From positions 1 to 53,087 of the forward strand of contig JAPPII010000065.1 of assembly GCA_028820845.1 (NCBI GenBank): 53,087 nucleotides of DNA, in the 5' to 3' direction. This document shows, piece after piece, positions 1-53,087 of the stretch. Within the stretch, counting starts at the first letter, position 1; the number at the start of each line of letters is the position of its first letter. The notes under the pieces were generated by a model, which saw only the letters and a list, made by a program, of their open reading frames with translations, was not told where the DNA came from and did no database searches. This DNA is from Candidatus Poribacteria bacterium (GTDB lineage: Bacteria; Poribacteria; WGA-4E; WGA-3G). The translations under genes were made by a program, and so were the position numbers.

Positions 1-83
1 TCGTTTATTTCGCAGCTATATTGATCACTGCTAACAAAATGTAAACACTACGTAGGAATTTCTTCCGAAACAATTTCCGATTA

Positions 84-225
84 ATCACTGGTTGTTGGTT
101 ATTGGTTATGGATTATTCGTTGGTTGTTAGTTATAAGTTAAGAGGGTTTTGGTAATAATTCACTGCGCATTAGAGTACTCCAGACGTAGCCGGATTGTTA
201 CAAAGAAACCTCTCACCAGATTAAA
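84..225 (+). repeat. Fold-back repeat, copy 1 (interrupted)
   Basis: A run of TTGGTTGTTGG/TTAGTTATAAG units is followed by TAAGTTAAGAGG, GTAATAATTC, a GAGTACTCCA core and GATTGTTAC. The same landmarks occur in the same order and spacing in the reverse complement of 51302-51440. The matching right arm is not here but appears after tnpB at about 1730-1757 (AACTATTAACCGACAACTT), which suggests that the insertion sequence split this copy. Confidence 0.5.
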
Positions 226-236
226 CGGATTGGAAG

Positions 237-256
237 CCCCCTACTTTAGTGGGGGG
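237..256 (+). repeat. G/C hairpin resembling an IS605-type right end
   Basis: CCCCCTACT and AGTGGGGGG pair around TT with one G-T wobble. Layout and flanks (AAGCCCC before, GGGG after) match the hairpin at 1702-1721 at the tnpB stop, in the same orientation. It may be the right-end remnant of an earlier related element or part of this element's left end. Confidence 0.45.
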
Positions 257-312
257 AGGAAAATCCGCCCTCGTGAATTAGGCCATAGCGTTTTTTTTTT
301 GAAAAAAAACAC

Positions 313-341
313 TTGACATTTTTAGTAAATTGTGGTTTAAT
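313..341 (+). promoter_or_regulatory. Promoter for tnpB
   Basis: A consensus TTGACA at 313-318 lies exactly 17 bases before TTTAAT at 336-341. The predicted transcript starts near 348 and has a leader of about 90 nt before the tnpB ATG. Confidence 0.6.
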
Positions 342-437
342 ATCAATATCAGGTTGGCAAGCATGAACAGCATTGTCGCTTGACAATGTGCTTGCCTCCC
401 ACTGTTCAGGGGATAAACGCCTGATACCTGATATACC

Positions 438-1724
438 ATGAGATTGACTTTCAAATATCCTGTGTATCCTACGAAAACACAGGAACAAACATTGTTAGCG
501 TGGTTTGACCACTTGTGTGAACTTCAGAACTCGGCGCGCAACAATCGCAAGCACGCACATGAGACAGAGGGGCGTTTTGTTTCGCGATATGACCAGGAAC
601 AACTTTTGAAGATTGCCCGTGAGAAATATGACGATTTCCGCTCCGTGCCTCAAGATTTCCAAGTTTCTGCCCTCAAACGTGTTGAGAAAGCTTTTGATGC
701 ATTCCGTAAGCGATGTAAAGCGGATGTAGCAAAAAAGGGGTATCCTCGTTTCAAGATGCGTGTCCGTTCTGTGACGTGGTGTTTGCGAAAGCACAAGGTC
801 AAGGATAAAGCGACAGGCACTTATGAACGCGTCCGCCAAAATCCGATACGCGAAACAGGCACGCGCCTTGACAGGTTGAAAGTCCCGAAACTCGGTGAAG
901 TCAAGATACGAATGCACCGCCCTTTTGTCGGGGACCCAAAAGAAGTTACACTTGTCAAGAAAGCAAGTGGCTGGTATGCCCATATCTCTTGTGAACTCCC
1001 GGATATCCCGAAAGTTGAACCGACGGCTGCGATTGCCGTTGATATGGGAACGACCGACTATCTGACGACTTCTGACGGTGAAAAAGAGGGCAATCCAAGA
1101 TGGTATCGCAAAGCAGAAGGCTTGCTCCATAAGCATTCTCAGACGATGGCACGTCGCAAGAAAGGTAGTCAGCGTTGGTACAAAGCCGTTCATGCGATTG
1201 CATTGCATCATGAACGCACCGCAAACAAGCGAAAAGATTTCATTGGGAAACTTATCTACAAACTGTTTCATCATCAGAAAAACAACGTTCTCATTTCAGA
1301 AGATTTGAGAATCGCAAACATGGTAAAGAACAAACACCTCAGCAAGAGTATCTCTGATGCATCTTGGGGCATATTCTTTGAGTGGTGTGGAAACATAGCC
1401 GAAAGAGACGGTTTCCACTTCCACCAAGTGAACCCCAAAGATACTTCGCAAACTTGCTCGTGTTGTGGTCAGAAATCGCCAAAGAAACTTTCGCTGGCAA
1501 TACGCACTTTTGATTGTGGTTATTGTGGCTCGTCTCTTGACCGAGACCACAACGCGGCATTAAACATACTTTTCAGGGCAGCTGCTGCCCTTCGTGGAGA
1601 GCGGTGGGTTACCACCCTCTATGAAGCGAGAAACACCGCCACTAAAGCATTCGGGTTTAAGACCCCCAACCAGTTATCGCTGTTTGATGGTTTGACACAA
1701 GCCCCTTGCTTTAGCGAGGGGTAG
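438..1724 (+). CDS. tnpB: TnpB, RNA-guided nuclease of an IS200/IS605-type element
   Basis: This 428-aa protein has the full TnpB layout: an N-terminal helix-turn-helix-like region (about 1-120), a WED-like section, and a RuvC core with D202 (AVDMGTTDY), E288 (LISEDL) and an Asp in DRDHNAAL (D368/D370). A CxxC...CxxC zinc finger (CSCCG and CGYCG) sits between the last two acidic residues. All catalytic residues look intact, so the nuclease is probably active. TnpB family members use a guide RNA made from their own 3' end and cut DNA next to a short motif. No TnpA transposase gene lies nearby, so the element would need help in trans to move. The ATG at 438 has no clear ribosome site, which is common for tnpB. 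Confidence 0.93.
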   Translation: MRLTFKYPVYPTKTQEQTLLAWFDHLCELQNSARNNRKHAHETEGRFVSRYDQEQLLKIAREKYDDFRSVPQDFQVSALKRVEKAFDAFRKRCKADVAKKGYPRFKMRVRSVTWCLRKHKVKDKATGTYERVRQNPIRETGTRLDRLKVPKLGEVKIRMHRPFVGDPKEVTLVKKASGWYAHISCELPDIPKVEPTAAIAVDMGTTDYLTTSDGEKEGNPRWYRKAEGLLHKHSQTMARRKKGSQRWYKAVHAIALHHERTANKRKDFIGKLIYKLFHHQKNNVLISEDLRIANMVKNKHLSKSISDASWGIFFEWCGNIAERDGFHFHQVNPKDTSQTCSCCGQKSPKKLSLAIRTFDCGYCGSSLDRDHNAALNILFRAAAALRGERWVTTLYEARNTATKAFGFKTPNQLSLFDGLTQAPCFSEG

Positions 1725-1745
1725 TTGACTTATAACTATTAACCG
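1600..1745 (+). ncRNA. Possible omega RNA / right-end RNA of the TnpB element
   Basis: In characterised TnpB systems the guide RNA covers the 3' part of tnpB and ends in a hairpin, followed by a guide copied from flanking DNA. Here CCCCTTGCT (1702-1710) pairs with AGCGAGGGG (1713-1721), and the tnpB stop codon lies at its foot. The guide would begin just after it, in TTGACTTATAAC-type DNA that belongs to a dispersed repeat. The limits given are approximate and inferred by analogy. Confidence 0.4.
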
Positions 1746-1758
1746 ACAACTTATAACC

Positions 1759-3354
1759 CTAATACGGTTTTCCGAGAAGCTCAAACGTAACGCTTTGTGC
1801 TGCTGCGCCACGCATCTGGGACGAGGTCTGGTTGCTCGCAATAGCACGGATACGATGGTTGGCGATACCAAAACTTCTCAGAGATGCTGCGGCTGCCTCG
1901 GCACGTTGTAAGGCAAGAACCCGGTTCGCTGCCGGATCTCCCTCCTGACGTGTATGCCCGACTACCCTGAGATAGTACTGTGGAAACGATTTCAAATTTG
2001 CAGCGAGCTCTCTCAGCGCACGTTTACTACCCGGAAGAATCCGAGCATTCCCGCGTCCGAATTGGATGGGTTCTACCTTCATCGCCGCAACAGGCGCAAG
2101 CCCGTTCCAGTTCGCATCAGAAAGTGGATTTAGGGATGCCGCTTCTCGAACCTGTTCCATCGGTGTTGATCCAACAAAGATGCCGTCTAACTCATCTGTA
2201 CCGCTTGTATTCAACACACCGGGATGAAATTTATCATGATGAAGTGCCCGCAAAATACCTTCAAAGAAGAGCTGCTCATAATTCCCTGACACTGGATCGG
2301 CAGCGACCGAATTCGTCTGCACCAGCACCTGCGTAATCTTAGCGATAATCGCTTCGAGTCTCTCGGTCCCCTTTGCTTCGGTTGCCGGTATCACGCCGAA
2401 ATGTGCGTAATTCTCAACCGTGTTCCGCCATTCAATACCCTTAACTAATTTATCCGTCTCCTTTCGGTTAAGTGGATCGCCATACTGCTTCGCATCTGCT
2501 TGAATTAAGGAGGCTAACCCGTCAGGTTGGTTATTGTAATCGTAGTTCGCTCGGAGATACGCCTGGACAACGTGTGTGACCAGTTCACGTTGTGAATCCA
2601 AAAATTCGCGCTGAACAACTAACACATCAACGATATAACCCTTCAGTTTTGAACTGTCTAACAGCAGATGCACACCTTCAATAGCAAGGGCTTTGGTCAC
2701 ATAAGGCTCCCAGAGGACGTAGGCGTACGGCTCATCTGGATCAGCGGACTTGAGCTTCTTATACGCATCTTCAGCACCGTTTGTTTCAACCGCCCACGAA
2801 GGCGGAAGACTCGGCAGACTCATCTTGTTAATCATAATTCGGGCAAGCGTTTCGCTCGGCGAATCCGGGGTCAATACAATACGCGCCCGCGGATTACTCA
2901 AACTCGGTATCTGTGGAACCCCCCGCTTATGGGCAACAATTGCATCCGCACCTTTAGATTCATCAATCACGAGGACAATCGAACCCGGAAACTCACCGAT
3001 AACGCTACCCGTCTTGAGATAGGCATCAATAGTGAAAACCGCCATCTGAACCTTACCGCTTTTCAGTGCCCGTGCTCTCCCGACATAATCGGCTTTATCG
3101 TCAACGAACGTCAGTTTAATCCCTTGACGGTTCAGCAGGTTCTGAACAGCAGGAGAACGGAGTACCGCATACCCAGGAAACGAGTCGTGTGATACCTTGA
3201 TGTTATGGGCATAACGTTGGGTACTCGTCTCTTTGACAAGGTTGCCCCGAATCCACGGTTCAACGAGGAACTTATAGGCTATCCCTATTACGCCGATGAT
3301 AACAAGCCAACTTGCCACCATGACGATTATGCGTTTTTTCTTGTCTGCGTCCAT
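1759..3354 (-). CDS. Membrane-anchored solute-binding/OmpA fusion protein (second copy)
   Basis: The 531-aa protein starts with a short basic stretch and one membrane helix (about 9-30). Then comes a type 2 periplasmic-binding-like region of the NMT1/TauA kind (about 45-330), and last an OmpA-like peptidoglycan-binding domain (about 430-530: VVGHTRQEGDPAANRVLALQ, then RAEAAAASLRSFGI). It probably sits in the inner membrane, samples a periplasmic ligand and touches murein. It starts 5 bases after the VWA gene, so the two are surely cotranscribed. It is a distant relative of the 641-aa protein two genes upstream. No ABC permease or ATPase lies alongside, so a sensory or structural role is as likely as uptake. 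The ligand is unknown. Confidence 0.8.
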   Translation of the reverse strand: MDADKKKRIIVMVASWLVIIGVIGIAYKFLVEPWIRGNLVKETSTQRYAHNIKVSHDSFPGYAVLRSPAVQNLLNRQGIKLTFVDDKADYVGRARALKSGKVQMAVFTIDAYLKTGSVIGEFPGSIVLVIDESKGADAIVAHKRGVPQIPSLSNPRARIVLTPDSPSETLARIMINKMSLPSLPPSWAVETNGAEDAYKKLKSADPDEPYAYVLWEPYVTKALAIEGVHLLLDSSKLKGYIVDVLVVQREFLDSQRELVTHVVQAYLRANYDYNNQPDGLASLIQADAKQYGDPLNRKETDKLVKGIEWRNTVENYAHFGVIPATEAKGTERLEAIIAKITQVLVQTNSVAADPVSGNYEQLFFEGILRALHHDKFHPGVLNTSGTDELDGIFVGSTPMEQVREAASLNPLSDANWNGLAPVAAMKVEPIQFGRGNARILPGSKRALRELAANLKSFPQYYLRVVGHTRQEGDPAANRVLALQRAEAAAASLRSFGIANHRIRAIASNQTSSQMRGAAAQSVTFELLGKPY

Positions 3355-3359
3355 AGTTC

Positions 3360-4289
3360 CTATTTCCTATTTCTCAAAGCCAAGAAACCGATAACGGAAA
3401 ACACAATCAGAAGTATAACGAACCATAGGGTCCCACGATTTCCAGCATCAGACTGCTGCGGTGTCGGCACCTTTCTCGGTGGTGTCGTTGTTTGCGGTGT
3501 TGTTGTCTCCATGGGCTTCACAGCGATTGCCGTGTTGCTTGGTGGGGTTGTGAGCTGTTGAATCAAATCGGCAGCAATCTCCGGTGAAAGGGGCGCAATA
3601 TATTCAAAGGCATCTGCTCCGTCAGCATCTGGACCCGTATCCCCTGTTTCCGCAAGAATCTGCGACACTGCCGCCATCAGCTCACCTGGATTATCTGCTC
3701 TGCGGTAACTATCCACGACCTGTGCCAACATGTGATCGGTTTTCATATCAACGCCTATCACATCAACGCGAATCTGCCGATTGAGGATTTCAGGCGTATA
3801 GTGCTCGACTTGGGCAGCGTCCGATGCCTCACCATCTGTGACAATTAACAAACGGTAGTTTCCATAGTTGTACTGTTTTGCCCGTTCTTCAAGAAGACGA
3901 TTTGCCCCGATCCGAATATATTTCCCCAATGGGGTGCCGCCCCCGGGTTGTGGTAAGTCGATGGCTGCTATCAGTTTTTGAGTTTCCTTCTCACCCAACG
4001 GGTACACCCATTCATTTCGGATATTGGCACCACTAAACACCAGCAATCCGATCCACGTGTCATTCGGAACTTTCGCTAAGACTTCTTGGAGTGCTGCCTT
4101 TGCTGCTTCCATCTTCGATTTCGTCTGATCGCCGCTAAACTTCTCCTGCATGGAACCCGAAGCATCAAGAATCACAACAATGTTATCTTTATGAATATCA
4201 TCCGCACTACAAATCTGGAGACCCAAAATGAACAGACTTAATAAGAGAATAAATCGCACACCAAACGTGGCAGTTATAACGCATTTCAT
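3360..4289 (-). CDS. VWA-domain protein with N-terminal signal and C-terminal membrane anchor
   Basis: The 309-aa protein has a signal peptide (about 1-29, hydrophobic LLLSLFILGL) followed by a von Willebrand A domain. The metal-binding MIDAS motif is complete: D42-A-S-G-S, a Thr in GGGTPLG near 119 and an Asp in VTDGEASD near 152. A Pro/Thr-rich linker (about 240-280) leads to a C-terminal helix (FVILLIVFSVIGFLAL) ending in basic residues, so the domain faces the periplasm. VWA domains usually mediate metal-dependent protein contacts. Between two solute-binding/OmpA proteins, an assembly or scaffold role is a reasonable inference. The frame is intact. Confidence 0.85.
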   Translation of the reverse strand: MKCVITATFGVRFILLLSLFILGLQICSADDIHKDNIVVILDASGSMQEKFSGDQTKSKMEAAKAALQEVLAKVPNDTWIGLLVFSGANIRNEWVYPLGEKETQKLIAAIDLPQPGGGTPLGKYIRIGANRLLEERAKQYNYGNYRLLIVTDGEASDAAQVEHYTPEILNRQIRVDVIGVDMKTDHMLAQVVDSYRRADNPGELMAAVSQILAETGDTGPDADGADAFEYIAPLSPEIAADLIQQLTTPPSNTAIAVKPMETTTPQTTTPPRKVPTPQQSDAGNRGTLWFVILLIVFSVIGFLALRNRK

Positions 4290-4406
4290 AAAAAACTCTT
4301 ATCTCAGTAAGGTATCGGTTATCAGTCATCTGACCATGATTACCGGGCTGCTTTTCCCAGTTCATCCGCGTAGTCCTGGTAATCACTGAAATCACATTAA
4401 TCCTGG
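4290..4406. repeat. Repeat-like spacer
   Basis: This 117-base gap holds GGTTATCAGTCATC and decayed ATCCGCGTAGTCCTGG/ATTAATCCTGG units. They resemble the ATCCGTGTAATCCGCG repeats near 20.1-20.4 kb and the AGTCAGC-type arms of the fold-back elements. It separates two genes that otherwise look like one operon. Confidence 0.35.
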
Positions 4407-6332
4407 TCAAAAATCAAAATCGGAGACCGCAACGGCTTCCGCTGAAACTTTAATCAGTGCGAACTCAACCCGCCGATTTTCTGCTGCTTCCGTCGGACTC
4501 GTCGGCTTTGCAATAACAGGCTCCTTAATCCCGACACCGACCGGCACAATCTGATCTGGATCGATACGGGCGTTTTTGCGACGGGCATAGGTGATAATTG
4601 CCTGTTTCACGGCTTGACCACGCTGTTCAGAAAGTTTGAGTGCAGCGCGCATCACTTGATAAGGACTCTCAACGCTGCTACCATCGTCAAACTTCTTTTC
4701 TTGAATCAATCGAATCAGAGTGGCGGTGTCTTCCAAACTAAAAGGCCTGCCACTCATAAAGTATTTGTAGTTGCCCCGCGTCCCTGTTCGCTTCAAAACA
4801 CCTGTTTGAAGCCCCGTTTTAACCAATACGCTTAGTGTTCGAGACGGATCGCTGTGTCCTTTGATCGCGATGGCTGCATTCCCATATCTTGAAGCTAATT
4901 CAACAACTCGGTCAAACTCTTCCCGATATTCAGTATCACTAAACGTATCTTGGTTCGCCTTAAATTGAATCGTAAACGAGATGAGCGTCTTCTCGTCAAG
5001 CACTGCGTCTTCATTAAACGATTCAATTTCAGCGCGCACTGTCTCCTTTTTGAAACGGGTCTGTTTCAATTGCGAAGGTGCTGTCACGGTAGTCGTGAGC
5101 AGATTCTTAAAAGTTGAGGCGTTAAAATCCAGATCCGACGGAATTAGCGCGTATCTCTGTCTCGCAAATCCCCAATTCACCGCCATATCCAATCCAGCTT
5201 TATTAAAGCCTTCAAAACCGGTAATGGTGTTGCTCGGATCGTTGAAGAAAGCAATATTTCCGGGTTGCCCAACGAACGTACAATCTGCTATTAAGCCGTG
5301 GGCATCTTCTTCAAGGGTGGGCAATACTTCCTTCCCGTAGATGTTTTGCATCATCGTCAGGAGCTGCGTGTATTTTTCGGAACCACTCGTTTCGTATGTT
5401 TTTTTCAGAGCGACAACCTCTTCGGCACCCTTCAGATAACCAGCGAAGAAACGTTCAACAAACGGTTTATAAGCGTCGTAGAAATCCTTGCGGCACGCAT
5501 AGACATCCGCAATCGAACGAGAAAGTGTCGCAGTGCTCACGACGACGCTTGCCCCTTTAACCGTGCCTTCAGCACCTGTGCCAGTGTTCTCAGATCCACC
5601 TGTTAATCCAATCATATCAGGCGTTATCACAAAACAACCTGCAATAGTTGCGTCGTTGCGGAAGCGTTCTGCCGGTCCGTTGGCACCTGTTAATTCGTCT
5701 ACCCAAACAATTGTCACATTTGACTTTGAAAGCCGGGCAGTTTTCAGCATATCATAGAGCATCCCTACGTGGGGACCACCCTTTTGGATAGCGATCTTTT
5801 TGCCCCTGAGGTCAGAAATCTTCCGGATGTTAGAGCGTCCAACGAAATGATCCCCCGCCGACCAGGTGAGCTGCCCAAAAACGACCGGTTTTGTGCGCGC
5901 ATCTTTTCCTATGGCTTCACTCGCCTGCACTATCATCCTAAACGTGCCACGCAGAAACGGGGATTTGCCTGAAAGATAGTCGCGGACCTGTTGCTGGAAA
6001 TTGTCGCCCGGAACCAATTTGATATTCATTCCGAGTTCCGCCATAATCGTACCCGGACGCGTCGTTAGTCCACCATTGGCGTGGAAGAGTGCTGCTTCCC
6101 CACCCCATGTGATGTATGGCACTACCAACGGGGTCACTACCGTTACCTCTTGAACTCTCACAGGACCGACTGCATCTGAAAACAGTTCTTGCGCCTTCGC
6201 GTATGGGGCAAGAAAAATAAGTAACGTCACAAGACAAAGCAACAGACATTTTCGGCGTACCTTCCAAGTTTCCAAAAACCTGTTCTGGAAAGTAAAAAAG
6301 CCTTGGCGAAATGCCCTAAAATTCTTTTTCAT
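4407..6332 (-). CDS. Secreted solute-binding/OmpA fusion protein (first copy)
   Basis: The 641-aa protein has a long N-region with a hydrophobic segment (LLLCLVTLLIFLAPYAKA, about 31-48), probably a signal peptide or anchor. A NMT1-like binding region follows (about 60-400; LRGKKIAIQKGGPHVGML is typical of TRAP/NMT1 proteins), then an OmpA-like domain (about 455-630: ISFTIQFKANQDTFSD, AIAIKGHSDPSRTL, ENRRVEFALIK). The OmpA domain carries a 60-70 residue insertion between GHSDP and the SEQRGQAVKQAI helix. Presumed location is the periplasm, bound to murein. It is 38 bases downstream of the DUF4159 gene and upstream of the VWA gene. The ligand cannot be named from sequence. Confidence 0.8.
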   Translation of the reverse strand: MKKNFRAFRQGFFTFQNRFLETWKVRRKCLLLCLVTLLIFLAPYAKAQELFSDAVGPVRVQEVTVVTPLVVPYITWGGEAALFHANGGLTTRPGTIMAELGMNIKLVPGDNFQQQVRDYLSGKSPFLRGTFRMIVQASEAIGKDARTKPVVFGQLTWSAGDHFVGRSNIRKISDLRGKKIAIQKGGPHVGMLYDMLKTARLSKSNVTIVWVDELTGANGPAERFRNDATIAGCFVITPDMIGLTGGSENTGTGAEGTVKGASVVVSTATLSRSIADVYACRKDFYDAYKPFVERFFAGYLKGAEEVVALKKTYETSGSEKYTQLLTMMQNIYGKEVLPTLEEDAHGLIADCTFVGQPGNIAFFNDPSNTITGFEGFNKAGLDMAVNWGFARQRYALIPSDLDFNASTFKNLLTTTVTAPSQLKQTRFKKETVRAEIESFNEDAVLDEKTLISFTIQFKANQDTFSDTEYREEFDRVVELASRYGNAAIAIKGHSDPSRTLSVLVKTGLQTGVLKRTGTRGNYKYFMSGRPFSLEDTATLIRLIQEKKFDDGSSVESPYQVMRAALKLSEQRGQAVKQAIITYARRKNARIDPDQIVPVGVGIKEPVIAKPTSPTEAAENRRVEFALIKVSAEAVAVSDFDF

Positions 6333-6370
6333 AATTTTCCCCTCGTTCTTCTTTAGGGTAGATTTTACAA

Positions 6371-7291
6371 TTACCGCGTCAACGCATACGCAACAACGTT
6401 TATTCCCTGTTTAAATGCCCACGTCCGTTGTTCCTCGCCACCCGGCTCACACGGTCTACCTTCCCACGCACAATTCAAATCGCTCGGACAGAAATAGATA
6501 ACCACGCGATCGTCATCCATAATAGCCTCGTCATAATCAGATATATCTGGAATGCGTTTGTCACCACCAAGGTATTCATCATGTTCATAGAGCGTATGAT
6601 AAATCGGATGGCTCATATCCAAACGTTCAAACTTCTTTTCTGGATATACCTGCCGAACCATCTCATAGATATACGGGCGTAAACCCCCGCGATAGTTATT
6701 CCAGCGTGCATCGCAATCTTCGACGTGGAGGAAACCGCCGCGTTCAAAGTAATCCCGTAATTTACGAACCTGTTCCGTAGAGAGTCGAATCCCGCTGTGT
6801 CCAGTCATGTATAGGAACGGATAGGCGAATAATCCTTCATCGTCAATATCAACATATTGTGGATTCTCACGTACCTCAACATCGATTGTCGTATTCTCAG
6901 CGAGAATCTCCGTAAACTTCAAATCCGATTGCCACCGGTAATAGTTAACGATGTTCGTGTACCAATCGCCACCCGGATACTTAAGTCGCACAAACGTAAA
7001 TTTCTCACCCGTCGGATTCATCTCAGGATAGTGATGTTCAATCACGCCGTATCGCGTGCCGTAATGAACGTCTCGTGCCGCGTCATAAGGAATATATTCT
7101 CGGAAACCCCATTGTGCGTCCGCAGGCAGAATTAATCCACCCGCCGCAAGCGCAGAAGCAGCAAGCCCGACGGATCCCTTCAAAAAAGAACGTCTTGACA
7201 GCGTGTCCTGTTTCGATGCCACTCCCGATATAAATTGATGTTCGTTATTCGATTTTTTCTTAAGTTCGGGGGGTCTGCTCTTACGCAACAT
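6371..7291 (-). CDS. Tat-exported DUF4159 protein
   Basis: A twin-arginine signal is clear at about 33-60 (RRSFLKGSVGLAASALAAGG followed by a small-residue cleavage region). It is preceded by an unusually long basic N-region. The rest (about 80-306) matches DUF4159, a family with a glutamine-amidotransferase-like fold found in many uncultured bacteria: FTFVRLKYPGGDWYTN, a ...YMTGHSG... strand, an RDYFERGGFLHVEDCD helix-loop and HPIYH. Export by Tat suggests that it folds, perhaps with a cofactor, before crossing the membrane. In other genomes DUF4159 often sits with VWA and MoxR-like genes; here it precedes a VWA-containing trio. The exact activity is unknown. Confidence 0.88.
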   Translation of the reverse strand: MLRKSRPPELKKKSNNEHQFISGVASKQDTLSRRSFLKGSVGLAASALAAGGLILPADAQWGFREYIPYDAARDVHYGTRYGVIEHHYPEMNPTGEKFTFVRLKYPGGDWYTNIVNYYRWQSDLKFTEILAENTTIDVEVRENPQYVDIDDEGLFAYPFLYMTGHSGIRLSTEQVRKLRDYFERGGFLHVEDCDARWNNYRGGLRPYIYEMVRQVYPEKKFERLDMSHPIYHTLYEHDEYLGGDKRIPDISDYDEAIMDDDRVVIYFCPSDLNCAWEGRPCEPGGEEQRTWAFKQGINVVAYALTR

Positions 7292-7397
7292 AGTTTGTTT
7301 CTCCCCTTGTTACGATCTGTTTCGCTCCCAGTTCATCGTGTCTAAAGACAAGGTTTTGGTTTTCACCTCAATTTTTCTATTCTAACGCTATTATAAC

Positions 7398-8732
7398 CTA
7401 AAACCGTGAAAAAATCAAGATAGCATCCGAAATCGCGCGTCCCTGCTGTCTCGGCATCGGGCGAATTCGACGGTTACCACGGGCAGTTCTCGCGTTTCTC
7501 TCTGCCCCCGCCCTTCGCGGTGCCGGCCTGGCACTTGGCCTCGCACGCTCAGAATCCGTCTGCTTGACACTTACAACTTTGTCTCGAATCACCAACATTG
7601 ATGAGTTGCCGCCATCAAGATTAAGCGCGTCCGTCGCACCCCATCCCAGAAAAAGTTCCGCAAGCCGTGGTAACTTAACACCACGTCGGACACCTGCCTC
7701 CGCCGCCGTTATCGTCACAAACAGCAGCGTACCATCTGCCTTTTTACCGATCGCCGTGCGTGGATGCCAAAAACTGTGGAATGCCTGATCAAATCCTTCG
7801 CGCTCGTACGCTTTCGTAACGGATGCCATCCCGTCTTGGAGTAGCAACGGACCCCCACCAATAATATGCGTGAAACTTGCCCACAACTTGCTGTCTCCAA
7901 CGCGTTCAGGGATGATGGTCTCACGAATCTGAACCCCATCACCTTCTGCGATATGTGCCAATAGATCCCTGCTCCGCCTACCACTCGCAGATAGAACATA
8001 GCCGTCAGCAGGAATGCGCGAACTCCCCTCTCTATCCCGAACATCGGTCACTTCACCACCCTTCACAACAACTTCCACACCATCGGGGGTCGTCAACGTC
8101 ACGGTGTGAAAGTGTGGACGGTAAATTACCAACTCGTTTCTACCACGACCCCGGTTCATACCATCAATTGGCAATGTTTCACCACTCGACAATGCCAATT
8201 CTTGTCGTAGTGCAATCCGGTCAATGTATGACTCGATTTTTCCATCAACAGTTCGGAGTCCAATCGCCGCTCTACCCTGTTCCGGTTCACTCACCCATTC
8301 ACCGTCAATCTTCAACGCACCGACAGACTCGCCACGAAACGTCCCCGCCATCTCAAAGAAACCGCCATTTATAGCAGCCAACGCCTTGTGCCGCCGCGCA
8401 AGCGATACCAGCGATTCCGTGCCAATCCCCGCACTCAACGCTCGATACGGACGAATCTCAACAGCATCCGGTGAGACCGAAAGGATGTTCGTCAGCACGC
8501 CTTTGTCCAATATCTGCCGGTGGCTAATGCCTTGTGCAACCGATTTGGTTACATCATTCCGTTCACGATCCATAAAGGAGCGGAAATAATCCGTTACGCT
8601 GTTGAACCGAACCGTCTGTCCGACCCGAATACCGATACAAAAAATTAGCAGAAAGCCAATTATTGTGAACGTGCGTGGATAGCGTCTGATAAAACGAAAG
8701 CACCGTCGTCCTAAATAAGTAATATCAAACAT
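7398..8732 (-). CDS. Phosphodiester glycosidase (NAGPA-like) family protein
   Basis: The 444-aa protein has one N-terminal membrane helix (about 22-40, FTIIGFLLIFCIGIRVG), so the body is extracytoplasmic. The NAGPA/DUF2233 domain spans about 95-405 with the hallmark AAINGGFFE near the start and DALNLDGGNSSML near the end. Family members cleave sugar phosphodiesters or act on exopolysaccharide. The C-terminal 45 residues are Arg/Pro-rich (SARPAPRRAGAERNARTARG) and look disordered. The gene starts 17 bases after the lyase gene, and that spacer is made of a AACCAACAACC-type repeat. Confidence 0.87.
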   Translation of the reverse strand: MFDITYLGRRCFRFIRRYPRTFTIIGFLLIFCIGIRVGQTVRFNSVTDYFRSFMDRERNDVTKSVAQGISHRQILDKGVLTNILSVSPDAVEIRPYRALSAGIGTESLVSLARRHKALAAINGGFFEMAGTFRGESVGALKIDGEWVSEPEQGRAAIGLRTVDGKIESYIDRIALRQELALSSGETLPIDGMNRGRGRNELVIYRPHFHTVTLTTPDGVEVVVKGGEVTDVRDREGSSRIPADGYVLSASGRRSRDLLAHIAEGDGVQIRETIIPERVGDSKLWASFTHIIGGGPLLLQDGMASVTKAYEREGFDQAFHSFWHPRTAIGKKADGTLLFVTITAAEAGVRRGVKLPRLAELFLGWGATDALNLDGGNSSMLVIRDKVVSVKQTDSERARPSARPAPRRAGAERNARTARGNRRIRPMPRQQGRAISDAILIFSRF

Positions 8733-8765
8733 GGTTTAACCAACAACTATTAACCAACAACCATC
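8733..8765 (-). repeat. AACCAACAACC-type repeat that supplies a stop codon
   Basis: On the minus strand the sequence reads GGTTGTTGGTTAATAGTTGT and continues with TGGTTAAACC. The first TAA is the stop of the upstream lyase gene, and its last residues (Val-Val-Gly) are spelled by the repeat. The NAGPA-family ATG follows directly. Confidence 0.5.
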
Positions 8766-10153
8766 TCAGAAATCCGTTCTTCCCATTCATCACACGTCGC
8801 GTGGGTCAACCGCACCGAAGCACCGATGTAATTCGTTGGATCCCGGAGTGCCTCACGCTGCAGCTCCGTCAGCTGATCAAGGAACGGGCGAAACGTCTCA
8901 TCTTCCCACAGCAGTGCAGTCAGGCTCTTACCAGTCTCATGCACCTGTCCGATTAACTTCCGGGTATGGTCGTATGCATCGGGAAACCCGTAATATGCCA
9001 TCAACAGATAGATAGGCTCGGCGATCGTGTCCTCCGCGCTCAGCGCGAGATTGCGCCGCATGTTATCCGCCTTCACATCCATCTCGTCCAAGGCGCGCCG
9101 AAGCCGATAGATCGCGTAATCAAACGCTGTAAACAGTTCTGTCAAAAAGCGACTTGATGCTGAATTCGTCAGATCCCGTTGATGTTCCAAAATGCTATCC
9201 ATGAAAACCGTCTGCATGCGTGGCACAAACGCCTTCCACAAACTCTTGATATTCTCGTAGGTCTCCGGATTCACCTTGTGGGGCATCGTCGATGACCCTA
9301 CCAGTTGCGGGTTATATTTCCTGCCAACCTCAGCGATTTCAGTACGATAGAGATGTCGCATATCGTCTGCAAAGTTCGCAAGCACCGTGTACGCCGCCGT
9401 GACGTGATATGCCAAGTCAGAGATAAACTCGGGTTCCACACACTGCGTTGACGTGTGTGTATCAGAGGGTTTCAAACCGAGCAGTGCGAGGAAGTCCGCC
9501 TCAATCCGTTCCGGGTGTTCATGGATGAGCGTGAGACCGTTAAACGCACCGACCGCCCCTGAGAATTGTCCACGCAGATTTTGACCCGCCTCGTGAATCT
9601 TCTCAATCCTTGTACCCAGACGACTCACATAAAGTGCCAATGAATAACCGAACGTTGTCGGTTCAGCGTGTTGTCCGTGTGTCCTACCGATTTGCACCGT
9701 TTCCGCATGTTCACGCGCCAACGCAATCAGTTGCTGTTCCAGCACAACAAGGTCAGGAATAATCACATTTTCTGTTAATGCCTTGAACCGCAAGGAGGTC
9801 GCCGTATCCAAGATGTCCGCAGAAGTCGCAAATAGATGGACATAAGGGCGCGCGTCGGGACTAATTTTCCGCCGAATTACATTAACGAGCGAACGAATAT
9901 TGTGCCGAATGCGGGACTGTTCCTCGTAGACCTCTTCCGCCGTCACAAGATCGACCGCCGCTTCCACCTCATCAGCGATCGCTGACGAACAGACACCATA
10001 GTTTGCCAAGGTCCGTACCAGTGCCGCCTCCACCTGTGCCTGATACGTGACGTATCCTGCTTCAGAGACGTAGGGCAATAACCGTTTCATAAAATCCGGA
10101 TCCCCGCCATAGTATCTAAAATCCAGTGGACTGACGGCTTCATAAAGTTCCAT
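8750..10153 (-). CDS. purB: Adenylosuccinate lyase-type enzyme
   Basis: The 467-aa protein belongs to the fumarase/aspartase superfamily. It has the catalytic His region GRTHGQHAEPTTFG (H159, H162) and the flexible signature loop SSTMPHKVNP (about 287-296), whose Ser is the usual catalytic base. PurB converts SAICAR to AICAR and adenylosuccinate to AMP. PurB proteins usually carry SSAMPYKRNP, so SSTMPHKVNP is slightly off-type, and a related lyase activity cannot be excluded. The GGAG at 11 bases before the ATG and a good promoter support the start. The last codons and stop are formed by a repeat. Confidence 0.8.
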   Translation of the reverse strand: MELYEAVSPLDFRYYGGDPDFMKRLLPYVSEAGYVTYQAQVEAALVRTLANYGVCSSAIADEVEAAVDLVTAEEVYEEQSRIRHNIRSLVNVIRRKISPDARPYVHLFATSADILDTATSLRFKALTENVIIPDLVVLEQQLIALAREHAETVQIGRTHGQHAEPTTFGYSLALYVSRLGTRIEKIHEAGQNLRGQFSGAVGAFNGLTLIHEHPERIEADFLALLGLKPSDTHTSTQCVEPEFISDLAYHVTAAYTVLANFADDMRHLYRTEIAEVGRKYNPQLVGSSTMPHKVNPETYENIKSLWKAFVPRMQTVFMDSILEHQRDLTNSASSRFLTELFTAFDYAIYRLRRALDEMDVKADNMRRNLALSAEDTIAEPIYLLMAYYGFPDAYDHTRKLIGQVHETGKSLTALLWEDETFRPFLDQLTELQREALRDPTNYIGASVRLTHATCDEWEERISEMVVG

Positions 10154-10182
10154 AGAAATACATACTCCGTTTTTTTACTTTA

Positions 10183-10211
10183 ATTATACATGCAATTTAG
10201 GGGTGTGTAAA
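10183..10211 (-). promoter_or_regulatory. Promoter for the lyase gene
   Basis: On the minus strand TTTACA (10211-10206) is followed after exactly 17 bases by TATAAT (10188-10183). It is back to back with the plus-strand promoter at 10221-10249, so the lyase operon and the toxin-antitoxin pair share a divergent control region. Confidence 0.6.
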
Positions 10212-10220
10212 GTGGAATCC

Positions 10221-10249
10221 TTGACTTTTCGCCGAGTTTGTGATATACT
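10221..10249 (+). promoter_or_regulatory. Promoter for the DUF4258/YgiT pair
   Basis: TTGACT (10221-10226) and TATACT (10244-10249) are separated by 17 bases. Because it covers the GTG at 10240, the long reading frame that begins there cannot be the real gene start. Confidence 0.6.
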
Positions 10250-10323
10250 TTGAGAAAGCGTTATGCAAAATAGGGTACAGACACGCTATTTATAACTGGC
10301 AGGTGTACGGAAAGGCAGCAGGG

Positions 10324-10581
10324 GTGAGAAGAAGTCGAGTTCTCCAATCAATTCAACAGAAAATTATTCAGAACTCCTATCAAGTAACCCAACATGCGTT
10401 AGATGAAATGCGAAAGGACATGCTATCAACATCCGACGTGAAGCAGGCAATTCGGAGAGGTCAAATAGCCCAGAGGTTCACTCGCGATCGGAGAGGTCCC
10501 CGATATAGACTTACAGGGCCTGCTCGTGATGGAAGGGAAATCAATGTGATCTGTCGCATTCTAGTAGTCTGTCACATCTAA
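10324..10581 (+). CDS. DUF4258 protein, probable toxin (short C-terminus)
   Basis: From the GTG at 10324 the protein is 85 aa. It shows the DUF4258 pattern: QVTQHALDEMRKDML followed by VKQAIRRGQIAQRF and GREINVICRI. The start is chosen because GGAAAGG lies 8 bases upstream and because upstream starts fall in the promoter. DUF4258 proteins resemble RelE/HigB-like RNases and pair with YgiT zinc-finger antitoxins, exactly the partner found downstream. The chain stops soon after VICRI, where relatives normally add one more strand ending in a TVY-like sequence. It may therefore be truncated, perhaps in connection with the repeat that begins 12 bases after the stop. Confidence 0.65.
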   Translation: MRRSRVLQSIQQKIIQNSYQVTQHALDEMRKDMLSTSDVKQAIRRGQIAQRFTRDRRGPRYRLTGPARDGREINVICRILVVCHI

Positions 10582-10592
10582 ACTGACAGGTC

Positions 10593-10653
10593 GTTCGTAG
10601 TAGGGCAATTCATTGCCCGTTTCTGACGTGCGATAAATCGCACTACTACGAAC
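10593..10653 (+). repeat. Structured REP-like element with two inner hairpins
   Basis: Terminal inverted repeats GTTCGTAGTA (10593-10602) and TACTACGAAC (10644-10653) enclose two perfect 7-bp hairpins: GGGCAATTCATTGCCC (10603-10618) and GTGCGATAAATCGCAC (10628-10643). A 9-base linker joins them. As RNA or single-stranded DNA it would form a three-way junction. A partial copy with the second hairpin and the right end lies at 19988-20013. Confidence 0.7.
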
Positions 10654-10743
10654 TGGGGTTTCCCATCATTTGAAAGTTGACAGAACACTAGATTCAAAGG
10701 TATTGCGAATTATAACAGTTTATGCTACAGAGGAGATGCAACA

Positions 10744-10980
10744 ATGAATGCTTTTGAATGTGAATATTGTAGTGGCGACATCCGCCCGAAAAAGGTTACC
10801 GTTAATCACTCCTACGAAGGCAAATTGGTAATTATCAAGGATGTACCAGTAGGTGTCTGCCAAGAGTGTGGGCAACGGTATTACGACGCAGCTACACTCG
10901 ACCAACTTGATACCTTGGCGCAGAACAGCGATACTGCACCAGAAAGGATATCTGTTCCAGTCATAGTTATGAGTCCTTAG
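10744..10980 (+). CDS. YgiT-type zinc-finger protein, probable antitoxin
   Basis: The 78-aa protein has a CEYC (C6, C9) and a CQEC (C38, C41) pair that would bind one zinc, as in the N-terminal half of MqsA/YgiT. The C-terminal section is too short for a full HTH, so DNA binding is uncertain. GAGGAG stands about 9 bases before the ATG. It follows the DUF4258 gene as in known pairs, but the usual near-overlap has been stretched to 162 bases by the structured repeat. Confidence 0.8.
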   Translation: MNAFECEYCSGDIRPKKVTVNHSYEGKLVIIKDVPVGVCQECGQRYYDAATLDQLDTLAQNSDTAPERISVPVIVMSP

Positions 10981-11282
10981 CGTGTTAACGTTAACTCTGG
11001 ATGAGTATTCCGAGAGGATCCTTGTGGCAAATAATCGCTTTCTTTGTAGCATAAACTTTTAGTTTGTGTATCACTGTTCCCAATCCTGATCTCAACAAAT
11101 TTCCACCGTCCCTTCCATCCTTCCACACTTCCAAGCCCCTCCTGGCCACCAACACCCGACCGCTAACCCCTATTAACAATCCGCTGCCAAAAACTAACAC
11201 TCCATGGCTAATAAAAATTTGAAAATTTATTTTTCCTGTGATACAATCAAATAAACCCTATAGAAAGAAAAATTGAACGCGC
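10981..11282. other. Intergenic region before the helicase
   Basis: Nothing coding is supported. The stretch includes a TTCCA-rich cluster (about 11100-11132), a AACCCCTATTAACAATCC-type repeat arm (about 11160-11190) and the helicase promoter. Confidence 0.5.
11219..11247 (+). promoter_or_regulatory. Promoter for the helicase/methylase operon
   Basis: TTGAAA (11219-11224) and TACAAT (11242-11247) are separated by 17 bases, 35 bases before the helicase ATG. Confidence 0.55.
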
Positions 11283-14200
11283 ATGAAAATTCCGACACTC
11301 ATTGACAACGTAGACGGCAACACCCTCCTGAAAGCCCTTGAGAGCCTACTCATAAAAAGTGTCAGTTTAGACATAGCCACCGGAACATTTGAAATCGGTG
11401 CATTCCTATCGCTCGGCGAGACATGGCGACATTTAGATGGAATCCGTCTCCTAATGGGCGACGAGACTACAAAACGCACAAAAGATCATCTAATCAAGGC
11501 ATTACAAGAAGTCACAGATGATAATATTGAATCCGTAAAAGAACAAGATGACACCCTCCATGGACTTGCTGCTGTCCGAGATGCAATTCGCAGGGGACAA
11601 ATCGCCGTTCGCGTTTATGACAAAGCCAAATTTCACGCGAAACTCAACTTGATGCATGCCCAAAAATCAAGTCTTGTTGATTTCGCTACCGTCGGCAGTT
11701 CCAATTTCACCACTCCAGGACTCACCCAAAACGTTGAGTTGAATTCTTTCATCACAGATGCCACACATATTGAGAAGCTCAACGATTGGTACGATGCCCG
11801 TTGGGAGGAAGCCTCCGAAGTGAAAGCCGAGCTGCTCCGCACAATTGAGCGGCACCTTAAGGAGTACTCACCCTTTACCGTTTATGCCAAAGCACTCCAT
11901 ACCTACTTCAGAGGACGCGAAAAACCTGCCGATGAGTGGGAAGAAAACGAATCGGTGATTTACCAAACGCTTTCGCAGTACCAAAAAGACGGCTACCATG
12001 CTGCACTCCAGATAGCAGATACTTGGAATGGCGCGCTTATCTGCGATGGAGTCGGTAGCGGTAAAACCTACATCGGTTTGATGCTGCTTGAACGCTATCT
12101 AAGAGAGAACAAACGCGTTTTGCTCATTACCCCTAAGTCAGTTGCAGAGAGTGTCTGGAATAGCCAAGTGAGTCGCCAACTCCAGTCGAAATATCCCCTT
12201 TTCCTTCAGGAACACTATCGTATTAAACTGCACACCGATCTCGGTCGTCAAGGTGGGATAAGCGAGGAAGAACTCGATTACTTCCGAAAACACACAGATG
12301 TCATTATTATAGATGAAGCACATCATTTTCGGAATCCCCGTTCCAACCGTGGCAGGCTTCTGATGGAGCTTGCCAGAGACAAGAAACTCTATCTCCTCAC
12401 TGCTACGCCGATCAATAATAGCCTTGATGATATCTATCATCTGATTAATTACTTTGGGCAAAACAACAGAAGACATTTCGCCAGCATCGGCATGCATGAT
12501 TTCCGCAAGCACTTCCGCGGTATTGAAAAACGACTTGAGAATGAAGACACTGAAATTGTCGAACAGGTTGAAGAAGACGACTTTTTACGTCAAGACCCAT
12601 TATTGAAACAGGTGCTTATTCAGCGAAGTCGAAAGTATATCAAGGAGGCCGAGAAAGAATCAGGAACACATATCCTTTTTCCTGAGCGTACTATACACCC
12701 CACAGTTGATTACTCGCTTCGCCGGGTCTATCGAACCCTCTATGATGAACTTCAAAATGCCTTTGATCGATACGATCCATTTCTCAATCTGGCAATTTAT
12801 AACACTGTTAAGTATCACAAAAACCCTGAGAAACGGATTGAACAGCGCGAAAAACAGGTTATCGGTCTCATCCGGACCCTTGTACTCAAACGCTTGGAAA
12901 GTTCATGGCGCGCGTTTGAAGCAACCGTTGAAAATTTACTCCTCAAGATGGCGGACTGGTTGAAAAAACATGCCCCTGAACGCTTTAAGATGTGGGAAGG
13001 CACGAACCGGAGATGGTGGCGCGTTGTTCAGAAACACATTCTAAAACGACTCCAAGAAGATGATATCCCATCACAACCCACCCCAGAAAACCTGCAACGC
13101 TCCGTTGCATCCAATCCCTCTGAAGAGGAAGACGACCTCGCCTCAGTTGAAACTGATGACGATTTTATCCCGGAAGACCACGATGTAGACAGGTTGTTTG
13201 ACGATGTTGTGGACGATATGAATTTCTTGACGGGACTCCTCAGTCGAATCTATCGACTTTTTTATCACGACCAGTTGGCAAGCGAACCCGCTACAGCGCA
13301 AGATGATAAACTCCAGCAGCTTCTTAAACTCTTAAAAGAACACGCTAACGAGAAAGTACTCATCTTTACTGAGTTTTGTGACACCGCTCGTTATCTTTAT
13401 ACCCAACTGCGGTATGCCGGTTTCAAAGATATTGAGCAAATTGATAGCCGCCGGAAGGTAAACCGAGAAGAAATTATCGAACGCTTTTCGCCTTGCTATA
13501 ACGGAAAATCTCCTCAAAGCGTTTTGCCTGTTCAGAAACTCATCACGACGGATGTACTCGCTGAAGGGCTTAACCTACAAGATGCGTCTATTGTTATCAA
13601 CTACGATTTGCATTGGAATCCCGTCCGACTCATGCAACGCATCGGTAGATTAGACCGGCGGCTTGACCCAGAAATTGAGAAACAGCTCAGCCGGACAGAT
13701 CCGACTGTCCACGTCTGGAATTTCCTGCCTCCCGCCGAACTTGATGACATCCTTAAACTCCGAAAACGGGTCGATGGCAAAATCCTCCGTATCAGTCGCA
13801 CGCTCGGTATTGAAGGAAAATTCGTTTCGCCCGACGACGACAATAAAACCCTTCAGTTGTTCAATGAACGTTATGAAGGCACGGAAAACACGGAAGAATT
13901 GATGAATCTTGAACGTCAACGTATCTCTGAATCTCATCCAGAACTCTGGAGGCAATTGCCAAACCTTCCACTGCGTCTCTTTTCGGGCAAACCCGTTGAC
14001 GAAGAGCCACCGCCTTTTCTTAATCGCGATGGAGAACCTATTTCACCTGATCGCGTTGGTTCTATTGGACTTTTCTGTTGCTACGAGATGCCAAATCGTG
14101 AAATTAAATGGTACTTCTATGACGCTGAAATTGATGCGGTTCTTGACAATGTTGAAGAAATATGGCCCGAAATCCGGTGTGCCGAGAATACAGAACGCTG

Positions 14201-14333
14201 GACGGAAAGCGGTCCCGGTGGACTTGTAGATGCTCGCAAGCGAATTGAACGCCATATAAACGCTTATCTTATGCGCATACAAGCACCGATGGGGACGAAA
14301 CCTAAACTCATCGCATGGATGGAGATTTCTTAA
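11283..14333 (+). CDS. PLD-nuclease/SNF2-family helicase of a restriction-like system
   Basis: The 1016-aa protein starts with a phospholipase D-type nuclease domain (about 1-190) showing H118-A-K120 and the GSSNFT strand of an HKD motif. A superfamily 2 helicase follows: Walker A GVGSGKT with K261, DEAH at 344-347, TATPINNS near 375, then after a long insert the second lobe (VLIFTEFCDTARYLY near 692, TTDVLAEGLNLQDA, QRIGRLDRR near 785). An acidic stretch (about 610-645) lies in the insert. All ATPase motifs look intact. The TAA overlaps the next gene's ATG (TAATG), so translation is coupled to the methylase. The likely role is the DNA-translocating restriction subunit paired with the adjacent methylase. 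No ribosome site stronger than AGAAAGA is seen. Confidence 0.85.
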   Translation: MKIPTLIDNVDGNTLLKALESLLIKSVSLDIATGTFEIGAFLSLGETWRHLDGIRLLMGDETTKRTKDHLIKALQEVTDDNIESVKEQDDTLHGLAAVRDAIRRGQIAVRVYDKAKFHAKLNLMHAQKSSLVDFATVGSSNFTTPGLTQNVELNSFITDATHIEKLNDWYDARWEEASEVKAELLRTIERHLKEYSPFTVYAKALHTYFRGREKPADEWEENESVIYQTLSQYQKDGYHAALQIADTWNGALICDGVGSGKTYIGLMLLERYLRENKRVLLITPKSVAESVWNSQVSRQLQSKYPLFLQEHYRIKLHTDLGRQGGISEEELDYFRKHTDVIIIDEAHHFRNPRSNRGRLLMELARDKKLYLLTATPINNSLDDIYHLINYFGQNNRRHFASIGMHDFRKHFRGIEKRLENEDTEIVEQVEEDDFLRQDPLLKQVLIQRSRKYIKEAEKESGTHILFPERTIHPTVDYSLRRVYRTLYDELQNAFDRYDPFLNLAIYNTVKYHKNPEKRIEQREKQVIGLIRTLVLKRLESSWRAFEATVENLLLKMADWLKKHAPERFKMWEGTNRRWWRVVQKHILKRLQEDDIPSQPTPENLQRSVASNPSEEEDDLASVETDDDFIPEDHDVDRLFDDVVDDMNFLTGLLSRIYRLFYHDQLASEPATAQDDKLQQLLKLLKEHANEKVLIFTEFCDTARYLYTQLRYAGFKDIEQIDSRRKVNREEIIERFSPCYNGKSPQSVLPVQKLITTDVLAEGLNLQDASIVINYDLHWNPVRLMQRIGRLDRRLDPEIEKQLSRTDPTVHVWNFLPPAELDDILKLRKRVDGKILRISRTLGIEGKFVSPDDDNKTLQLFNERYEGTENTEELMNLERQRISESHPELWRQLPNLPLRLFSGKPVDEEPPPFLNRDGEPISPDRVGSIGLFCCYEMPNREIKWYFYDAEIDAVLDNVEEIWPEIRCAENTERWTESGPGGLVDARKRIERHINAYLMRIQAPMGTKPKLIAWMEIS

Positions 14334-15235
14334 TGCCTTACATAACCCCAGACGACATCCATAACATTCACAACTTCGACACCCTTTTAGATTTTCTACG
14401 CGAAAAACTCGACTGGCACATCCCCGAAGACGTTGAACTTGAAGATATTGCCTTCCCTTGGTCCGCTGAGGAGCTTGATCTTGATGAACTGACTGAAGAA
14501 TTGGTCGTTAACTGCCAGCAGCTCCCACCATTCCCAACCCATCAGTTAGAGTTTGATTTTTCAGACAGCACGCAGCCGTGGGGCATCTTTTTTCTCCAAT
14601 TCGACAGTGAACTGATTTATCGCACAGCATTACGCCGCGTCCTTCGTGGACTCGTTGAACGGCGCGACCGAGACGCAAGCCTCCCCGCATGGAGACACGA
14701 CCACCTCCTCTTTATCTGCACCACAACCGATTTTCAACGCTTTGCCTTCGCGCACTTCGCATCCACCACGGACAACTGGCGACGTGCCGTGCTTTCCATC
14801 TTCTCTTGGGAACAAGGCGATACGCATATCCGCACGCTCTGTGAATATAACCTCCCTGCGCTCACCTTTCCAAGTGAGGGATTTTCAGATGACGAGGGGT
14901 GGCTAAAAGCATGGCAAGCGGCATTTGATGTAGAAGCAGTGACCGATAAATTCTTCACCGACTACCAACGCGTCTTCGCGCAAGTAGAAAACGCTGTTGA
15001 AGGCATCCCAGAAAACGAAACAGAAACCCGCCGGCTTTATACCCAACGTCTCTTTAACCGACTGATGTTCCTGCGTTTCATAGAAAAGAAGGGATGGCTC
15101 ACCTACAACGGTGACCGAAACTACTTACGCGCCCTCTTCAATGCTGGGGACGGAACATGGCGTGTGCTAACTACTACCTCTGTGATAAGTGGGGAGGGGG
15201 GACAGAGCATGTTAATGATATTCCGAGTACTGTAG
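14333..15235 (+). CDS. Eco57I-like adenine methylase, N-terminal part (frameshifted)
   Basis: From the ATG at 14333, which overlaps the helicase stop, this frame encodes the family's N-terminal region (about 270 aa up to YTQRLFNRLMFLRFIEKKGW and the following LRAL). It then drifts into unrelated residues and stops at 15235. The family's sequence continues in the next frame from about 15148, so this is one gene of about 1060 codons with a one-base loss. Candidate sites are GGGG at 15146-15149 and the GGGG-A-GGGGGG tract at 15191-15201. It could be a real mutation, a phase-variable site or an assembly error. If real, no full methylase is made unless the ribosome slips back by one base. Confidence 0.75.
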   Translation: MPYITPDDIHNIHNFDTLLDFLREKLDWHIPEDVELEDIAFPWSAEELDLDELTEELVVNCQQLPPFPTHQLEFDFSDSTQPWGIFFLQFDSELIYRTALRRVLRGLVERRDRDASLPAWRHDHLLFICTTTDFQRFAFAHFASTTDNWRRAVLSIFSWEQGDTHIRTLCEYNLPALTFPSEGFSDDEGWLKAWQAAFDVEAVTDKFFTDYQRVFAQVENAVEGIPENETETRRLYTQRLFNRLMFLRFIEKKGWLTYNGDRNYLRALFNAGDGTWRVLTTTSVISGEGGQSMLMIFRVL

Positions 15236-17523
15236 AAAATTTCCTCAACGACCGCCTCTATTGGGCATTCTTTCATGGACTCGGTAATGCAGGAGACTTA
15301 CCTGAGGAGTCAGCCGTAGCTGTCGAACGCCGCGGCGAAGTACCCTTTCTCAACGGTGGACTCTTTGAAATGCAGGAATATGACCAGCGCAACGCCGTCC
15401 ATATCCCTAATGACAAATTCGCCGAAATCCTCGAACTCTTTGAACGCTACAACTTCACAGTAACCGAATCCACACCCCTTGATATTGAGGTGGCAGTAGA
15501 CCCAGAAATGCTCGGAAAGGTGTTTGAAGAGCTCGTAACCGGCAGACACGACACCGGCAGCTACTACACACCGCGCCCCGTTGTCTCCTTCATGTGCCGA
15601 GAGAGTCTGAAAATCTGCCTCCAGAACAAAACCGACGAGACAGAGGACTGCCTTAAAAAGTTTGTTGACGATGGTGATGCGACAGAAATCCGGAACCCAG
15701 AGAAGGTATTAGAAGTTCTCCAAACGCTGCGTATTTGCGATCCAGCATGTGGAAGTGGTGCCTATCTACTCGGTATGATGAGCGAATTGCTTCGCTTACG
15801 AGAGGCACTCTTCCAAAGCAATCAGATTGATTCCACAACAACCTACCAACGCAAACTCGACATCATTCAGCAAAACCTCTACGGCGTAGATAAAGACGAC
15901 TTCGCTACCAATATTGCCATGCTCCGATTGTGGCTCAGCCTTGCCGTCGACTTTGACGGTGAAACGCCAGAACCGCTGCCCAATTTGGACTATAAAGTTG
16001 CAACGGGAGACAGTTTAACAGGACCCGCACCGGAACCCTTGGACGAACAAATTCGACATGAGGACCACCTGATTCAACAGATTCAAGAGCATAAATCTAA
16101 CTATCTTGTCACCTACACCGACCCAGAGAAGCGGGAACTTCAAAAGGTAATTGCTGATCTCGAAAAAACCCTCCAAGGATGGAGTGCAAACAAAGATGAG
16201 TTTGTCTGGCAAGTCAAGTTTTCGGAGGTATTCCAAGAAGGTGGATTTGATGTCGTCATTGGTAATCCTCCTTATGTTCGCCAAGAACTTATCAGACCGA
16301 TTAAACCGACTTTAAGGCGATTATTTTCAGAAGTATATGCCGGCACCGCAGACCTCTATGTCTATTTTTACAAGCGCGGTACCGAGCTGCTCCGCACAAG
16401 TGGTGTCCTTACTTATATTTCTTCCAACTCGTTTTTGCGTGCAGGATTCAGCAAAAAACTCCGGAAATTCTTTACCGATAAGGTATACTTTCATAGGTTG
16501 CTTGATTTTGGAAGTGTCCCTGTTTTTAAGGCAGGTGTGGATACCTGTATTTTCCTATATGAAAGTAGAGCACCGAACGCTGAAGCCTTTTTTGCCGCGA
16601 CGTTTCGTGATAAATCTGATATCCCGCGTCTTGCCGAAGCATTTCAAGAGCGTGCTTTTTTGATGAATGTTTGTGATCTATCAGCAAATGGATGGGCACT
16701 AACATCGTCAAAGGTAATTAGATTGCTCGCAAAACTACAACAAACTGGCATACCGTTAGGAGAATATGTCGGTGGAGTGTTCCACATGGGCGTAAAGACT
16801 GGATGTAATGACGCGTTTATCATTAGTGAGTCTATACGTCAGCAATTGATTGTGGAAGATGCAAGAAGCGACGAACTCATAAAACCTGTACTGAGGGGGC
16901 GTGACCTTAAAAAGTGGCGAACAAAAAGGACCGAGCATTATCTGATTTTCACGCGTCAGGGGATTGATATTGGACGGTATCCGGTTATCAGAGATTACTT
17001 AAATCAATACAGAGAATCCCTTGAAAGCCGCGCATCAGGAAGTTATGAATGGTATGAAATTCAAGCCAATGCTGCTTATTACTTAGATTTTGATGATCCT
17101 AAGATTATCTATCCAGATACAGCAAAGTCTCTATACGCTTGTTATGATACAACGAAATCGTTTGGATTAAACACAACACACTTCATACCTACTAATGATC
17201 TCTCCTTACTTGCTATTTTGAACAGTAAGCTTTTTGATTGGTATGCCCGACACAAGTTTCAGAGTATCAACGATCCATGGAAAGGCGGCAGATTGCGCTT
17301 CTTTGCCCAATACATGGAGAAGGTTCCGATAGCGGGTCGGACTGCGGCACAAAAAGCAGAGCTGACAGATTTGGTTGAACAGATACTTGCAGACCCAGAA
17401 AGTGGTGGCGTGCGTGAAATCGAGCGGGAGATAGATAAGTTGGTGTATCAGTTGTATGGATTGACCGATGCGGAGATTGAACTGATTAAGCAGACGTATC
17501 GGGATGCAGGGATGGAGATGTGA
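15157..17523 (+). CDS. Eco57I-like adenine methylase, catalytic and specificity part (frameshifted)
   Basis: This frame holds the methylase core: VPFLNGGLFE, the conserved TESTPLDIEVAVDPEMLGKV run, SAM-binding motif I DPACGSGAYL (from residue 195) and catalytic NPPY (370-373). A TaqI-like specificity region follows (GRDLKKWR near 570, then NSKLFDWYARHKF). It would methylate adenine N6 at an asymmetric site. The nominal ATG at 15157 is probably not used in the intact gene, because homology begins upstream in the other frame. Its first residues (MACANYYLCDKWGGG) do not look like a real N-terminus. Together with the helicase it would form a two-gene restriction-modification-like system. Confidence 0.82.
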   Translation: MACANYYLCDKWGGGTEHVNDIPSTVENFLNDRLYWAFFHGLGNAGDLPEESAVAVERRGEVPFLNGGLFEMQEYDQRNAVHIPNDKFAEILELFERYNFTVTESTPLDIEVAVDPEMLGKVFEELVTGRHDTGSYYTPRPVVSFMCRESLKICLQNKTDETEDCLKKFVDDGDATEIRNPEKVLEVLQTLRICDPACGSGAYLLGMMSELLRLREALFQSNQIDSTTTYQRKLDIIQQNLYGVDKDDFATNIAMLRLWLSLAVDFDGETPEPLPNLDYKVATGDSLTGPAPEPLDEQIRHEDHLIQQIQEHKSNYLVTYTDPEKRELQKVIADLEKTLQGWSANKDEFVWQVKFSEVFQEGGFDVVIGNPPYVRQELIRPIKPTLRRLFSEVYAGTADLYVYFYKRGTELLRTSGVLTYISSNSFLRAGFSKKLRKFFTDKVYFHRLLDFGSVPVFKAGVDTCIFLYESRAPNAEAFFAATFRDKSDIPRLAEAFQERAFLMNVCDLSANGWALTSSKVIRLLAKLQQTGIPLGEYVGGVFHMGVKTGCNDAFIISESIRQQLIVEDARSDELIKPVLRGRDLKKWRTKRTEHYLIFTRQGIDIGRYPVIRDYLNQYRESLESRASGSYEWYEIQANAAYYLDFDDPKIIYPDTAKSLYACYDTTKSFGLNTTHFIPTNDLSLLAILNSKLFDWYARHKFQSINDPWKGGRLRFFAQYMEKVPIAGRTAAQKAELTDLVEQILADPESGGVREIEREIDKLVYQLYGLTDAEIELIKQTYRDAGMEM

Positions 17524-17539
17524 TATTCCGGCTTTTCCC

Positions 17540-17568
17540 TTGACTTGCAGGGTTTCGTGTGTTATACT
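17540..17568 (+). promoter_or_regulatory. Promoter for the G9-interrupted gene
   Basis: TTGACT (17540-17545) and TATACT (17563-17568) are 17 bases apart. The small gene downstream can therefore be expressed independently of the methylase. Confidence 0.6.
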
Positions 17569-17620
17569 TATTCACCAATCACTCATTATTTTGCAACTTG
17601 ATTTACGGAGATAAAAGGAC

Positions 17621-17827
17621 ATGTTGAACAATTTGATAGAAGGTCATGCCATATTTGCAGATTTAATTACGACTATAGGTTTTCTCTATCTTTTTACGCG
17701 CGGCGTTCTTGGTAAAATCCGGTTGTCTTCGGTAAATTACAGGTTGGATACAGGTATGTTGATAGAAATTCACATAAGAAATTACTTAACACTGAATAGT
17801 GGGGGGGGGTATAATTTATCCATCTGA
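17621..17827 (+). CDS. Small membrane protein, N-terminal part, ends just after a G9 tract
   Basis: This frame gives 68 aa with one membrane helix (about 13-35, FADLITTIGFLYLFTRGVLG). GGAG and AAAGGA precede the ATG and it has its own promoter. At 17801-17809 it runs through nine consecutive G residues and then ends in a few unrelated residues. With eight (or eleven) G the reading would continue into the next frame and give about 170 aa. I do not recognise the family. Confidence 0.5.
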   Translation: MLNNLIEGHAIFADLITTIGFLYLFTRGVLGKIRLSSVNYRLDTGMLIEIHIRNYLTLNSGGGYNLSI

Positions 17828-18137
17828 AAAATTTAGTTCATCGCGGAAAATCAGAAAACATTTCAAGAAATGGCGAAAGCCTCTTAAGGATATTGGCACT
17901 CAAGGTGAATTAAGGGATCTTACAGTAACTATTTCGAGTGATCACCTTGCTGCGATTCAGATTCCGTTAGATGTATGGGTTAGGCAAATTATTAAAGCTG
18001 CCTGTTGGGAAAAGAGATTTTGTGGACGGTTGACGATTGTTATTTTCAAGGAAGCGGCTCGTAAACATAAGATCAATTTACGGAAACTTAAGCATTACAT
18101 TGAATCTTGCGAAATAGAGAAGCGGTGGAAATTTTGA
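17799..18137 (+). CDS. Basic C-terminal part of the G9-interrupted protein
   Basis: This frame (112 codons counted from a GTG at the G tract) encodes a strongly basic segment (SSSRKIRKHFKKWRKPLKD, RLTIVIFKEAARKHKIN) with a moderately hydrophobic middle. The GTG that opens it is inside the homopolymer and has no ribosome site, so it is unlikely to start translation. It makes best sense as the rest of the gene that begins at 17621. The joined product would be one membrane helix followed by a basic, possibly nucleic-acid-binding domain. No known family recognised. Confidence 0.5.
   Translation: MGGGIIYPSEKFSSSRKIRKHFKKWRKPLKDIGTQGELRDLTVTISSDHLAAIQIPLDVWVRQIIKAACWEKRFCGRLTIVIFKEAARKHKINLRKLKHYIESCEIEKRWKF
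17801..17809 (+). repeat. Poly-G tract (G9)
   Basis: Nine G in a row lie exactly where the two halves of the small gene meet in different frames. Such tracts vary by slippage in phase-variable genes and are also frequent sequencing-error sites. Confidence 0.7.
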
Positions 18138-18320
18138 ACTATTGAGATTAGGATGTAACAGCTCCATATTTTTTCAACGCGTTCAAACGTAAAGTTACGT
18201 AATATACTATTTCTAAATAAATTAACATACATTAATAAAATGGGCTTGGAGTACGCTCCTATTCTTAGGAAGTGCTCTTTATGCCCTTTTGTTAGTTAAA
18301 AATAAGGAGAAAGTGGAGTT
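18138..18320 (+). promoter_or_regulatory. Possible structured leader before the 540-aa gene
   Basis: Between 18239 and 18292 AAAATGGGC faces GCCCTTTT across a GGAGTACGCTCC hairpin. The pairing ends near a T-rich stretch, with the ribosome site (AAGGAGAAA) about 10 bases beyond. It could be a terminator for the gene before it or an attenuator for the gene after it. A weak TATACT at about 18201-18206 has no good -35 partner. Confidence 0.3.
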
Positions 18321-19943
18321 ATGAGCATTGTGGCAGACCGAGAGCGATTATCGCAAACACATAACTTAGAGTGGATTCGACGCGACTTGAAAGCGACCGA
18401 GATGGTCACCGTGTACCGTTGGGACCAGGGGGTGGAGAAAAAACGTCATATCGACTATTTTATTCTTTCCGAATTGGTTCCGCAAGATCAGATTGAGCAG
18501 GTGCTTTCTGAGGCAAGGATTGGTGACCGCTACGGTACTGAAAACGAGATGGAACCGCTGATTATTTGTCGTTCCTTTGGTGGAATAAGAGAAAATTACA
18601 ATGAGATATCTGAAGAATTTCGCCATTTCCACAATCTCTATCACGACAGAAAAACGGATAAATATATCAAAATTGATGATGCCGGAAATGAAACGATGGT
18701 CGCTATTGTTAAGCCTAATGAAGTTCAGATAAGATTCAAGGAAATTCGGCAGTTCTTAGCTATCAAAGAGATGTACCTCTCGCTGCTATTTGAATTCAAT
18801 GAGTATTCGGAATATTCTGTTGAGGAACTTGGACTCAGCGAATCTGAACAGTGTGACTTCAAATGCAAAGGGCTTATGTGCTGGACTTATCGTCATTGGG
18901 ATATTCCAGTTCAAAATTTTCAGTCAATTAGCAGACTAAGAGGAAGAAAACTTATTGAGCCTCTGCCTAAATCTAAGAGCGGTTTTGGGGATTTTGCTGA
19001 GGAACCAGAGTACGTCGAATTCATCGTCGATGTTGACGATAACGGTGATGAGGTTTATCATACGTGTAATCCACGTAAATTAAAAAAAGTTTCCGGTGAA
19101 AATCCAGATGCCCCATGGGACATCACTCCTATCCATTTTCGCAAACAGGTTTTAGATAAATACTATAATGAGCCTAGTAAATACAGCGTTGAGGGCTCGG
19201 TGGAGAGTCGTGGATTGTGGAGTATGCAGATTGACAACGATAACCCTGACAAGGTTTGTGTCCTCTTAGACCATCTTGGAATACATCTGCCTTACGCGGA
19301 ACAATTACATTGGAAATCTCATAACATTCCACCAGAAGGGGATGTGAGTGACACCTTTTATAGGCGAATGGTTTTGGGAGAGTGGGCGAGTCCAGACCAG
19401 CCGGATCTCTTGTTCAAGCAAAGTTATGATCAGTTGCAAAAGGCATGTGATGAATGTCTTGATTGGCAATTGTTGAAACCTCTGAGTTCTGGAGACGAGT
19501 ACCGACTTCAACGCTTAAGAATCTTTGCTGTTGACGAAGAATCTCATTTTAAAGACTCCATCTTGGATCTTGCCAATATATTAATCGAGAGATTGAACGA
19601 AGAACGCTTAGAGGCTTTGATACCTGTTAGCAAACGCAAGGATATTAAACGAGGTATTAACCGTCTTGAATATGTTTTGAATTTCCGAAAAGTCGAGGAT
19701 GCTGAAAAACATATTATTTTTTTACGATGCTTATGGGATTTGCGAAATACTCGGGGTGGGTCCCATCGCGAACTCTTGCAAGATTCACGATATAAAAGAG
19801 GATCTGCCCATTTCGACCTTGAGAATCTAAATCGCCCAGAGGCGTTCGCTAAGATTCTCAGAGAGGCTGTGCAATTTCTTGATTTCCTCATACTTGCTGT
19901 CCGCAATGGCAAACTCAGCGATAAAAGCGGTGAAGGTGAATAG
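18321..19943 (+). CDS. Unrecognised 540-aa protein with a HEPN-like C-terminus
   Basis: I do not recognise the family. The protein is soluble and rich in acidic and aromatic residues, with no signal peptide or membrane helix. The middle has a CDFKCKGLMCW cysteine cluster (about 177-187) and an acidic FIVDVDDNGDEVYHTCNPRK strand pair. Residues about 400-530 look all-helical and contain R475-N-T-R-G-G-S-H482, an R-N-x5-H pattern like the Rx4-6H active site of HEPN RNases, followed by helices typical of HEPN bundles. Placed after a restriction-like module and a possible phase-variable gene, it may be a defence effector. A AAGGAG site supports the start. It is transcribed in the same direction as the module but 180 bases further on. 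Confidence 0.6.
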   Translation: MSIVADRERLSQTHNLEWIRRDLKATEMVTVYRWDQGVEKKRHIDYFILSELVPQDQIEQVLSEARIGDRYGTENEMEPLIICRSFGGIRENYNEISEEFRHFHNLYHDRKTDKYIKIDDAGNETMVAIVKPNEVQIRFKEIRQFLAIKEMYLSLLFEFNEYSEYSVEELGLSESEQCDFKCKGLMCWTYRHWDIPVQNFQSISRLRGRKLIEPLPKSKSGFGDFAEEPEYVEFIVDVDDNGDEVYHTCNPRKLKKVSGENPDAPWDITPIHFRKQVLDKYYNEPSKYSVEGSVESRGLWSMQIDNDNPDKVCVLLDHLGIHLPYAEQLHWKSHNIPPEGDVSDTFYRRMVLGEWASPDQPDLLFKQSYDQLQKACDECLDWQLLKPLSSGDEYRLQRLRIFAVDEESHFKDSILDLANILIERLNEERLEALIPVSKRKDIKRGINRLEYVLNFRKVEDAEKHIIFLRCLWDLRNTRGGSHRELLQDSRYKRGSAHFDLENLNRPEAFAKILREAVQFLDFLILAVRNGKLSDKSGEGE

Positions 19944-19987
19944 TACGAACTGTATGACGTTTAAGAATTTATTGGTAATTTCCGAAC

Positions 19988-20013
19988 GTGCGATGAATCG
20001 CACTACTACGAAC
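19988..20013 (+). repeat. Partial copy of the structured REP element
   Basis: GTGCGATGAATCGCAC plus TACTACGAAC matches 10628-10653 with one difference, in the hairpin loop. The left half (first hairpin and GTTCGTAGTA) is missing. Confidence 0.6.
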
Positions 20014-20044
20014 CAAATACATACTGTTCCGCGTGTTTATTTAT

Positions 20045-20078
20045 GAGGGTTTCGATCTATGCGTAGGTCGAAATCCTC
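20045..20078 (+). terminator. Possible terminator after the 540-aa gene
   Basis: GAGGGTTTCGA (20045-20055) pairs with TCGAAATCCTC (20068-20078) with one G-T pair, followed by TTTCTTT. It lies about 100 bases past the stop codon, so it may instead be another repeat. Confidence 0.35.
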
Positions 20079-20120
20079 TTTCTTTGCAAAAGACAAAGCG
20101 AATCTGGTTAATTTTGTCCG

Positions 20121-20440
20121 TTCCGTGTTAATCCGTATAATCTGCGAAAATCCGTGATTCAGACAATCAACGCCTACATTTTCCATTAGATTCTTTATCT
20201 GTATGATACACATATCGCCCCGAAATCAAAGGTATGAATGCCTTAGGGCATTCCCCGGGGGTTTGCTTGGTGGGGGTATGGCGTCTCTATAAACATATCG
20301 CCCCGCTGGGACTAAAGAGGCAATGACACAGATCTGAAAATAAGGTCGGAGCCCTTTTTCTTCACACAGTAGCGTAAATCTGTCAAAGTGTATATTTTCC
20401 GCGTTCATCCGTGTAATCCGCGAAAATCCGTGATTCAGAC
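20121..20440 (+). repeat. Direct-repeat pair, ATCCGTG family
   Basis: Copies at about 20121-20164 and 20397-20440 share CGAAAATCCGTGATTCAGAC exactly and a similar CCGTGTTAATCCG lead-in. CATATCGCCCC also occurs twice between them (about 20213 and 20299). Confidence 0.5.
20216..20262 (-). repeat. GAATGCC-hairpin repeat, copy 1
   Basis: GAATGCC-TTAG-GGCATTC (20236-20253) is a 7-bp hairpin. Read on the minus strand the unit is AAACC(C)CCGGGGAATGCC...GGCATTCATACC followed by TTTGATTT, nearly identical to 31991-32030. Confidence 0.6.
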
Positions 20441-20475
20441 GAGTCTCCACTCACCGTTGAGAGCTTCTGACCGCC

Positions 20476-20516
20476 ACTTGTAGGAGCGTATCGGGGTTAG
20501 AAACCCCTCCCACAGC
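20476..20516. repeat. GGTTTCTAACC-type hairpin, copy with nested arms
   Basis: An inner GGGGTTAGAAACCCC (20493-20507) is nested in TGTAGGAG/CTCCCACA-like outer arms. Read on the minus strand the core is GGGGTTTCTAACCCC, related to the hairpins at 23636, 23746 and 27372. Confidence 0.45.
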
Positions 20517-20665
20517 TTAACCGAAGTTGCCCCCTTTGTAGCGCAATCTTTATGAAGTTTCAAAAAATACTTTGGTAATTCTATAACAGGGCATTTTCAT
20601 ACAGGAAGCACCTCTTATCACAAAAATCACAGAATCACAAAAATCACAGTTCAGACAATTACCTT

Positions 20666-20851
20666 TCATTTCCCCACGTTCGGATCCAGTTGCTGTGCCT
20701 TCCGAAAATCCGCTGCTGCTTTTTCCTGTCCAATCGCCTGCTTCGCAAGCCCCCGCTGGTGATAGGCAGGCGCAAACCCCAGATCGAGTTTGATGGCGCG
20801 ATCAAAATCGTCTATCGCTGCCGCGTACGCCTCAAAGGCGACCTTTACACA
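20666..20851 (-). pseudogene. C-terminal remnant of a TPR protein
   Basis: Read on the minus strand this 61-codon piece encodes a tetratricopeptide unit and a half (AIDDFDRAIKLDLGFAPAYH, RGLAKQAIGQEKAAADF, RKAQQLDPN) ending in a proper TGA. An in-frame stop sits just upstream of the first codons and no start codon fits. It is the tail of a lost TPR gene. Confidence 0.65.
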
Positions 20852-20920
20852 TCAATCCCCCGGCACCAACTGCTAATCACCAACCGCCATTAACAATCCC
20901 CTAAAAAAATAAAAATAAAT

Positions 20921-20949
20921 TTGCATACTTTGATTATATATGTTATACT
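20921..20949 (+). promoter_or_regulatory. Promoter with no clear gene
   Basis: TTGCAT (20921-20926) and TATACT (20944-20949) are 17 bases apart. Only a 47-codon frame (20984-21127) follows within 200 bases, with a weak AAGG site; I do not call it a gene. The transcript could run into the TonB receptor with a leader of about 430 nt. Confidence 0.4.
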
Positions 20950-21080
20950 ATAAAGGTAATTCTATAATAAGGTGATACGCCAAAATGAAAGACCCGAAAA
21001 CAACGCCATCTTCACGCATTCACAGATTATGCTTAATTGTCCCTTTTACGACAATCCTGCGCTACTTTCAAAACAAGAAA

Positions 21081-21206
21081 AAATGTTACACTTTTCGCCA
21101 AATTATTTTTTTCACAACAGAAAATTAAACATCAACGAACCCTTACGGCCACTAAGTTCTCTAACGTTACACGCCACACACCAAATGTTACACCAGTGTA
21201 ACATTT
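21081..21206. promoter_or_regulatory. Probable operator array (GTTACAC sites)
   Basis: A perfect 24-base palindrome, AAATGTTACAC-CA-GTGTAACATTT, lies at 21183-21206. A GTTACAC half-site lies 21 bases (two helical turns) upstream at 21166-21172, and a full AAATGTTACAC half-site at 21081-21091. Position about 185 bases before the TonB-dependent receptor suggests regulation of that gene by a dimeric regulator. Confidence 0.5.
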
Positions 21207-21391
21207 TTAAGGGGAATTTCTAAAAAATATATCGTTAAGTTAAAACTGTATTCACGCCTATATTTCCGAGAACATTATCTCCCTGCCAGACCAAAATTGC
21301 TTTTCAGATACCAATATGTTACAATATTAGTTGTTCATTAGGTATAGGGCTTTCATTATCACACATTATCACATCTGATCTGAGAGGCAAT

Positions 21392-23620
21392 ATGAATTTT
21401 GGTAAACAACTTTGTGTTTTCGTTTTCTTGGCAATACTATCTATATCTCTAACCGTCGTCGCCGATGAGGAGACTGAAGATGTTATTAGGCTGGAAGAGG
21501 TCGTCGTTACCGCCCGCAAGCGTGAACAGCGGTCTTTTGAAGTCTCGCTCTCCGTTTCCACAATCCGAGGCGAGAAATCCGATATTTTGCGCTCGTCCGG
21601 TATGGATGTCCGTTTTTTGTCCAACCGCACCCCCAGTTTACAAATAGAATCCTCATTCGGACGCATCTTTCCACGCTTTTTCATTCGCGGTCTTGGGAAC
21701 AATGACTTTGACCTTAACGCTTCACAACCCGTGTCAATCCTTTACGACGGGGTTGTTCTTGAAAACGCCCTGTTAAAAGGCTTTCCTGCTTTTGATTTGG
21801 ATCGGATAGAGGTGCTACGGGGTCCACAAGGAACACTGTTCGGACGCAATACACCCGCGGGTACTGTAAAATTTGAATCGGCGCGTCCGACGCAGACGTT
21901 AGACGGATACGGACGACTGAGCTACGGGCAGTTCAACACCAGTAATTTTGAGGGGGCGGTGTCGGGTCCACTCGTTCCGTCCGTTCTCTCCGCAAGACTT
22001 TCACTTCTTGCGCAGTGGCGGAACGACTGGGTCGATAATGAGCACACCGGTGAAGACAATGCCCTCGGAGGACATCGGGACTTGGCTGGACGGTTCCAGC
22101 TGCTCTGGACCCCGATGCCCGAACTCGAAGCGTGGCTCAAGTTCCATGCCCGCGATCTTGACGGCACGGCGCGCCTGTTTCGCGCCAATATCTTGTCAAA
22201 AGGTGAAACCGGACTGGTTCAAGATTTCACCCGCGACCGCATCGCACACGACGGACGCAATGAACAAACCCTGAGAACACAAGGTTCGACTGCTGAAGTT
22301 CGCTACGATATCGGAAACTTCCAACTAATTTCGCTCACAGGATTGGAACGACTCACTAACTTCTCACGCGGGGACATAGACGGTGGTTACGGTGCTGTAT
22401 TCAGTCCACCGAGCGGTCCCGGCGAGATTCCCTTTCCCTCTGAAACCGCATCCGGTATTCCCGCACTCCGCCAGTTTAGCCAAGAAGTCCGCTTCATGAG
22501 TCCAGCAGCACGTCGTCTCGTCTATCAGTTCGGGATCTACTATTTTCATGAGTTTGTAGAGATGGAGGATTTCAACTACAATACGTTGGCAGGCGGCACT
22601 TTGGACGGATCGGTACGCCAAGAACAAACGGCTACAGCACAGGCGGCGTTTGGAGCGATGACCTTCCAATGGCTTGAGGATTTGGAATTGGCTGCTGGCT
22701 TGCGACTCTCTCACGATGCGAAAGACTATACAGCATGGCGAGACAAATCACCGATTGGAGCAGGTCCACTCGGTCCCATCCATCAGAACCCGCAAGACAC
22801 AGTGTGGAGTGGGGATCTGAGTCTCCGCTATAGCATTTCACCTAACGTCCAGACCTATCTGCGCACCGCACGCGGATTCCGCGCCCCCAGTATTCAGGGA
22901 CGTTTGCTGTTTGGCGATACCGTCACGGTGGCGGATACAGAGACTATTCTCTCCATTGAAGGCGGCACGAAGTTGCGTCTATGGCAGCAACGGTTACACC
23001 TGAATATGGGTGCGTTCCAATATCTTATGCAGGATCAGCAGCTCACCGCAGTCGGTGGCGAGGCAAACTTCAATCGGTTAGTGAACGCCGAAGGCACTAT
23101 TGGACGCGGTGTTGAGGCAGAATTGAGTTTTGCACCAACTACATCACTGGAGATTTCAGCAGGACTCAGTTACAACCAGACGCGTATTGACGATCCGAAT
23201 TTAGCGATACAAGGCTGTGGTGCGCCGTGTACAGTGCTGGATCCGCGCGCCGCTGCTGAAGGAACTTTCTCCATTAATGGCAACAGTCTACCCCAAGCAC
23301 CCGGTTGGATTGCAGATGTAACGCTTCACTACGTCCTCAACCTACCCGGAGGCACACGTCTTATTGCATCCACGGACTGGGCATATCGCAGCCGAGTCCG
23401 ATTCTTTCTCTACGAATCTGTAGAATTTGCCGATGACTTGCTCTTGCAAGGCGGGGTTCGTCTCGCCTGTCTATTGCCTTATGCTGACATAGAGGTAGCA
23501 CTTATCGGACGCAACATCCTCAACGATACATCTCCTACCGGCGGCATTGATTTCAACAATCTGACGGGTTACGTCAACGAACCCCGGTTTTGGAGTCTGG
23601 AAATGACGCGGCATTTTTGA
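21392..23620 (+). CDS. TonB-dependent outer-membrane receptor
   Basis: The 742-aa protein has a signal peptide (about 1-24), a LEEVVVTARKREQ segment typical of the start of TonB receptors, a plug domain (about 45-165: FIRGLGNNDF, DLDRIEVLRGPQGTLFGRNT) and a beta-barrel to the end. The last residue is Phe (MTRHF), as expected for outer-membrane insertion. Such receptors bring in siderophores, vitamin B12, sugars or other scarce ligands using TonB energy. The sequence does not tell which. It stands alone, with no transporter or TonB/ExbBD gene nearby. The ATG follows a GAGAGGC site. The GTTACAC array upstream could link expression to ligand supply. Confidence 0.93.
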   Translation: MNFGKQLCVFVFLAILSISLTVVADEETEDVIRLEEVVVTARKREQRSFEVSLSVSTIRGEKSDILRSSGMDVRFLSNRTPSLQIESSFGRIFPRFFIRGLGNNDFDLNASQPVSILYDGVVLENALLKGFPAFDLDRIEVLRGPQGTLFGRNTPAGTVKFESARPTQTLDGYGRLSYGQFNTSNFEGAVSGPLVPSVLSARLSLLAQWRNDWVDNEHTGEDNALGGHRDLAGRFQLLWTPMPELEAWLKFHARDLDGTARLFRANILSKGETGLVQDFTRDRIAHDGRNEQTLRTQGSTAEVRYDIGNFQLISLTGLERLTNFSRGDIDGGYGAVFSPPSGPGEIPFPSETASGIPALRQFSQEVRFMSPAARRLVYQFGIYYFHEFVEMEDFNYNTLAGGTLDGSVRQEQTATAQAAFGAMTFQWLEDLELAAGLRLSHDAKDYTAWRDKSPIGAGPLGPIHQNPQDTVWSGDLSLRYSISPNVQTYLRTARGFRAPSIQGRLLFGDTVTVADTETILSIEGGTKLRLWQQRLHLNMGAFQYLMQDQQLTAVGGEANFNRLVNAEGTIGRGVEAELSFAPTTSLEISAGLSYNQTRIDDPNLAIQGCGAPCTVLDPRAAAEGTFSINGNSLPQAPGWIADVTLHYVLNLPGGTRLIASTDWAYRSRVRFFLYESVEFADDLLLQGGVRLACLLPYADIEVALIGRNILNDTSPTGGIDFNNLTGYVNEPRFWSLEMTRHF

Positions 23621-23635
23621 ATCCCAGACTCGGTA

Positions 23636-23657
23636 GGTGCGGTTTCCTAACCGCACC
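23636..23657. repeat. GGTTTCCTAACC hairpin, GGTGC type
   Basis: GGTGCGGTT-TCCT-AACCGCACC is a perfect 9-bp stem with a 4-base loop, 16 bases after the TonB receptor stop. It may serve as transcript-end structure. Confidence 0.6.
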
Positions 23658-23745
23658 GGATCCTCGAAAAGAGACGCGAAACCCAATAATTCCTTAAAAC
23701 TATGGTAGATCCTAAAAATAAATACATACGTCCCGCCCCTCGCTG

Positions 23746-23765
23746 GCGAGGTTTCCTAACCTCGC
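23746..23765. repeat. GGTTTCCTAACC hairpin, GCGA type
   Basis: GCGAGGTT-TCCT-AACCTCGC is an 8-bp perfect stem followed by TCTTTCTT. Confidence 0.6.
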
Positions 23766-23791
23766 TCTTTCTTAGGTAACAAAAAAAATAT

Positions 23792-23820
23792 TTGACATCC
23801 CGCGTAGAATGTTGTATTAT
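23792..23820 (+). promoter_or_regulatory. Promoter for ileS
   Basis: A perfect TTGACA (23792-23797) is followed after 17 bases by TATTAT (23815-23820). It is among the best promoter matches in the window and implies a long ileS leader. Confidence 0.6.
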
Positions 23821-23868
23821 ACTTAATAAGTACACGTTTACAACAATATTACATCGTGCCAACAAAAC

Positions 23869-24015
23869 ATGGACCAAAAATCGCTTACTACACTGATGTC
23901 GCAATATAGAAAACCTCTGCGCTCCAAAGCCCTATATCAAGATAGCCTGCGTGCTGTCGTGGGTTCGCGCGCTATATCCATTATTATTGCTATCCGTCGG
24001 ACTGTGGTGGGCTAA
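23869..24015 (+). CDS. Possible 48-aa leader peptide upstream of ileS
   Basis: An ATG about 42 bases after the predicted transcript start opens a 48-codon frame rich in Ser, Arg and Ile (RAISIIIAIRR near the end). A run of isoleucine codons (ATC/ATT) before the isoleucyl-tRNA synthetase gene would suit attenuation by Ile starvation. No clear ribosome site is seen and the evidence is slight. Confidence 0.2.
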   Translation: MDQKSLTTLMSQYRKPLRSKALYQDSLRAVVGSRAISIIIAIRRTVVG

Positions 24016-24211
24016 TCACAGGCAGATACGCAGTTTTTATTTGGACGCCCATCACTGAAACGGACAATTTCGGTGTGGGTGTTTTTTTTTTGAAAATACG
24101 TCAGGAGGTCTGGAAGGCACTTAATGCCATTCTTCCACGCTTCCAGATAGCAGGAAGTATGGATGGAAGAGACGTGTTTCCAATCTTCCACAAGAGCAAG
24201 AGGAATTTCCT

Positions 24212-27200
24212 ATGTTTGAAGAGGTATCACCACAATTCACGTTTGCTGAAAAAGAAAAACAGACCTTGGCGTTTTGGCGTGAAAACGACATCTTTCAGAG
24301 AAGCATGGAGGTCCGCAAAGATGCACCGCCTTTCGTATTCTTAGAGGGACCCCCGTTTGCGAATGCACCCCCCGGCGTACATCACGTCCTCGCACGCGTC
24401 ATGAAGGATGCCGTTTGCCGCTACAAAACAATGACCGGACACTACGTTCACAGGAAAGCAGGCTGGGACACACACGGACTCCCGGTTGAATATCAGGTCG
24501 AAAAACAACTCAATATTAGAAACAAAGCCGAATTGGAGGCTTACGGCGTTCAGAACTTCATCGAAAAATGTAAAGAAAACGTCTTCCAATACGAACAGGA
24601 TTGGCGACAGATGACGGAGCGCATCGGATACTGGCTCAACCTTGACGATGCCTATATCACGCTGTCAAACGACTACATCGAAAGCATCTGGTGGGTCCTC
24701 CGGCAGGCGTGGGATAAGGAACTGCTCTATCAGGGACACAAGGTGCAACCCTACTGCTATCGGTGCGGGACGACCTTAGCAAGCCACGAAGTCGCACTCG
24801 GCTATCAAGAGGTCGCCGACCCATCAATCTTTGTACGTTTCCCGTTAAGAAATCAGGAGAGTACCTATCTACTCGTCTGGACGACGACACCGTGGACGTT
24901 GCCCTCTAACGTTGCCGTCGCTGTCGGTGAGGACTACGATTACGTCGCCGTTGAGCATAATGGGCAACGCCTCATCCTCGCAAAGGAGTGTCTGCCGAGT
25001 CTATTTGAAGATGAATCTCCACAAATCGTTGAGAACTATAAAGGCAAAGACCTCCGCAACTGGGAATACGAACCGTTGTTTGACAGTGGACAGCACCCAG
25101 AAAAATCCCACTACATCGTCACAGCCGATTTCGTCACGACGACAGAGGGGAGCGGCTTGGTCCATATCGCACCCGCTTTCGGACAAGATGATTTTGAAAT
25201 CGGACAGAAGCACAACATGCCATTCGTGCAATTAGTCGGGACCGACGGTAGATTCGTCCCAAAAGTTAAAGAACCCTGGGCAGGTGAATACGTCAAAGAC
25301 GCTGATCCGAAAATCATTCAGAACTTAGAAGGACGCGGCTTATTATTTAAGGCTACCGAATATACCCACCAATACCCCTTCTGTTGGCGGTGTGATAACC
25401 CACTGCTTTACTATGCACGTGAATCATGGTTCGTCCGGACGACCGCCCTCCGAGAACAGATGCTCAAGCACAACCAGCAAATCAACTGGTATCCAGAACA
25501 CCTCAAGGACGGACGGTTCGGCAACTGGTTGGAGAACAACATTGACTGGGGATTGAGTCGTGAGCGTTATTGGGGAACACCCTTACCCGTTTGGGTCTGC
25601 AAGGACTGTGGGCATCAGCACTGCGTCGGTAGTATCGCCGAGCTGAAAGAACTCGGCACCGACGTTCCAGACGATGTTGAACTCCACCGTCCGTATGTAG
25701 ACGACGTTGTCCTCGCTTGTAACAAGTGCAGCGGCACAATGCATCGCGTGCAAGATGTAATTGACTGCTGGTTCGATTCTGGATGTGCACACACAGCACA
25801 ATGGCACTATCCATTTGAAAACAAGGAAATGCTCGAACAAACGTACCCTGCTGATTTCATCTCCGAAGCCATCGATCAGACCCGTGGTTGGTTCTATAGT
25901 CTTTTGGCAACCGGCACACTCCTCTACGATAAACCCGCTTACAAGAACTGCCTCTGCCTTGAACTCATCATGGGACCCGACGGCCAAAAAATGAGTAAAA
26001 GCCGAGGGAACACAGTAGATCCGTGGACAATCCTTGACAAGCAAGGCGCAGATGCACTGCGCTGGTACATGTTCACCGCAACCACACCGTGGACACCACG
26101 CACTTTCAAAATGGAAGGCATTGACGAAGCCTTGAAGAAGTTCATGGGAACCCTTCACAATGTCTACAGTTTCTTCGTTATGTATGCTAACTTAGAGCAG
26201 ATTGATGTCCTGAAAGGTGCACCACCTGTTGCAGAACGTGCTACTGTTGATAGATGGATCTTATCACGCCTCCATACCCTCATTGACAGTGTGCGCAATA
26301 ACATGGAGAATTACCATCTCACAAACGCACCGCGCGCCATTGAGGCGTTTGTGGACGACCTCAGTAACTGGTACGTCCGTCGTTCCCGCGACCGTTTCTG
26401 GGGTGCGGAAGCCGGACCCGACAAGCAGGCTGCTTACGCAACACTTTATGAAGTGCTTGTAACCGTTGCCAAACTCGCTGCGCCGTTTACGCCGTTTCTG
26501 TCGGACGAACTCTACCGAAACCTCGTCTGCTCGCTTGATCCTGACGCACCACTGAGTGTTCACCTTGCGGAATACCCGGTTGCAGATGCCTCGCTGAAGG
26601 ATACCCAACTCGAAACCGATATGGCGTTCACACGCGAGGTCATCAGCATGGGGCATGCGGCACGGAACAAGTCAGGCATTAAAACGCGTCAACCACTTGC
26701 TGAGTTCACGCTTGGCGGACTTTCTGATGGAGAAAAAGAGACTGTTAACCGTTTGTCAGAACTCATCCACGATGAACTCAATGTCAAGGCTATTGCCTTC
26801 GTAGAAAATCTGGACGCATTCTCACAGGTAACGCTCAAGCCGAACTTCAGGGTGTTGGGACCGAAATACGGCAAAGGCGTGCAAGCCATCGCAAAGGCAC
26901 TCGCTACCGCAGATACGATGCAACTGAAGACGGAACTGGAAGCCACTGGCAGTTTACAGATTGAGGCATCGGGAGAGACGTATACCCTTGAGCAGTCAGA
27001 CATCGACGTGCAGACACAGAATCGAGAGGGTTTCTTTGTGGAGGTAGACGCGCGGAAATTCGTCGCGCTGTCAACGGAACTGACGCACGAATTGACGCTT
27101 GAAGGCTTAGCGCGCGAACTCGTCAACAAAATCCAGAATATGCGCAAAGATGCCAATTTCAACGTCTCAGACCGGATTAAATTCAGCCTTGAAACGCCGT

Positions 27201-27355
27201 CATCGCTTGTTGAGGAAGCGTTTGAGGTGCATCGGGATTACATTTTGCAAGAGACACTGACAACAACCGTTGTCGAGACTCCGAGTGGAAACGCCTTCAC
27301 GGTTGCACAGAAACTCAACGGTGAACCCGCAACCTTAAGCGTCGAAAAGGTTTAA
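24212..27355 (+). CDS. ileS: Isoleucyl-tRNA synthetase, long (type 2-like) form
   Basis: The 1047-aa class I synthetase carries the ATP-site His pair at H57-H58 (PPGVHHVLAR, in place of the usual HIGH) and KMSKS at 593-597. The editing domain (about 200-400, WTTTPWTLPSNVAVAVGED) is present. An anticodon-binding and C-terminal region ends with the GPKYGKGVQAIAKAL segment typical of the eukaryote-like branch. That branch is known to include mupirocin-resistant enzymes, though resistance is not proved here. It charges tRNA-Ile. The start is the ATG after AAGAGGAATTTCCT. It stands alone between repeats. Confidence 0.95.
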   Translation: MFEEVSPQFTFAEKEKQTLAFWRENDIFQRSMEVRKDAPPFVFLEGPPFANAPPGVHHVLARVMKDAVCRYKTMTGHYVHRKAGWDTHGLPVEYQVEKQLNIRNKAELEAYGVQNFIEKCKENVFQYEQDWRQMTERIGYWLNLDDAYITLSNDYIESIWWVLRQAWDKELLYQGHKVQPYCYRCGTTLASHEVALGYQEVADPSIFVRFPLRNQESTYLLVWTTTPWTLPSNVAVAVGEDYDYVAVEHNGQRLILAKECLPSLFEDESPQIVENYKGKDLRNWEYEPLFDSGQHPEKSHYIVTADFVTTTEGSGLVHIAPAFGQDDFEIGQKHNMPFVQLVGTDGRFVPKVKEPWAGEYVKDADPKIIQNLEGRGLLFKATEYTHQYPFCWRCDNPLLYYARESWFVRTTALREQMLKHNQQINWYPEHLKDGRFGNWLENNIDWGLSRERYWGTPLPVWVCKDCGHQHCVGSIAELKELGTDVPDDVELHRPYVDDVVLACNKCSGTMHRVQDVIDCWFDSGCAHTAQWHYPFENKEMLEQTYPADFISEAIDQTRGWFYSLLATGTLLYDKPAYKNCLCLELIMGPDGQKMSKSRGNTVDPWTILDKQGADALRWYMFTATTPWTPRTFKMEGIDEALKKFMGTLHNVYSFFVMYANLEQIDVLKGAPPVAERATVDRWILSRLHTLIDSVRNNMENYHLTNAPRAIEAFVDDLSNWYVRRSRDRFWGAEAGPDKQAAYATLYEVLVTVAKLAAPFTPFLSDELYRNLVCSLDPDAPLSVHLAEYPVADASLKDTQLETDMAFTREVISMGHAARNKSGIKTRQPLAEFTLGGLSDGEKETVNRLSELIHDELNVKAIAFVENLDAFSQVTLKPNFRVLGPKYGKGVQAIAKALATADTMQLKTELEATGSLQIEASGETYTLEQSDIDVQTQNREGFFVEVDARKFVALSTELTHELTLEGLARELVNKIQNMRKDANFNVSDRIKFSLETPSSLVEEAFEVHRDYILQETLTTTVVETPSGNAFTVAQKLNGEPATLSVEKV

Positions 27356-27371
27356 AACATCTATCTTTACT

Positions 27372-27393
27372 GGCGAGGTTTCCTAACCTCGCC
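27372..27393. repeat. GGTTTCCTAACC hairpin, GGCGA type
   Basis: GGCGAGGTT-TCCT-AACCTCGCC, a perfect 9-bp stem, begins 16 bases after the ileS stop. This is the same spacing as the copy after the TonB receptor. Confidence 0.6.
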
Positions 27394-27434
27394 AAAGACA
27401 TCATCCGTTTGCCCACGCGATGCAGCAGAAAAAC

Positions 27435-27468
27435 GCTACTATATGCAAGTAGACTTGCACATAGTAGC
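27435..27468. terminator. Long hairpin between convergent genes
   Basis: GCTACTATATGCAAGT pairs with ACTTGCACATAGTAGC (16 bp, one mismatch) around AG. It lies between the convergent ends of ileS and the 589-aa gene and could end transcription from either side. There is no clear U run. Confidence 0.45.
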
Positions 27469-27479
27469 ACTATTTGCTA

Positions 27480-29249
27480 TTATTCTTCTGGTCGGATGCT
27501 ATACTTAAGAACCCCAGCTACATCCGTAAACCGTAAGTAGAGTCCCCAACCCCAACCCTCTTGACTAATCTTACACAAAACCTCGTTCCACCCCGCATTG
27601 AGCCGACACGGAACGGCATCTTCGTCCGGTATCGGAGGACGGTTAGTGTCGATTCGGTAGATTTCAGAACCGTTCAACCACACAGTCGCACCATCATCAC
27701 TCCCGAGCAATAACACAGAATCCGTTGCTTCCGGTGCGTAGACGTATACCAGCGCGTATCCGACGGCTGACGACTCAAAACCAAGATTTGTCCCTAAATT
27801 GAGGAAACCGTCTCCCACTGCAGCTGCTTCCCGCCACTGGATCGCTCTGCCATGCATATCTGTGTAAGCTGCCTTCAGATCCAATCGACTTCCGGGAGTC
27901 AGCGTGTTGTCAATCGTCTCAACATCTGTCTTGGGAAACGGACCCAATATCATGTAATGTTTAACAAGCGGTGAAGCGTGCAGGACCTGATAGGAATCGA
28001 TACCGATTTTATAGCCTGTCGCCTCATCTGCCTTTCCGACGATGCTAAACACGATTTGGTTTGTCCCTGCGTTCAGGGGAGCAGTTCCAAACGAAACCAA
28101 TGTCCCAGCGATCGGTTCAGCAGCATAGCAGTCGTAGGGTGTCCCGACCACAGTGTCGTTTGCCGATAGTTCGACCTGCGCGTATTCCGGTCCACGCGTT
28201 AAAACAGCACTGATTTCATAAGCATTTCCGTGAGACACTTCAATTGGAATCGTTAAAGTTCCTATCTCTCCGGCGGTTTTCGGTGTCAATGCGACATGAC
28301 TTCCACCTATATCTATGCCTGCTGCGCGGTACGTTTCTATCTCAGCCTCTAAACTATATTCTTTTCCCTGGCCCAAGGCTATTGATTGTGTGTCTTTAGG
28401 AGGCAGCGGTAACGCTTTCTCATACCAAAATTGTGGCAGCCGATAGAGGTCGCGCCCCTCGTTTGTTAGGACAAGATCGTAGCCGTCAAAGCAGACAGCT
28501 TCCCCGCTAAAATCGTGCGATAAGTGTCGCGGTGCGCCTTGAATCATCTGCGCTAAATTATCCAATGTACCCTGATATACCCAGAGCGCGTCGTAAGTGC
28601 AGACAGCAAGCCGCGTCCCGTCTTCGGACAATCCCGCACCTGTCACGAGTTTCGCCCCAGTGAATTCACCGACATGCACTAAGACCTGTTTTACGTCGGG
28701 TTCGAGGGTTGGAAACCGGTAAAGCACAGCGCGTTCTCGTTCCTTAGAGACGATATAAGGAGTGCCTCCCCCAATAAAGAGTCCTTCCGCATCCACATTC
28801 TCATTGGGATACCGATACGGATAACTTGCGATGACCTCCACTTCTGTATCTTTGAACGGGTCGGGTTCTGCAACAACGACCACCTTCAAATCTTGTCGTA
28901 ATCTACTATTATTGCCGATTTCACCGATCCAGAGTCGGTTTTCTGAGTCGATACCGAGGGCTTCCCAGTCGAAGTTTTTTGAACCCTGCACAGCGATCTC
29001 TTGGATTAATTCACCATCTATTTTTGTCGCGTAAAGTGTCGCAGGATTGCCAGAGTCATTGAGGGTCCAATAGACACCTTCAAACTGCTGGCTTGTAACA
29101 ATGCCGGAACTTTCTTGGATGTCGGGGTGTGTGTATTTTCCTATGGGTTTCCATGGGGGTGTGTCGGGTGCATCTGAAGGTGCCGCTACAGCGGCGTGGA
29201 CTCCGATGCCGAGTGTAAAAACTAACAAAGGCAGTAGCAATTTCATCAA
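27480..29249 (-). CDS. Secreted propeller-like protein with C-terminal PA14/CBM-like module
   Basis: The 589-aa protein has a signal peptide (about 1-22, LLLPLLVFTLGIGVHAAVAA). Residues about 35-270 show repeated strands of a beta-propeller kind (SSGIVTSQQFEGVYWTLND, DWEALGIDSENRLWIGEIGN, VDAEGLFIGGGTPYIVSKE). A jelly-roll-like stretch follows (about 300-415), then a C-terminal module (about 425-585) with YMILGPFP, LLGSDDGATVWLNG and the NAGWNEVLCKI run, a pattern seen in sugar-binding or PA14-like domains of secreted hydrolases. It probably acts at or outside the outer membrane. No catalytic residues can be named, and the family is not firmly recognised. Confidence 0.65.
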   Translation of the reverse strand: MMKLLLPLLVFTLGIGVHAAVAAPSDAPDTPPWKPIGKYTHPDIQESSGIVTSQQFEGVYWTLNDSGNPATLYATKIDGELIQEIAVQGSKNFDWEALGIDSENRLWIGEIGNNSRLRQDLKVVVVAEPDPFKDTEVEVIASYPYRYPNENVDAEGLFIGGGTPYIVSKERERAVLYRFPTLEPDVKQVLVHVGEFTGAKLVTGAGLSEDGTRLAVCTYDALWVYQGTLDNLAQMIQGAPRHLSHDFSGEAVCFDGYDLVLTNEGRDLYRLPQFWYEKALPLPPKDTQSIALGQGKEYSLEAEIETYRAAGIDIGGSHVALTPKTAGEIGTLTIPIEVSHGNAYEISAVLTRGPEYAQVELSANDTVVGTPYDCYAAEPIAGTLVSFGTAPLNAGTNQIVFSIVGKADEATGYKIGIDSYQVLHASPLVKHYMILGPFPKTDVETIDNTLTPGSRLDLKAAYTDMHGRAIQWREAAAVGDGFLNLGTNLGFESSAVGYALVYVYAPEATDSVLLLGSDDGATVWLNGSEIYRIDTNRPPIPDEDAVPCRLNAGWNEVLCKISQEGWGWGLYLRFTDVAGVLKYSIRPEE

Positions 29250-29423
29250 AGTAATCTCCTTTTAATTTCTAACTATTTTACCGCTTTTTGGCTGAGAAAT
29301 CAACGGAGATTTCAGAAGAGGATAAGGCATTAACGTTCCACCTCTGCTGGTGAGGTTCCCACAAACCATTAAGTCGCTCTGCTGACTGCTGATCACTGAT
29401 GGCTGACAGCCAATGAAAAAAAG

Positions 29424-29452
29424 TAGACAAACCCCATATTTTGTGGTATCAT
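29424..29452 (+). promoter_or_regulatory. Promoter for rpsT
   Basis: TAGACA (29424-29429) and TATCAT (29447-29452) are separated by 17 bases. The leader is about 80 nt. Confidence 0.55.
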
Positions 29453-29538
29453 TAAAGATACGCATTGTAAAAGACATTTTACACCTCGGTTGTTTGCGAT
29501 ATTGCCGAGGCGATAAGTTCTCAAAAGGAGTATCAGTT

Positions 29539-29808
29539 TTGCATAGACAATCTGCAAAGAAACATGCGCGTGCGGACGAAAAGAAACGCATACGCAACCG
29601 ACATCGCAAAGCAACACTACGGACGATGCTTAAACAGACGGAGACCGCTCTGGATGAAGGCAATGTTGAAACCGCACAGGAACTGTGCAGGAACACCGTA
29701 AGCCTCTTGGATAGAGCCGCCGGTAAAGGCGTTATCAAAAAAGGGACAGCAAATCGTCAAAAGTCCAGACTCATCCGTAAGTTGCACCTACTAATGGCAA
29801 CTGCGTAG
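29539..29808 (+). CDS. rpsT: 30S ribosomal protein S20
   Basis: From the TTG at 29539 the protein is 89 aa and shows the S20 pattern throughout: HRQSAKKHARADEKKRIRNR, then LRTMLKQTETALDEGN, KGVIKKGTANRQKSRLI. The TTG is preferred because AAAGGAG lies 8 bases upstream and because the extra 42 codons of the longer frame (from 29413) are promoter and leader. S20 binds 16S rRNA early in small-subunit assembly and represses its own translation in Escherichia coli, where the start is also a non-ATG codon (UUG). Confidence 0.93.
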   Translation: MHRQSAKKHARADEKKRIRNRHRKATLRTMLKQTETALDEGNVETAQELCRNTVSLLDRAAGKGVIKKGTANRQKSRLIRKLHLLMATA

Positions 29809-29811
29809 TTA

Positions 29812-29922
29812 GGAGTTGGTGGATAGTTAGTTAATGGTTGATAGTTAAGGGTTATCGGACCTCCCACAACGCTAACACCAACTACCAGCAACCAACTACC
29901 AACAACTAATCGCTAACCGCTA
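29812..29922. repeat. Fold-back repeat between rpsT and rsmB
   Basis: The left arm GTTGGTGGATAGTTAGTT...GATAGTTAAGGG faces a right arm of AACCAACTACCAACAACTAA units across ACCTCCCACAACG. The right arm ends two bases before the rsmB ATG, so no ribosome site is present. Confidence 0.5.
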
Positions 29923-29923
29923 T

Positions 29924-31300
29924 ATGAATGCTCGCAAAGTCGCCTTAGAGTGTCTGCTAACCCTCTCACACACCAGTGCCTCCATAGCTTCTGTTGTTGA
30001 CAGTGCCTTTGGACGTTATACAATTGACGGGCGGGAACGGCGGCTGGTAAACGGACTTGTCTACGGCGTTATCCGGTGGCAGCGGCAACTTGATTGGGTT
30101 CTGAATCAGTTTATCAATCCCCGATTTCAGTTAGACGCTCGGCACCGTAATATCCTGCGACTCGGCGCATTTCAACTCCTACACCTTGATGGGATACCCG
30201 CACACGCAGCGATTTATGAAACCGTCCAACTCGCCACTTCTCACCTCCGCAAATCTGCTCGCGGACGAAAGACCGCAGGTTTTATAAATGCCGTTCTTCG
30301 TTCCGTACAACGCAAAGGCAGAACATTAGCTTACCCACCACTCGATGCAAACCCGATCGAACATATTGCGATTTCATTGTCCTATCCGACGTGGTTGGTA
30401 AAGCGGTGGCTGCAGACCCGCGGCGTTTCGTGGACATTAGCGTTCTGTCGCGCGAGCAACCAGATCGCACCGCTCGCGTTCCGCGTAAATTCCCTCCTGA
30501 CACAACGCGAAGAAGTTTGTCAATCTTTAGAAACGAACGGCATTGCCGCAAAGGTCTCCAAAATTGTTCCCGACGGCTTGGTACTCGAAAACCGTGCCAT
30601 CACTGCTTTTGATGCTACTGGCGACCAGACGTTGAAGGATATCCTCCGTCGCGAGGATATCTATGTCCAAGACGAAAGCGCGATGTTGGTCCCGTATCTT
30701 CTTTCACCAGAAAACGCTCAGTTCATTGTAGACCTCTGTGCTGCACCGGGTGGCAAGACAACACACCTCGCGCATCTCATGGGAAATGCCGGAAAACTTC
30801 TCGCCGTGGATGTGTCCGCAGAAAAAATAGCCTTGTTACAAAAGAACTGTCGGCGTGTCGGTGCCAACAACGTTGAAACACGGGTGACGGACGTACTAAA
30901 AGAAGATATTGGGTTCATTAAAACTGCGGATGCTGTGCTTATTGATGCGCCGTGTTCCGGGTTCGGCACGCTCCGACGACATCCCGACATTCGGTGGAAC
31001 AAGACCTTTGATCAAATTCGTGCTCTTAGTGAGATGCAATATAACTTGTTGAAGAACGCCGCACAACACATCAAACCGGGAGGCATCCTCGTTTACAGCA
31101 CCTGTAGCATAGAACCGATGGAAAACGAGGAGGTTGTTCAGCGATTTTTGACCGACTTCCCGATGTATAGCGTCGAAGATGCCCGACGCTTTCTGCCAGA
31201 TATTCCTTCGAGCGCAATAACAACACAAGGCTTCCTACAGACCTTTCCACATCAACACGGCGTTGACGGTGCGTTTGCGGCACGTCTAAAAAAAGAATGA
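29924..31300 (+). CDS. rsmB: 16S rRNA (cytosine-967) methyltransferase
   Basis: The 458-aa protein has an N-terminal NusB-like RNA-binding domain (about 1-140: RKVALECLLTL, RERRLVNGLVYGVIRW) and a SAM-dependent m5C methylase domain. Motif I is DLCAAPGGKTTHLAHLM, motif IV is IDAPCSGFGTLRRHPDIRW with C344, and motif VI is YSTCSIEPMENEE with C394. The two cysteines are those used for RNA m5C catalysis. The stop overlaps the thiE start (ATGA), so thiE is translationally coupled. The region just upstream is a fold-back repeat with no ribosome site. Confidence 0.95.
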   Translation: MNARKVALECLLTLSHTSASIASVVDSAFGRYTIDGRERRLVNGLVYGVIRWQRQLDWVLNQFINPRFQLDARHRNILRLGAFQLLHLDGIPAHAAIYETVQLATSHLRKSARGRKTAGFINAVLRSVQRKGRTLAYPPLDANPIEHIAISLSYPTWLVKRWLQTRGVSWTLAFCRASNQIAPLAFRVNSLLTQREEVCQSLETNGIAAKVSKIVPDGLVLENRAITAFDATGDQTLKDILRREDIYVQDESAMLVPYLLSPENAQFIVDLCAAPGGKTTHLAHLMGNAGKLLAVDVSAEKIALLQKNCRRVGANNVETRVTDVLKEDIGFIKTADAVLIDAPCSGFGTLRRHPDIRWNKTFDQIRALSEMQYNLLKNAAQHIKPGGILVYSTCSIEPMENEEVVQRFLTDFPMYSVEDARRFLPDIPSSAITTQGFLQTFPHQHGVDGAFAARLKKE

Positions 31301-31953
31301 TCGATTTTAGGTTATACGTCATTACAGACAGACACAGATGCGCGCCCACCCCACTGATTGAGGTGATCTCCGAATTGCTGGATGCAGGGGTTACCGTCAT
31401 CCAATTGCGCGAAAAAGATTTAAACAGCGATGAATTGATGCGCTTAGCGCAACCAATTGCTGACTTGTGTCGAAACTACAAAGCAAAACTTTTCGTCAAT
31501 ACAGATATACGCGTCGCAGCCACCGTCGGTGCCGCAGGCGTTCATCTTCCAGCAAATGCAGCATCCGTGAGTTCGGTGAAGACACAAATGGGTGCCGATT
31601 TCTCTATCGGATGCTCGGTGCATACCTTTGCGGAAGCAGGAAAACGAGAGACAGAAGGGGCTGATTTTTTAACCTATAGCCCTATCTATTTGACGGCAAG
31701 CAAACCCGGTTATGGTCCCGCAGTCGGTGTGGAAAATCTCACAAAGTTGGTAGGGCGCGTTAAATTACCTGTCTTTGCTCTGGGAGGTATTACACCGGCG
31801 CGTGCTTCTGAGTGTCTATCAGCAGGAGCCTTCGGCGTTGCTGTGATGTCAGGCGTTATGGCTCCCAAAAACGCAGGAAAACAGACGAAACGTTTTTTTA
31901 CGACCGAATCTGAGTTGCTGCGCCCGTTGTCTTTGCAAGTGTCAGATCGCTAA
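31297..31953 (+). CDS. thiE: Thiamine phosphate synthase
   Basis: The 218-aa TIM barrel joins HMP-PP and thiazole phosphate. Motifs: YVITDR, VIQLREKDL, FVNTDIRVAATVGAAGVHLP, SIGCSVHT, YGPAVGVENL and FALGGITPARA. It overlaps rsmB by four bases. The last 20 or so residues (KRFFTTESELLRPLSLQVSD) go beyond the usual end of the fold, and an 11-codon part of this tail recurs after murJ. No TPP riboswitch is visible nearby. Confidence 0.94.
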   Translation: MIDFRLYVITDRHRCAPTPLIEVISELLDAGVTVIQLREKDLNSDELMRLAQPIADLCRNYKAKLFVNTDIRVAATVGAAGVHLPANAASVSSVKTQMGADFSIGCSVHTFAEAGKRETEGADFLTYSPIYLTASKPGYGPAVGVENLTKLVGRVKLPVFALGGITPARASECLSAGAFGVAVMSGVMAPKNAGKQTKRFFTTESELLRPLSLQVSDR

Positions 31954-32114
31954 GAACTTTCATAATCCAATGCCGGTTGGAATTAACCGAAAACCCGGGG
32001 AATGCCATACGGCATTCATACCGTTGATTTGTGAAACGAAATTGTGAGTGATCAGCGAACAATTTGTCTTAGCTTTACATTGTGGAACGGTGACCAGATT
32101 TAATAGTTAAAAAA
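31954..32114. other. thiE-thiD spacer with repeat
   Basis: The 161-base spacer is mostly a GAATGCC-hairpin repeat and AT-rich sequence. I see no promoter with both boxes. Confidence 0.4.
31991..32030 (+). repeat. GAATGCC-hairpin repeat, copy 2
   Basis: AAACCCGGGGAATGCC-ATAC-GGCATTCATACC then GTTGATTT; the hairpin is at 32000-32017. It matches 20216-20262 on the opposite strand. Confidence 0.6.
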
Positions 32115-32897
32115 ATGAAACAGATTTTAACAATTGCAGGCTCAGATTCAGGTGGCGGTGCCGGTATACAGGCAGATATAAAGGCGATCTCAGCCAACGG
32201 CGGTTATGCCATGTCCGTAATCACCTCCGTTACAGCACAAAATACAGTGGCAGTGACCGAGGCGTTTGATCTGCCTATCTCGCTGATTGAAGCGCAGTTG
32301 GATGCCGTCTTCACAGATTTCGACGTAGCCAGCGTCAAAACCGGAATGCTCTCTTCATCAGCTATTGTTGAAGCGGTTACGCGGAAGTTGAAAGAATATA
32401 CGCCACCAACCCTCGTCGTGGACCCCGTGATGATCTCCAAAAGCAAATTCTCACTCTTGAAAGAGGAGGCGATTGAGAGCCTCAAAACGGCGTTGATTCC
32501 ACTTGCGACGCTGATTACACCGAATATTTACGAGGCAGAGTTGCTCGCACAGCAGGACATCCGAAACGCGGATGAGGCAAAAAATGCTGCAAAAGTAATC
32601 GCTGAACTCGGTTGTCACGCTGTTCTCGTTAAAGGTGGGCATCTTACGGCTAACAGTGCGATTGATGTGCTTTATTGCAACGGGGACTGGGATTTTTTTG
32701 AGGCAGAATGGGTTGAAACCGAAAACACGCACGGCACGGGTTGCACCTACTCAGCGGCAATCGCGACGCAACTCGCACACGGCAAAGATTTGAGAGACGC
32801 TATTGGAACAGCGAAGGCATATATTACCGGTGCTATTCAACACGCGCTGGATATCGGACACGGGCACGGACCGACACATCATTTTTTTAAGCAATGA
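32115..32897 (+). CDS. thiD: Hydroxymethylpyrimidine (phosphate) kinase
   Basis: The 260-aa ribokinase-fold enzyme phosphorylates HMP to HMP-P and HMP-PP, feeding ThiE. Motifs: ILTIAGSDSGGGAGIQADIK, TSVTAQNT, VVDPVMISKS, VLVKGGHL and the anion-hole ENTHGTGCTYSAAI. Length and motifs fit the family well. It probably shares transcription with rsmB-thiE despite the repeat-filled spacer. Confidence 0.95.
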   Translation: MKQILTIAGSDSGGGAGIQADIKAISANGGYAMSVITSVTAQNTVAVTEAFDLPISLIEAQLDAVFTDFDVASVKTGMLSSSAIVEAVTRKLKEYTPPTLVVDPVMISKSKFSLLKEEAIESLKTALIPLATLITPNIYEAELLAQQDIRNADEAKNAAKVIAELGCHAVLVKGGHLTANSAIDVLYCNGDWDFFEAEWVETENTHGTGCTYSAAIATQLAHGKDLRDAIGTAKAYITGAIQHALDIGHGHGPTHHFFKQ

Positions 32898-32923
32898 GCG
32901 AACAGCGAATAGCGAATAGCCTA

Positions 32924-33304
32924 CTACAACCGCTGTCGTCCGTCAAACCCGTCCTCGATTTCGTGCCAGTAACGGATCTTATTTTCATTGATCCGCCAAC
33001 AGAGATAGACCTCCCTACCCTCACGGAGGTGTGGGAAATCGACCAATCCAGGGTCAAGTCCTTTCAGGTGGCAGCCGCGCGCCGCAATCCGTTCCAAAAT
33101 TTCCTTAAAGTCGGCAGTCGCTTTAAGGAGCGCGGGAGTGTGCTTACTGCCGCCGTTAGAAGAGACCACCTCCAAGAGGGGCGTGATTTCTGCGTGCAGT
33201 CCTGCAAGTAGGTTTCTTATGGCTCTTAACTGTGAAATCTCATCAACTAATTCAGGAATACATTCGTTTGCTTCTTCGAGCGTGAAATATCGTTTTTCCT
33301 GCAT
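32924..33304 (-). CDS. DUF2203 family protein
   Basis: The 126-aa helical protein starts KRYFTLEEANECIPEL and ends with WRINENKIRYWHEIEDGF, the recognised DUF2203 pattern. In between, GLDPGLVDFPHLREGREVYL is conserved in the family. The function is unknown. It faces thiD tail to tail and has its own minus-strand promoter. An AAGGAGAAAC-type site before the ATG supports the start. Confidence 0.9.
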   Translation of the reverse strand: MQEKRYFTLEEANECIPELVDEISQLRAIRNLLAGLHAEITPLLEVVSSNGGSKHTPALLKATADFKEILERIAARGCHLKGLDPGLVDFPHLREGREVYLCWRINENKIRYWHEIEDGFDGRQRL

Positions 33305-33351
33305 CTGTGTTTCTCCTTGTGTATATCAAATTTGTATTGGCAACGTCCTAA

Positions 33352-33380
33352 AATTTACACTAAATTAAGAGCGATGTCAA
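33352..33380 (-). promoter_or_regulatory. Promoter for the DUF2203 gene
   Basis: On the minus strand TTGACA (33380-33375) is followed after 17 bases by TAAATT (33357-33352), about 50 bases before the ATG. Confidence 0.55.
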
Positions 33381-33401
33381 GGAAAGTTTTATTTTAATAT
33401 G

Positions 33402-33552
33402 CTGCTCTCAGTGGAAATGGCAAACGATTGTCGGTAGTTCGCTACGTTCACTTTCGTTAATCAGTTTTCGGATAAGAGTAGTCTATGGCAGTTACCGATG
33501 CTCGGGACCGCCACACGCTTAACCAACAACTGGAAACTGACAACCAATAACC
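33402..33552. repeat. Repeat-filled region before murJ
   Basis: It contains an AATCAGTTTTCGGAT segment and a right arm of the AACCAACAACTGG.../GACAACCAATAACC type that ends at the murJ ribosome-binding region. The murJ reading frame is open through the arm, which explains a misleading longer frame from 33498. Confidence 0.4.
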
Positions 33553-33560
33553 ATGAAAAG

Positions 33561-35201
33561 ATGGAAAACGAAACAAAATCCGTAGACAATCAGAATCAAA
33601 GCGTCACCCGTGCCGCTGGAATTGTCAGTATCGCCGTGATGGGGTCGCGGCTATTAGGACTCGCACGCGAAGCAGCGATCGCATACTATTTCCGGTCGAA
33701 CCTCAGTGGCGACGCTTTTTATTTGGCGTTTCGTATTCCAAACTTTTTGCGGGACCTGTTTGGCGAAGGCATTTTGAGTAAAGCGTTTATTACGACATTC
33801 CTCGCCACAGAGGCTGAGGATGGAGAGCAGGCAGCGTGGAATCTCGCAAACCGTGTCTTTAATTTAACGTTTCTCGTCCTGACAGGTATCGCGATCCTCG
33901 GCATCGCTTTCGCACCTACTATTGTTGATGTCTTGGCGCGCGAGGATTTTGACAAAAGGTTAGATGCCACTGCCCACTACGGGTTTGATACCAAAGTTGA
34001 ATTAACAATCTATCTCACTCAATTGATGTTTCCCTACCTTCTCTTTGTTTCGTTGGCGGCGATTGCGATGGGACTGTTGAACAGCAAAGGGAAGTTCGGC
34101 ATTCCAGCATGTGCGTCCTCGTTCTTTAACATCAGTTCGCTCGTTATCGGTGTAGGTGGTTACTATTTATTTCCAATGGCTGGGATGCATCCTGTAACGG
34201 GAATGGCTATCGGTGTGTTCGTTGGTGGGAGCGCCCAATTCGCAATTCAGGTGCCGTCTATGTATCGCGTCGGCTTTCGATACCGTCCGCTGCTGAGTCT
34301 ACGCGATCCGAGGGTGCTTCAAGTTATTCGTCTGGTTGGACCTGCTGTATTAGGGGTCGCTGTCGTGCAGGTGAACCAATTTACGAATACGTTCTTTATT
34401 ACATCAGGATCTGCTTGGTTAACATGGATTAGCCGTGCCTACCGCGTTGTGCATCTCCCGATAGGACTGTTCGGTGTGGCGATTTCAACAGTCGCACTTC
34501 CGCAGCTTGCCAAGTTCGCAACAACCGGAGAGACAGAGAATTTCCGCAACTCTCTCTCTTACGCCCTCCGTCTGATGCTTATGCTAACAGTCCCCGCTGC
34601 AGTTGGGTTGATGGTCCTATCGGCACCCATCTGCCGATTCCTGTATGAACGCGGAGAGACTGGCGTATCGGACACTGTTGGAACCGCTGGGGTCCTGTTC
34701 GTCTATGCGTTCGGCTTGTGTGGGTTTTCGGCGCTCAAGATCGTTACGGACGGATTTTACGCCTACAAAGATATTCGCGCACCTGTTATCGTCAGTATCT
34801 GTGCCGTTGTCTTCAACATCTATCTAAACTATCTCTTTATCTACCGCGAACTCTTTTTGGACCCCCGCGCCGTAGTGTTTTCAACGGTTTTGACCGTGAC
34901 GCTGAATTGTGCTATGCTACTGCTACTGCTCCGCCGAAAGGTCGGACGGTTGGGACTAAAGGGCATCATCCCACTGACGCTTAAAATCTTAATCGCCTCC
35001 GTAGTGATGGGGTTTGTCTGCTGGTTGGCAAATGGAGTTATTGAAGGCGATTGGCTCGGTACGGAGGGCGTTGCGCCGCGTCTAATCGGCGTATTTGCAC
35101 CAATAGGGTTAAGTCTCATTGTCCTCGCGGGAATGTATAAACTCCTGAGAGTGGCAGAATTCGACGATATTTTGAATATATTTAAGCAACGACTTTTTTA
35201 A
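33561..35201 (+). CDS. murJ: Lipid II flippase MurJ
   Basis: From the ATG at 33561 the protein is 546 aa. The MVF/MurJ pattern is clear: ARAAGIVSI-type start (VTRAAGIVSIAVMGSRLLGL), DAFYLAFRIPNFLRDLFGEG, LSKAFITTFL, then many membrane helices (family norm 14). It moves lipid-linked murein precursor across the inner membrane. The 21 residues encoded before 33561 are translated repeat and are excluded. The ribosome site (GAAAAG) is weak. Confidence 0.94.
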   Translation: MENETKSVDNQNQSVTRAAGIVSIAVMGSRLLGLAREAAIAYYFRSNLSGDAFYLAFRIPNFLRDLFGEGILSKAFITTFLATEAEDGEQAAWNLANRVFNLTFLVLTGIAILGIAFAPTIVDVLAREDFDKRLDATAHYGFDTKVELTIYLTQLMFPYLLFVSLAAIAMGLLNSKGKFGIPACASSFFNISSLVIGVGGYYLFPMAGMHPVTGMAIGVFVGGSAQFAIQVPSMYRVGFRYRPLLSLRDPRVLQVIRLVGPAVLGVAVVQVNQFTNTFFITSGSAWLTWISRAYRVVHLPIGLFGVAISTVALPQLAKFATTGETENFRNSLSYALRLMLMLTVPAAVGLMVLSAPICRFLYERGETGVSDTVGTAGVLFVYAFGLCGFSALKIVTDGFYAYKDIRAPVIVSICAVVFNIYLNYLFIYRELFLDPRAVVFSTVLTVTLNCAMLLLLLRRKVGRLGLKGIIPLTLKILIASVVMGFVCWLANGVIEGDWLGTEGVAPRLIGVFAPIGLSLIVLAGMYKLLRVAEFDDILNIFKQRLF

Positions 35202-35344
35202 ACTATTGAGTCTGAGCTGCTGCGTCCGTTGTCCTTGCAGTATTTCAATTAATAAAAAACAATTCATAACCCAGAGCAGGCTTCTTATTAATTTTTCATC
35301 GGCGTTGACAACGGAAACGCCGCCCAGGAGTACATAGTTAAAAA
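35202..35344 (+). other. murJ-hisF spacer with thiE-tail-like fragment
   Basis: At 35208-35240 an 11-codon run encodes ESELLRPLSLQ in frame with murJ's stop, the same peptide as the thiE tail at 31906-31938. All five nucleotide differences are synonymous. It ends in TAA TAA soon after. A CCAGGAG site lies about 14 bases before hisF. Confidence 0.5.
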
Positions 35345-36124
35345 ATGCTAACAAAACGGATAATTCCATGTTTAGATGTCCGTGCCGGAAAAGTCACGAA
35401 GGGTGTCGCCTTTCAGGGCAATGTCGATGTCGGCGACCCCGTTGAGATGGCGCGGTTCTATTACGAAGGCGGTGCCGATGAACTCGTCTTTTACGACATC
35501 ACAGCCAGCAATGAACGCCGCGATATAATGATTGATGTCGTCTCTGCTGTCGCCGCTGAGATTTTTATTCCTTTTTCTGTCGGTGGTGGGTTGCGGACGC
35601 TCGAGGACATGCGTCGTGTTCTACTTGCGGGCGCAGAAAAGGTGAGTATAGATTCCGGTGCCGTGCGGAATCCCGATATCATCGCCGAAGGCGCGCGAGC
35701 GTTTGGAAGCCAATGTGTTGTGCTGAGCATGCAGGTGAAACGCGTTCGGGAAAGTGAACAGATTCCGAGCGGTTATGAAATTTACATAGACGGTGGACGG
35801 ACACCGGTCGGTTGGGATGCCTTGGAGTGGTCAGCAAGGGGTGTTGATTTGGGTGCCGGTGAAATCGTTGTTAATAGCATCGATGCAGATGGCACGAAGG
35901 CGGGATATGAACTCGAATTAACCGGTGCTATTGCAGATTTAGTCTCAGTGCCTGTTATTGCCTCCGGCGGCGCAGGAAACCCACAGCACTTACGGGATGT
36001 CTTTGTCGAAAGCAACGCCGATGCTGCGATCGTCGCCTCTATCACACACTATGGCGAATTCACAATCGAAAACATCAAAACCTATCTCGCTGACGAAGGT
36101 GTAAGTGTGCGGGATACATGGTAG
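35345..36124 (+). CDS. hisF: Imidazole glycerol phosphate synthase cyclase subunit, with D130 replaced
   Basis: The 259-aa TIM barrel matches HisF from end to end: [20 protein letters not shown] with catalytic D11, [48 protein letters not shown]. HisF makes IGP and AICAR from PRFAR using ammonia from HisH. The second catalytic acid, normally D130 in an AIDAKR-like strand, is Gln here (SMQVKR, codon CAG at 35732). The frame is intact, so this is either a lineage-specific active variant or an enzyme with altered chemistry. No hisH or other his gene is in the window. Confidence 0.9.
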
Positions 36125-36245
36125 AATGGCTGTCGGCTATCAGTAGTCAGCAGTCAGAAAGAGAACCTCGTGGCAGAAAGCAACAGGCAACTGCTACAGG
36201 TCTTAACCAACAACTGACAACCGATGACTGATAACTATTAAAATG
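36125..36245. repeat. Fold-back repeat between hisF and ilvE-like gene
   Basis: The left arm GGCTGTCGGCTATCAGTAGT faces a right arm AACTGACAACCGATGACTGA, with an AACCAACAACTG unit joined on. The left arm starts like that of the element at 45287 (GGCTGTCGGCTGTCAGC). Confidence 0.5.
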
Positions 36246-36253
36246 GAGAAAAT

Positions 36254-37156
36254 ATGGAACCTAAGTTACCTGATGCAAGAAACGAAAATATATTAATCCA
36301 CGTCAACGGTGAACTCCTACCCCGCGAAGATGCAAAAATCTCCGTATTCGACAGCCTTGTTCAAGGCGGAGACGGCGTATGGGAAGGCTTACGTGTCTAT
36401 AACGGAAAAATCTTCGCGTTGGAGGCACATCTCGACCGACTCATGGATTCTGCACATGCTATGGCATTCGCTGGCATTCCGACACGCGATGAAATTAAAA
36501 AGGCGATTTTTGAAACACTCGAAGCCAACGGGATGCGGGACGGTGTGCATATCCGTCTAACGCTCAGCCGCGGGAAAAAGGTCACGTCGAGTATGGATGC
36601 CCGCGTCAATCAGTACGGCACGACTTTAATCGTAATAGCGGAGTGGAAGCCGCCCATCTACGCCAGCAGCGGTGTCCGCCTGATTACCTCAGCAATCCGA
36701 CGGAACCCACCCCAGTGTGTTGATTCTAAAATCCATCATAACAACCTGATTAACAACATCCTTGCCAAAATTGAAGCAAACGTCGCTGGCGTGGATGATG
36801 CGATTATGCTCGACATCCACGGGTATGTTTCAGAGACGAATGCGACGAATATTTTTATCATAAAACGTGGGCATGTCCTGACACCACACGCCGATAGCTG
36901 CCTACCAGGGATTACACGGGGAACGGTCATCCAAATCGCTCGCGACGCTGGTATTCCCTTGACAGAGCGGAATGTTTCGTTAGTTGAAGTCTACACAGCG
37001 GATGAAGTCTTCACGACGGGAACTGTGGGTGAGTTGAGTCCGGTCTTAGAAGTTGATGGTAGGAAAATTGGGAGCAAGGACGTTGGTCCTGTGACGACCC
37101 GACTGCAGGGACTTTATGCGGAACTGACAGCCAACGAGGGCGAACCGTTGCCATAA
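36254..37156 (+). CDS. ilvE: Class IV aminotransferase, branched-chain type
   Basis: The 300-aa PLP enzyme shows GDGVWEGLRVYNGKIFALEA, the PLP lysine K159 in SKIHHNNLINN, E194 in SETNATNIF and FTTGTVGELSPV. This fits IlvE and also D-amino-acid or 4-amino-4-deoxychorismate lyase relatives, so substrate is likely but not certainly branched-chain 2-oxo acids. GGAGAAAAT precedes the ATG by about 4-9 bases. It stands alone after hisF. Confidence 0.85.
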   Translation: MEPKLPDARNENILIHVNGELLPREDAKISVFDSLVQGGDGVWEGLRVYNGKIFALEAHLDRLMDSAHAMAFAGIPTRDEIKKAIFETLEANGMRDGVHIRLTLSRGKKVTSSMDARVNQYGTTLIVIAEWKPPIYASSGVRLITSAIRRNPPQCVDSKIHHNNLINNILAKIEANVAGVDDAIMLDIHGYVSETNATNIFIIKRGHVLTPHADSCLPGITRGTVIQIARDAGIPLTERNVSLVEVYTADEVFTTGTVGELSPVLEVDGRKIGSKDVGPVTTRLQGLYAELTANEGEPLP

Positions 37157-37167
37157 AAGCATTCTGA

Positions 37168-37353
37168 TTATCGGTTCGGATTGGCAGCATGGGCAAAACA
37201 GGCGAGAATGTCCGTTTCAGTTAAATACGGAAAATCGTCAAGAATTTCCGCTACTGTCATACCGGATGCAAGATATTCAAAAATATCGTAAACGGTAATC
37301 CGCATGCCCCGAATGCAGGGTTGCCCACTGCGTTTACCGGGTTCATAAGTACA
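37168..37353 (-). pseudogene. DUF433 antitoxin-like remnant lacking its start
   Basis: Minus-strand codons encode GQPCIRGMRITVYDIFEYLA and SGMTVAEILDDFPYLTETDI, the classic DUF433 core, ending NPNR and TAA at 37168. Upstream, YEPGKRS is still in frame, but no start codon fits and an in-frame stop precedes it. It overlaps, in another frame, the end of the PIN remnant. Confidence 0.65.
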
Positions 37354-37436
37354 TCTTGATCAAAAACTGCGAACAGCAGTGGTAAACGCTGAATCTTGGC
37401 GAAAATTGAGAGGATGTCGGTATCAATAAAGACCAA
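37257..37436 (-). pseudogene. Truncated PIN-domain toxin
   Basis: From a TTG at 37436, six bases after the antitoxin stop, the frame gives VFIDTDILSIFAKIQRLP and LLFAVFDQDVL. This is the first strand and acidic residue of a PIN nuclease. It then runs into DUF433 DNA in the wrong frame and stops at 59 codons. About three quarters of the toxin, including the other acidic residues, is missing, so no activity is expected. Confidence 0.6.
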
Positions 37437-37442
37437 GGTTTA

Positions 37443-37790
37443 CTATTCCTTTGTCTTACTCTTTTCTCTGTGAAAGCTTTTGATAAGCGAAACGCCCTCC
37501 TTCAATTCCTCTACTGACCCAACCTCAACAATTTTCAAAATGCCTCTCGTTTTTAAAACCTCTTCAAACTCAAAACGGTGCAGCCCAGCTAGTTCCGAGG
37601 CTCTCGCAAGTGTCACTTCTCCCGCTTGATAGAGTTGGATTGAAGCATCAAGGTGAGATTTCTTTTTTTCGCGGACCAGGTTCTCGAGGGCTTCAACGAT
37701 TAAGGTGTGAGGGTCAGGATAGAGTCCCGCACCAATCAGAGCATCGACCTCTTTTTTAAGAGTAGGTGAGTGAATTTCAATCTGTAGCAT
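37443..37790 (-). CDS. UPF0175-like antitoxin
   Basis: From the ATG at 37790 the protein is 115 aa: MLQIEIHSPTLKKEVDAL, a VEALENLVREKKKS helix, then LYQAGEVTLARASELAGLHR, the HTH-like pattern of UPF0175 proteins, which pair with PIN or DUF3368 toxins. GAGGAGA stands 8 bases before this ATG, so it is preferred over the ATG at 37850. Its toxin partner downstream is only a remnant, leaving an orphan antitoxin. A strong promoter lies about 110 bases upstream. Confidence 0.75.
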   Translation of the reverse strand: MLQIEIHSPTLKKEVDALIGAGLYPDPHTLIVEALENLVREKKKSHLDASIQLYQAGEVTLARASELAGLHRFEFEEVLKTRGILKIVEVGSVEELKEGVSLIKSFHREKSKTKE

Positions 37791-37897
37791 TGGGATACTC
37801 TCCTCAGAACTTACGTAAGCGTCAGATTTTGCAAGTTTCCCTGTTTTCATCCGTATATGTCCACAGAAACAGAGAATCTCATGAGACCTGCATTAAA

Positions 37898-37926
37898 AGA
37901 TAACATGTTTCGCCTTGATTTGTCAA
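37898..37926 (-). promoter_or_regulatory. Promoter for the orphan antitoxin
   Basis: On the minus strand TTGACA (37926-37921) and TTATCT (37903-37898) are 17 bases apart. Confidence 0.6.
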
Positions 37927-37999
37927 ACTAACTTTTCCATGCCTCTGTTCTTTGTTTAATAGACCTGTGTTGTATTCCAACGTGAAATCTGTACAGACC

Positions 38000-39400
38000 T
38001 TAAATCTCAAGCTGCACAAAAACGAGATACACACCCGACATCAGGACCGCCAGAAATAGCACCAACAGCAGTAAATCCATTGCTGCGGTGTTGAAGTCTT
38101 TGCTTAGGTTGAGCGTATCCTTAAATTTAGGGATCGCTTCTGGACTGACAGGTTTCTGCGACATCCCTTCTTGAATTCCGATAACGTGAAGACTCTCCGG
38201 GTCTGCTCTATCGGTATCAATGACGAATTCGCGGTATTCACGAGCATACCGCTGCACATTCTCAATAAATTGCAAATGCCGTTCAAATCCAGTGCTAGCA
38301 AAAGATTCAAAGAGGCGTTGAACGATTGCTGTGGGTGAGATGCGGGTTATCGCCCGCGCCTGTTTCCCCTGTTTAATCTGCTGCTTCAAGTACGCCTCAT
38401 TGAAACGTTCGTGTTCTTCTGCTTCCGTGGTAACATACTCGCCAAGCACGCGCACCGATGGCGTAGTTTGTGAGTCTCCATACTTATCTTGGTATACCTC
38501 ACGCGCTTCGTCCGCCATTTGGATGCGCTGCTCCCAAAATTTCATATATGCCACCGGCACCGAGGTGCGACTGCCAATAGACGCTAACGTATTCGGCATA
38601 AATATTACAAAACTTACCCAAATCAACAATAGAACCACAAGGCTCACACCACTCTCCCTCGCCACTGCGGAGATGAGGAGACCGAGAGCGATAAACAGGC
38701 AGACGTAGAGGATAACGATACCATACAAAACACCTAAACGTCTCCATGCTTCAGCATTGAGTTGGACTGTCTCTGAGGTAGAGATGAGGAGTAGGTTCAT
38801 CAACACTGCAATTGCAAACGGAATATTAATGCTGATGAATGCCCCTAAAAATTTGCCTATCAATACCGTGTGTCGTGGAATTGGGTTTGCCAAGGTCAGC
38901 CGCAATGTGCCGCGTTCCAGTTCACCAGAGATTGCGTCAAAAGTGAACAGAATCGCGACAAAGCTCAGCACATAACCGACGATGAACGCCCAATCCAGAG
39001 TGGTGAAATCAGGCCGGATATCCCGTAGATTCGGTGTCTCTTGTGGGTATCCGATTCGCCAAACCGGTCTCGCGTTGGCGATGTGGCGAACGAAATTACG
39101 CCCAATAGCATGCTTGGGTAGAAATGCCTCATCGCCTTCCGCACAGAAACGGAGGGGTGAGGGTGCTTTATGGAGGTCTCCAGGTCCTTCAGTCGCGAGG
39201 CGGTATAAACTGGTGCTACGTGCCTCTAACGTCTTTATAGCATCAGCAGCAGCGTTGTGATATGCTTGTGTCCGCGCCGGATGTTCACGCAAATGCACAA
39301 CAGCATTGGTTAGCATCAATACCAGAAGCAGAACAGTTGCTAATGCGAAACGTAGGCTATTCAGGTTGTCGTAGATTTCACGTTTTGCAATATGCCACAT
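38000..39400 (-). CDS. ABC-2/DUF3526-type permease, type B, copy 5 (last of array)
   Basis: The 466-aa protein starts MWHIAKREIYDN; the preceding GTG frame is overlap with the gene before it and is left out. Like all B types it has a helix at about 17-36, an outside domain with the PSPLRFCAEG motif, helices near 140, 185, 215 and 245, a long second outside domain (about 265-435) and a final helix. Its coupling-helix motif is SGELERGTLRLTL, against SGERERGTLRLML in most siblings. It ends LEI (GAGATT) where the other B genes end EV (GAGGT), matching the fact that no gene follows for which a ribosome site is needed. Confidence 0.87.
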   Translation of the reverse strand: MWHIAKREIYDNLNSLRFALATVLLLVLMLTNAVVHLREHPARTQAYHNAAADAIKTLEARSTSLYRLATEGPGDLHKAPSPLRFCAEGDEAFLPKHAIGRNFVRHIANARPVWRIGYPQETPNLRDIRPDFTTLDWAFIVGYVLSFVAILFTFDAISGELERGTLRLTLANPIPRHTVLIGKFLGAFISINIPFAIAVLMNLLLISTSETVQLNAEAWRRLGVLYGIVILYVCLFIALGLLISAVARESGVSLVVLLLIWVSFVIFMPNTLASIGSRTSVPVAYMKFWEQRIQMADEAREVYQDKYGDSQTTPSVRVLGEYVTTEAEEHERFNEAYLKQQIKQGKQARAITRISPTAIVQRLFESFASTGFERHLQFIENVQRYAREYREFVIDTDRADPESLHVIGIQEGMSQKPVSPEAIPKFKDTLNLSKDFNTAAMDLLLLVLFLAVLMSGVYLVFVQLEI

Positions 39401-39404
39401 CAAC

Positions 39405-40898
39405 CTACACCTCACTTCTGATGAAAATGAGAACGATGCCCATAAACAGCGCGAGGTTACATATTAATAAGAGGAATAGGTCTGGCAATGCCCGTTTTGC
39501 ATTCAGCCGGACATCACTTCTCTCAAAGCTAAACTCGGGGAGTGTGCTCCAGTCTACTGCACCTTTATCAGCAATGAACCACTCTCGTGAAGCAAACGCC
39601 TCCTTCGCGTAGAAATAGTCAATTAGGATCCTCCGGTAACGTCGCGCCGCGTCGAAAAAATCTCTGAGACCCAAAAAGTCAGTTCCTACCCACGCCTGTG
39701 TTGCGGCATCGTAGATGCCCACGGGTGAAAGTTTCAACAGTGTTCTATCCATTTCGGCTTGTCGAACAAAAATGTCATCGAGTGCCTGCTTTTGGATGAA
39801 CCATGCTCTTTCTGCGGCATCGACAACCAACGGTTCAACATAAGCGTAGTATCTCTTGGCAATCGGGACATACTGTTCAAAGTCGGGAGAAATTTCCGAA
39901 ATCTCGCTCATATTTTCGAGATATGGCGAGAGGGTTACTGGATCTATGTATGCATCCGTGTAAATTCCTAACACTTCATTAAACCGAGAGTCCTTTCCGA
40001 CGACCCCCTCCCTTTCAAGGAACTTTTGTCGTTCCCTCTTATATTCGTCCACAATCTGTTGAATTTGATTTTTCGCGATCTTTGTGCGCGCCTGAATATC
40101 ACCGCCGGGGTTAACCGTTGCCCGAATCAGATTTGGGTACAAGAGTATCAGAAATCCCCATATAAACATTGCCAACATCAACGCCGTACCCGTTCTACGG
40201 GTCGTCGCAGAAATCAACAATCCGATGAGGTAGAACAGAGACAGATAAGCAAACGATGTAAGCACAATCCCGGCGATGCGGAGAAAATCAGCTGTTGATA
40301 ATGGAATCGAACCTGTTAGTAACAACAGCGCAAAGAGTAGGCTTAATAGCAATGGAACTAACAGACACGCCATCGCACTCATATATTTTGCAAGCAGGAT
40401 CTCTCCGCGTCCGACAGGCTGTGCGAGGACGAGACGTAACGTGCCGCGCTCACGTTCCCCCGCAATCGCATCGTAAGCGAATATCAATCCCATTAAACTT
40501 AAGACGACCTCAAAGACAAACACAATATCCATTGAAGAGAAGAAGGCGATAAATGGGTTATCTGTGCCGTGCATCTGAGCATCCCAGAGCGTCGGCACAA
40601 ATCCGTGCCAGATGCCGCTAAGGTTACCTAAGCGTTTATCTAACCCGACATTGAAAATGCTCAATGGATTCGGCGGACGGTCAACGAACAGGTACATCGT
40701 GGAATAGGTCTGCGCCTCCCGTAATTGCGCATCATGCATTTTGACGGCATCGTTGTAACTCTCCAACCGCTGTTTGTAATCTTGAATAAGCACAGCAGTA
40801 TTCGCAACAACGAGCAGCAATGTGATGAGCAGGACCGCTGCGAAACGAAAGGTCATCAGATTGTCAAGGAGTTCTCGGCGAATAAGTGTCATTAACAT
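39405..40898 (-). CDS. ABC-2/DUF3526-type permease, type A, copy 5
   Basis: The 497-aa protein starts MLMTLIRRELLDN. The A-type hallmarks are present: RPPNPLSIFNVGLDKRLGN in the first outside domain, GERERGTLRLVLAQPVGRG on the cytoplasmic side, and WFIADKGAVDWSTLPEFSF before the last helix. The second outside domain lacks the DPVPGE element of copies A1-A3 (it has EGVVGKDSRF), making A5 the most divergent A protein. It follows B4 after TAA-TAA-ATG in frame. Its SEV end (GAGGTG) lies just before the B5 start. Confidence 0.87.
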   Translation of the reverse strand: MLMTLIRRELLDNLMTFRFAAVLLITLLLVVANTAVLIQDYKQRLESYNDAVKMHDAQLREAQTYSTMYLFVDRPPNPLSIFNVGLDKRLGNLSGIWHGFVPTLWDAQMHGTDNPFIAFFSSMDIVFVFEVVLSLMGLIFAYDAIAGERERGTLRLVLAQPVGRGEILLAKYMSAMACLLVPLLLSLLFALLLLTGSIPLSTADFLRIAGIVLTSFAYLSLFYLIGLLISATTRRTGTALMLAMFIWGFLILLYPNLIRATVNPGGDIQARTKIAKNQIQQIVDEYKRERQKFLEREGVVGKDSRFNEVLGIYTDAYIDPVTLSPYLENMSEISEISPDFEQYVPIAKRYYAYVEPLVVDAAERAWFIQKQALDDIFVRQAEMDRTLLKLSPVGIYDAATQAWVGTDFLGLRDFFDAARRYRRILIDYFYAKEAFASREWFIADKGAVDWSTLPEFSFERSDVRLNAKRALPDLFLLLICNLALFMGIVLIFIRSEV

Positions 40899-40901
40899 TT
40901 A

Positions 40902-42344
40902 TTATACCTCGGCCCGCACAAACGCGAGATACGCTGCGGATAGAAGCACCATAACAAACAAAGCCAACAATAGTATCTCTATTGCTCTGTTATTGAGGTC
41001 TTGACTGAGGTCGAATGTATCTTCAAATTTCGGAACCGCCTCTGGGCTGACAGGTTTCTGGGACATGCCTTCACGAATGTTTATGATATGGCGGCTTTCA
41101 GGGTCCCCTCTATCCCTGTCAACGATGAATTCACGGAGCTGTCGGGCGTAGTGTTGTGTATTCTCCACAAATTGCAGGTGCCGCTCAAATCCGGTACCAG
41201 CAAACGCTTCAATCAGGTGCTGCAGAAGTGTAGTGGGTGAGATGCTGGTGATGGCGCGGGCGCGGTGCATCTGAGCACTCCGGTACTTTAATTGCTCTTC
41301 CTGCCAGCGTTCCCGTCTTTCAGCGTTTTCAGTGTAAAAATCGCTTTTTCCTCTTAACGTCCTGTCATCCAATTCATCCGACCAGATCCACTCATCGTAT
41401 TTATCCCATAGGTCCTCTTGAACTGGATTCCGCTGTTGCCAATATTTATTGAAGGACACGGCAGGTGAAAAGCTGCTCGCAATTGAAGCGAGGGTACTCG
41501 GCATAAAAGCGACAAAGGTTACCCACGTCAAAAGCAGTATCATCAGGCTCACCGCGCTCCGTTGTACACGCGTGGAGACTAATAACCCTAACGCCAGAAA
41601 GAGACTCGTATACAGAAGGGCGAGACAGAAAATGATACCTAAACGTCCATAAGCTTCTGTTGTTAGGTGAACAGTATTTGCGGTCGAAATCAACAAAAGG
41701 TTTACCAACACAGCAAGCGTGAGCGGTATACTAATACTGAGCAATGCCCCTAAAAATTTGCAGATAAGGACAGTGTGTCGGGGAATTGAATTGGCTAACA
41801 TCAATCGGAGTGTGCCACGCTCGCGTTCACCGGAGAAGGCATCAAAGGTGAACAAGAGTGCCAGTAGACTCAGGATGTAACCGATGATGAACGCCCAATC
41901 CACTTGTGAAACGTCCGGTCCAACGCTCTTGTTCTGGAGGTTGGCATCTGGGTACGACAGGGTCCAGACACCTTGGAGTACCACCTTCTCTTCATTTGAA
42001 TCGGGCACGGACATCGTCGCGAATACGTATGGTTCTTCTACTTTGATCGTATCTGGTAGGAGGGGACCCCCTCCGTTTGCACAGAAGTGAAGGGGAGACG
42101 GCTTTTTGTAGAAATTTCCCGGCCCGTATTGTGCCAGTGTATAAAGACTGTCCTCAGCGCGAGTCGTTAAGTGATTCAAAGATTCGGCGACAGCATCCCG
42201 ATATCGCTGGACATGTTTCGGATGCTCTCGGAGATGTCTAACGGCATTGGTTACCATCAGTGCCAGCAACAATACAGTTGTTAGAGCGAATCGGAGGCTA
42301 TTGAGGTTATCGTAGATTTCGCGTTTGGTAATATGCCAAATCAT
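40902..42344 (-). CDS. ABC-2/DUF3526-type permease, type B, copy 4
   Basis: The 480-aa protein starts MIWHITKREIYDN at the ATG two bases after the A4 stop (TAG-G-ATG). It is the longest B copy; extra length lies in the first outside domain (VFATMSVPDSNEEKVVLQGV region after PSPLHFCANG) and in a Trp-rich part of the second (QEDLWDKYDEWIWSDELDD). The cytoplasmic SGERERGTLRLMLANSIPRH motif is canonical. It ends AEV (GAGGTA). Confidence 0.88.
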   Translation of the reverse strand: MIWHITKREIYDNLNSLRFALTTVLLLALMVTNAVRHLREHPKHVQRYRDAVAESLNHLTTRAEDSLYTLAQYGPGNFYKKPSPLHFCANGGGPLLPDTIKVEEPYVFATMSVPDSNEEKVVLQGVWTLSYPDANLQNKSVGPDVSQVDWAFIIGYILSLLALLFTFDAFSGERERGTLRLMLANSIPRHTVLICKFLGALLSISIPLTLAVLVNLLLISTANTVHLTTEAYGRLGIIFCLALLYTSLFLALGLLVSTRVQRSAVSLMILLLTWVTFVAFMPSTLASIASSFSPAVSFNKYWQQRNPVQEDLWDKYDEWIWSDELDDRTLRGKSDFYTENAERRERWQEEQLKYRSAQMHRARAITSISPTTLLQHLIEAFAGTGFERHLQFVENTQHYARQLREFIVDRDRGDPESRHIINIREGMSQKPVSPEAVPKFEDTFDLSQDLNNRAIEILLLALFVMVLLSAAYLAFVRAEV

Positions 42345-42345
42345 C

Positions 42346-43872
42346 CTACACCTCACTCCTGACGAAAATCAAAAATATAATTGTGAACAGGATTAAGTTA
42401 ATCATCAATAGGAAGAATAAATCCGGTAACGCTCGCTTTGCATTGATGTCTATACCACTCTTCTGAAAGGAAAACTGCGGGAGTGCGTCCCAGTCAGCCG
42501 TGCCTTGATCGGCAGCAAACCATTGTCGTGATTCAAATATCTTTTCGTCATAGAAATAGTCAAGGACTGCTTGTCGGTAACGTTGAACAGCGTAGAAAAA
42601 GTCTTGAATACCCGCTAAATCGGTGCCTGCCCAGGCTTCCGTTGCCGCGTCATACAACCCGACGGGTGAAAATTTCAGTAAGGTGCGACCGAGATTTGCG
42701 GGTTGGATATAGATGGCCTCTAAGGCGGGTTTACGAACAAGCCACGTGCGTTGGACGGTATTAACAGTCTCTCTATTGTAGAAGCGGTAATAATTCTGTA
42801 CAAGTGGGACCTGTGGCTCAGATTCTGCTCCAATTTTTCCGGCGTAGAATCCGGTTTGGTGGAAATAGAGTAATATTGCCGGTTTGTCTTCACGCGGACT
42901 GAAGGAGTATTCAACGCCCTTGAGGTCAAATGCCCCACTTTCGCCGTTACGCGATAAGGGACCTAAGACGGGATCATTGCGTAGAAACTGCTTGCGTTCT
43001 CTCTCCCATTCTTCCCACATCTGTTTGATTTGATGATAGGCGGAGGTTTGCGTCTCCGGTTGCGGGGTGGTTTCAACAGCGGTAAGAATCAGGTTTGGAT
43101 ACACGAGGACTAAGAATCCCCAGACAAACATGCAAAGCATGAGTGCGGTACTGGTTCGACGCGTCATCGCGGAGATGCACATACCGATGAGGTAGAACAG
43201 CGATAGATAAAGGAGTGATGTGAGGACAATCCCACCGATGCGAAGGAAATCATCCGTATTCAAGAAAATCGCAGTCGATGTCGTCAGCAAGATAATCGAC
43301 AGGAGAAGGCTGATTAGTAAAGGCGCAAGTAGACAGAGCATCGCGCTGATGTACTTGGCAAATAGGATGGACCCGCGTCGGATGGGGTGCGTCAGCACGA
43401 GGCGTAAGGTGCCGCGTTCCCGTTCACCAGCGAGCGCATCGTAAGCGAAAATCAGGGCGAGCAGACTTAGGACCCCTTGAAAAACAAGCGCGATGTCAAT
43501 TGAAGTGAAGAGGTTGAGAAACGGGTTATTCGCCCCGTGCTTCCTTGCATCCCAAATAGTTGGCACAAACCCGTGGTATACATTAACTTTGTTACCTACC
43601 CGCTTGTCTAATCCCAAATTGAAAATGCTCAATGGGTTCGGGGAACGATGAGCAACTAACCCTCCAAGGTAATACGAATAGGTTTTCTCCTCGCGTAATT
43701 CCCGGTAACTTTCCTGAGTAGCCGTATTGTAAGCCGTCAGTCGCTGTTCATAGTCCTTGAGGAGTACAACGGTATTCGCAACGACAAGCAAGAGTGTAAT
43801 GAAAACAGCTGCGGCAAATCGAAATGTCATCAGATTGTCGAGGAGTTCTCGACGGATAAGTGTGAATAGCAT
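42346..43872 (-). CDS. ABC-2/DUF3526-type permease, type A, copy 4
   Basis: The 508-aa protein starts MLFTLIRRELLDN. It carries SPNPLSIFNLGLDKRVGN (a Ser where the others have Pro), GERERGTLRLVLTHPIRRG and a long second outside domain with DPVLGPLSRNGESGAFD in place of DPVPGE. The last helix is ILFTIIFLIFVRSEV. It starts after TAA-TAG-ATG following B3, in the same frame as B3. Confidence 0.88.
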   Translation of the reverse strand: MLFTLIRRELLDNLMTFRFAAAVFITLLLVVANTVVLLKDYEQRLTAYNTATQESYRELREEKTYSYYLGGLVAHRSPNPLSIFNLGLDKRVGNKVNVYHGFVPTIWDARKHGANNPFLNLFTSIDIALVFQGVLSLLALIFAYDALAGERERGTLRLVLTHPIRRGSILFAKYISAMLCLLAPLLISLLLSIILLTTSTAIFLNTDDFLRIGGIVLTSLLYLSLFYLIGMCISAMTRRTSTALMLCMFVWGFLVLVYPNLILTAVETTPQPETQTSAYHQIKQMWEEWERERKQFLRNDPVLGPLSRNGESGAFDLKGVEYSFSPREDKPAILLYFHQTGFYAGKIGAESEPQVPLVQNYYRFYNRETVNTVQRTWLVRKPALEAIYIQPANLGRTLLKFSPVGLYDAATEAWAGTDLAGIQDFFYAVQRYRQAVLDYFYDEKIFESRQWFAADQGTADWDALPQFSFQKSGIDINAKRALPDLFFLLMINLILFTIIFLIFVRSEV

Positions 43873-43875
43873 CTA

Positions 43876-45282
43876 TTATACCTCAACGCGCACAAAGGCG
43901 AGATACGCGCCTGAGAAAAAAACAAGGAAAAATAGAACCAATAGTAATAAATCCACTGCCGCAGTATTGAAATCGCGACTGAGGCTGAGTGTATCTTCAA
44001 ATTTCGGTATTGCCTCTGGATTGATAGGTTTCTGTGACATTCCTTCACGGACACCAATGATATGAGGGCTGTCGGGGTCTGCCCTATCCATATCTCCGAC
44101 GAATTCTCGGTATTCGCGGGCGTAGCGTTGCACGTTCTCCACGAATTGTCGGTGCCGTTCAAACCCCGTTCCAGCAAACGCTTCAAGAAGGTGTTGGACA
44201 ATCGCAACGGGCGAAATGCGGGTGACGGAACGCGCCAGTTGGATTTGAGCATGTTCCTGGTTTAAGTGTTCGTGGCTCAAACGTTCCCGCTGTGCTGCTT
44301 CGTCAGTGACATACTCGCCTCCTAACTGTATTTTTTTCGCTGACAACTCATCTGTGTTTTGCAAACGAGTCTCGTAGGTGTCTTTGAGTTCATTATGAAG
44401 TTGATTCCGGCGTTCAAAGAATTCATCATAAGTCATCGGTGTTGAAAATCCGCTGGCAATGGAGGCGAGCGTACTCGGCATAAAAACGACAAAAGTTACC
44501 CACATCAACAGGAGTGTCACAAGACTCGCCGCGTTTTGCTGTACACGCGACGATACTAACAGACCTAACGCAAGAAATAGACACAGGTACAGAAGCGCGA
44601 TAGAAAAAATAATACCTAAACGGCTCCACGCTTCGGTGCTGAGTTGGACATCGTTAGACGTGGAAATTACTAACAGGTTCATCAACACAGAAAGCGTAAA
44701 CGGGACGCTAATACTTATCAAGGCGCCTAAAAACTTGCCAAGTAGCACAGTATGACGTGGGACCGAGTTAGCTAACATCAAACGCAGTGTGCCGCGTTCA
44801 CGTTCACCGGAGATCGAATCAAAGGTGAACAAGATCGCGATGAGGCTCAAAACGTACCCAATCACAAACCCCCAATCTACTTTGATAGTGTCTGGACGAA
44901 TATTTTTTGAATTGAGCGTCGCGGGTAGATATAACAGCTGCCAGAAACCCCTTAAGTCATCGGTGGTCCAAAAGACAAATTCGCCATTGACTCTATCTGA
45001 CAAAAAAATATCGCCCCCCTCTGCACAGAAATGGAGTGGAGACGGCTTTTTGTAAAGATTTCCGGGACCCCATTGCGCAATTTCATATAAATCTGTTCGA
45101 GCCCTTAAGCGGTTCAGCGATTCTGTGACGGCATCATGATATTTCTGTATCCGCACAGGATGTTCCCGGAGATGCACAATAGCATTGGTCAGCATCAAAC
45201 CGAAAAGCAACACTGTTGCCAAAGCAAAGCGGAGGCTATTGAGATTGTCGTAGAGTTCGCGTTTTGCGATATGCCAAATCAT
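43876..45282 (-). CDS. ABC-2/DUF3526-type permease, type B, copy 3
   Basis: The 468-aa protein starts MIWHIAKRELYDN. PSPLHFCAEGGDIFLSD marks the first outside domain and SGERERGTLRLMLANSVPRH the coupling helix. The C-terminal outside region has the FAGTGFERHRQFVENVQRYA stretch shared by B types. A 154-base fold-back element precedes it, and GAAAAAATG at its start leaves no obvious ribosome site. Confidence 0.88.
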   Translation of the reverse strand: MIWHIAKRELYDNLNSLRFALATVLLFGLMLTNAIVHLREHPVRIQKYHDAVTESLNRLRARTDLYEIAQWGPGNLYKKPSPLHFCAEGGDIFLSDRVNGEFVFWTTDDLRGFWQLLYLPATLNSKNIRPDTIKVDWGFVIGYVLSLIAILFTFDSISGERERGTLRLMLANSVPRHTVLLGKFLGALISISVPFTLSVLMNLLVISTSNDVQLSTEAWSRLGIIFSIALLYLCLFLALGLLVSSRVQQNAASLVTLLLMWVTFVVFMPSTLASIASGFSTPMTYDEFFERRNQLHNELKDTYETRLQNTDELSAKKIQLGGEYVTDEAAQRERLSHEHLNQEHAQIQLARSVTRISPVAIVQHLLEAFAGTGFERHRQFVENVQRYAREYREFVGDMDRADPDSPHIIGVREGMSQKPINPEAIPKFEDTLSLSRDFNTAAVDLLLLVLFFLVFFSGAYLAFVRVEV

Positions 45283-45286
45283 TTTT

Positions 45287-45440
45287 TCGGCTGTCGGCTG
45301 TCAGCAATCAGCTTTCAGCAAAGATAGGTTGTGCCTTATGAGTAATTGTAATCAGCAGTTTGTAGCAGGAACTAAACGATCAACTTTGCAAGCGTCTCTT
45401 AACTGACCGCTGAGAGCGCAGCGACCTGACAGCTGACAGC
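45287..45440. repeat. Fold-back element at the A3/B3 joint
   Basis: Terminal arms GGCTGTCGGCTGTCAGC (plus strand, left) and GACCTGACAGCTGACAGCC (right) are inverted copies. The inside includes GAGTAATTGTAATCAGC and CGCTGAGAGCGCAGCG. It replaces the 1-4 base joints found elsewhere in the array. Confidence 0.55.
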
Positions 45441-45444
45441 CACT

Positions 45445-46950
45445 TTACACTTCACTTCTTTGGAAAACCAGAAGTATCACTATAAAGAGCAAGAGGTTCA
45501 TTATTAGTAACAAGAGTAAATCTGGTAGTGCTCGTTCTACGTTTATTCTCACATCGCTTCTCTGAAAAGAAAACCGAGGTAAATTGTCCCAATCCACCAT
45601 CTCCTTGTCTGCAGAAAACCATTGCCGAGAGCCGAATGCGTTTTTATCGTAGTAATAGTCAACCACAGTCCGTCGATACTTTCGCGCTGCCTCGAAAAAA
45701 TCTCTGAGTCCGGACAGGTCCGTGCCTGCCCACGCCTGCGTTGCAGCATCGTACATCCCGACGGGTGAAAACCTCAAAAGGATTCGATCAACTATCGCTG
45801 GCTGAACGAAGACAGTATCAAGTGCTGTTTTTCGGATAAGCCATGTTCGCTCTGCGGCATCAACGCTTCGTGGTACAAGGAAGCGGTAATAATCCTGCGC
45901 GTGTGGCACCTGAGGTTCGGATTCCTCATTAAGCTCCAAAACGTGTGCGCCAGCACCGTAATGATAATAGAAGACCGATGCATCCTCGTAAAAGTATTCA
46001 TAGGCGAAACCTGACCGTACCATACCAAAACTCGGATCCTCCCCTGGAACCGGATCATTCGCAAGGAAGTGCTTTCGTTCTCTATCGAGTTCTTCCCATA
46101 TCTGTTTAATTTGATTGAAGGTGGAGACCATCCGCGCTTGCGAAGTTTGTGGAGGGGCAATCGCGGCAATCACCACATTCGGATATACCAACACCGAAAA
46201 TCCCCAGACAAACATGGCAAGCATCAGCGCGGTACCGGTTCTGGTGGTTGCTGCTGAAATCAGCATGCCGATAAGGTAGAATACCGACAGATATGAAATT
46301 GAACTGAAAATAATCCCACCAATCCGGAGAAAATCACCAATGCTCAGGGAAATAGTGGTAGATGTCATCAGCAAAATCATTGCAAGGAGCAGACTCATTA
46401 GCAGCGGTACCAGTAGACATGTCATCGCACTGATGTATTTCGCAAGCAGGATTTGCCCACGACTGACCGAATGCGTTAGAACCAGACGCAGTGTCCCGCG
46501 CTCGCGTTCTCCTGCAAGGGCATCGTAAGCGAAAATCAGTGCTATTAGGCTCAGGACTATCTCAAAGATAAAGACAATATCGATCGAAGAGAAAAGGTTG
46601 AGAAGTGGATTCGTTGTCCCGAGCATATCAGCATCCCACAGCGTCGGTACATAACTATGAGATATCCAAGTTTCGCTCTCTAACTGTTTATCTAACCCTA
46701 CATTGAAGATACTCAAAGGATTTGGAGGACGGGCAACGTCCAATTTTCCACCCGAATAGGTTTTTCTTTCCCGCAATTGCTGATGATGCGTTTTGAGAGC
46801 AGTATTGTAAGCTGCCAACCGCCGCTCATAATCTTTGATGAGTACAGCGGTATTTGCAACCACAAGCAAGAGCATAATCAAGACGGCTGCGGCGAAACGG
46901 AATGTCATTAGGTTGTCAAGGAGTTCTCGGCGAATAAGTGTGAGTAGCAT
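45445..46950 (-). CDS. ABC-2/DUF3526-type permease, type A, copy 3
   Basis: The 501-aa protein starts MLLTLIRRELLDN. It has RPPNPLSIFNVGLDKQLES, GERERGTLRLVLTHSVSRG, and DPVPGEDPSFGM followed by a Tyr-rich stretch (YEYFYEDASVFYYHYG) in the second outside domain. Its SEV end uses GAAGTG rather than GAGGTG and is followed by the fold-back element, so it no longer serves as a ribosome site. Confidence 0.88.
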   Translation of the reverse strand: MLLTLIRRELLDNLMTFRFAAAVLIMLLLVVANTAVLIKDYERRLAAYNTALKTHHQQLRERKTYSGGKLDVARPPNPLSIFNVGLDKQLESETWISHSYVPTLWDADMLGTTNPLLNLFSSIDIVFIFEIVLSLIALIFAYDALAGERERGTLRLVLTHSVSRGQILLAKYISAMTCLLVPLLMSLLLAMILLMTSTTISLSIGDFLRIGGIIFSSISYLSVFYLIGMLISAATTRTGTALMLAMFVWGFSVLVYPNVVIAAIAPPQTSQARMVSTFNQIKQIWEELDRERKHFLANDPVPGEDPSFGMVRSGFAYEYFYEDASVFYYHYGAGAHVLELNEESEPQVPHAQDYYRFLVPRSVDAAERTWLIRKTALDTVFVQPAIVDRILLRFSPVGMYDAATQAWAGTDLSGLRDFFEAARKYRRTVVDYYYDKNAFGSRQWFSADKEMVDWDNLPRFSFQRSDVRINVERALPDLLLLLIMNLLLFIVILLVFQRSEV

Positions 46951-46953
46951 CTA

Positions 46954-48354
46954 TTATACCTCCACACGCACAAAGGCAAGATAGGCTCCCGACAGAAGCA
47001 CCACAACAAATAGCGTCAGCAACAGCAAATCCATCGCTGCAGCGTTGAAATCTTTGCTCAGACTCAGTGTATCTTCAAATTTTGGTATTGCCTCTGGACT
47101 AACGGGTTTCTTAGACATGCCTTCCGGAACGCCGATCAGATGGAGGCTTTCAGGATCTCCCCTATCGGTGTCAACGATGAATACGTGATATTGGCGACCG
47201 TAGTGCTGGGCGTTTTCCAAGAATTGCAGATGCCGCTCAAAACCGGTGCCAGCAAAGGATTCGAGAAGCTGCTGGACAATCGCAGCCGGTGAGATACGGG
47301 TAACGGCGCGCGCCTGTTGAACTTGTTCGACCTGCTGCATTAAGCGTTCTTCAATCAGACGTTCTTGCGCTGCTTTGTCTTCGATAACAAACTGGCTTCC
47401 TACCTGCATATCCCGCAGCTTGGATACACCTGTTTTGTGAAAGTACGCCTCCCAAAGTTTATTATTGATTTGCTTTCGACGCACCTGAAGTTCATCAGAG
47501 GACATTGGAGAGGAAAAACCACTCGCGATCGAGGCAAGAATGTTGGGCATAAAAACGACAAAGGTGACCCACGCCAGCAAAAGTATCACGAGGCTCACTG
47601 CACTCTGCCGCGCACGCGCCGATACCAATAGACCTAATACCAGAAAAAGACTCGTATACAAGATCGCAATAAAGCAGATGATACCTAAACGTCCCCACGC
47701 CTCTGCACCAAGGTGGAGGGTTCTAGCTGTGGAAATCAGCAGTAGGTTCATCAATACCGCAATCCCAAACGGGATACTCACACTAATCAACGCGCCTAAG
47801 AACTTGCCCATAAGAACGGTATGCCGTGGAATTGAATTCGCCAACATCAAACGCAGCGTGCCTCGCTCACGTTCACCGGAAATAGAGTCGAAGGTGAACA
47901 AGAGCGCGACGAGACTCAAAGCATAGCCGATTATAAACCCCCAGTCCACTTTGGTGACATCTGGACGAATATTTGTCAAATTGTGGGGCACAGCAGGATA
48001 CTGCATTCGCCAGAAACTACTTAGATTATTGCTGTCCCAGAAGTGATAGGGTGTCTCAACGGTTCCTGATAAAAAAGTATCGCGCCCTTCTGCGCAGAAA
48101 TGAAGCGGAGATGGCTTTTTGTAAAGTTTTCCAGGTCCCTTTCGTGCGAGGTCATATAAACTGTCTGCACGTGCCTCTAAGATATTGCGCGCCTCTACAA
48201 CAAAAGAGAGGTGCCTCTGTATTCTCGCGGGATGCTCACGGAGATGCACAACGGCGTTGGTCAGCATCAAGCCTAACAACAACACTGTTGTGAGGGCAAA
48301 TCTGAGACTATTGAGATTATCATAGAGTTCGCGTTTTGCGATATACCACATCAT
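46954..48354 (-). CDS. ABC-2/DUF3526-type permease, type B, copy 2
   Basis: The 466-aa protein starts MMWYIAKRELYDN directly after the A2 stop (TAA-A-ATG). PSPLHFCAEGRDTFLSG and SGERERGTLRLMLANSIPRH are present. The second outside domain is the shortest of the B set. It ends VEV (GAGGTA), 3 bases plus ATG before A3. Confidence 0.88.
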   Translation of the reverse strand: MMWYIAKRELYDNLNSLRFALTTVLLLGLMLTNAVVHLREHPARIQRHLSFVVEARNILEARADSLYDLARKGPGKLYKKPSPLHFCAEGRDTFLSGTVETPYHFWDSNNLSSFWRMQYPAVPHNLTNIRPDVTKVDWGFIIGYALSLVALLFTFDSISGERERGTLRLMLANSIPRHTVLMGKFLGALISVSIPFGIAVLMNLLLISTARTLHLGAEAWGRLGIICFIAILYTSLFLVLGLLVSARARQSAVSLVILLLAWVTFVVFMPNILASIASGFSSPMSSDELQVRRKQINNKLWEAYFHKTGVSKLRDMQVGSQFVIEDKAAQERLIEERLMQQVEQVQQARAVTRISPAAIVQQLLESFAGTGFERHLQFLENAQHYGRQYHVFIVDTDRGDPESLHLIGVPEGMSKKPVSPEAIPKFEDTLSLSKDFNAAAMDLLLLTLFVVVLLSGAYLAFVRVEV

Positions 48355-48355
48355 T

Positions 48356-49876
48356 TTATACTTCGCTCTTGACGAAAATCAGAAATATTATTGTAAACAG
48401 AACTATGTTGATTGTTAGCAATAAGAATAAATCTGGTAACGCTCGTTTTGCATTTGTGCCTATCCTACTTCTTTGAAAAGAAAACTGGGGCAAAGTGTCC
48501 CAGGCCACGCCTGTTTTGTCTGGAGCAAACCACGAGCGAGACTTAAACACATCTCCATCGTGTAGATAGGCAATAACTGTTCGTTGGTACTGCCGAACTG
48601 CCTCAAAAAAATCTTGGAGACCTTTTAAATCCGTGCCTGCCCAGGCCTGTGTTGCAGCGTCGTACATTCCAACTGGCGAAAGTTTCAATAGCGTTCTATC
48701 AACGAATACCGGTTTCACAAAAATGTCATCGAGTGCTTGCTTTCGGATGAGCCACGTTTGGTCTGCTGTATCAATGATCTGAGGTCCGAGGAAACCATAG
48801 TAATTTTGCGCGTGTGGGACCCGCGGTAGCGATTCCGCATTGAGTTCGCCTTTATAGTAGAGCACTGTCCAATAGTAATAGGATAACGTCAATCGATTTT
48901 CGCTGAATCCATCTCCAGCACCCCATCCGTTAGAACTGTTTATGTCAAACATTGGGTCTTCTCCGGGGACAGGGTCGGTAGCAAGGAAGTGTTTGCGTTT
49001 TCTATCGAATTCCTCCCATATTTGCTTAATTTGACTGAGAGCGGATGCCCCACGTTCTGCTGAGGGGTCTTGTGGAGTTGTTGTGGTAAGAACCACGTTT
49101 GGATAGACAAGCACCAAAAATCCCCAAACAAAGATGGATAGCATAAGCGCAGTACTTGTCCTACCAGTCATCGCTGAAACCAGCAGCCCGATGAGGTAAA
49201 ACACCGATAGATAAGTGACGGAGGCAAAAATAATCCCACCGATACAGAGGAAATCATCGGTTGTTAGGTAAATTGAAGCGGATGTCGTTAGCAAAAGCAT
49301 CGCGAGCAGCAGACTCATCAGCAAAGGCATAAGTAGACACACCATCGCGCTGAGATATTTCGCAAGTAGAATATAACCGCGCTGGACAGGATTCGTTAAA
49401 ATAAGACGTAATGTGCCCGCCTCATATTCCCCCGCAAGCGCATCATAGGCAAATATAAGTGCCAGTAAACTGAGGACAACCTCAAAAATAAAAACAATAT
49501 CAATTGACGAGAAAATGTTAAGAAACGAATTGTCTGAGCTATTCATGCCGGCATCCCAAAGTGACGGAACAAGCCAGTAAGATACCCGAATTTCGTTCCC
49601 GAGTCGCTTATCTAATCCAACATTGAATATACTCAATGGATTGGGAGGTCTATCGATATCCAATCTGGATATCCCCGGCGAATAGGCGGGTCTTTTGTAT
49701 AGTTCTTGCCGATGAGTCTCCACAGAGGTGTTATAGTCTGCCAAACGCCGCTCGTAATCTTGGATGAGTACAGCAGTAACAGCAACAACCAGCAATAGGG
49801 TGATAAAGACAGCCGCAGCAAAACGGAATGTCATTAGGTTATCGAGTATTTCTCTGCGGATAAGTGTTAGTAGCAT
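48356..49876 (-). CDS. ABC-2/DUF3526-type permease, type A, copy 2
   Basis: The 506-aa protein starts MLLTLIRREILDN. It differs from the other A copies at the coupling helix: GEYEAGTLRLILTNPVQRG instead of GERERGTLRLVL, which loses two arginines where the ATPase would bind. DPVPGEDPMFDINSSNGWG marks the second outside domain. Its SEV end is GAAGTA with TAA-A-ATG to B2, a weak ribosome site. Confidence 0.88.
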   Translation of the reverse strand: MLLTLIRREILDNLMTFRFAAAVFITLLLVVAVTAVLIQDYERRLADYNTSVETHRQELYKRPAYSPGISRLDIDRPPNPLSIFNVGLDKRLGNEIRVSYWLVPSLWDAGMNSSDNSFLNIFSSIDIVFIFEVVLSLLALIFAYDALAGEYEAGTLRLILTNPVQRGYILLAKYLSAMVCLLMPLLMSLLLAMLLLTTSASIYLTTDDFLCIGGIIFASVTYLSVFYLIGLLVSAMTGRTSTALMLSIFVWGFLVLVYPNVVLTTTTPQDPSAERGASALSQIKQIWEEFDRKRKHFLATDPVPGEDPMFDINSSNGWGAGDGFSENRLTLSYYYWTVLYYKGELNAESLPRVPHAQNYYGFLGPQIIDTADQTWLIRKQALDDIFVKPVFVDRTLLKLSPVGMYDAATQAWAGTDLKGLQDFFEAVRQYQRTVIAYLHDGDVFKSRSWFAPDKTGVAWDTLPQFSFQRSRIGTNAKRALPDLFLLLTINIVLFTIIFLIFVKSEV

Positions 49877-49879
49877 CTG

Positions 49880-51301
49880 TTATACCTCAACGCGCACAAA
49901 CGCAAGATACGCCCCGGATAAAAGCACAACGAAAAACAGTGCTAATAACAATAAATCCATCATCGCAGCGTTAAAATCGCGACTGAGGCTCAGTGTGTCT
50001 TTAAATTTGGGAATCGCCTCTGGCCTGACAGGTTTCTGTGACATACCTTCGCGAACACCGAAAACGTGGAGGCTCGTTGGGTCTGCCTTATCGGTTTCAG
50101 CAATGAATACTCGAAATTGCTGGGCGTGAGATTTAATGTTGTCTAAAAATTGCAAATGCCGTTCAAAACCGGTTCCAGCGAAGGACTCAAGAAGGTGTTG
50201 GAAAATGGCAACAGGTGAAATACGGGTGATGGCGCGTGCGCGATTCATTTGAGAAATCTGTTGATTTAATTGCTCCGCGTGTAACCGCTCCTGTTGCTCA
50301 GCATCTCTGGTGACAATCTCACCTCCCAATCGTATCTTCTCCCTCACATCCTCAGGTATGTCATCCGAATAAGAGTAGTATTTATCCCAAAGTTCATCCA
50401 GTTCATCTTCAAATTGCGAAGAGCGTTTCCGAAATTCATCATAGGACATAGGTGGCGATGAAAGACCATTGGCAATAGAAGCGAGTGTACTCGGCATGAA
50501 AACCACAAGAACTGTCCAAATCAATAGAAGCACGACAAGACTGACGGCACTTCGTTGTACACGCGTCGACACCAATAAACCTAACCCAAGAAACAGGCAC
50601 GTGTATAGAAGTGCAATAAAATAGATAATACCTAAACGTCCCCACGCTTCCATATTGAGGTGAACGGCACTTGATGTGGAAATTATCAATAGGTTCATCA
50701 ACACGGCAAGCGTAAACGGGATACTGATGCTTATCAACGCTCCTAAAAACTTGCCAATGAGTACAGTGTGCCGTGGAATTGAATTCGCCAACATCAATCG
50801 TAATGTCCCGCGTTCACGTTCAGTGGAGATTGCGTCAAACGTGAACAACAGTGCGATGAGGCTTAAGACGTAGCCGATGATAAAACCCCAATCCAATTCG
50901 GTGACATTTGGACGGATATTATACAGATTGGGATTGGACGATGGATATGCCAGTATCCAGAAACTCTCCAGCGTGCCAGCACCCCATCGATGGTAGCTGC
51001 CCTGTGCATACCTTGATAAAAACGGCTCGCCGCCGTCTGCACAAAAACGGAGTGGAGACGGTTTTTTGTAAAGATTTCCAGGACCTTGCTCGGCGAGTTT
51101 ATACAGGCTGTCAGCGGCATAATTCGCTAAACGATTTTGATATCTGGTGACCCCGTCGCGATATTCTTGTATCCGTTTGGGATGCTCTCGGAGGTAAACA
51201 ACCGCATTCGTTAACATCAAACCCAGCAGCAGGACGGTTGTGAGAGCGAAGCGGAGGCTATTGAGATTGTCGTAGAGTTCGCGTTTTGTAATATGCCACA
51301 T
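49880..51301 (-). CDS. ABC-2/DUF3526-type permease, type B, copy 1
   Basis: From the ATG at 51301 the protein is 473 aa (MWHITKRELYDN). The 14 residues of the longer frame (Gln/Pro/Asn-rich) are translated repeat and are left out. PSPLRFCADGGEPFLSR is present. The coupling helix is STERERGTLRLML, with Ser-Thr in place of Ser-Gly. The second outside domain holds an acidic DELDELWDKYYSYSDDIPED stretch. A fold-back element lies just upstream, leaving no ribosome site. Confidence 0.88.
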   Translation of the reverse strand: MWHITKRELYDNLNSLRFALTTVLLLGLMLTNAVVYLREHPKRIQEYRDGVTRYQNRLANYAADSLYKLAEQGPGNLYKKPSPLRFCADGGEPFLSRYAQGSYHRWGAGTLESFWILAYPSSNPNLYNIRPNVTELDWGFIIGYVLSLIALLFTFDAISTERERGTLRLMLANSIPRHTVLIGKFLGALISISIPFTLAVLMNLLIISTSSAVHLNMEAWGRLGIIYFIALLYTCLFLGLGLLVSTRVQRSAVSLVVLLLIWTVLVVFMPSTLASIANGLSSPPMSYDEFRKRSSQFEDELDELWDKYYSYSDDIPEDVREKIRLGGEIVTRDAEQQERLHAEQLNQQISQMNRARAITRISPVAIFQHLLESFAGTGFERHLQFLDNIKSHAQQFRVFIAETDKADPTSLHVFGVREGMSQKPVRPEAIPKFKDTLSLSRDFNAAMMDLLLLALFFVVLLSGAYLAFVRVEV

Positions 51302-51440
51302 TGGTTGTTGGTTGTTAGTTATTGGTTGTTGGTTAAGAGCCACTCCGTAACAATCAACTACAGTTTGGAGTACTCCAAGAACTCACGAATTGTTACAAGT
51401 CCCCTCTTAACTTACAGCCTATAACCAACCACCAATAGCC
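51302..51440 (-). repeat. Fold-back element at the A1/B1 joint, copy 2 of the 84-225 element
   Basis: TTGGTTGTTGG-type arms face CCAACCACCAATAGCC arms. Inside are GTAACAAT/ATTGTTAC and a perfect TTGGAGTACTCCAA palindrome (about 51379-51392). An ATG lies at each edge (51442-51440 after the A1 stop, and 51301-51299 as the B1 start), which could be a 3-base target duplication or chance. Confidence 0.6.
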
Positions 51441-51443
51441 ATC

Positions 51444-52949
51444 CTACACTTCACTTTTGATGAAGATTAGAAATATTGCCATGAAAAGAATAACATTGAT
51501 TAGCAGCAATAGACAGACATCGGGTAATGCGCGTTTTGTATTTACGCCGATGTCGCTTCTTTTAAAACGGAATTGCGGCAGTCTGCTCCAATCGACTGCC
51601 CCTTGGTTGGCGGAAAACCATTGTTGTTCCCCAAAAGCCTCTTTGTCATAAAAATAGTTGATGACTCTTTGGCGATATTGACGCGCTGCATCGAAAAAAT
51701 CACGGATACCGTTCAAATCTGTGCCTGTCCAGGCTTGCGTTGCTGAGTCATAGATGCCCATGGGTGAGAGTTTCAGTAAGGTTTTATCAATACCTGCAGG
51801 TCGCACAAAGATATTTTCAAGTCCAGGTTTTCGGAGCAGCCATGTTTTCTCTGCATTACCGATAACGCGGGGTTCAAGAAAGCGGAAATAACCCTGAGCG
51901 TGTGGAACTTGTGACTCAGATTGCTCATTAATTTTGCCAATATTAAGGGTATTCTTGAGGTAAACATTTAATTTTGATGTGCGTTGTATAAGGTATTCAC
52001 TACTCCATCCGGATGCTCCAATACCAAACCACATGCTTTCGCCGGGAACAGGGTCATTGACGAGAAAATCCTTTCGTTCTCTGTCAAATTCTTCCCATAT
52101 CTGTTTCATCTGATTCGCGGTAGAATCAATTTGTGCGCGCGGCGGACTCGATGGCGACATCACGGCGAGAATCATGTTTGGATAAACCAACACCAGAAAT
52201 CCCCAGGCGAACATAGATAGCATGAGGGCGGTGCTGGTCCTACGAGATACCTCAGAAATCAGCATCCCAATGAGGTAAAACACCGATAGGTATACCAGCG
52301 ATGTTAGAACAATCCCACCAATGCGAAGAAAATCATCAGGTGAAAGCGAGAGGGAACGGTTGTTCGTTAGCAAAATCATCGCGAAGAGGAGACTTAACAG
52401 CAACGGCATAAGCAGACAGAGCATTGCACTGATGTATTTTGCAAGCAGAATGTGTCCACGCCTCACCGATTGTGCCAGAACAAGACGTAAGGTGCCGCGT
52501 TCGCGCTCACCAGCGAAAGCATCGTAGGCGAATAGCAGTGCTGTCAAGCTGAGGATAACCTCAAAGATGAAGACGATATCAATTGATGTGAAGATGTTAA
52601 GAAACGGGTTATCTGACCCGTGCATGGAAGCGTCCCAAAGTGTAGGTACAAAGGCGTGATAGATTGGAACTTGGTTTCCGAGTTGTTTATCAAATCCGGC
52701 GTTGAAGATACTCAGCGGATTCGGTGGACGATCTATATTCAATTCATAACCCGAATAGGCTTTGAACTCTTGGAGTTTATCCTGATGTGTTTTGAGAGCG
52801 GTGTTATAAGCTGCCAACCGCCGTTCATAATCCTGAATAAGCACAGCAGTATTTGCGACGACAAGCAAGAGCGTGATGAAGACGGCTGCGGCGAACCGGA
52901 AGGTCATCAGGTTATCGAGGAGTTCTCGACGAATGAGTGTGATCAGCAT
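51444..52949 (-). CDS. ABC-2/DUF3526-type permease, type A, copy 1 (first of array)
   Basis: From the ATG at 52949 (GGAGAG 8 bases upstream) the protein is 501 aa. Six membrane helices are expected: about 17-37, 122-142, 170-195, 207-230, 240-260 and 478-498. That puts two domains outside (about 38-118 and 262-477). RPPNPLSIFNAGFDKQLGN lies in the first. GERERGTLRLVLAQSVRRG, between helices 2 and 3, is the likely coupling helix that docks on an ATPase. ABC-2/DUF3526 permeases usually work as dimers with a separate ATPase, moving or releasing substrates at the inner membrane. Type A and B proteins probably pair. The substrate is unknown and no ATPase gene follows. Confidence 0.88.
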   Translation of the reverse strand: MLITLIRRELLDNLMTFRFAAAVFITLLLVVANTAVLIQDYERRLAAYNTALKTHQDKLQEFKAYSGYELNIDRPPNPLSIFNAGFDKQLGNQVPIYHAFVPTLWDASMHGSDNPFLNIFTSIDIVFIFEVILSLTALLFAYDAFAGERERGTLRLVLAQSVRRGHILLAKYISAMLCLLMPLLLSLLFAMILLTNNRSLSLSPDDFLRIGGIVLTSLVYLSVFYLIGMLISEVSRRTSTALMLSMFAWGFLVLVYPNMILAVMSPSSPPRAQIDSTANQMKQIWEEFDRERKDFLVNDPVPGESMWFGIGASGWSSEYLIQRTSKLNVYLKNTLNIGKINEQSESQVPHAQGYFRFLEPRVIGNAEKTWLLRKPGLENIFVRPAGIDKTLLKLSPMGIYDSATQAWTGTDLNGIRDFFDAARQYRQRVINYFYDKEAFGEQQWFSANQGAVDWSRLPQFRFKRSDIGVNTKRALPDVCLLLLINVILFMAIFLIFIKSEV

Positions 52950-53087
52950 CGGATTTTCTCTCCACAGGTTTAGGTATTTCAAACTTGCAGGGTTGAATAT
53001 AGATCGGTTTTAATACGGGACACTATTATAGTTTACGCAATAAGTAGTTTTGGACATAGGCAATTTCAGTTTTCTTAATGTTATCAC
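52950..53087 (-). promoter_or_regulatory. Upstream region of the permease array
   Basis: On the minus strand TATAAT (53030-53025) lies about 75 bases before the first array gene. I see no good -35 box 17 bases ahead of it. The array may therefore start here, or continue from genes beyond the window edge. Confidence 0.35.

Follow-up and report, generated by a model that had tools for sequence, protein, structure and literature searches.

A tandem array of five paired ABC-2 exporter permeases in a sponge-symbiont bacterium suggests a shared ATPase encoded elsewhere in the genome

Ten adjacent permease genes in Candidatus Poribacteria, a bacterial symbiont of sponges (genome 5.69 Mb in 125 contigs), form five two-gene units with no ATPase gene beside them, and are probably a set of interchangeable exporter cassettes, each of two chains, that a single shared ATPase drives. 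The two members of each unit co-evolve, and a near-single-copy ATPase gene on another contig co-occurs with such pairs and lies next to them in relatives. The data suggest that a single motor gene at another place in the genome powers the array and a dozen or more similar pumps.

Organization of the array

The window, that is the whole stretch of DNA analysed here (53,087 nucleotides), is an entire contig (C65), which ends 138 bp upstream of B1. The initial annotation described an alternating row of ten genes on the minus strand at 38000-52949, and this row is real. The adjacent open reading frames encode 466-508 aa, contain no internal stops, and alternate strictly in the transcription order B1 A1 B2 A2 B3 A3 B4 A4 B5 A5, with a B gene first. 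The features are listed below; each permease is an open reading frame matching PF12679 and DUF3526 (scores are given in the next section).

51444-52949, minus strand: B1 permease, first transcribed, B clade
51302-51443, minus strand: insert between B1 and A1, with inverted heptamer repeats similar to those between B3 and A3; comparable inserts at B-A junctions of relatives
49880-51343, minus strand: A1 permease, A clade
48356-49876, minus strand: B2 permease, B clade
46954-48354, minus strand: A2 permease, A clade; modelled, pLDDT 85.6
45445-46950, minus strand: B3 permease, B clade; modelled, pLDDT 87.1
45283-45444, minus strand: insert between B3 and A3 that carries inverted heptamer repeats; relatives have comparable inserts at their B-A junctions
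43876-45282, minus strand: A3 permease, A clade
42346-43872, minus strand: B4 permease, B clade
40902-42356, minus strand: A4 permease, A clade; shares 11 bp with the end of B4
39405-40898, minus strand: B5 permease, B clade
38000-39415, minus strand: A5 permease, last of the array, A clade; shares 11 bp with the end of B5
C10:69269-70000, minus strand: candidate ATPase, followed in its operon by genes for a NEW3-domain protein and then a TolC-type channel

B1 starts at the ATG at 52949, the TTG at 52982 being merely an in-frame start farther upstream. The true start of A1 is probably the ATG near 51301 (MWHITKRE), because the sequence upstream of it falls inside the repeat insert. The wide B-A gaps consist largely of such inserts, and those at the B-A junctions of relatives are similar to the ones in the window, yet different. 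For B2 to B5, a Shine-Dalgarno-like GAGGT lies within the last codons of the preceding A gene (GAGGTATAATAGATG or similar), which suggests translational coupling of the next B.

Two kinds of unusual gene were observed outside the array. A permease of 406 aa on C122 (L029:5651-6871) has the start of a B gene joined to the rest of an A gene, and looks like an in-frame B/A chimera or deletion. At L028:1573-4599, L146:8222-11170 and L022:1347-4340, ECF sigma factors fused to other domains (a BNR propeller, an S9 peptidase, an M61 peptidase with PDZ) stand beside permease genes. Literature searches on DUF3526 ABC transporter permeases, and on permeases with sigma factors in Poribacteria, found no papers.

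Family and predicted fold of the permeases

All ten proteins match PF12679 (ABC2_membrane_2) above the cut-off, with E-values from 1e-26 to 1e-37. All ten also match DUF3526 (PF12040), eight of them above the 25-bit cut-off, with B5 at 24.8 and B2 at 22.4 bits. B3 and A2 were not recognized by the GldF equivalog model TIGR03518: they score 27.6-32.5 bits against a curated cut-off of 288.5.

AlphaFold models, made for B3 and A2, contain six transmembrane helices. Besides a first outside domain they have a cytoplasmic loop that bears the GTLRL motif, and a long helical stalk on the outside joins TM5 to TM6. For these two proteins the models support the layout that had been proposed for all ten, namely an outside domain, a cytoplasmic motif, a long outside domain and a last helix. 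More than half of each modelled chain lies in the outside domains. The motif itself had been given as ERERGTLRL in every gene; the cytoplasmic GTLRL part holds, while the ERER part is variable. The motif reads (G/T)E(R/Y/L)E(R/A)GTLRL, as in GELERGTLRL of A5, GEYEAGTLRL of B2 and TERERGTLRL of A1.

The best match of solved structure is NosY (PDB 7o0y), over the membrane core, both in sequence (E 7e-11 for B3, 3e-6 for A2) and in Foldseek (E 3e-5 for B3, 8e-7 for A2, probability 1.00). Among the structure and sequence matches listed, the outside stalks have no clear match of their own. From sequence and models, we assign the array genes as ABC-2 (type V) exporter permeases, NosY/GldF-like.

Each B gene and the A gene downstream form a unit

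In a tree of 132 rows, A and B separate into two clades of 66 rows each with a support of 100, as had been predicted. The distance matrices of B and of the A directly downstream correlate strongly (r 0.91), compared with r 0.30 for A and the next B (54 cases). Over 114 array-clade pairs the correlation between partners is 0.90, and within-locus shuffles all gave 0.58 or less. We conclude that B-A is the unit, because each B co-evolves with the A directly downstream. The tight A-B spacing of 3-6 bp had suggested A-B as the unit, which the co-evolution rules out. The earlier proposal of a duplicated two-gene unit is borne out by the two clades and the strong co-evolution of B with A; the two chains would then physically form heterodimers.

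Position 1 (49880-52949) departs from most pairs in that the closest relative of B1 is not paired with the closest relative of A1, and a past exchange of partners is possible.

Conservation and age of the array

Among the paralogues in the window, the membrane and cytoplasmic core is 75-76% identical, compared with 47-57% for the outside domains, which agrees with the initial annotation that the outside parts differ most. Synonymous differences are near saturation in all regions (pS 0.67-0.75). Since the core is conserved at saturated synonymous sites, it is under purifying selection, with weaker constraint on the outside domains. We reject gene conversion as an explanation for the conservation of the core, given the same saturation and exact DNA matches of at most 40 bp between any two paralogues. 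Against the orthologues in a relative (G012), dN/dS is 0.04-0.10 in the core and 0.04-0.41 in the outside domains of the genes tested. The core therefore evolves more slowly, and the outside parts are under weaker purifying selection; no positive selection was seen on them. Between A and B, the cytoplasmic loop is 61% identical and the other regions 21-35%. In a separate observation, B3 (45445-46950) shows a dS of 0.13-0.21 to its G012 orthologue, compared with 0.47-1.51 for the other array genes tested, perhaps as a result of recent transfer or recombination.

A same-family array occurs at the syntenic place in all six relatives examined, and copy number in these genomes varies from three to six pairs per array: six in G029, five in G012, four in G018 and G005, three in G022 and G010. 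Four of them (G010, G012, G022, G029) have xanthine-dehydrogenase-like genes upstream and BCAT, HisF and MurJ on the other side; within the stretches fetched, G005 has the xanthine-dehydrogenase-like side and G018 the BCAT/HisF/MurJ side. The tree places array positions 2-5 in lineages common to species across the genus. The duplications are therefore old, and recent amplification is ruled out. The ten open frames agree with the initial view of a unit that was duplicated and kept intact, to which the age of the duplications is a refinement. The array is not an assembly artefact of a single pair, as the paralogues are too different (pS about 0.7, no exact DNA match longer than 40 bp) and it recurs in several other assemblies, including complete chromosomes.

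The variable number of pairs and the shortened chimera on C122 could also point to ordinary tandem duplication, in which the ATPase genes were lost or displaced and most copies are redundant or decaying. We regard this as the least probable of the explanations weighed here: all ten frames are open, no region of the tested genes has a dN/dS outside the range given above, positions 2-5 are conserved throughout the genus, and the co-evolution of partners persists.

In G012 and G029, the two relatives searched for RNA genes, a 16S rRNA gene and a tRNA-Ile(GAT) gene lie upstream of the array (L134:1-1353 and L136:11982-16483), and these stretches gave no match to 23S, so that the rRNA operon is possibly split. 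The break of the window contig upstream of B1 probably arose because 16S assembles poorly from metagenomes. One contig labelled Gammaproteobacteria (L131) carries a pair nested among Poribacteria sequences and is probably mis-binned.

No ATPase gene at the array

Permeases of ABC-2 exporters usually, though not necessarily, have their cognate ATPase encoded alongside, a trait that is absent here. No ATPase was found in the window contig, nor within the fetched flanks of the arrays in G005, G010, G012, G018, G022 and G029. Synteny in the relatives makes an ATPase gene just past the contig end unlikely. The complete chromosome of G029 has 28 strong PF12679 permeases. Of these, 22, among them all 12 of the array, lie at least 50 kb from any PF00005 ABC ATPase gene, and the remaining six lie within 8 kb of an ATPase of the type encoded on C10. 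Annotation by gene neighbourhood would miss such a motor.

A candidate shared ATPase

The candidate on C10 belongs to a type that is 88-97% identical across genus members, a degree of conservation that is not unique, since the neighbouring HisF is 96-98% identical. The nearest of the genome's own ATPases is 38% identical to it. One ATPase gene for many membrane components, the trait of shared-ATPase systems, is found here: genomes carry 0-2 copies of the C10-type ATPase (mean 1.1) and 4-24 array-type B genes (median 11), and the two copy numbers are not correlated (r 0.04). Outside the genus, all five genomes with array-type B carry the C10-type ATPase, compared with two of the 19 without, both of these being fragmentary matches (Fisher p 0.0005, phylogeny ignored). 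Two genomes with B have no match to it, and both are just 81-83% complete.

Array-clade pairs also adjoin this ATPase in relatives. At three loci (L084, L090, L095) a pair lies directly upstream of ATPase-NEW3-TolC, and at two loci in another family (L103 and L119, in G036 and G039) a pair is divergent from it; the ATPase-adjacent pairs of all five loci nest within the array clade. This gene order ties the ATPase family to array-type pairs in those relatives; that it serves every pair in the present genome is a further hypothesis.

The genome also encodes other orphan CcmA-type ATPases, at C3:16118-17089, C4:80694-81620 and, judged by context alone, on C22. As these genes have no evident permease partner alongside, the array pairs might be energised by C3 or C4, or by several such ATPases. 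We consider this unlikely. C3 occurs in nearly the whole class (55 of 60) and its distribution does not track the permeases; of the five genomes outside the genus that have B, four lack C4; and neither is associated with array-type B (Fisher p 1.0). The ATPase seen beside array-clade pairs in relatives is of the C10 type, not C3 or C4.

The absence of a local ATPase and the size of the outside domains would fit permeases that work ATPase-free, for example as periplasmic scaffolds or sensors that keep the ABC-2 fold. We consider this very unlikely, as no other region is as well conserved between A and B as the putative ATPase-docking loop, which is under purifying selection, and array-clade pairs share operons with an ATPase in relatives.

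Proposed mechanism

We therefore favour a common ATPase as the likely form of the ‘one engine’ proposed in the initial annotation, although it would be encoded on C10 and none is at the array. We hypothesize that the array, which includes no ATPase gene, provides five heterodimeric ABC-2 exporter membrane cassettes, each made of a B chain and the A chain encoded immediately after it. Beneath each pair would lie a homodimer of the shared ATPase, docked by the cytoplasmic loop that is conserved in A and B (GE.E.GTLRL...R..L..K); the high identity of this loop between A and B is expected if both chains face the same ATPase. The divergent outside stalks may select the substrate or meet periplasmic partners, and the TolC-type channel, also shared, is perhaps where the substrate goes next. 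That the ATPase is physically shared, that transport is outward and that the TolC channel is used are all parts of this model that we infer, as is the idea that different pairs export different ligands. We speculate, as a weak guess, that the substrates are peptides or peptide-like compounds, because peptidase genes adjoin some permease pairs elsewhere, among them the sigma factor genes with a fused S9 or M61 peptidase domain. For Poribacteria more widely, we lean slightly towards a single ATPase, with its NEW3 protein and TolC-type channel, powering 20-50 exchangeable two-chain exporter permeases.

Comparison with known systems

In NosDFY, the permease NosY (about 276 aa) forms homodimers and has a dedicated ATPase, NosF. 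The membrane core of the array A and B chains is like NosY in sequence and fold; the array differs in that its chains are longer (466-508 aa) and bear large stalks on the outside, each unit combines two different chains, and no ATPase is adjacent. Permeases with DUF3526 usually occur as one pair with one ATPase. The array has PF12679 in common with GldF and the ABC2_membrane_2 plus DUF3526 permeases in all ten proteins, but the GldF NCBIfam scores of B3 and A2 are far below the cut-off.

Shared ATPases are already known for importers; what is new here is an array that has no ATPase. In the literature searched, which covered few subscription papers, we found no ABC-2 exporter family sharing an ATPase on this scale. 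MsmK energises several carbohydrate-importer ABC membrane complexes (PMC4519317). The array would resemble it in having one ATPase for several membrane complexes, but its permeases are of the exporter-type ABC-2 kind and many more in number, and the sharing is predicted from genomic evidence.

In group II ECF transporters, interchangeable membrane components compete for one ATP-hydrolysing module (PMC7755397). These take up micronutrients by swapping substrate-binding S-components, whereas in the array the swap would concern entire two-chain permeases. If a single ATPase drives dozens of exporter permeases, export would be plug-in, and a new substrate would cost just a permease pair; loss or inhibition of the single ATPase is predicted to silence many transporters simultaneously. 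Such a system, in a phylum of uncultured sponge symbionts, would carry the shared-motor principle of importers over to ABC-2 exporters and would be an export counterpart of the group II ECF transporters.
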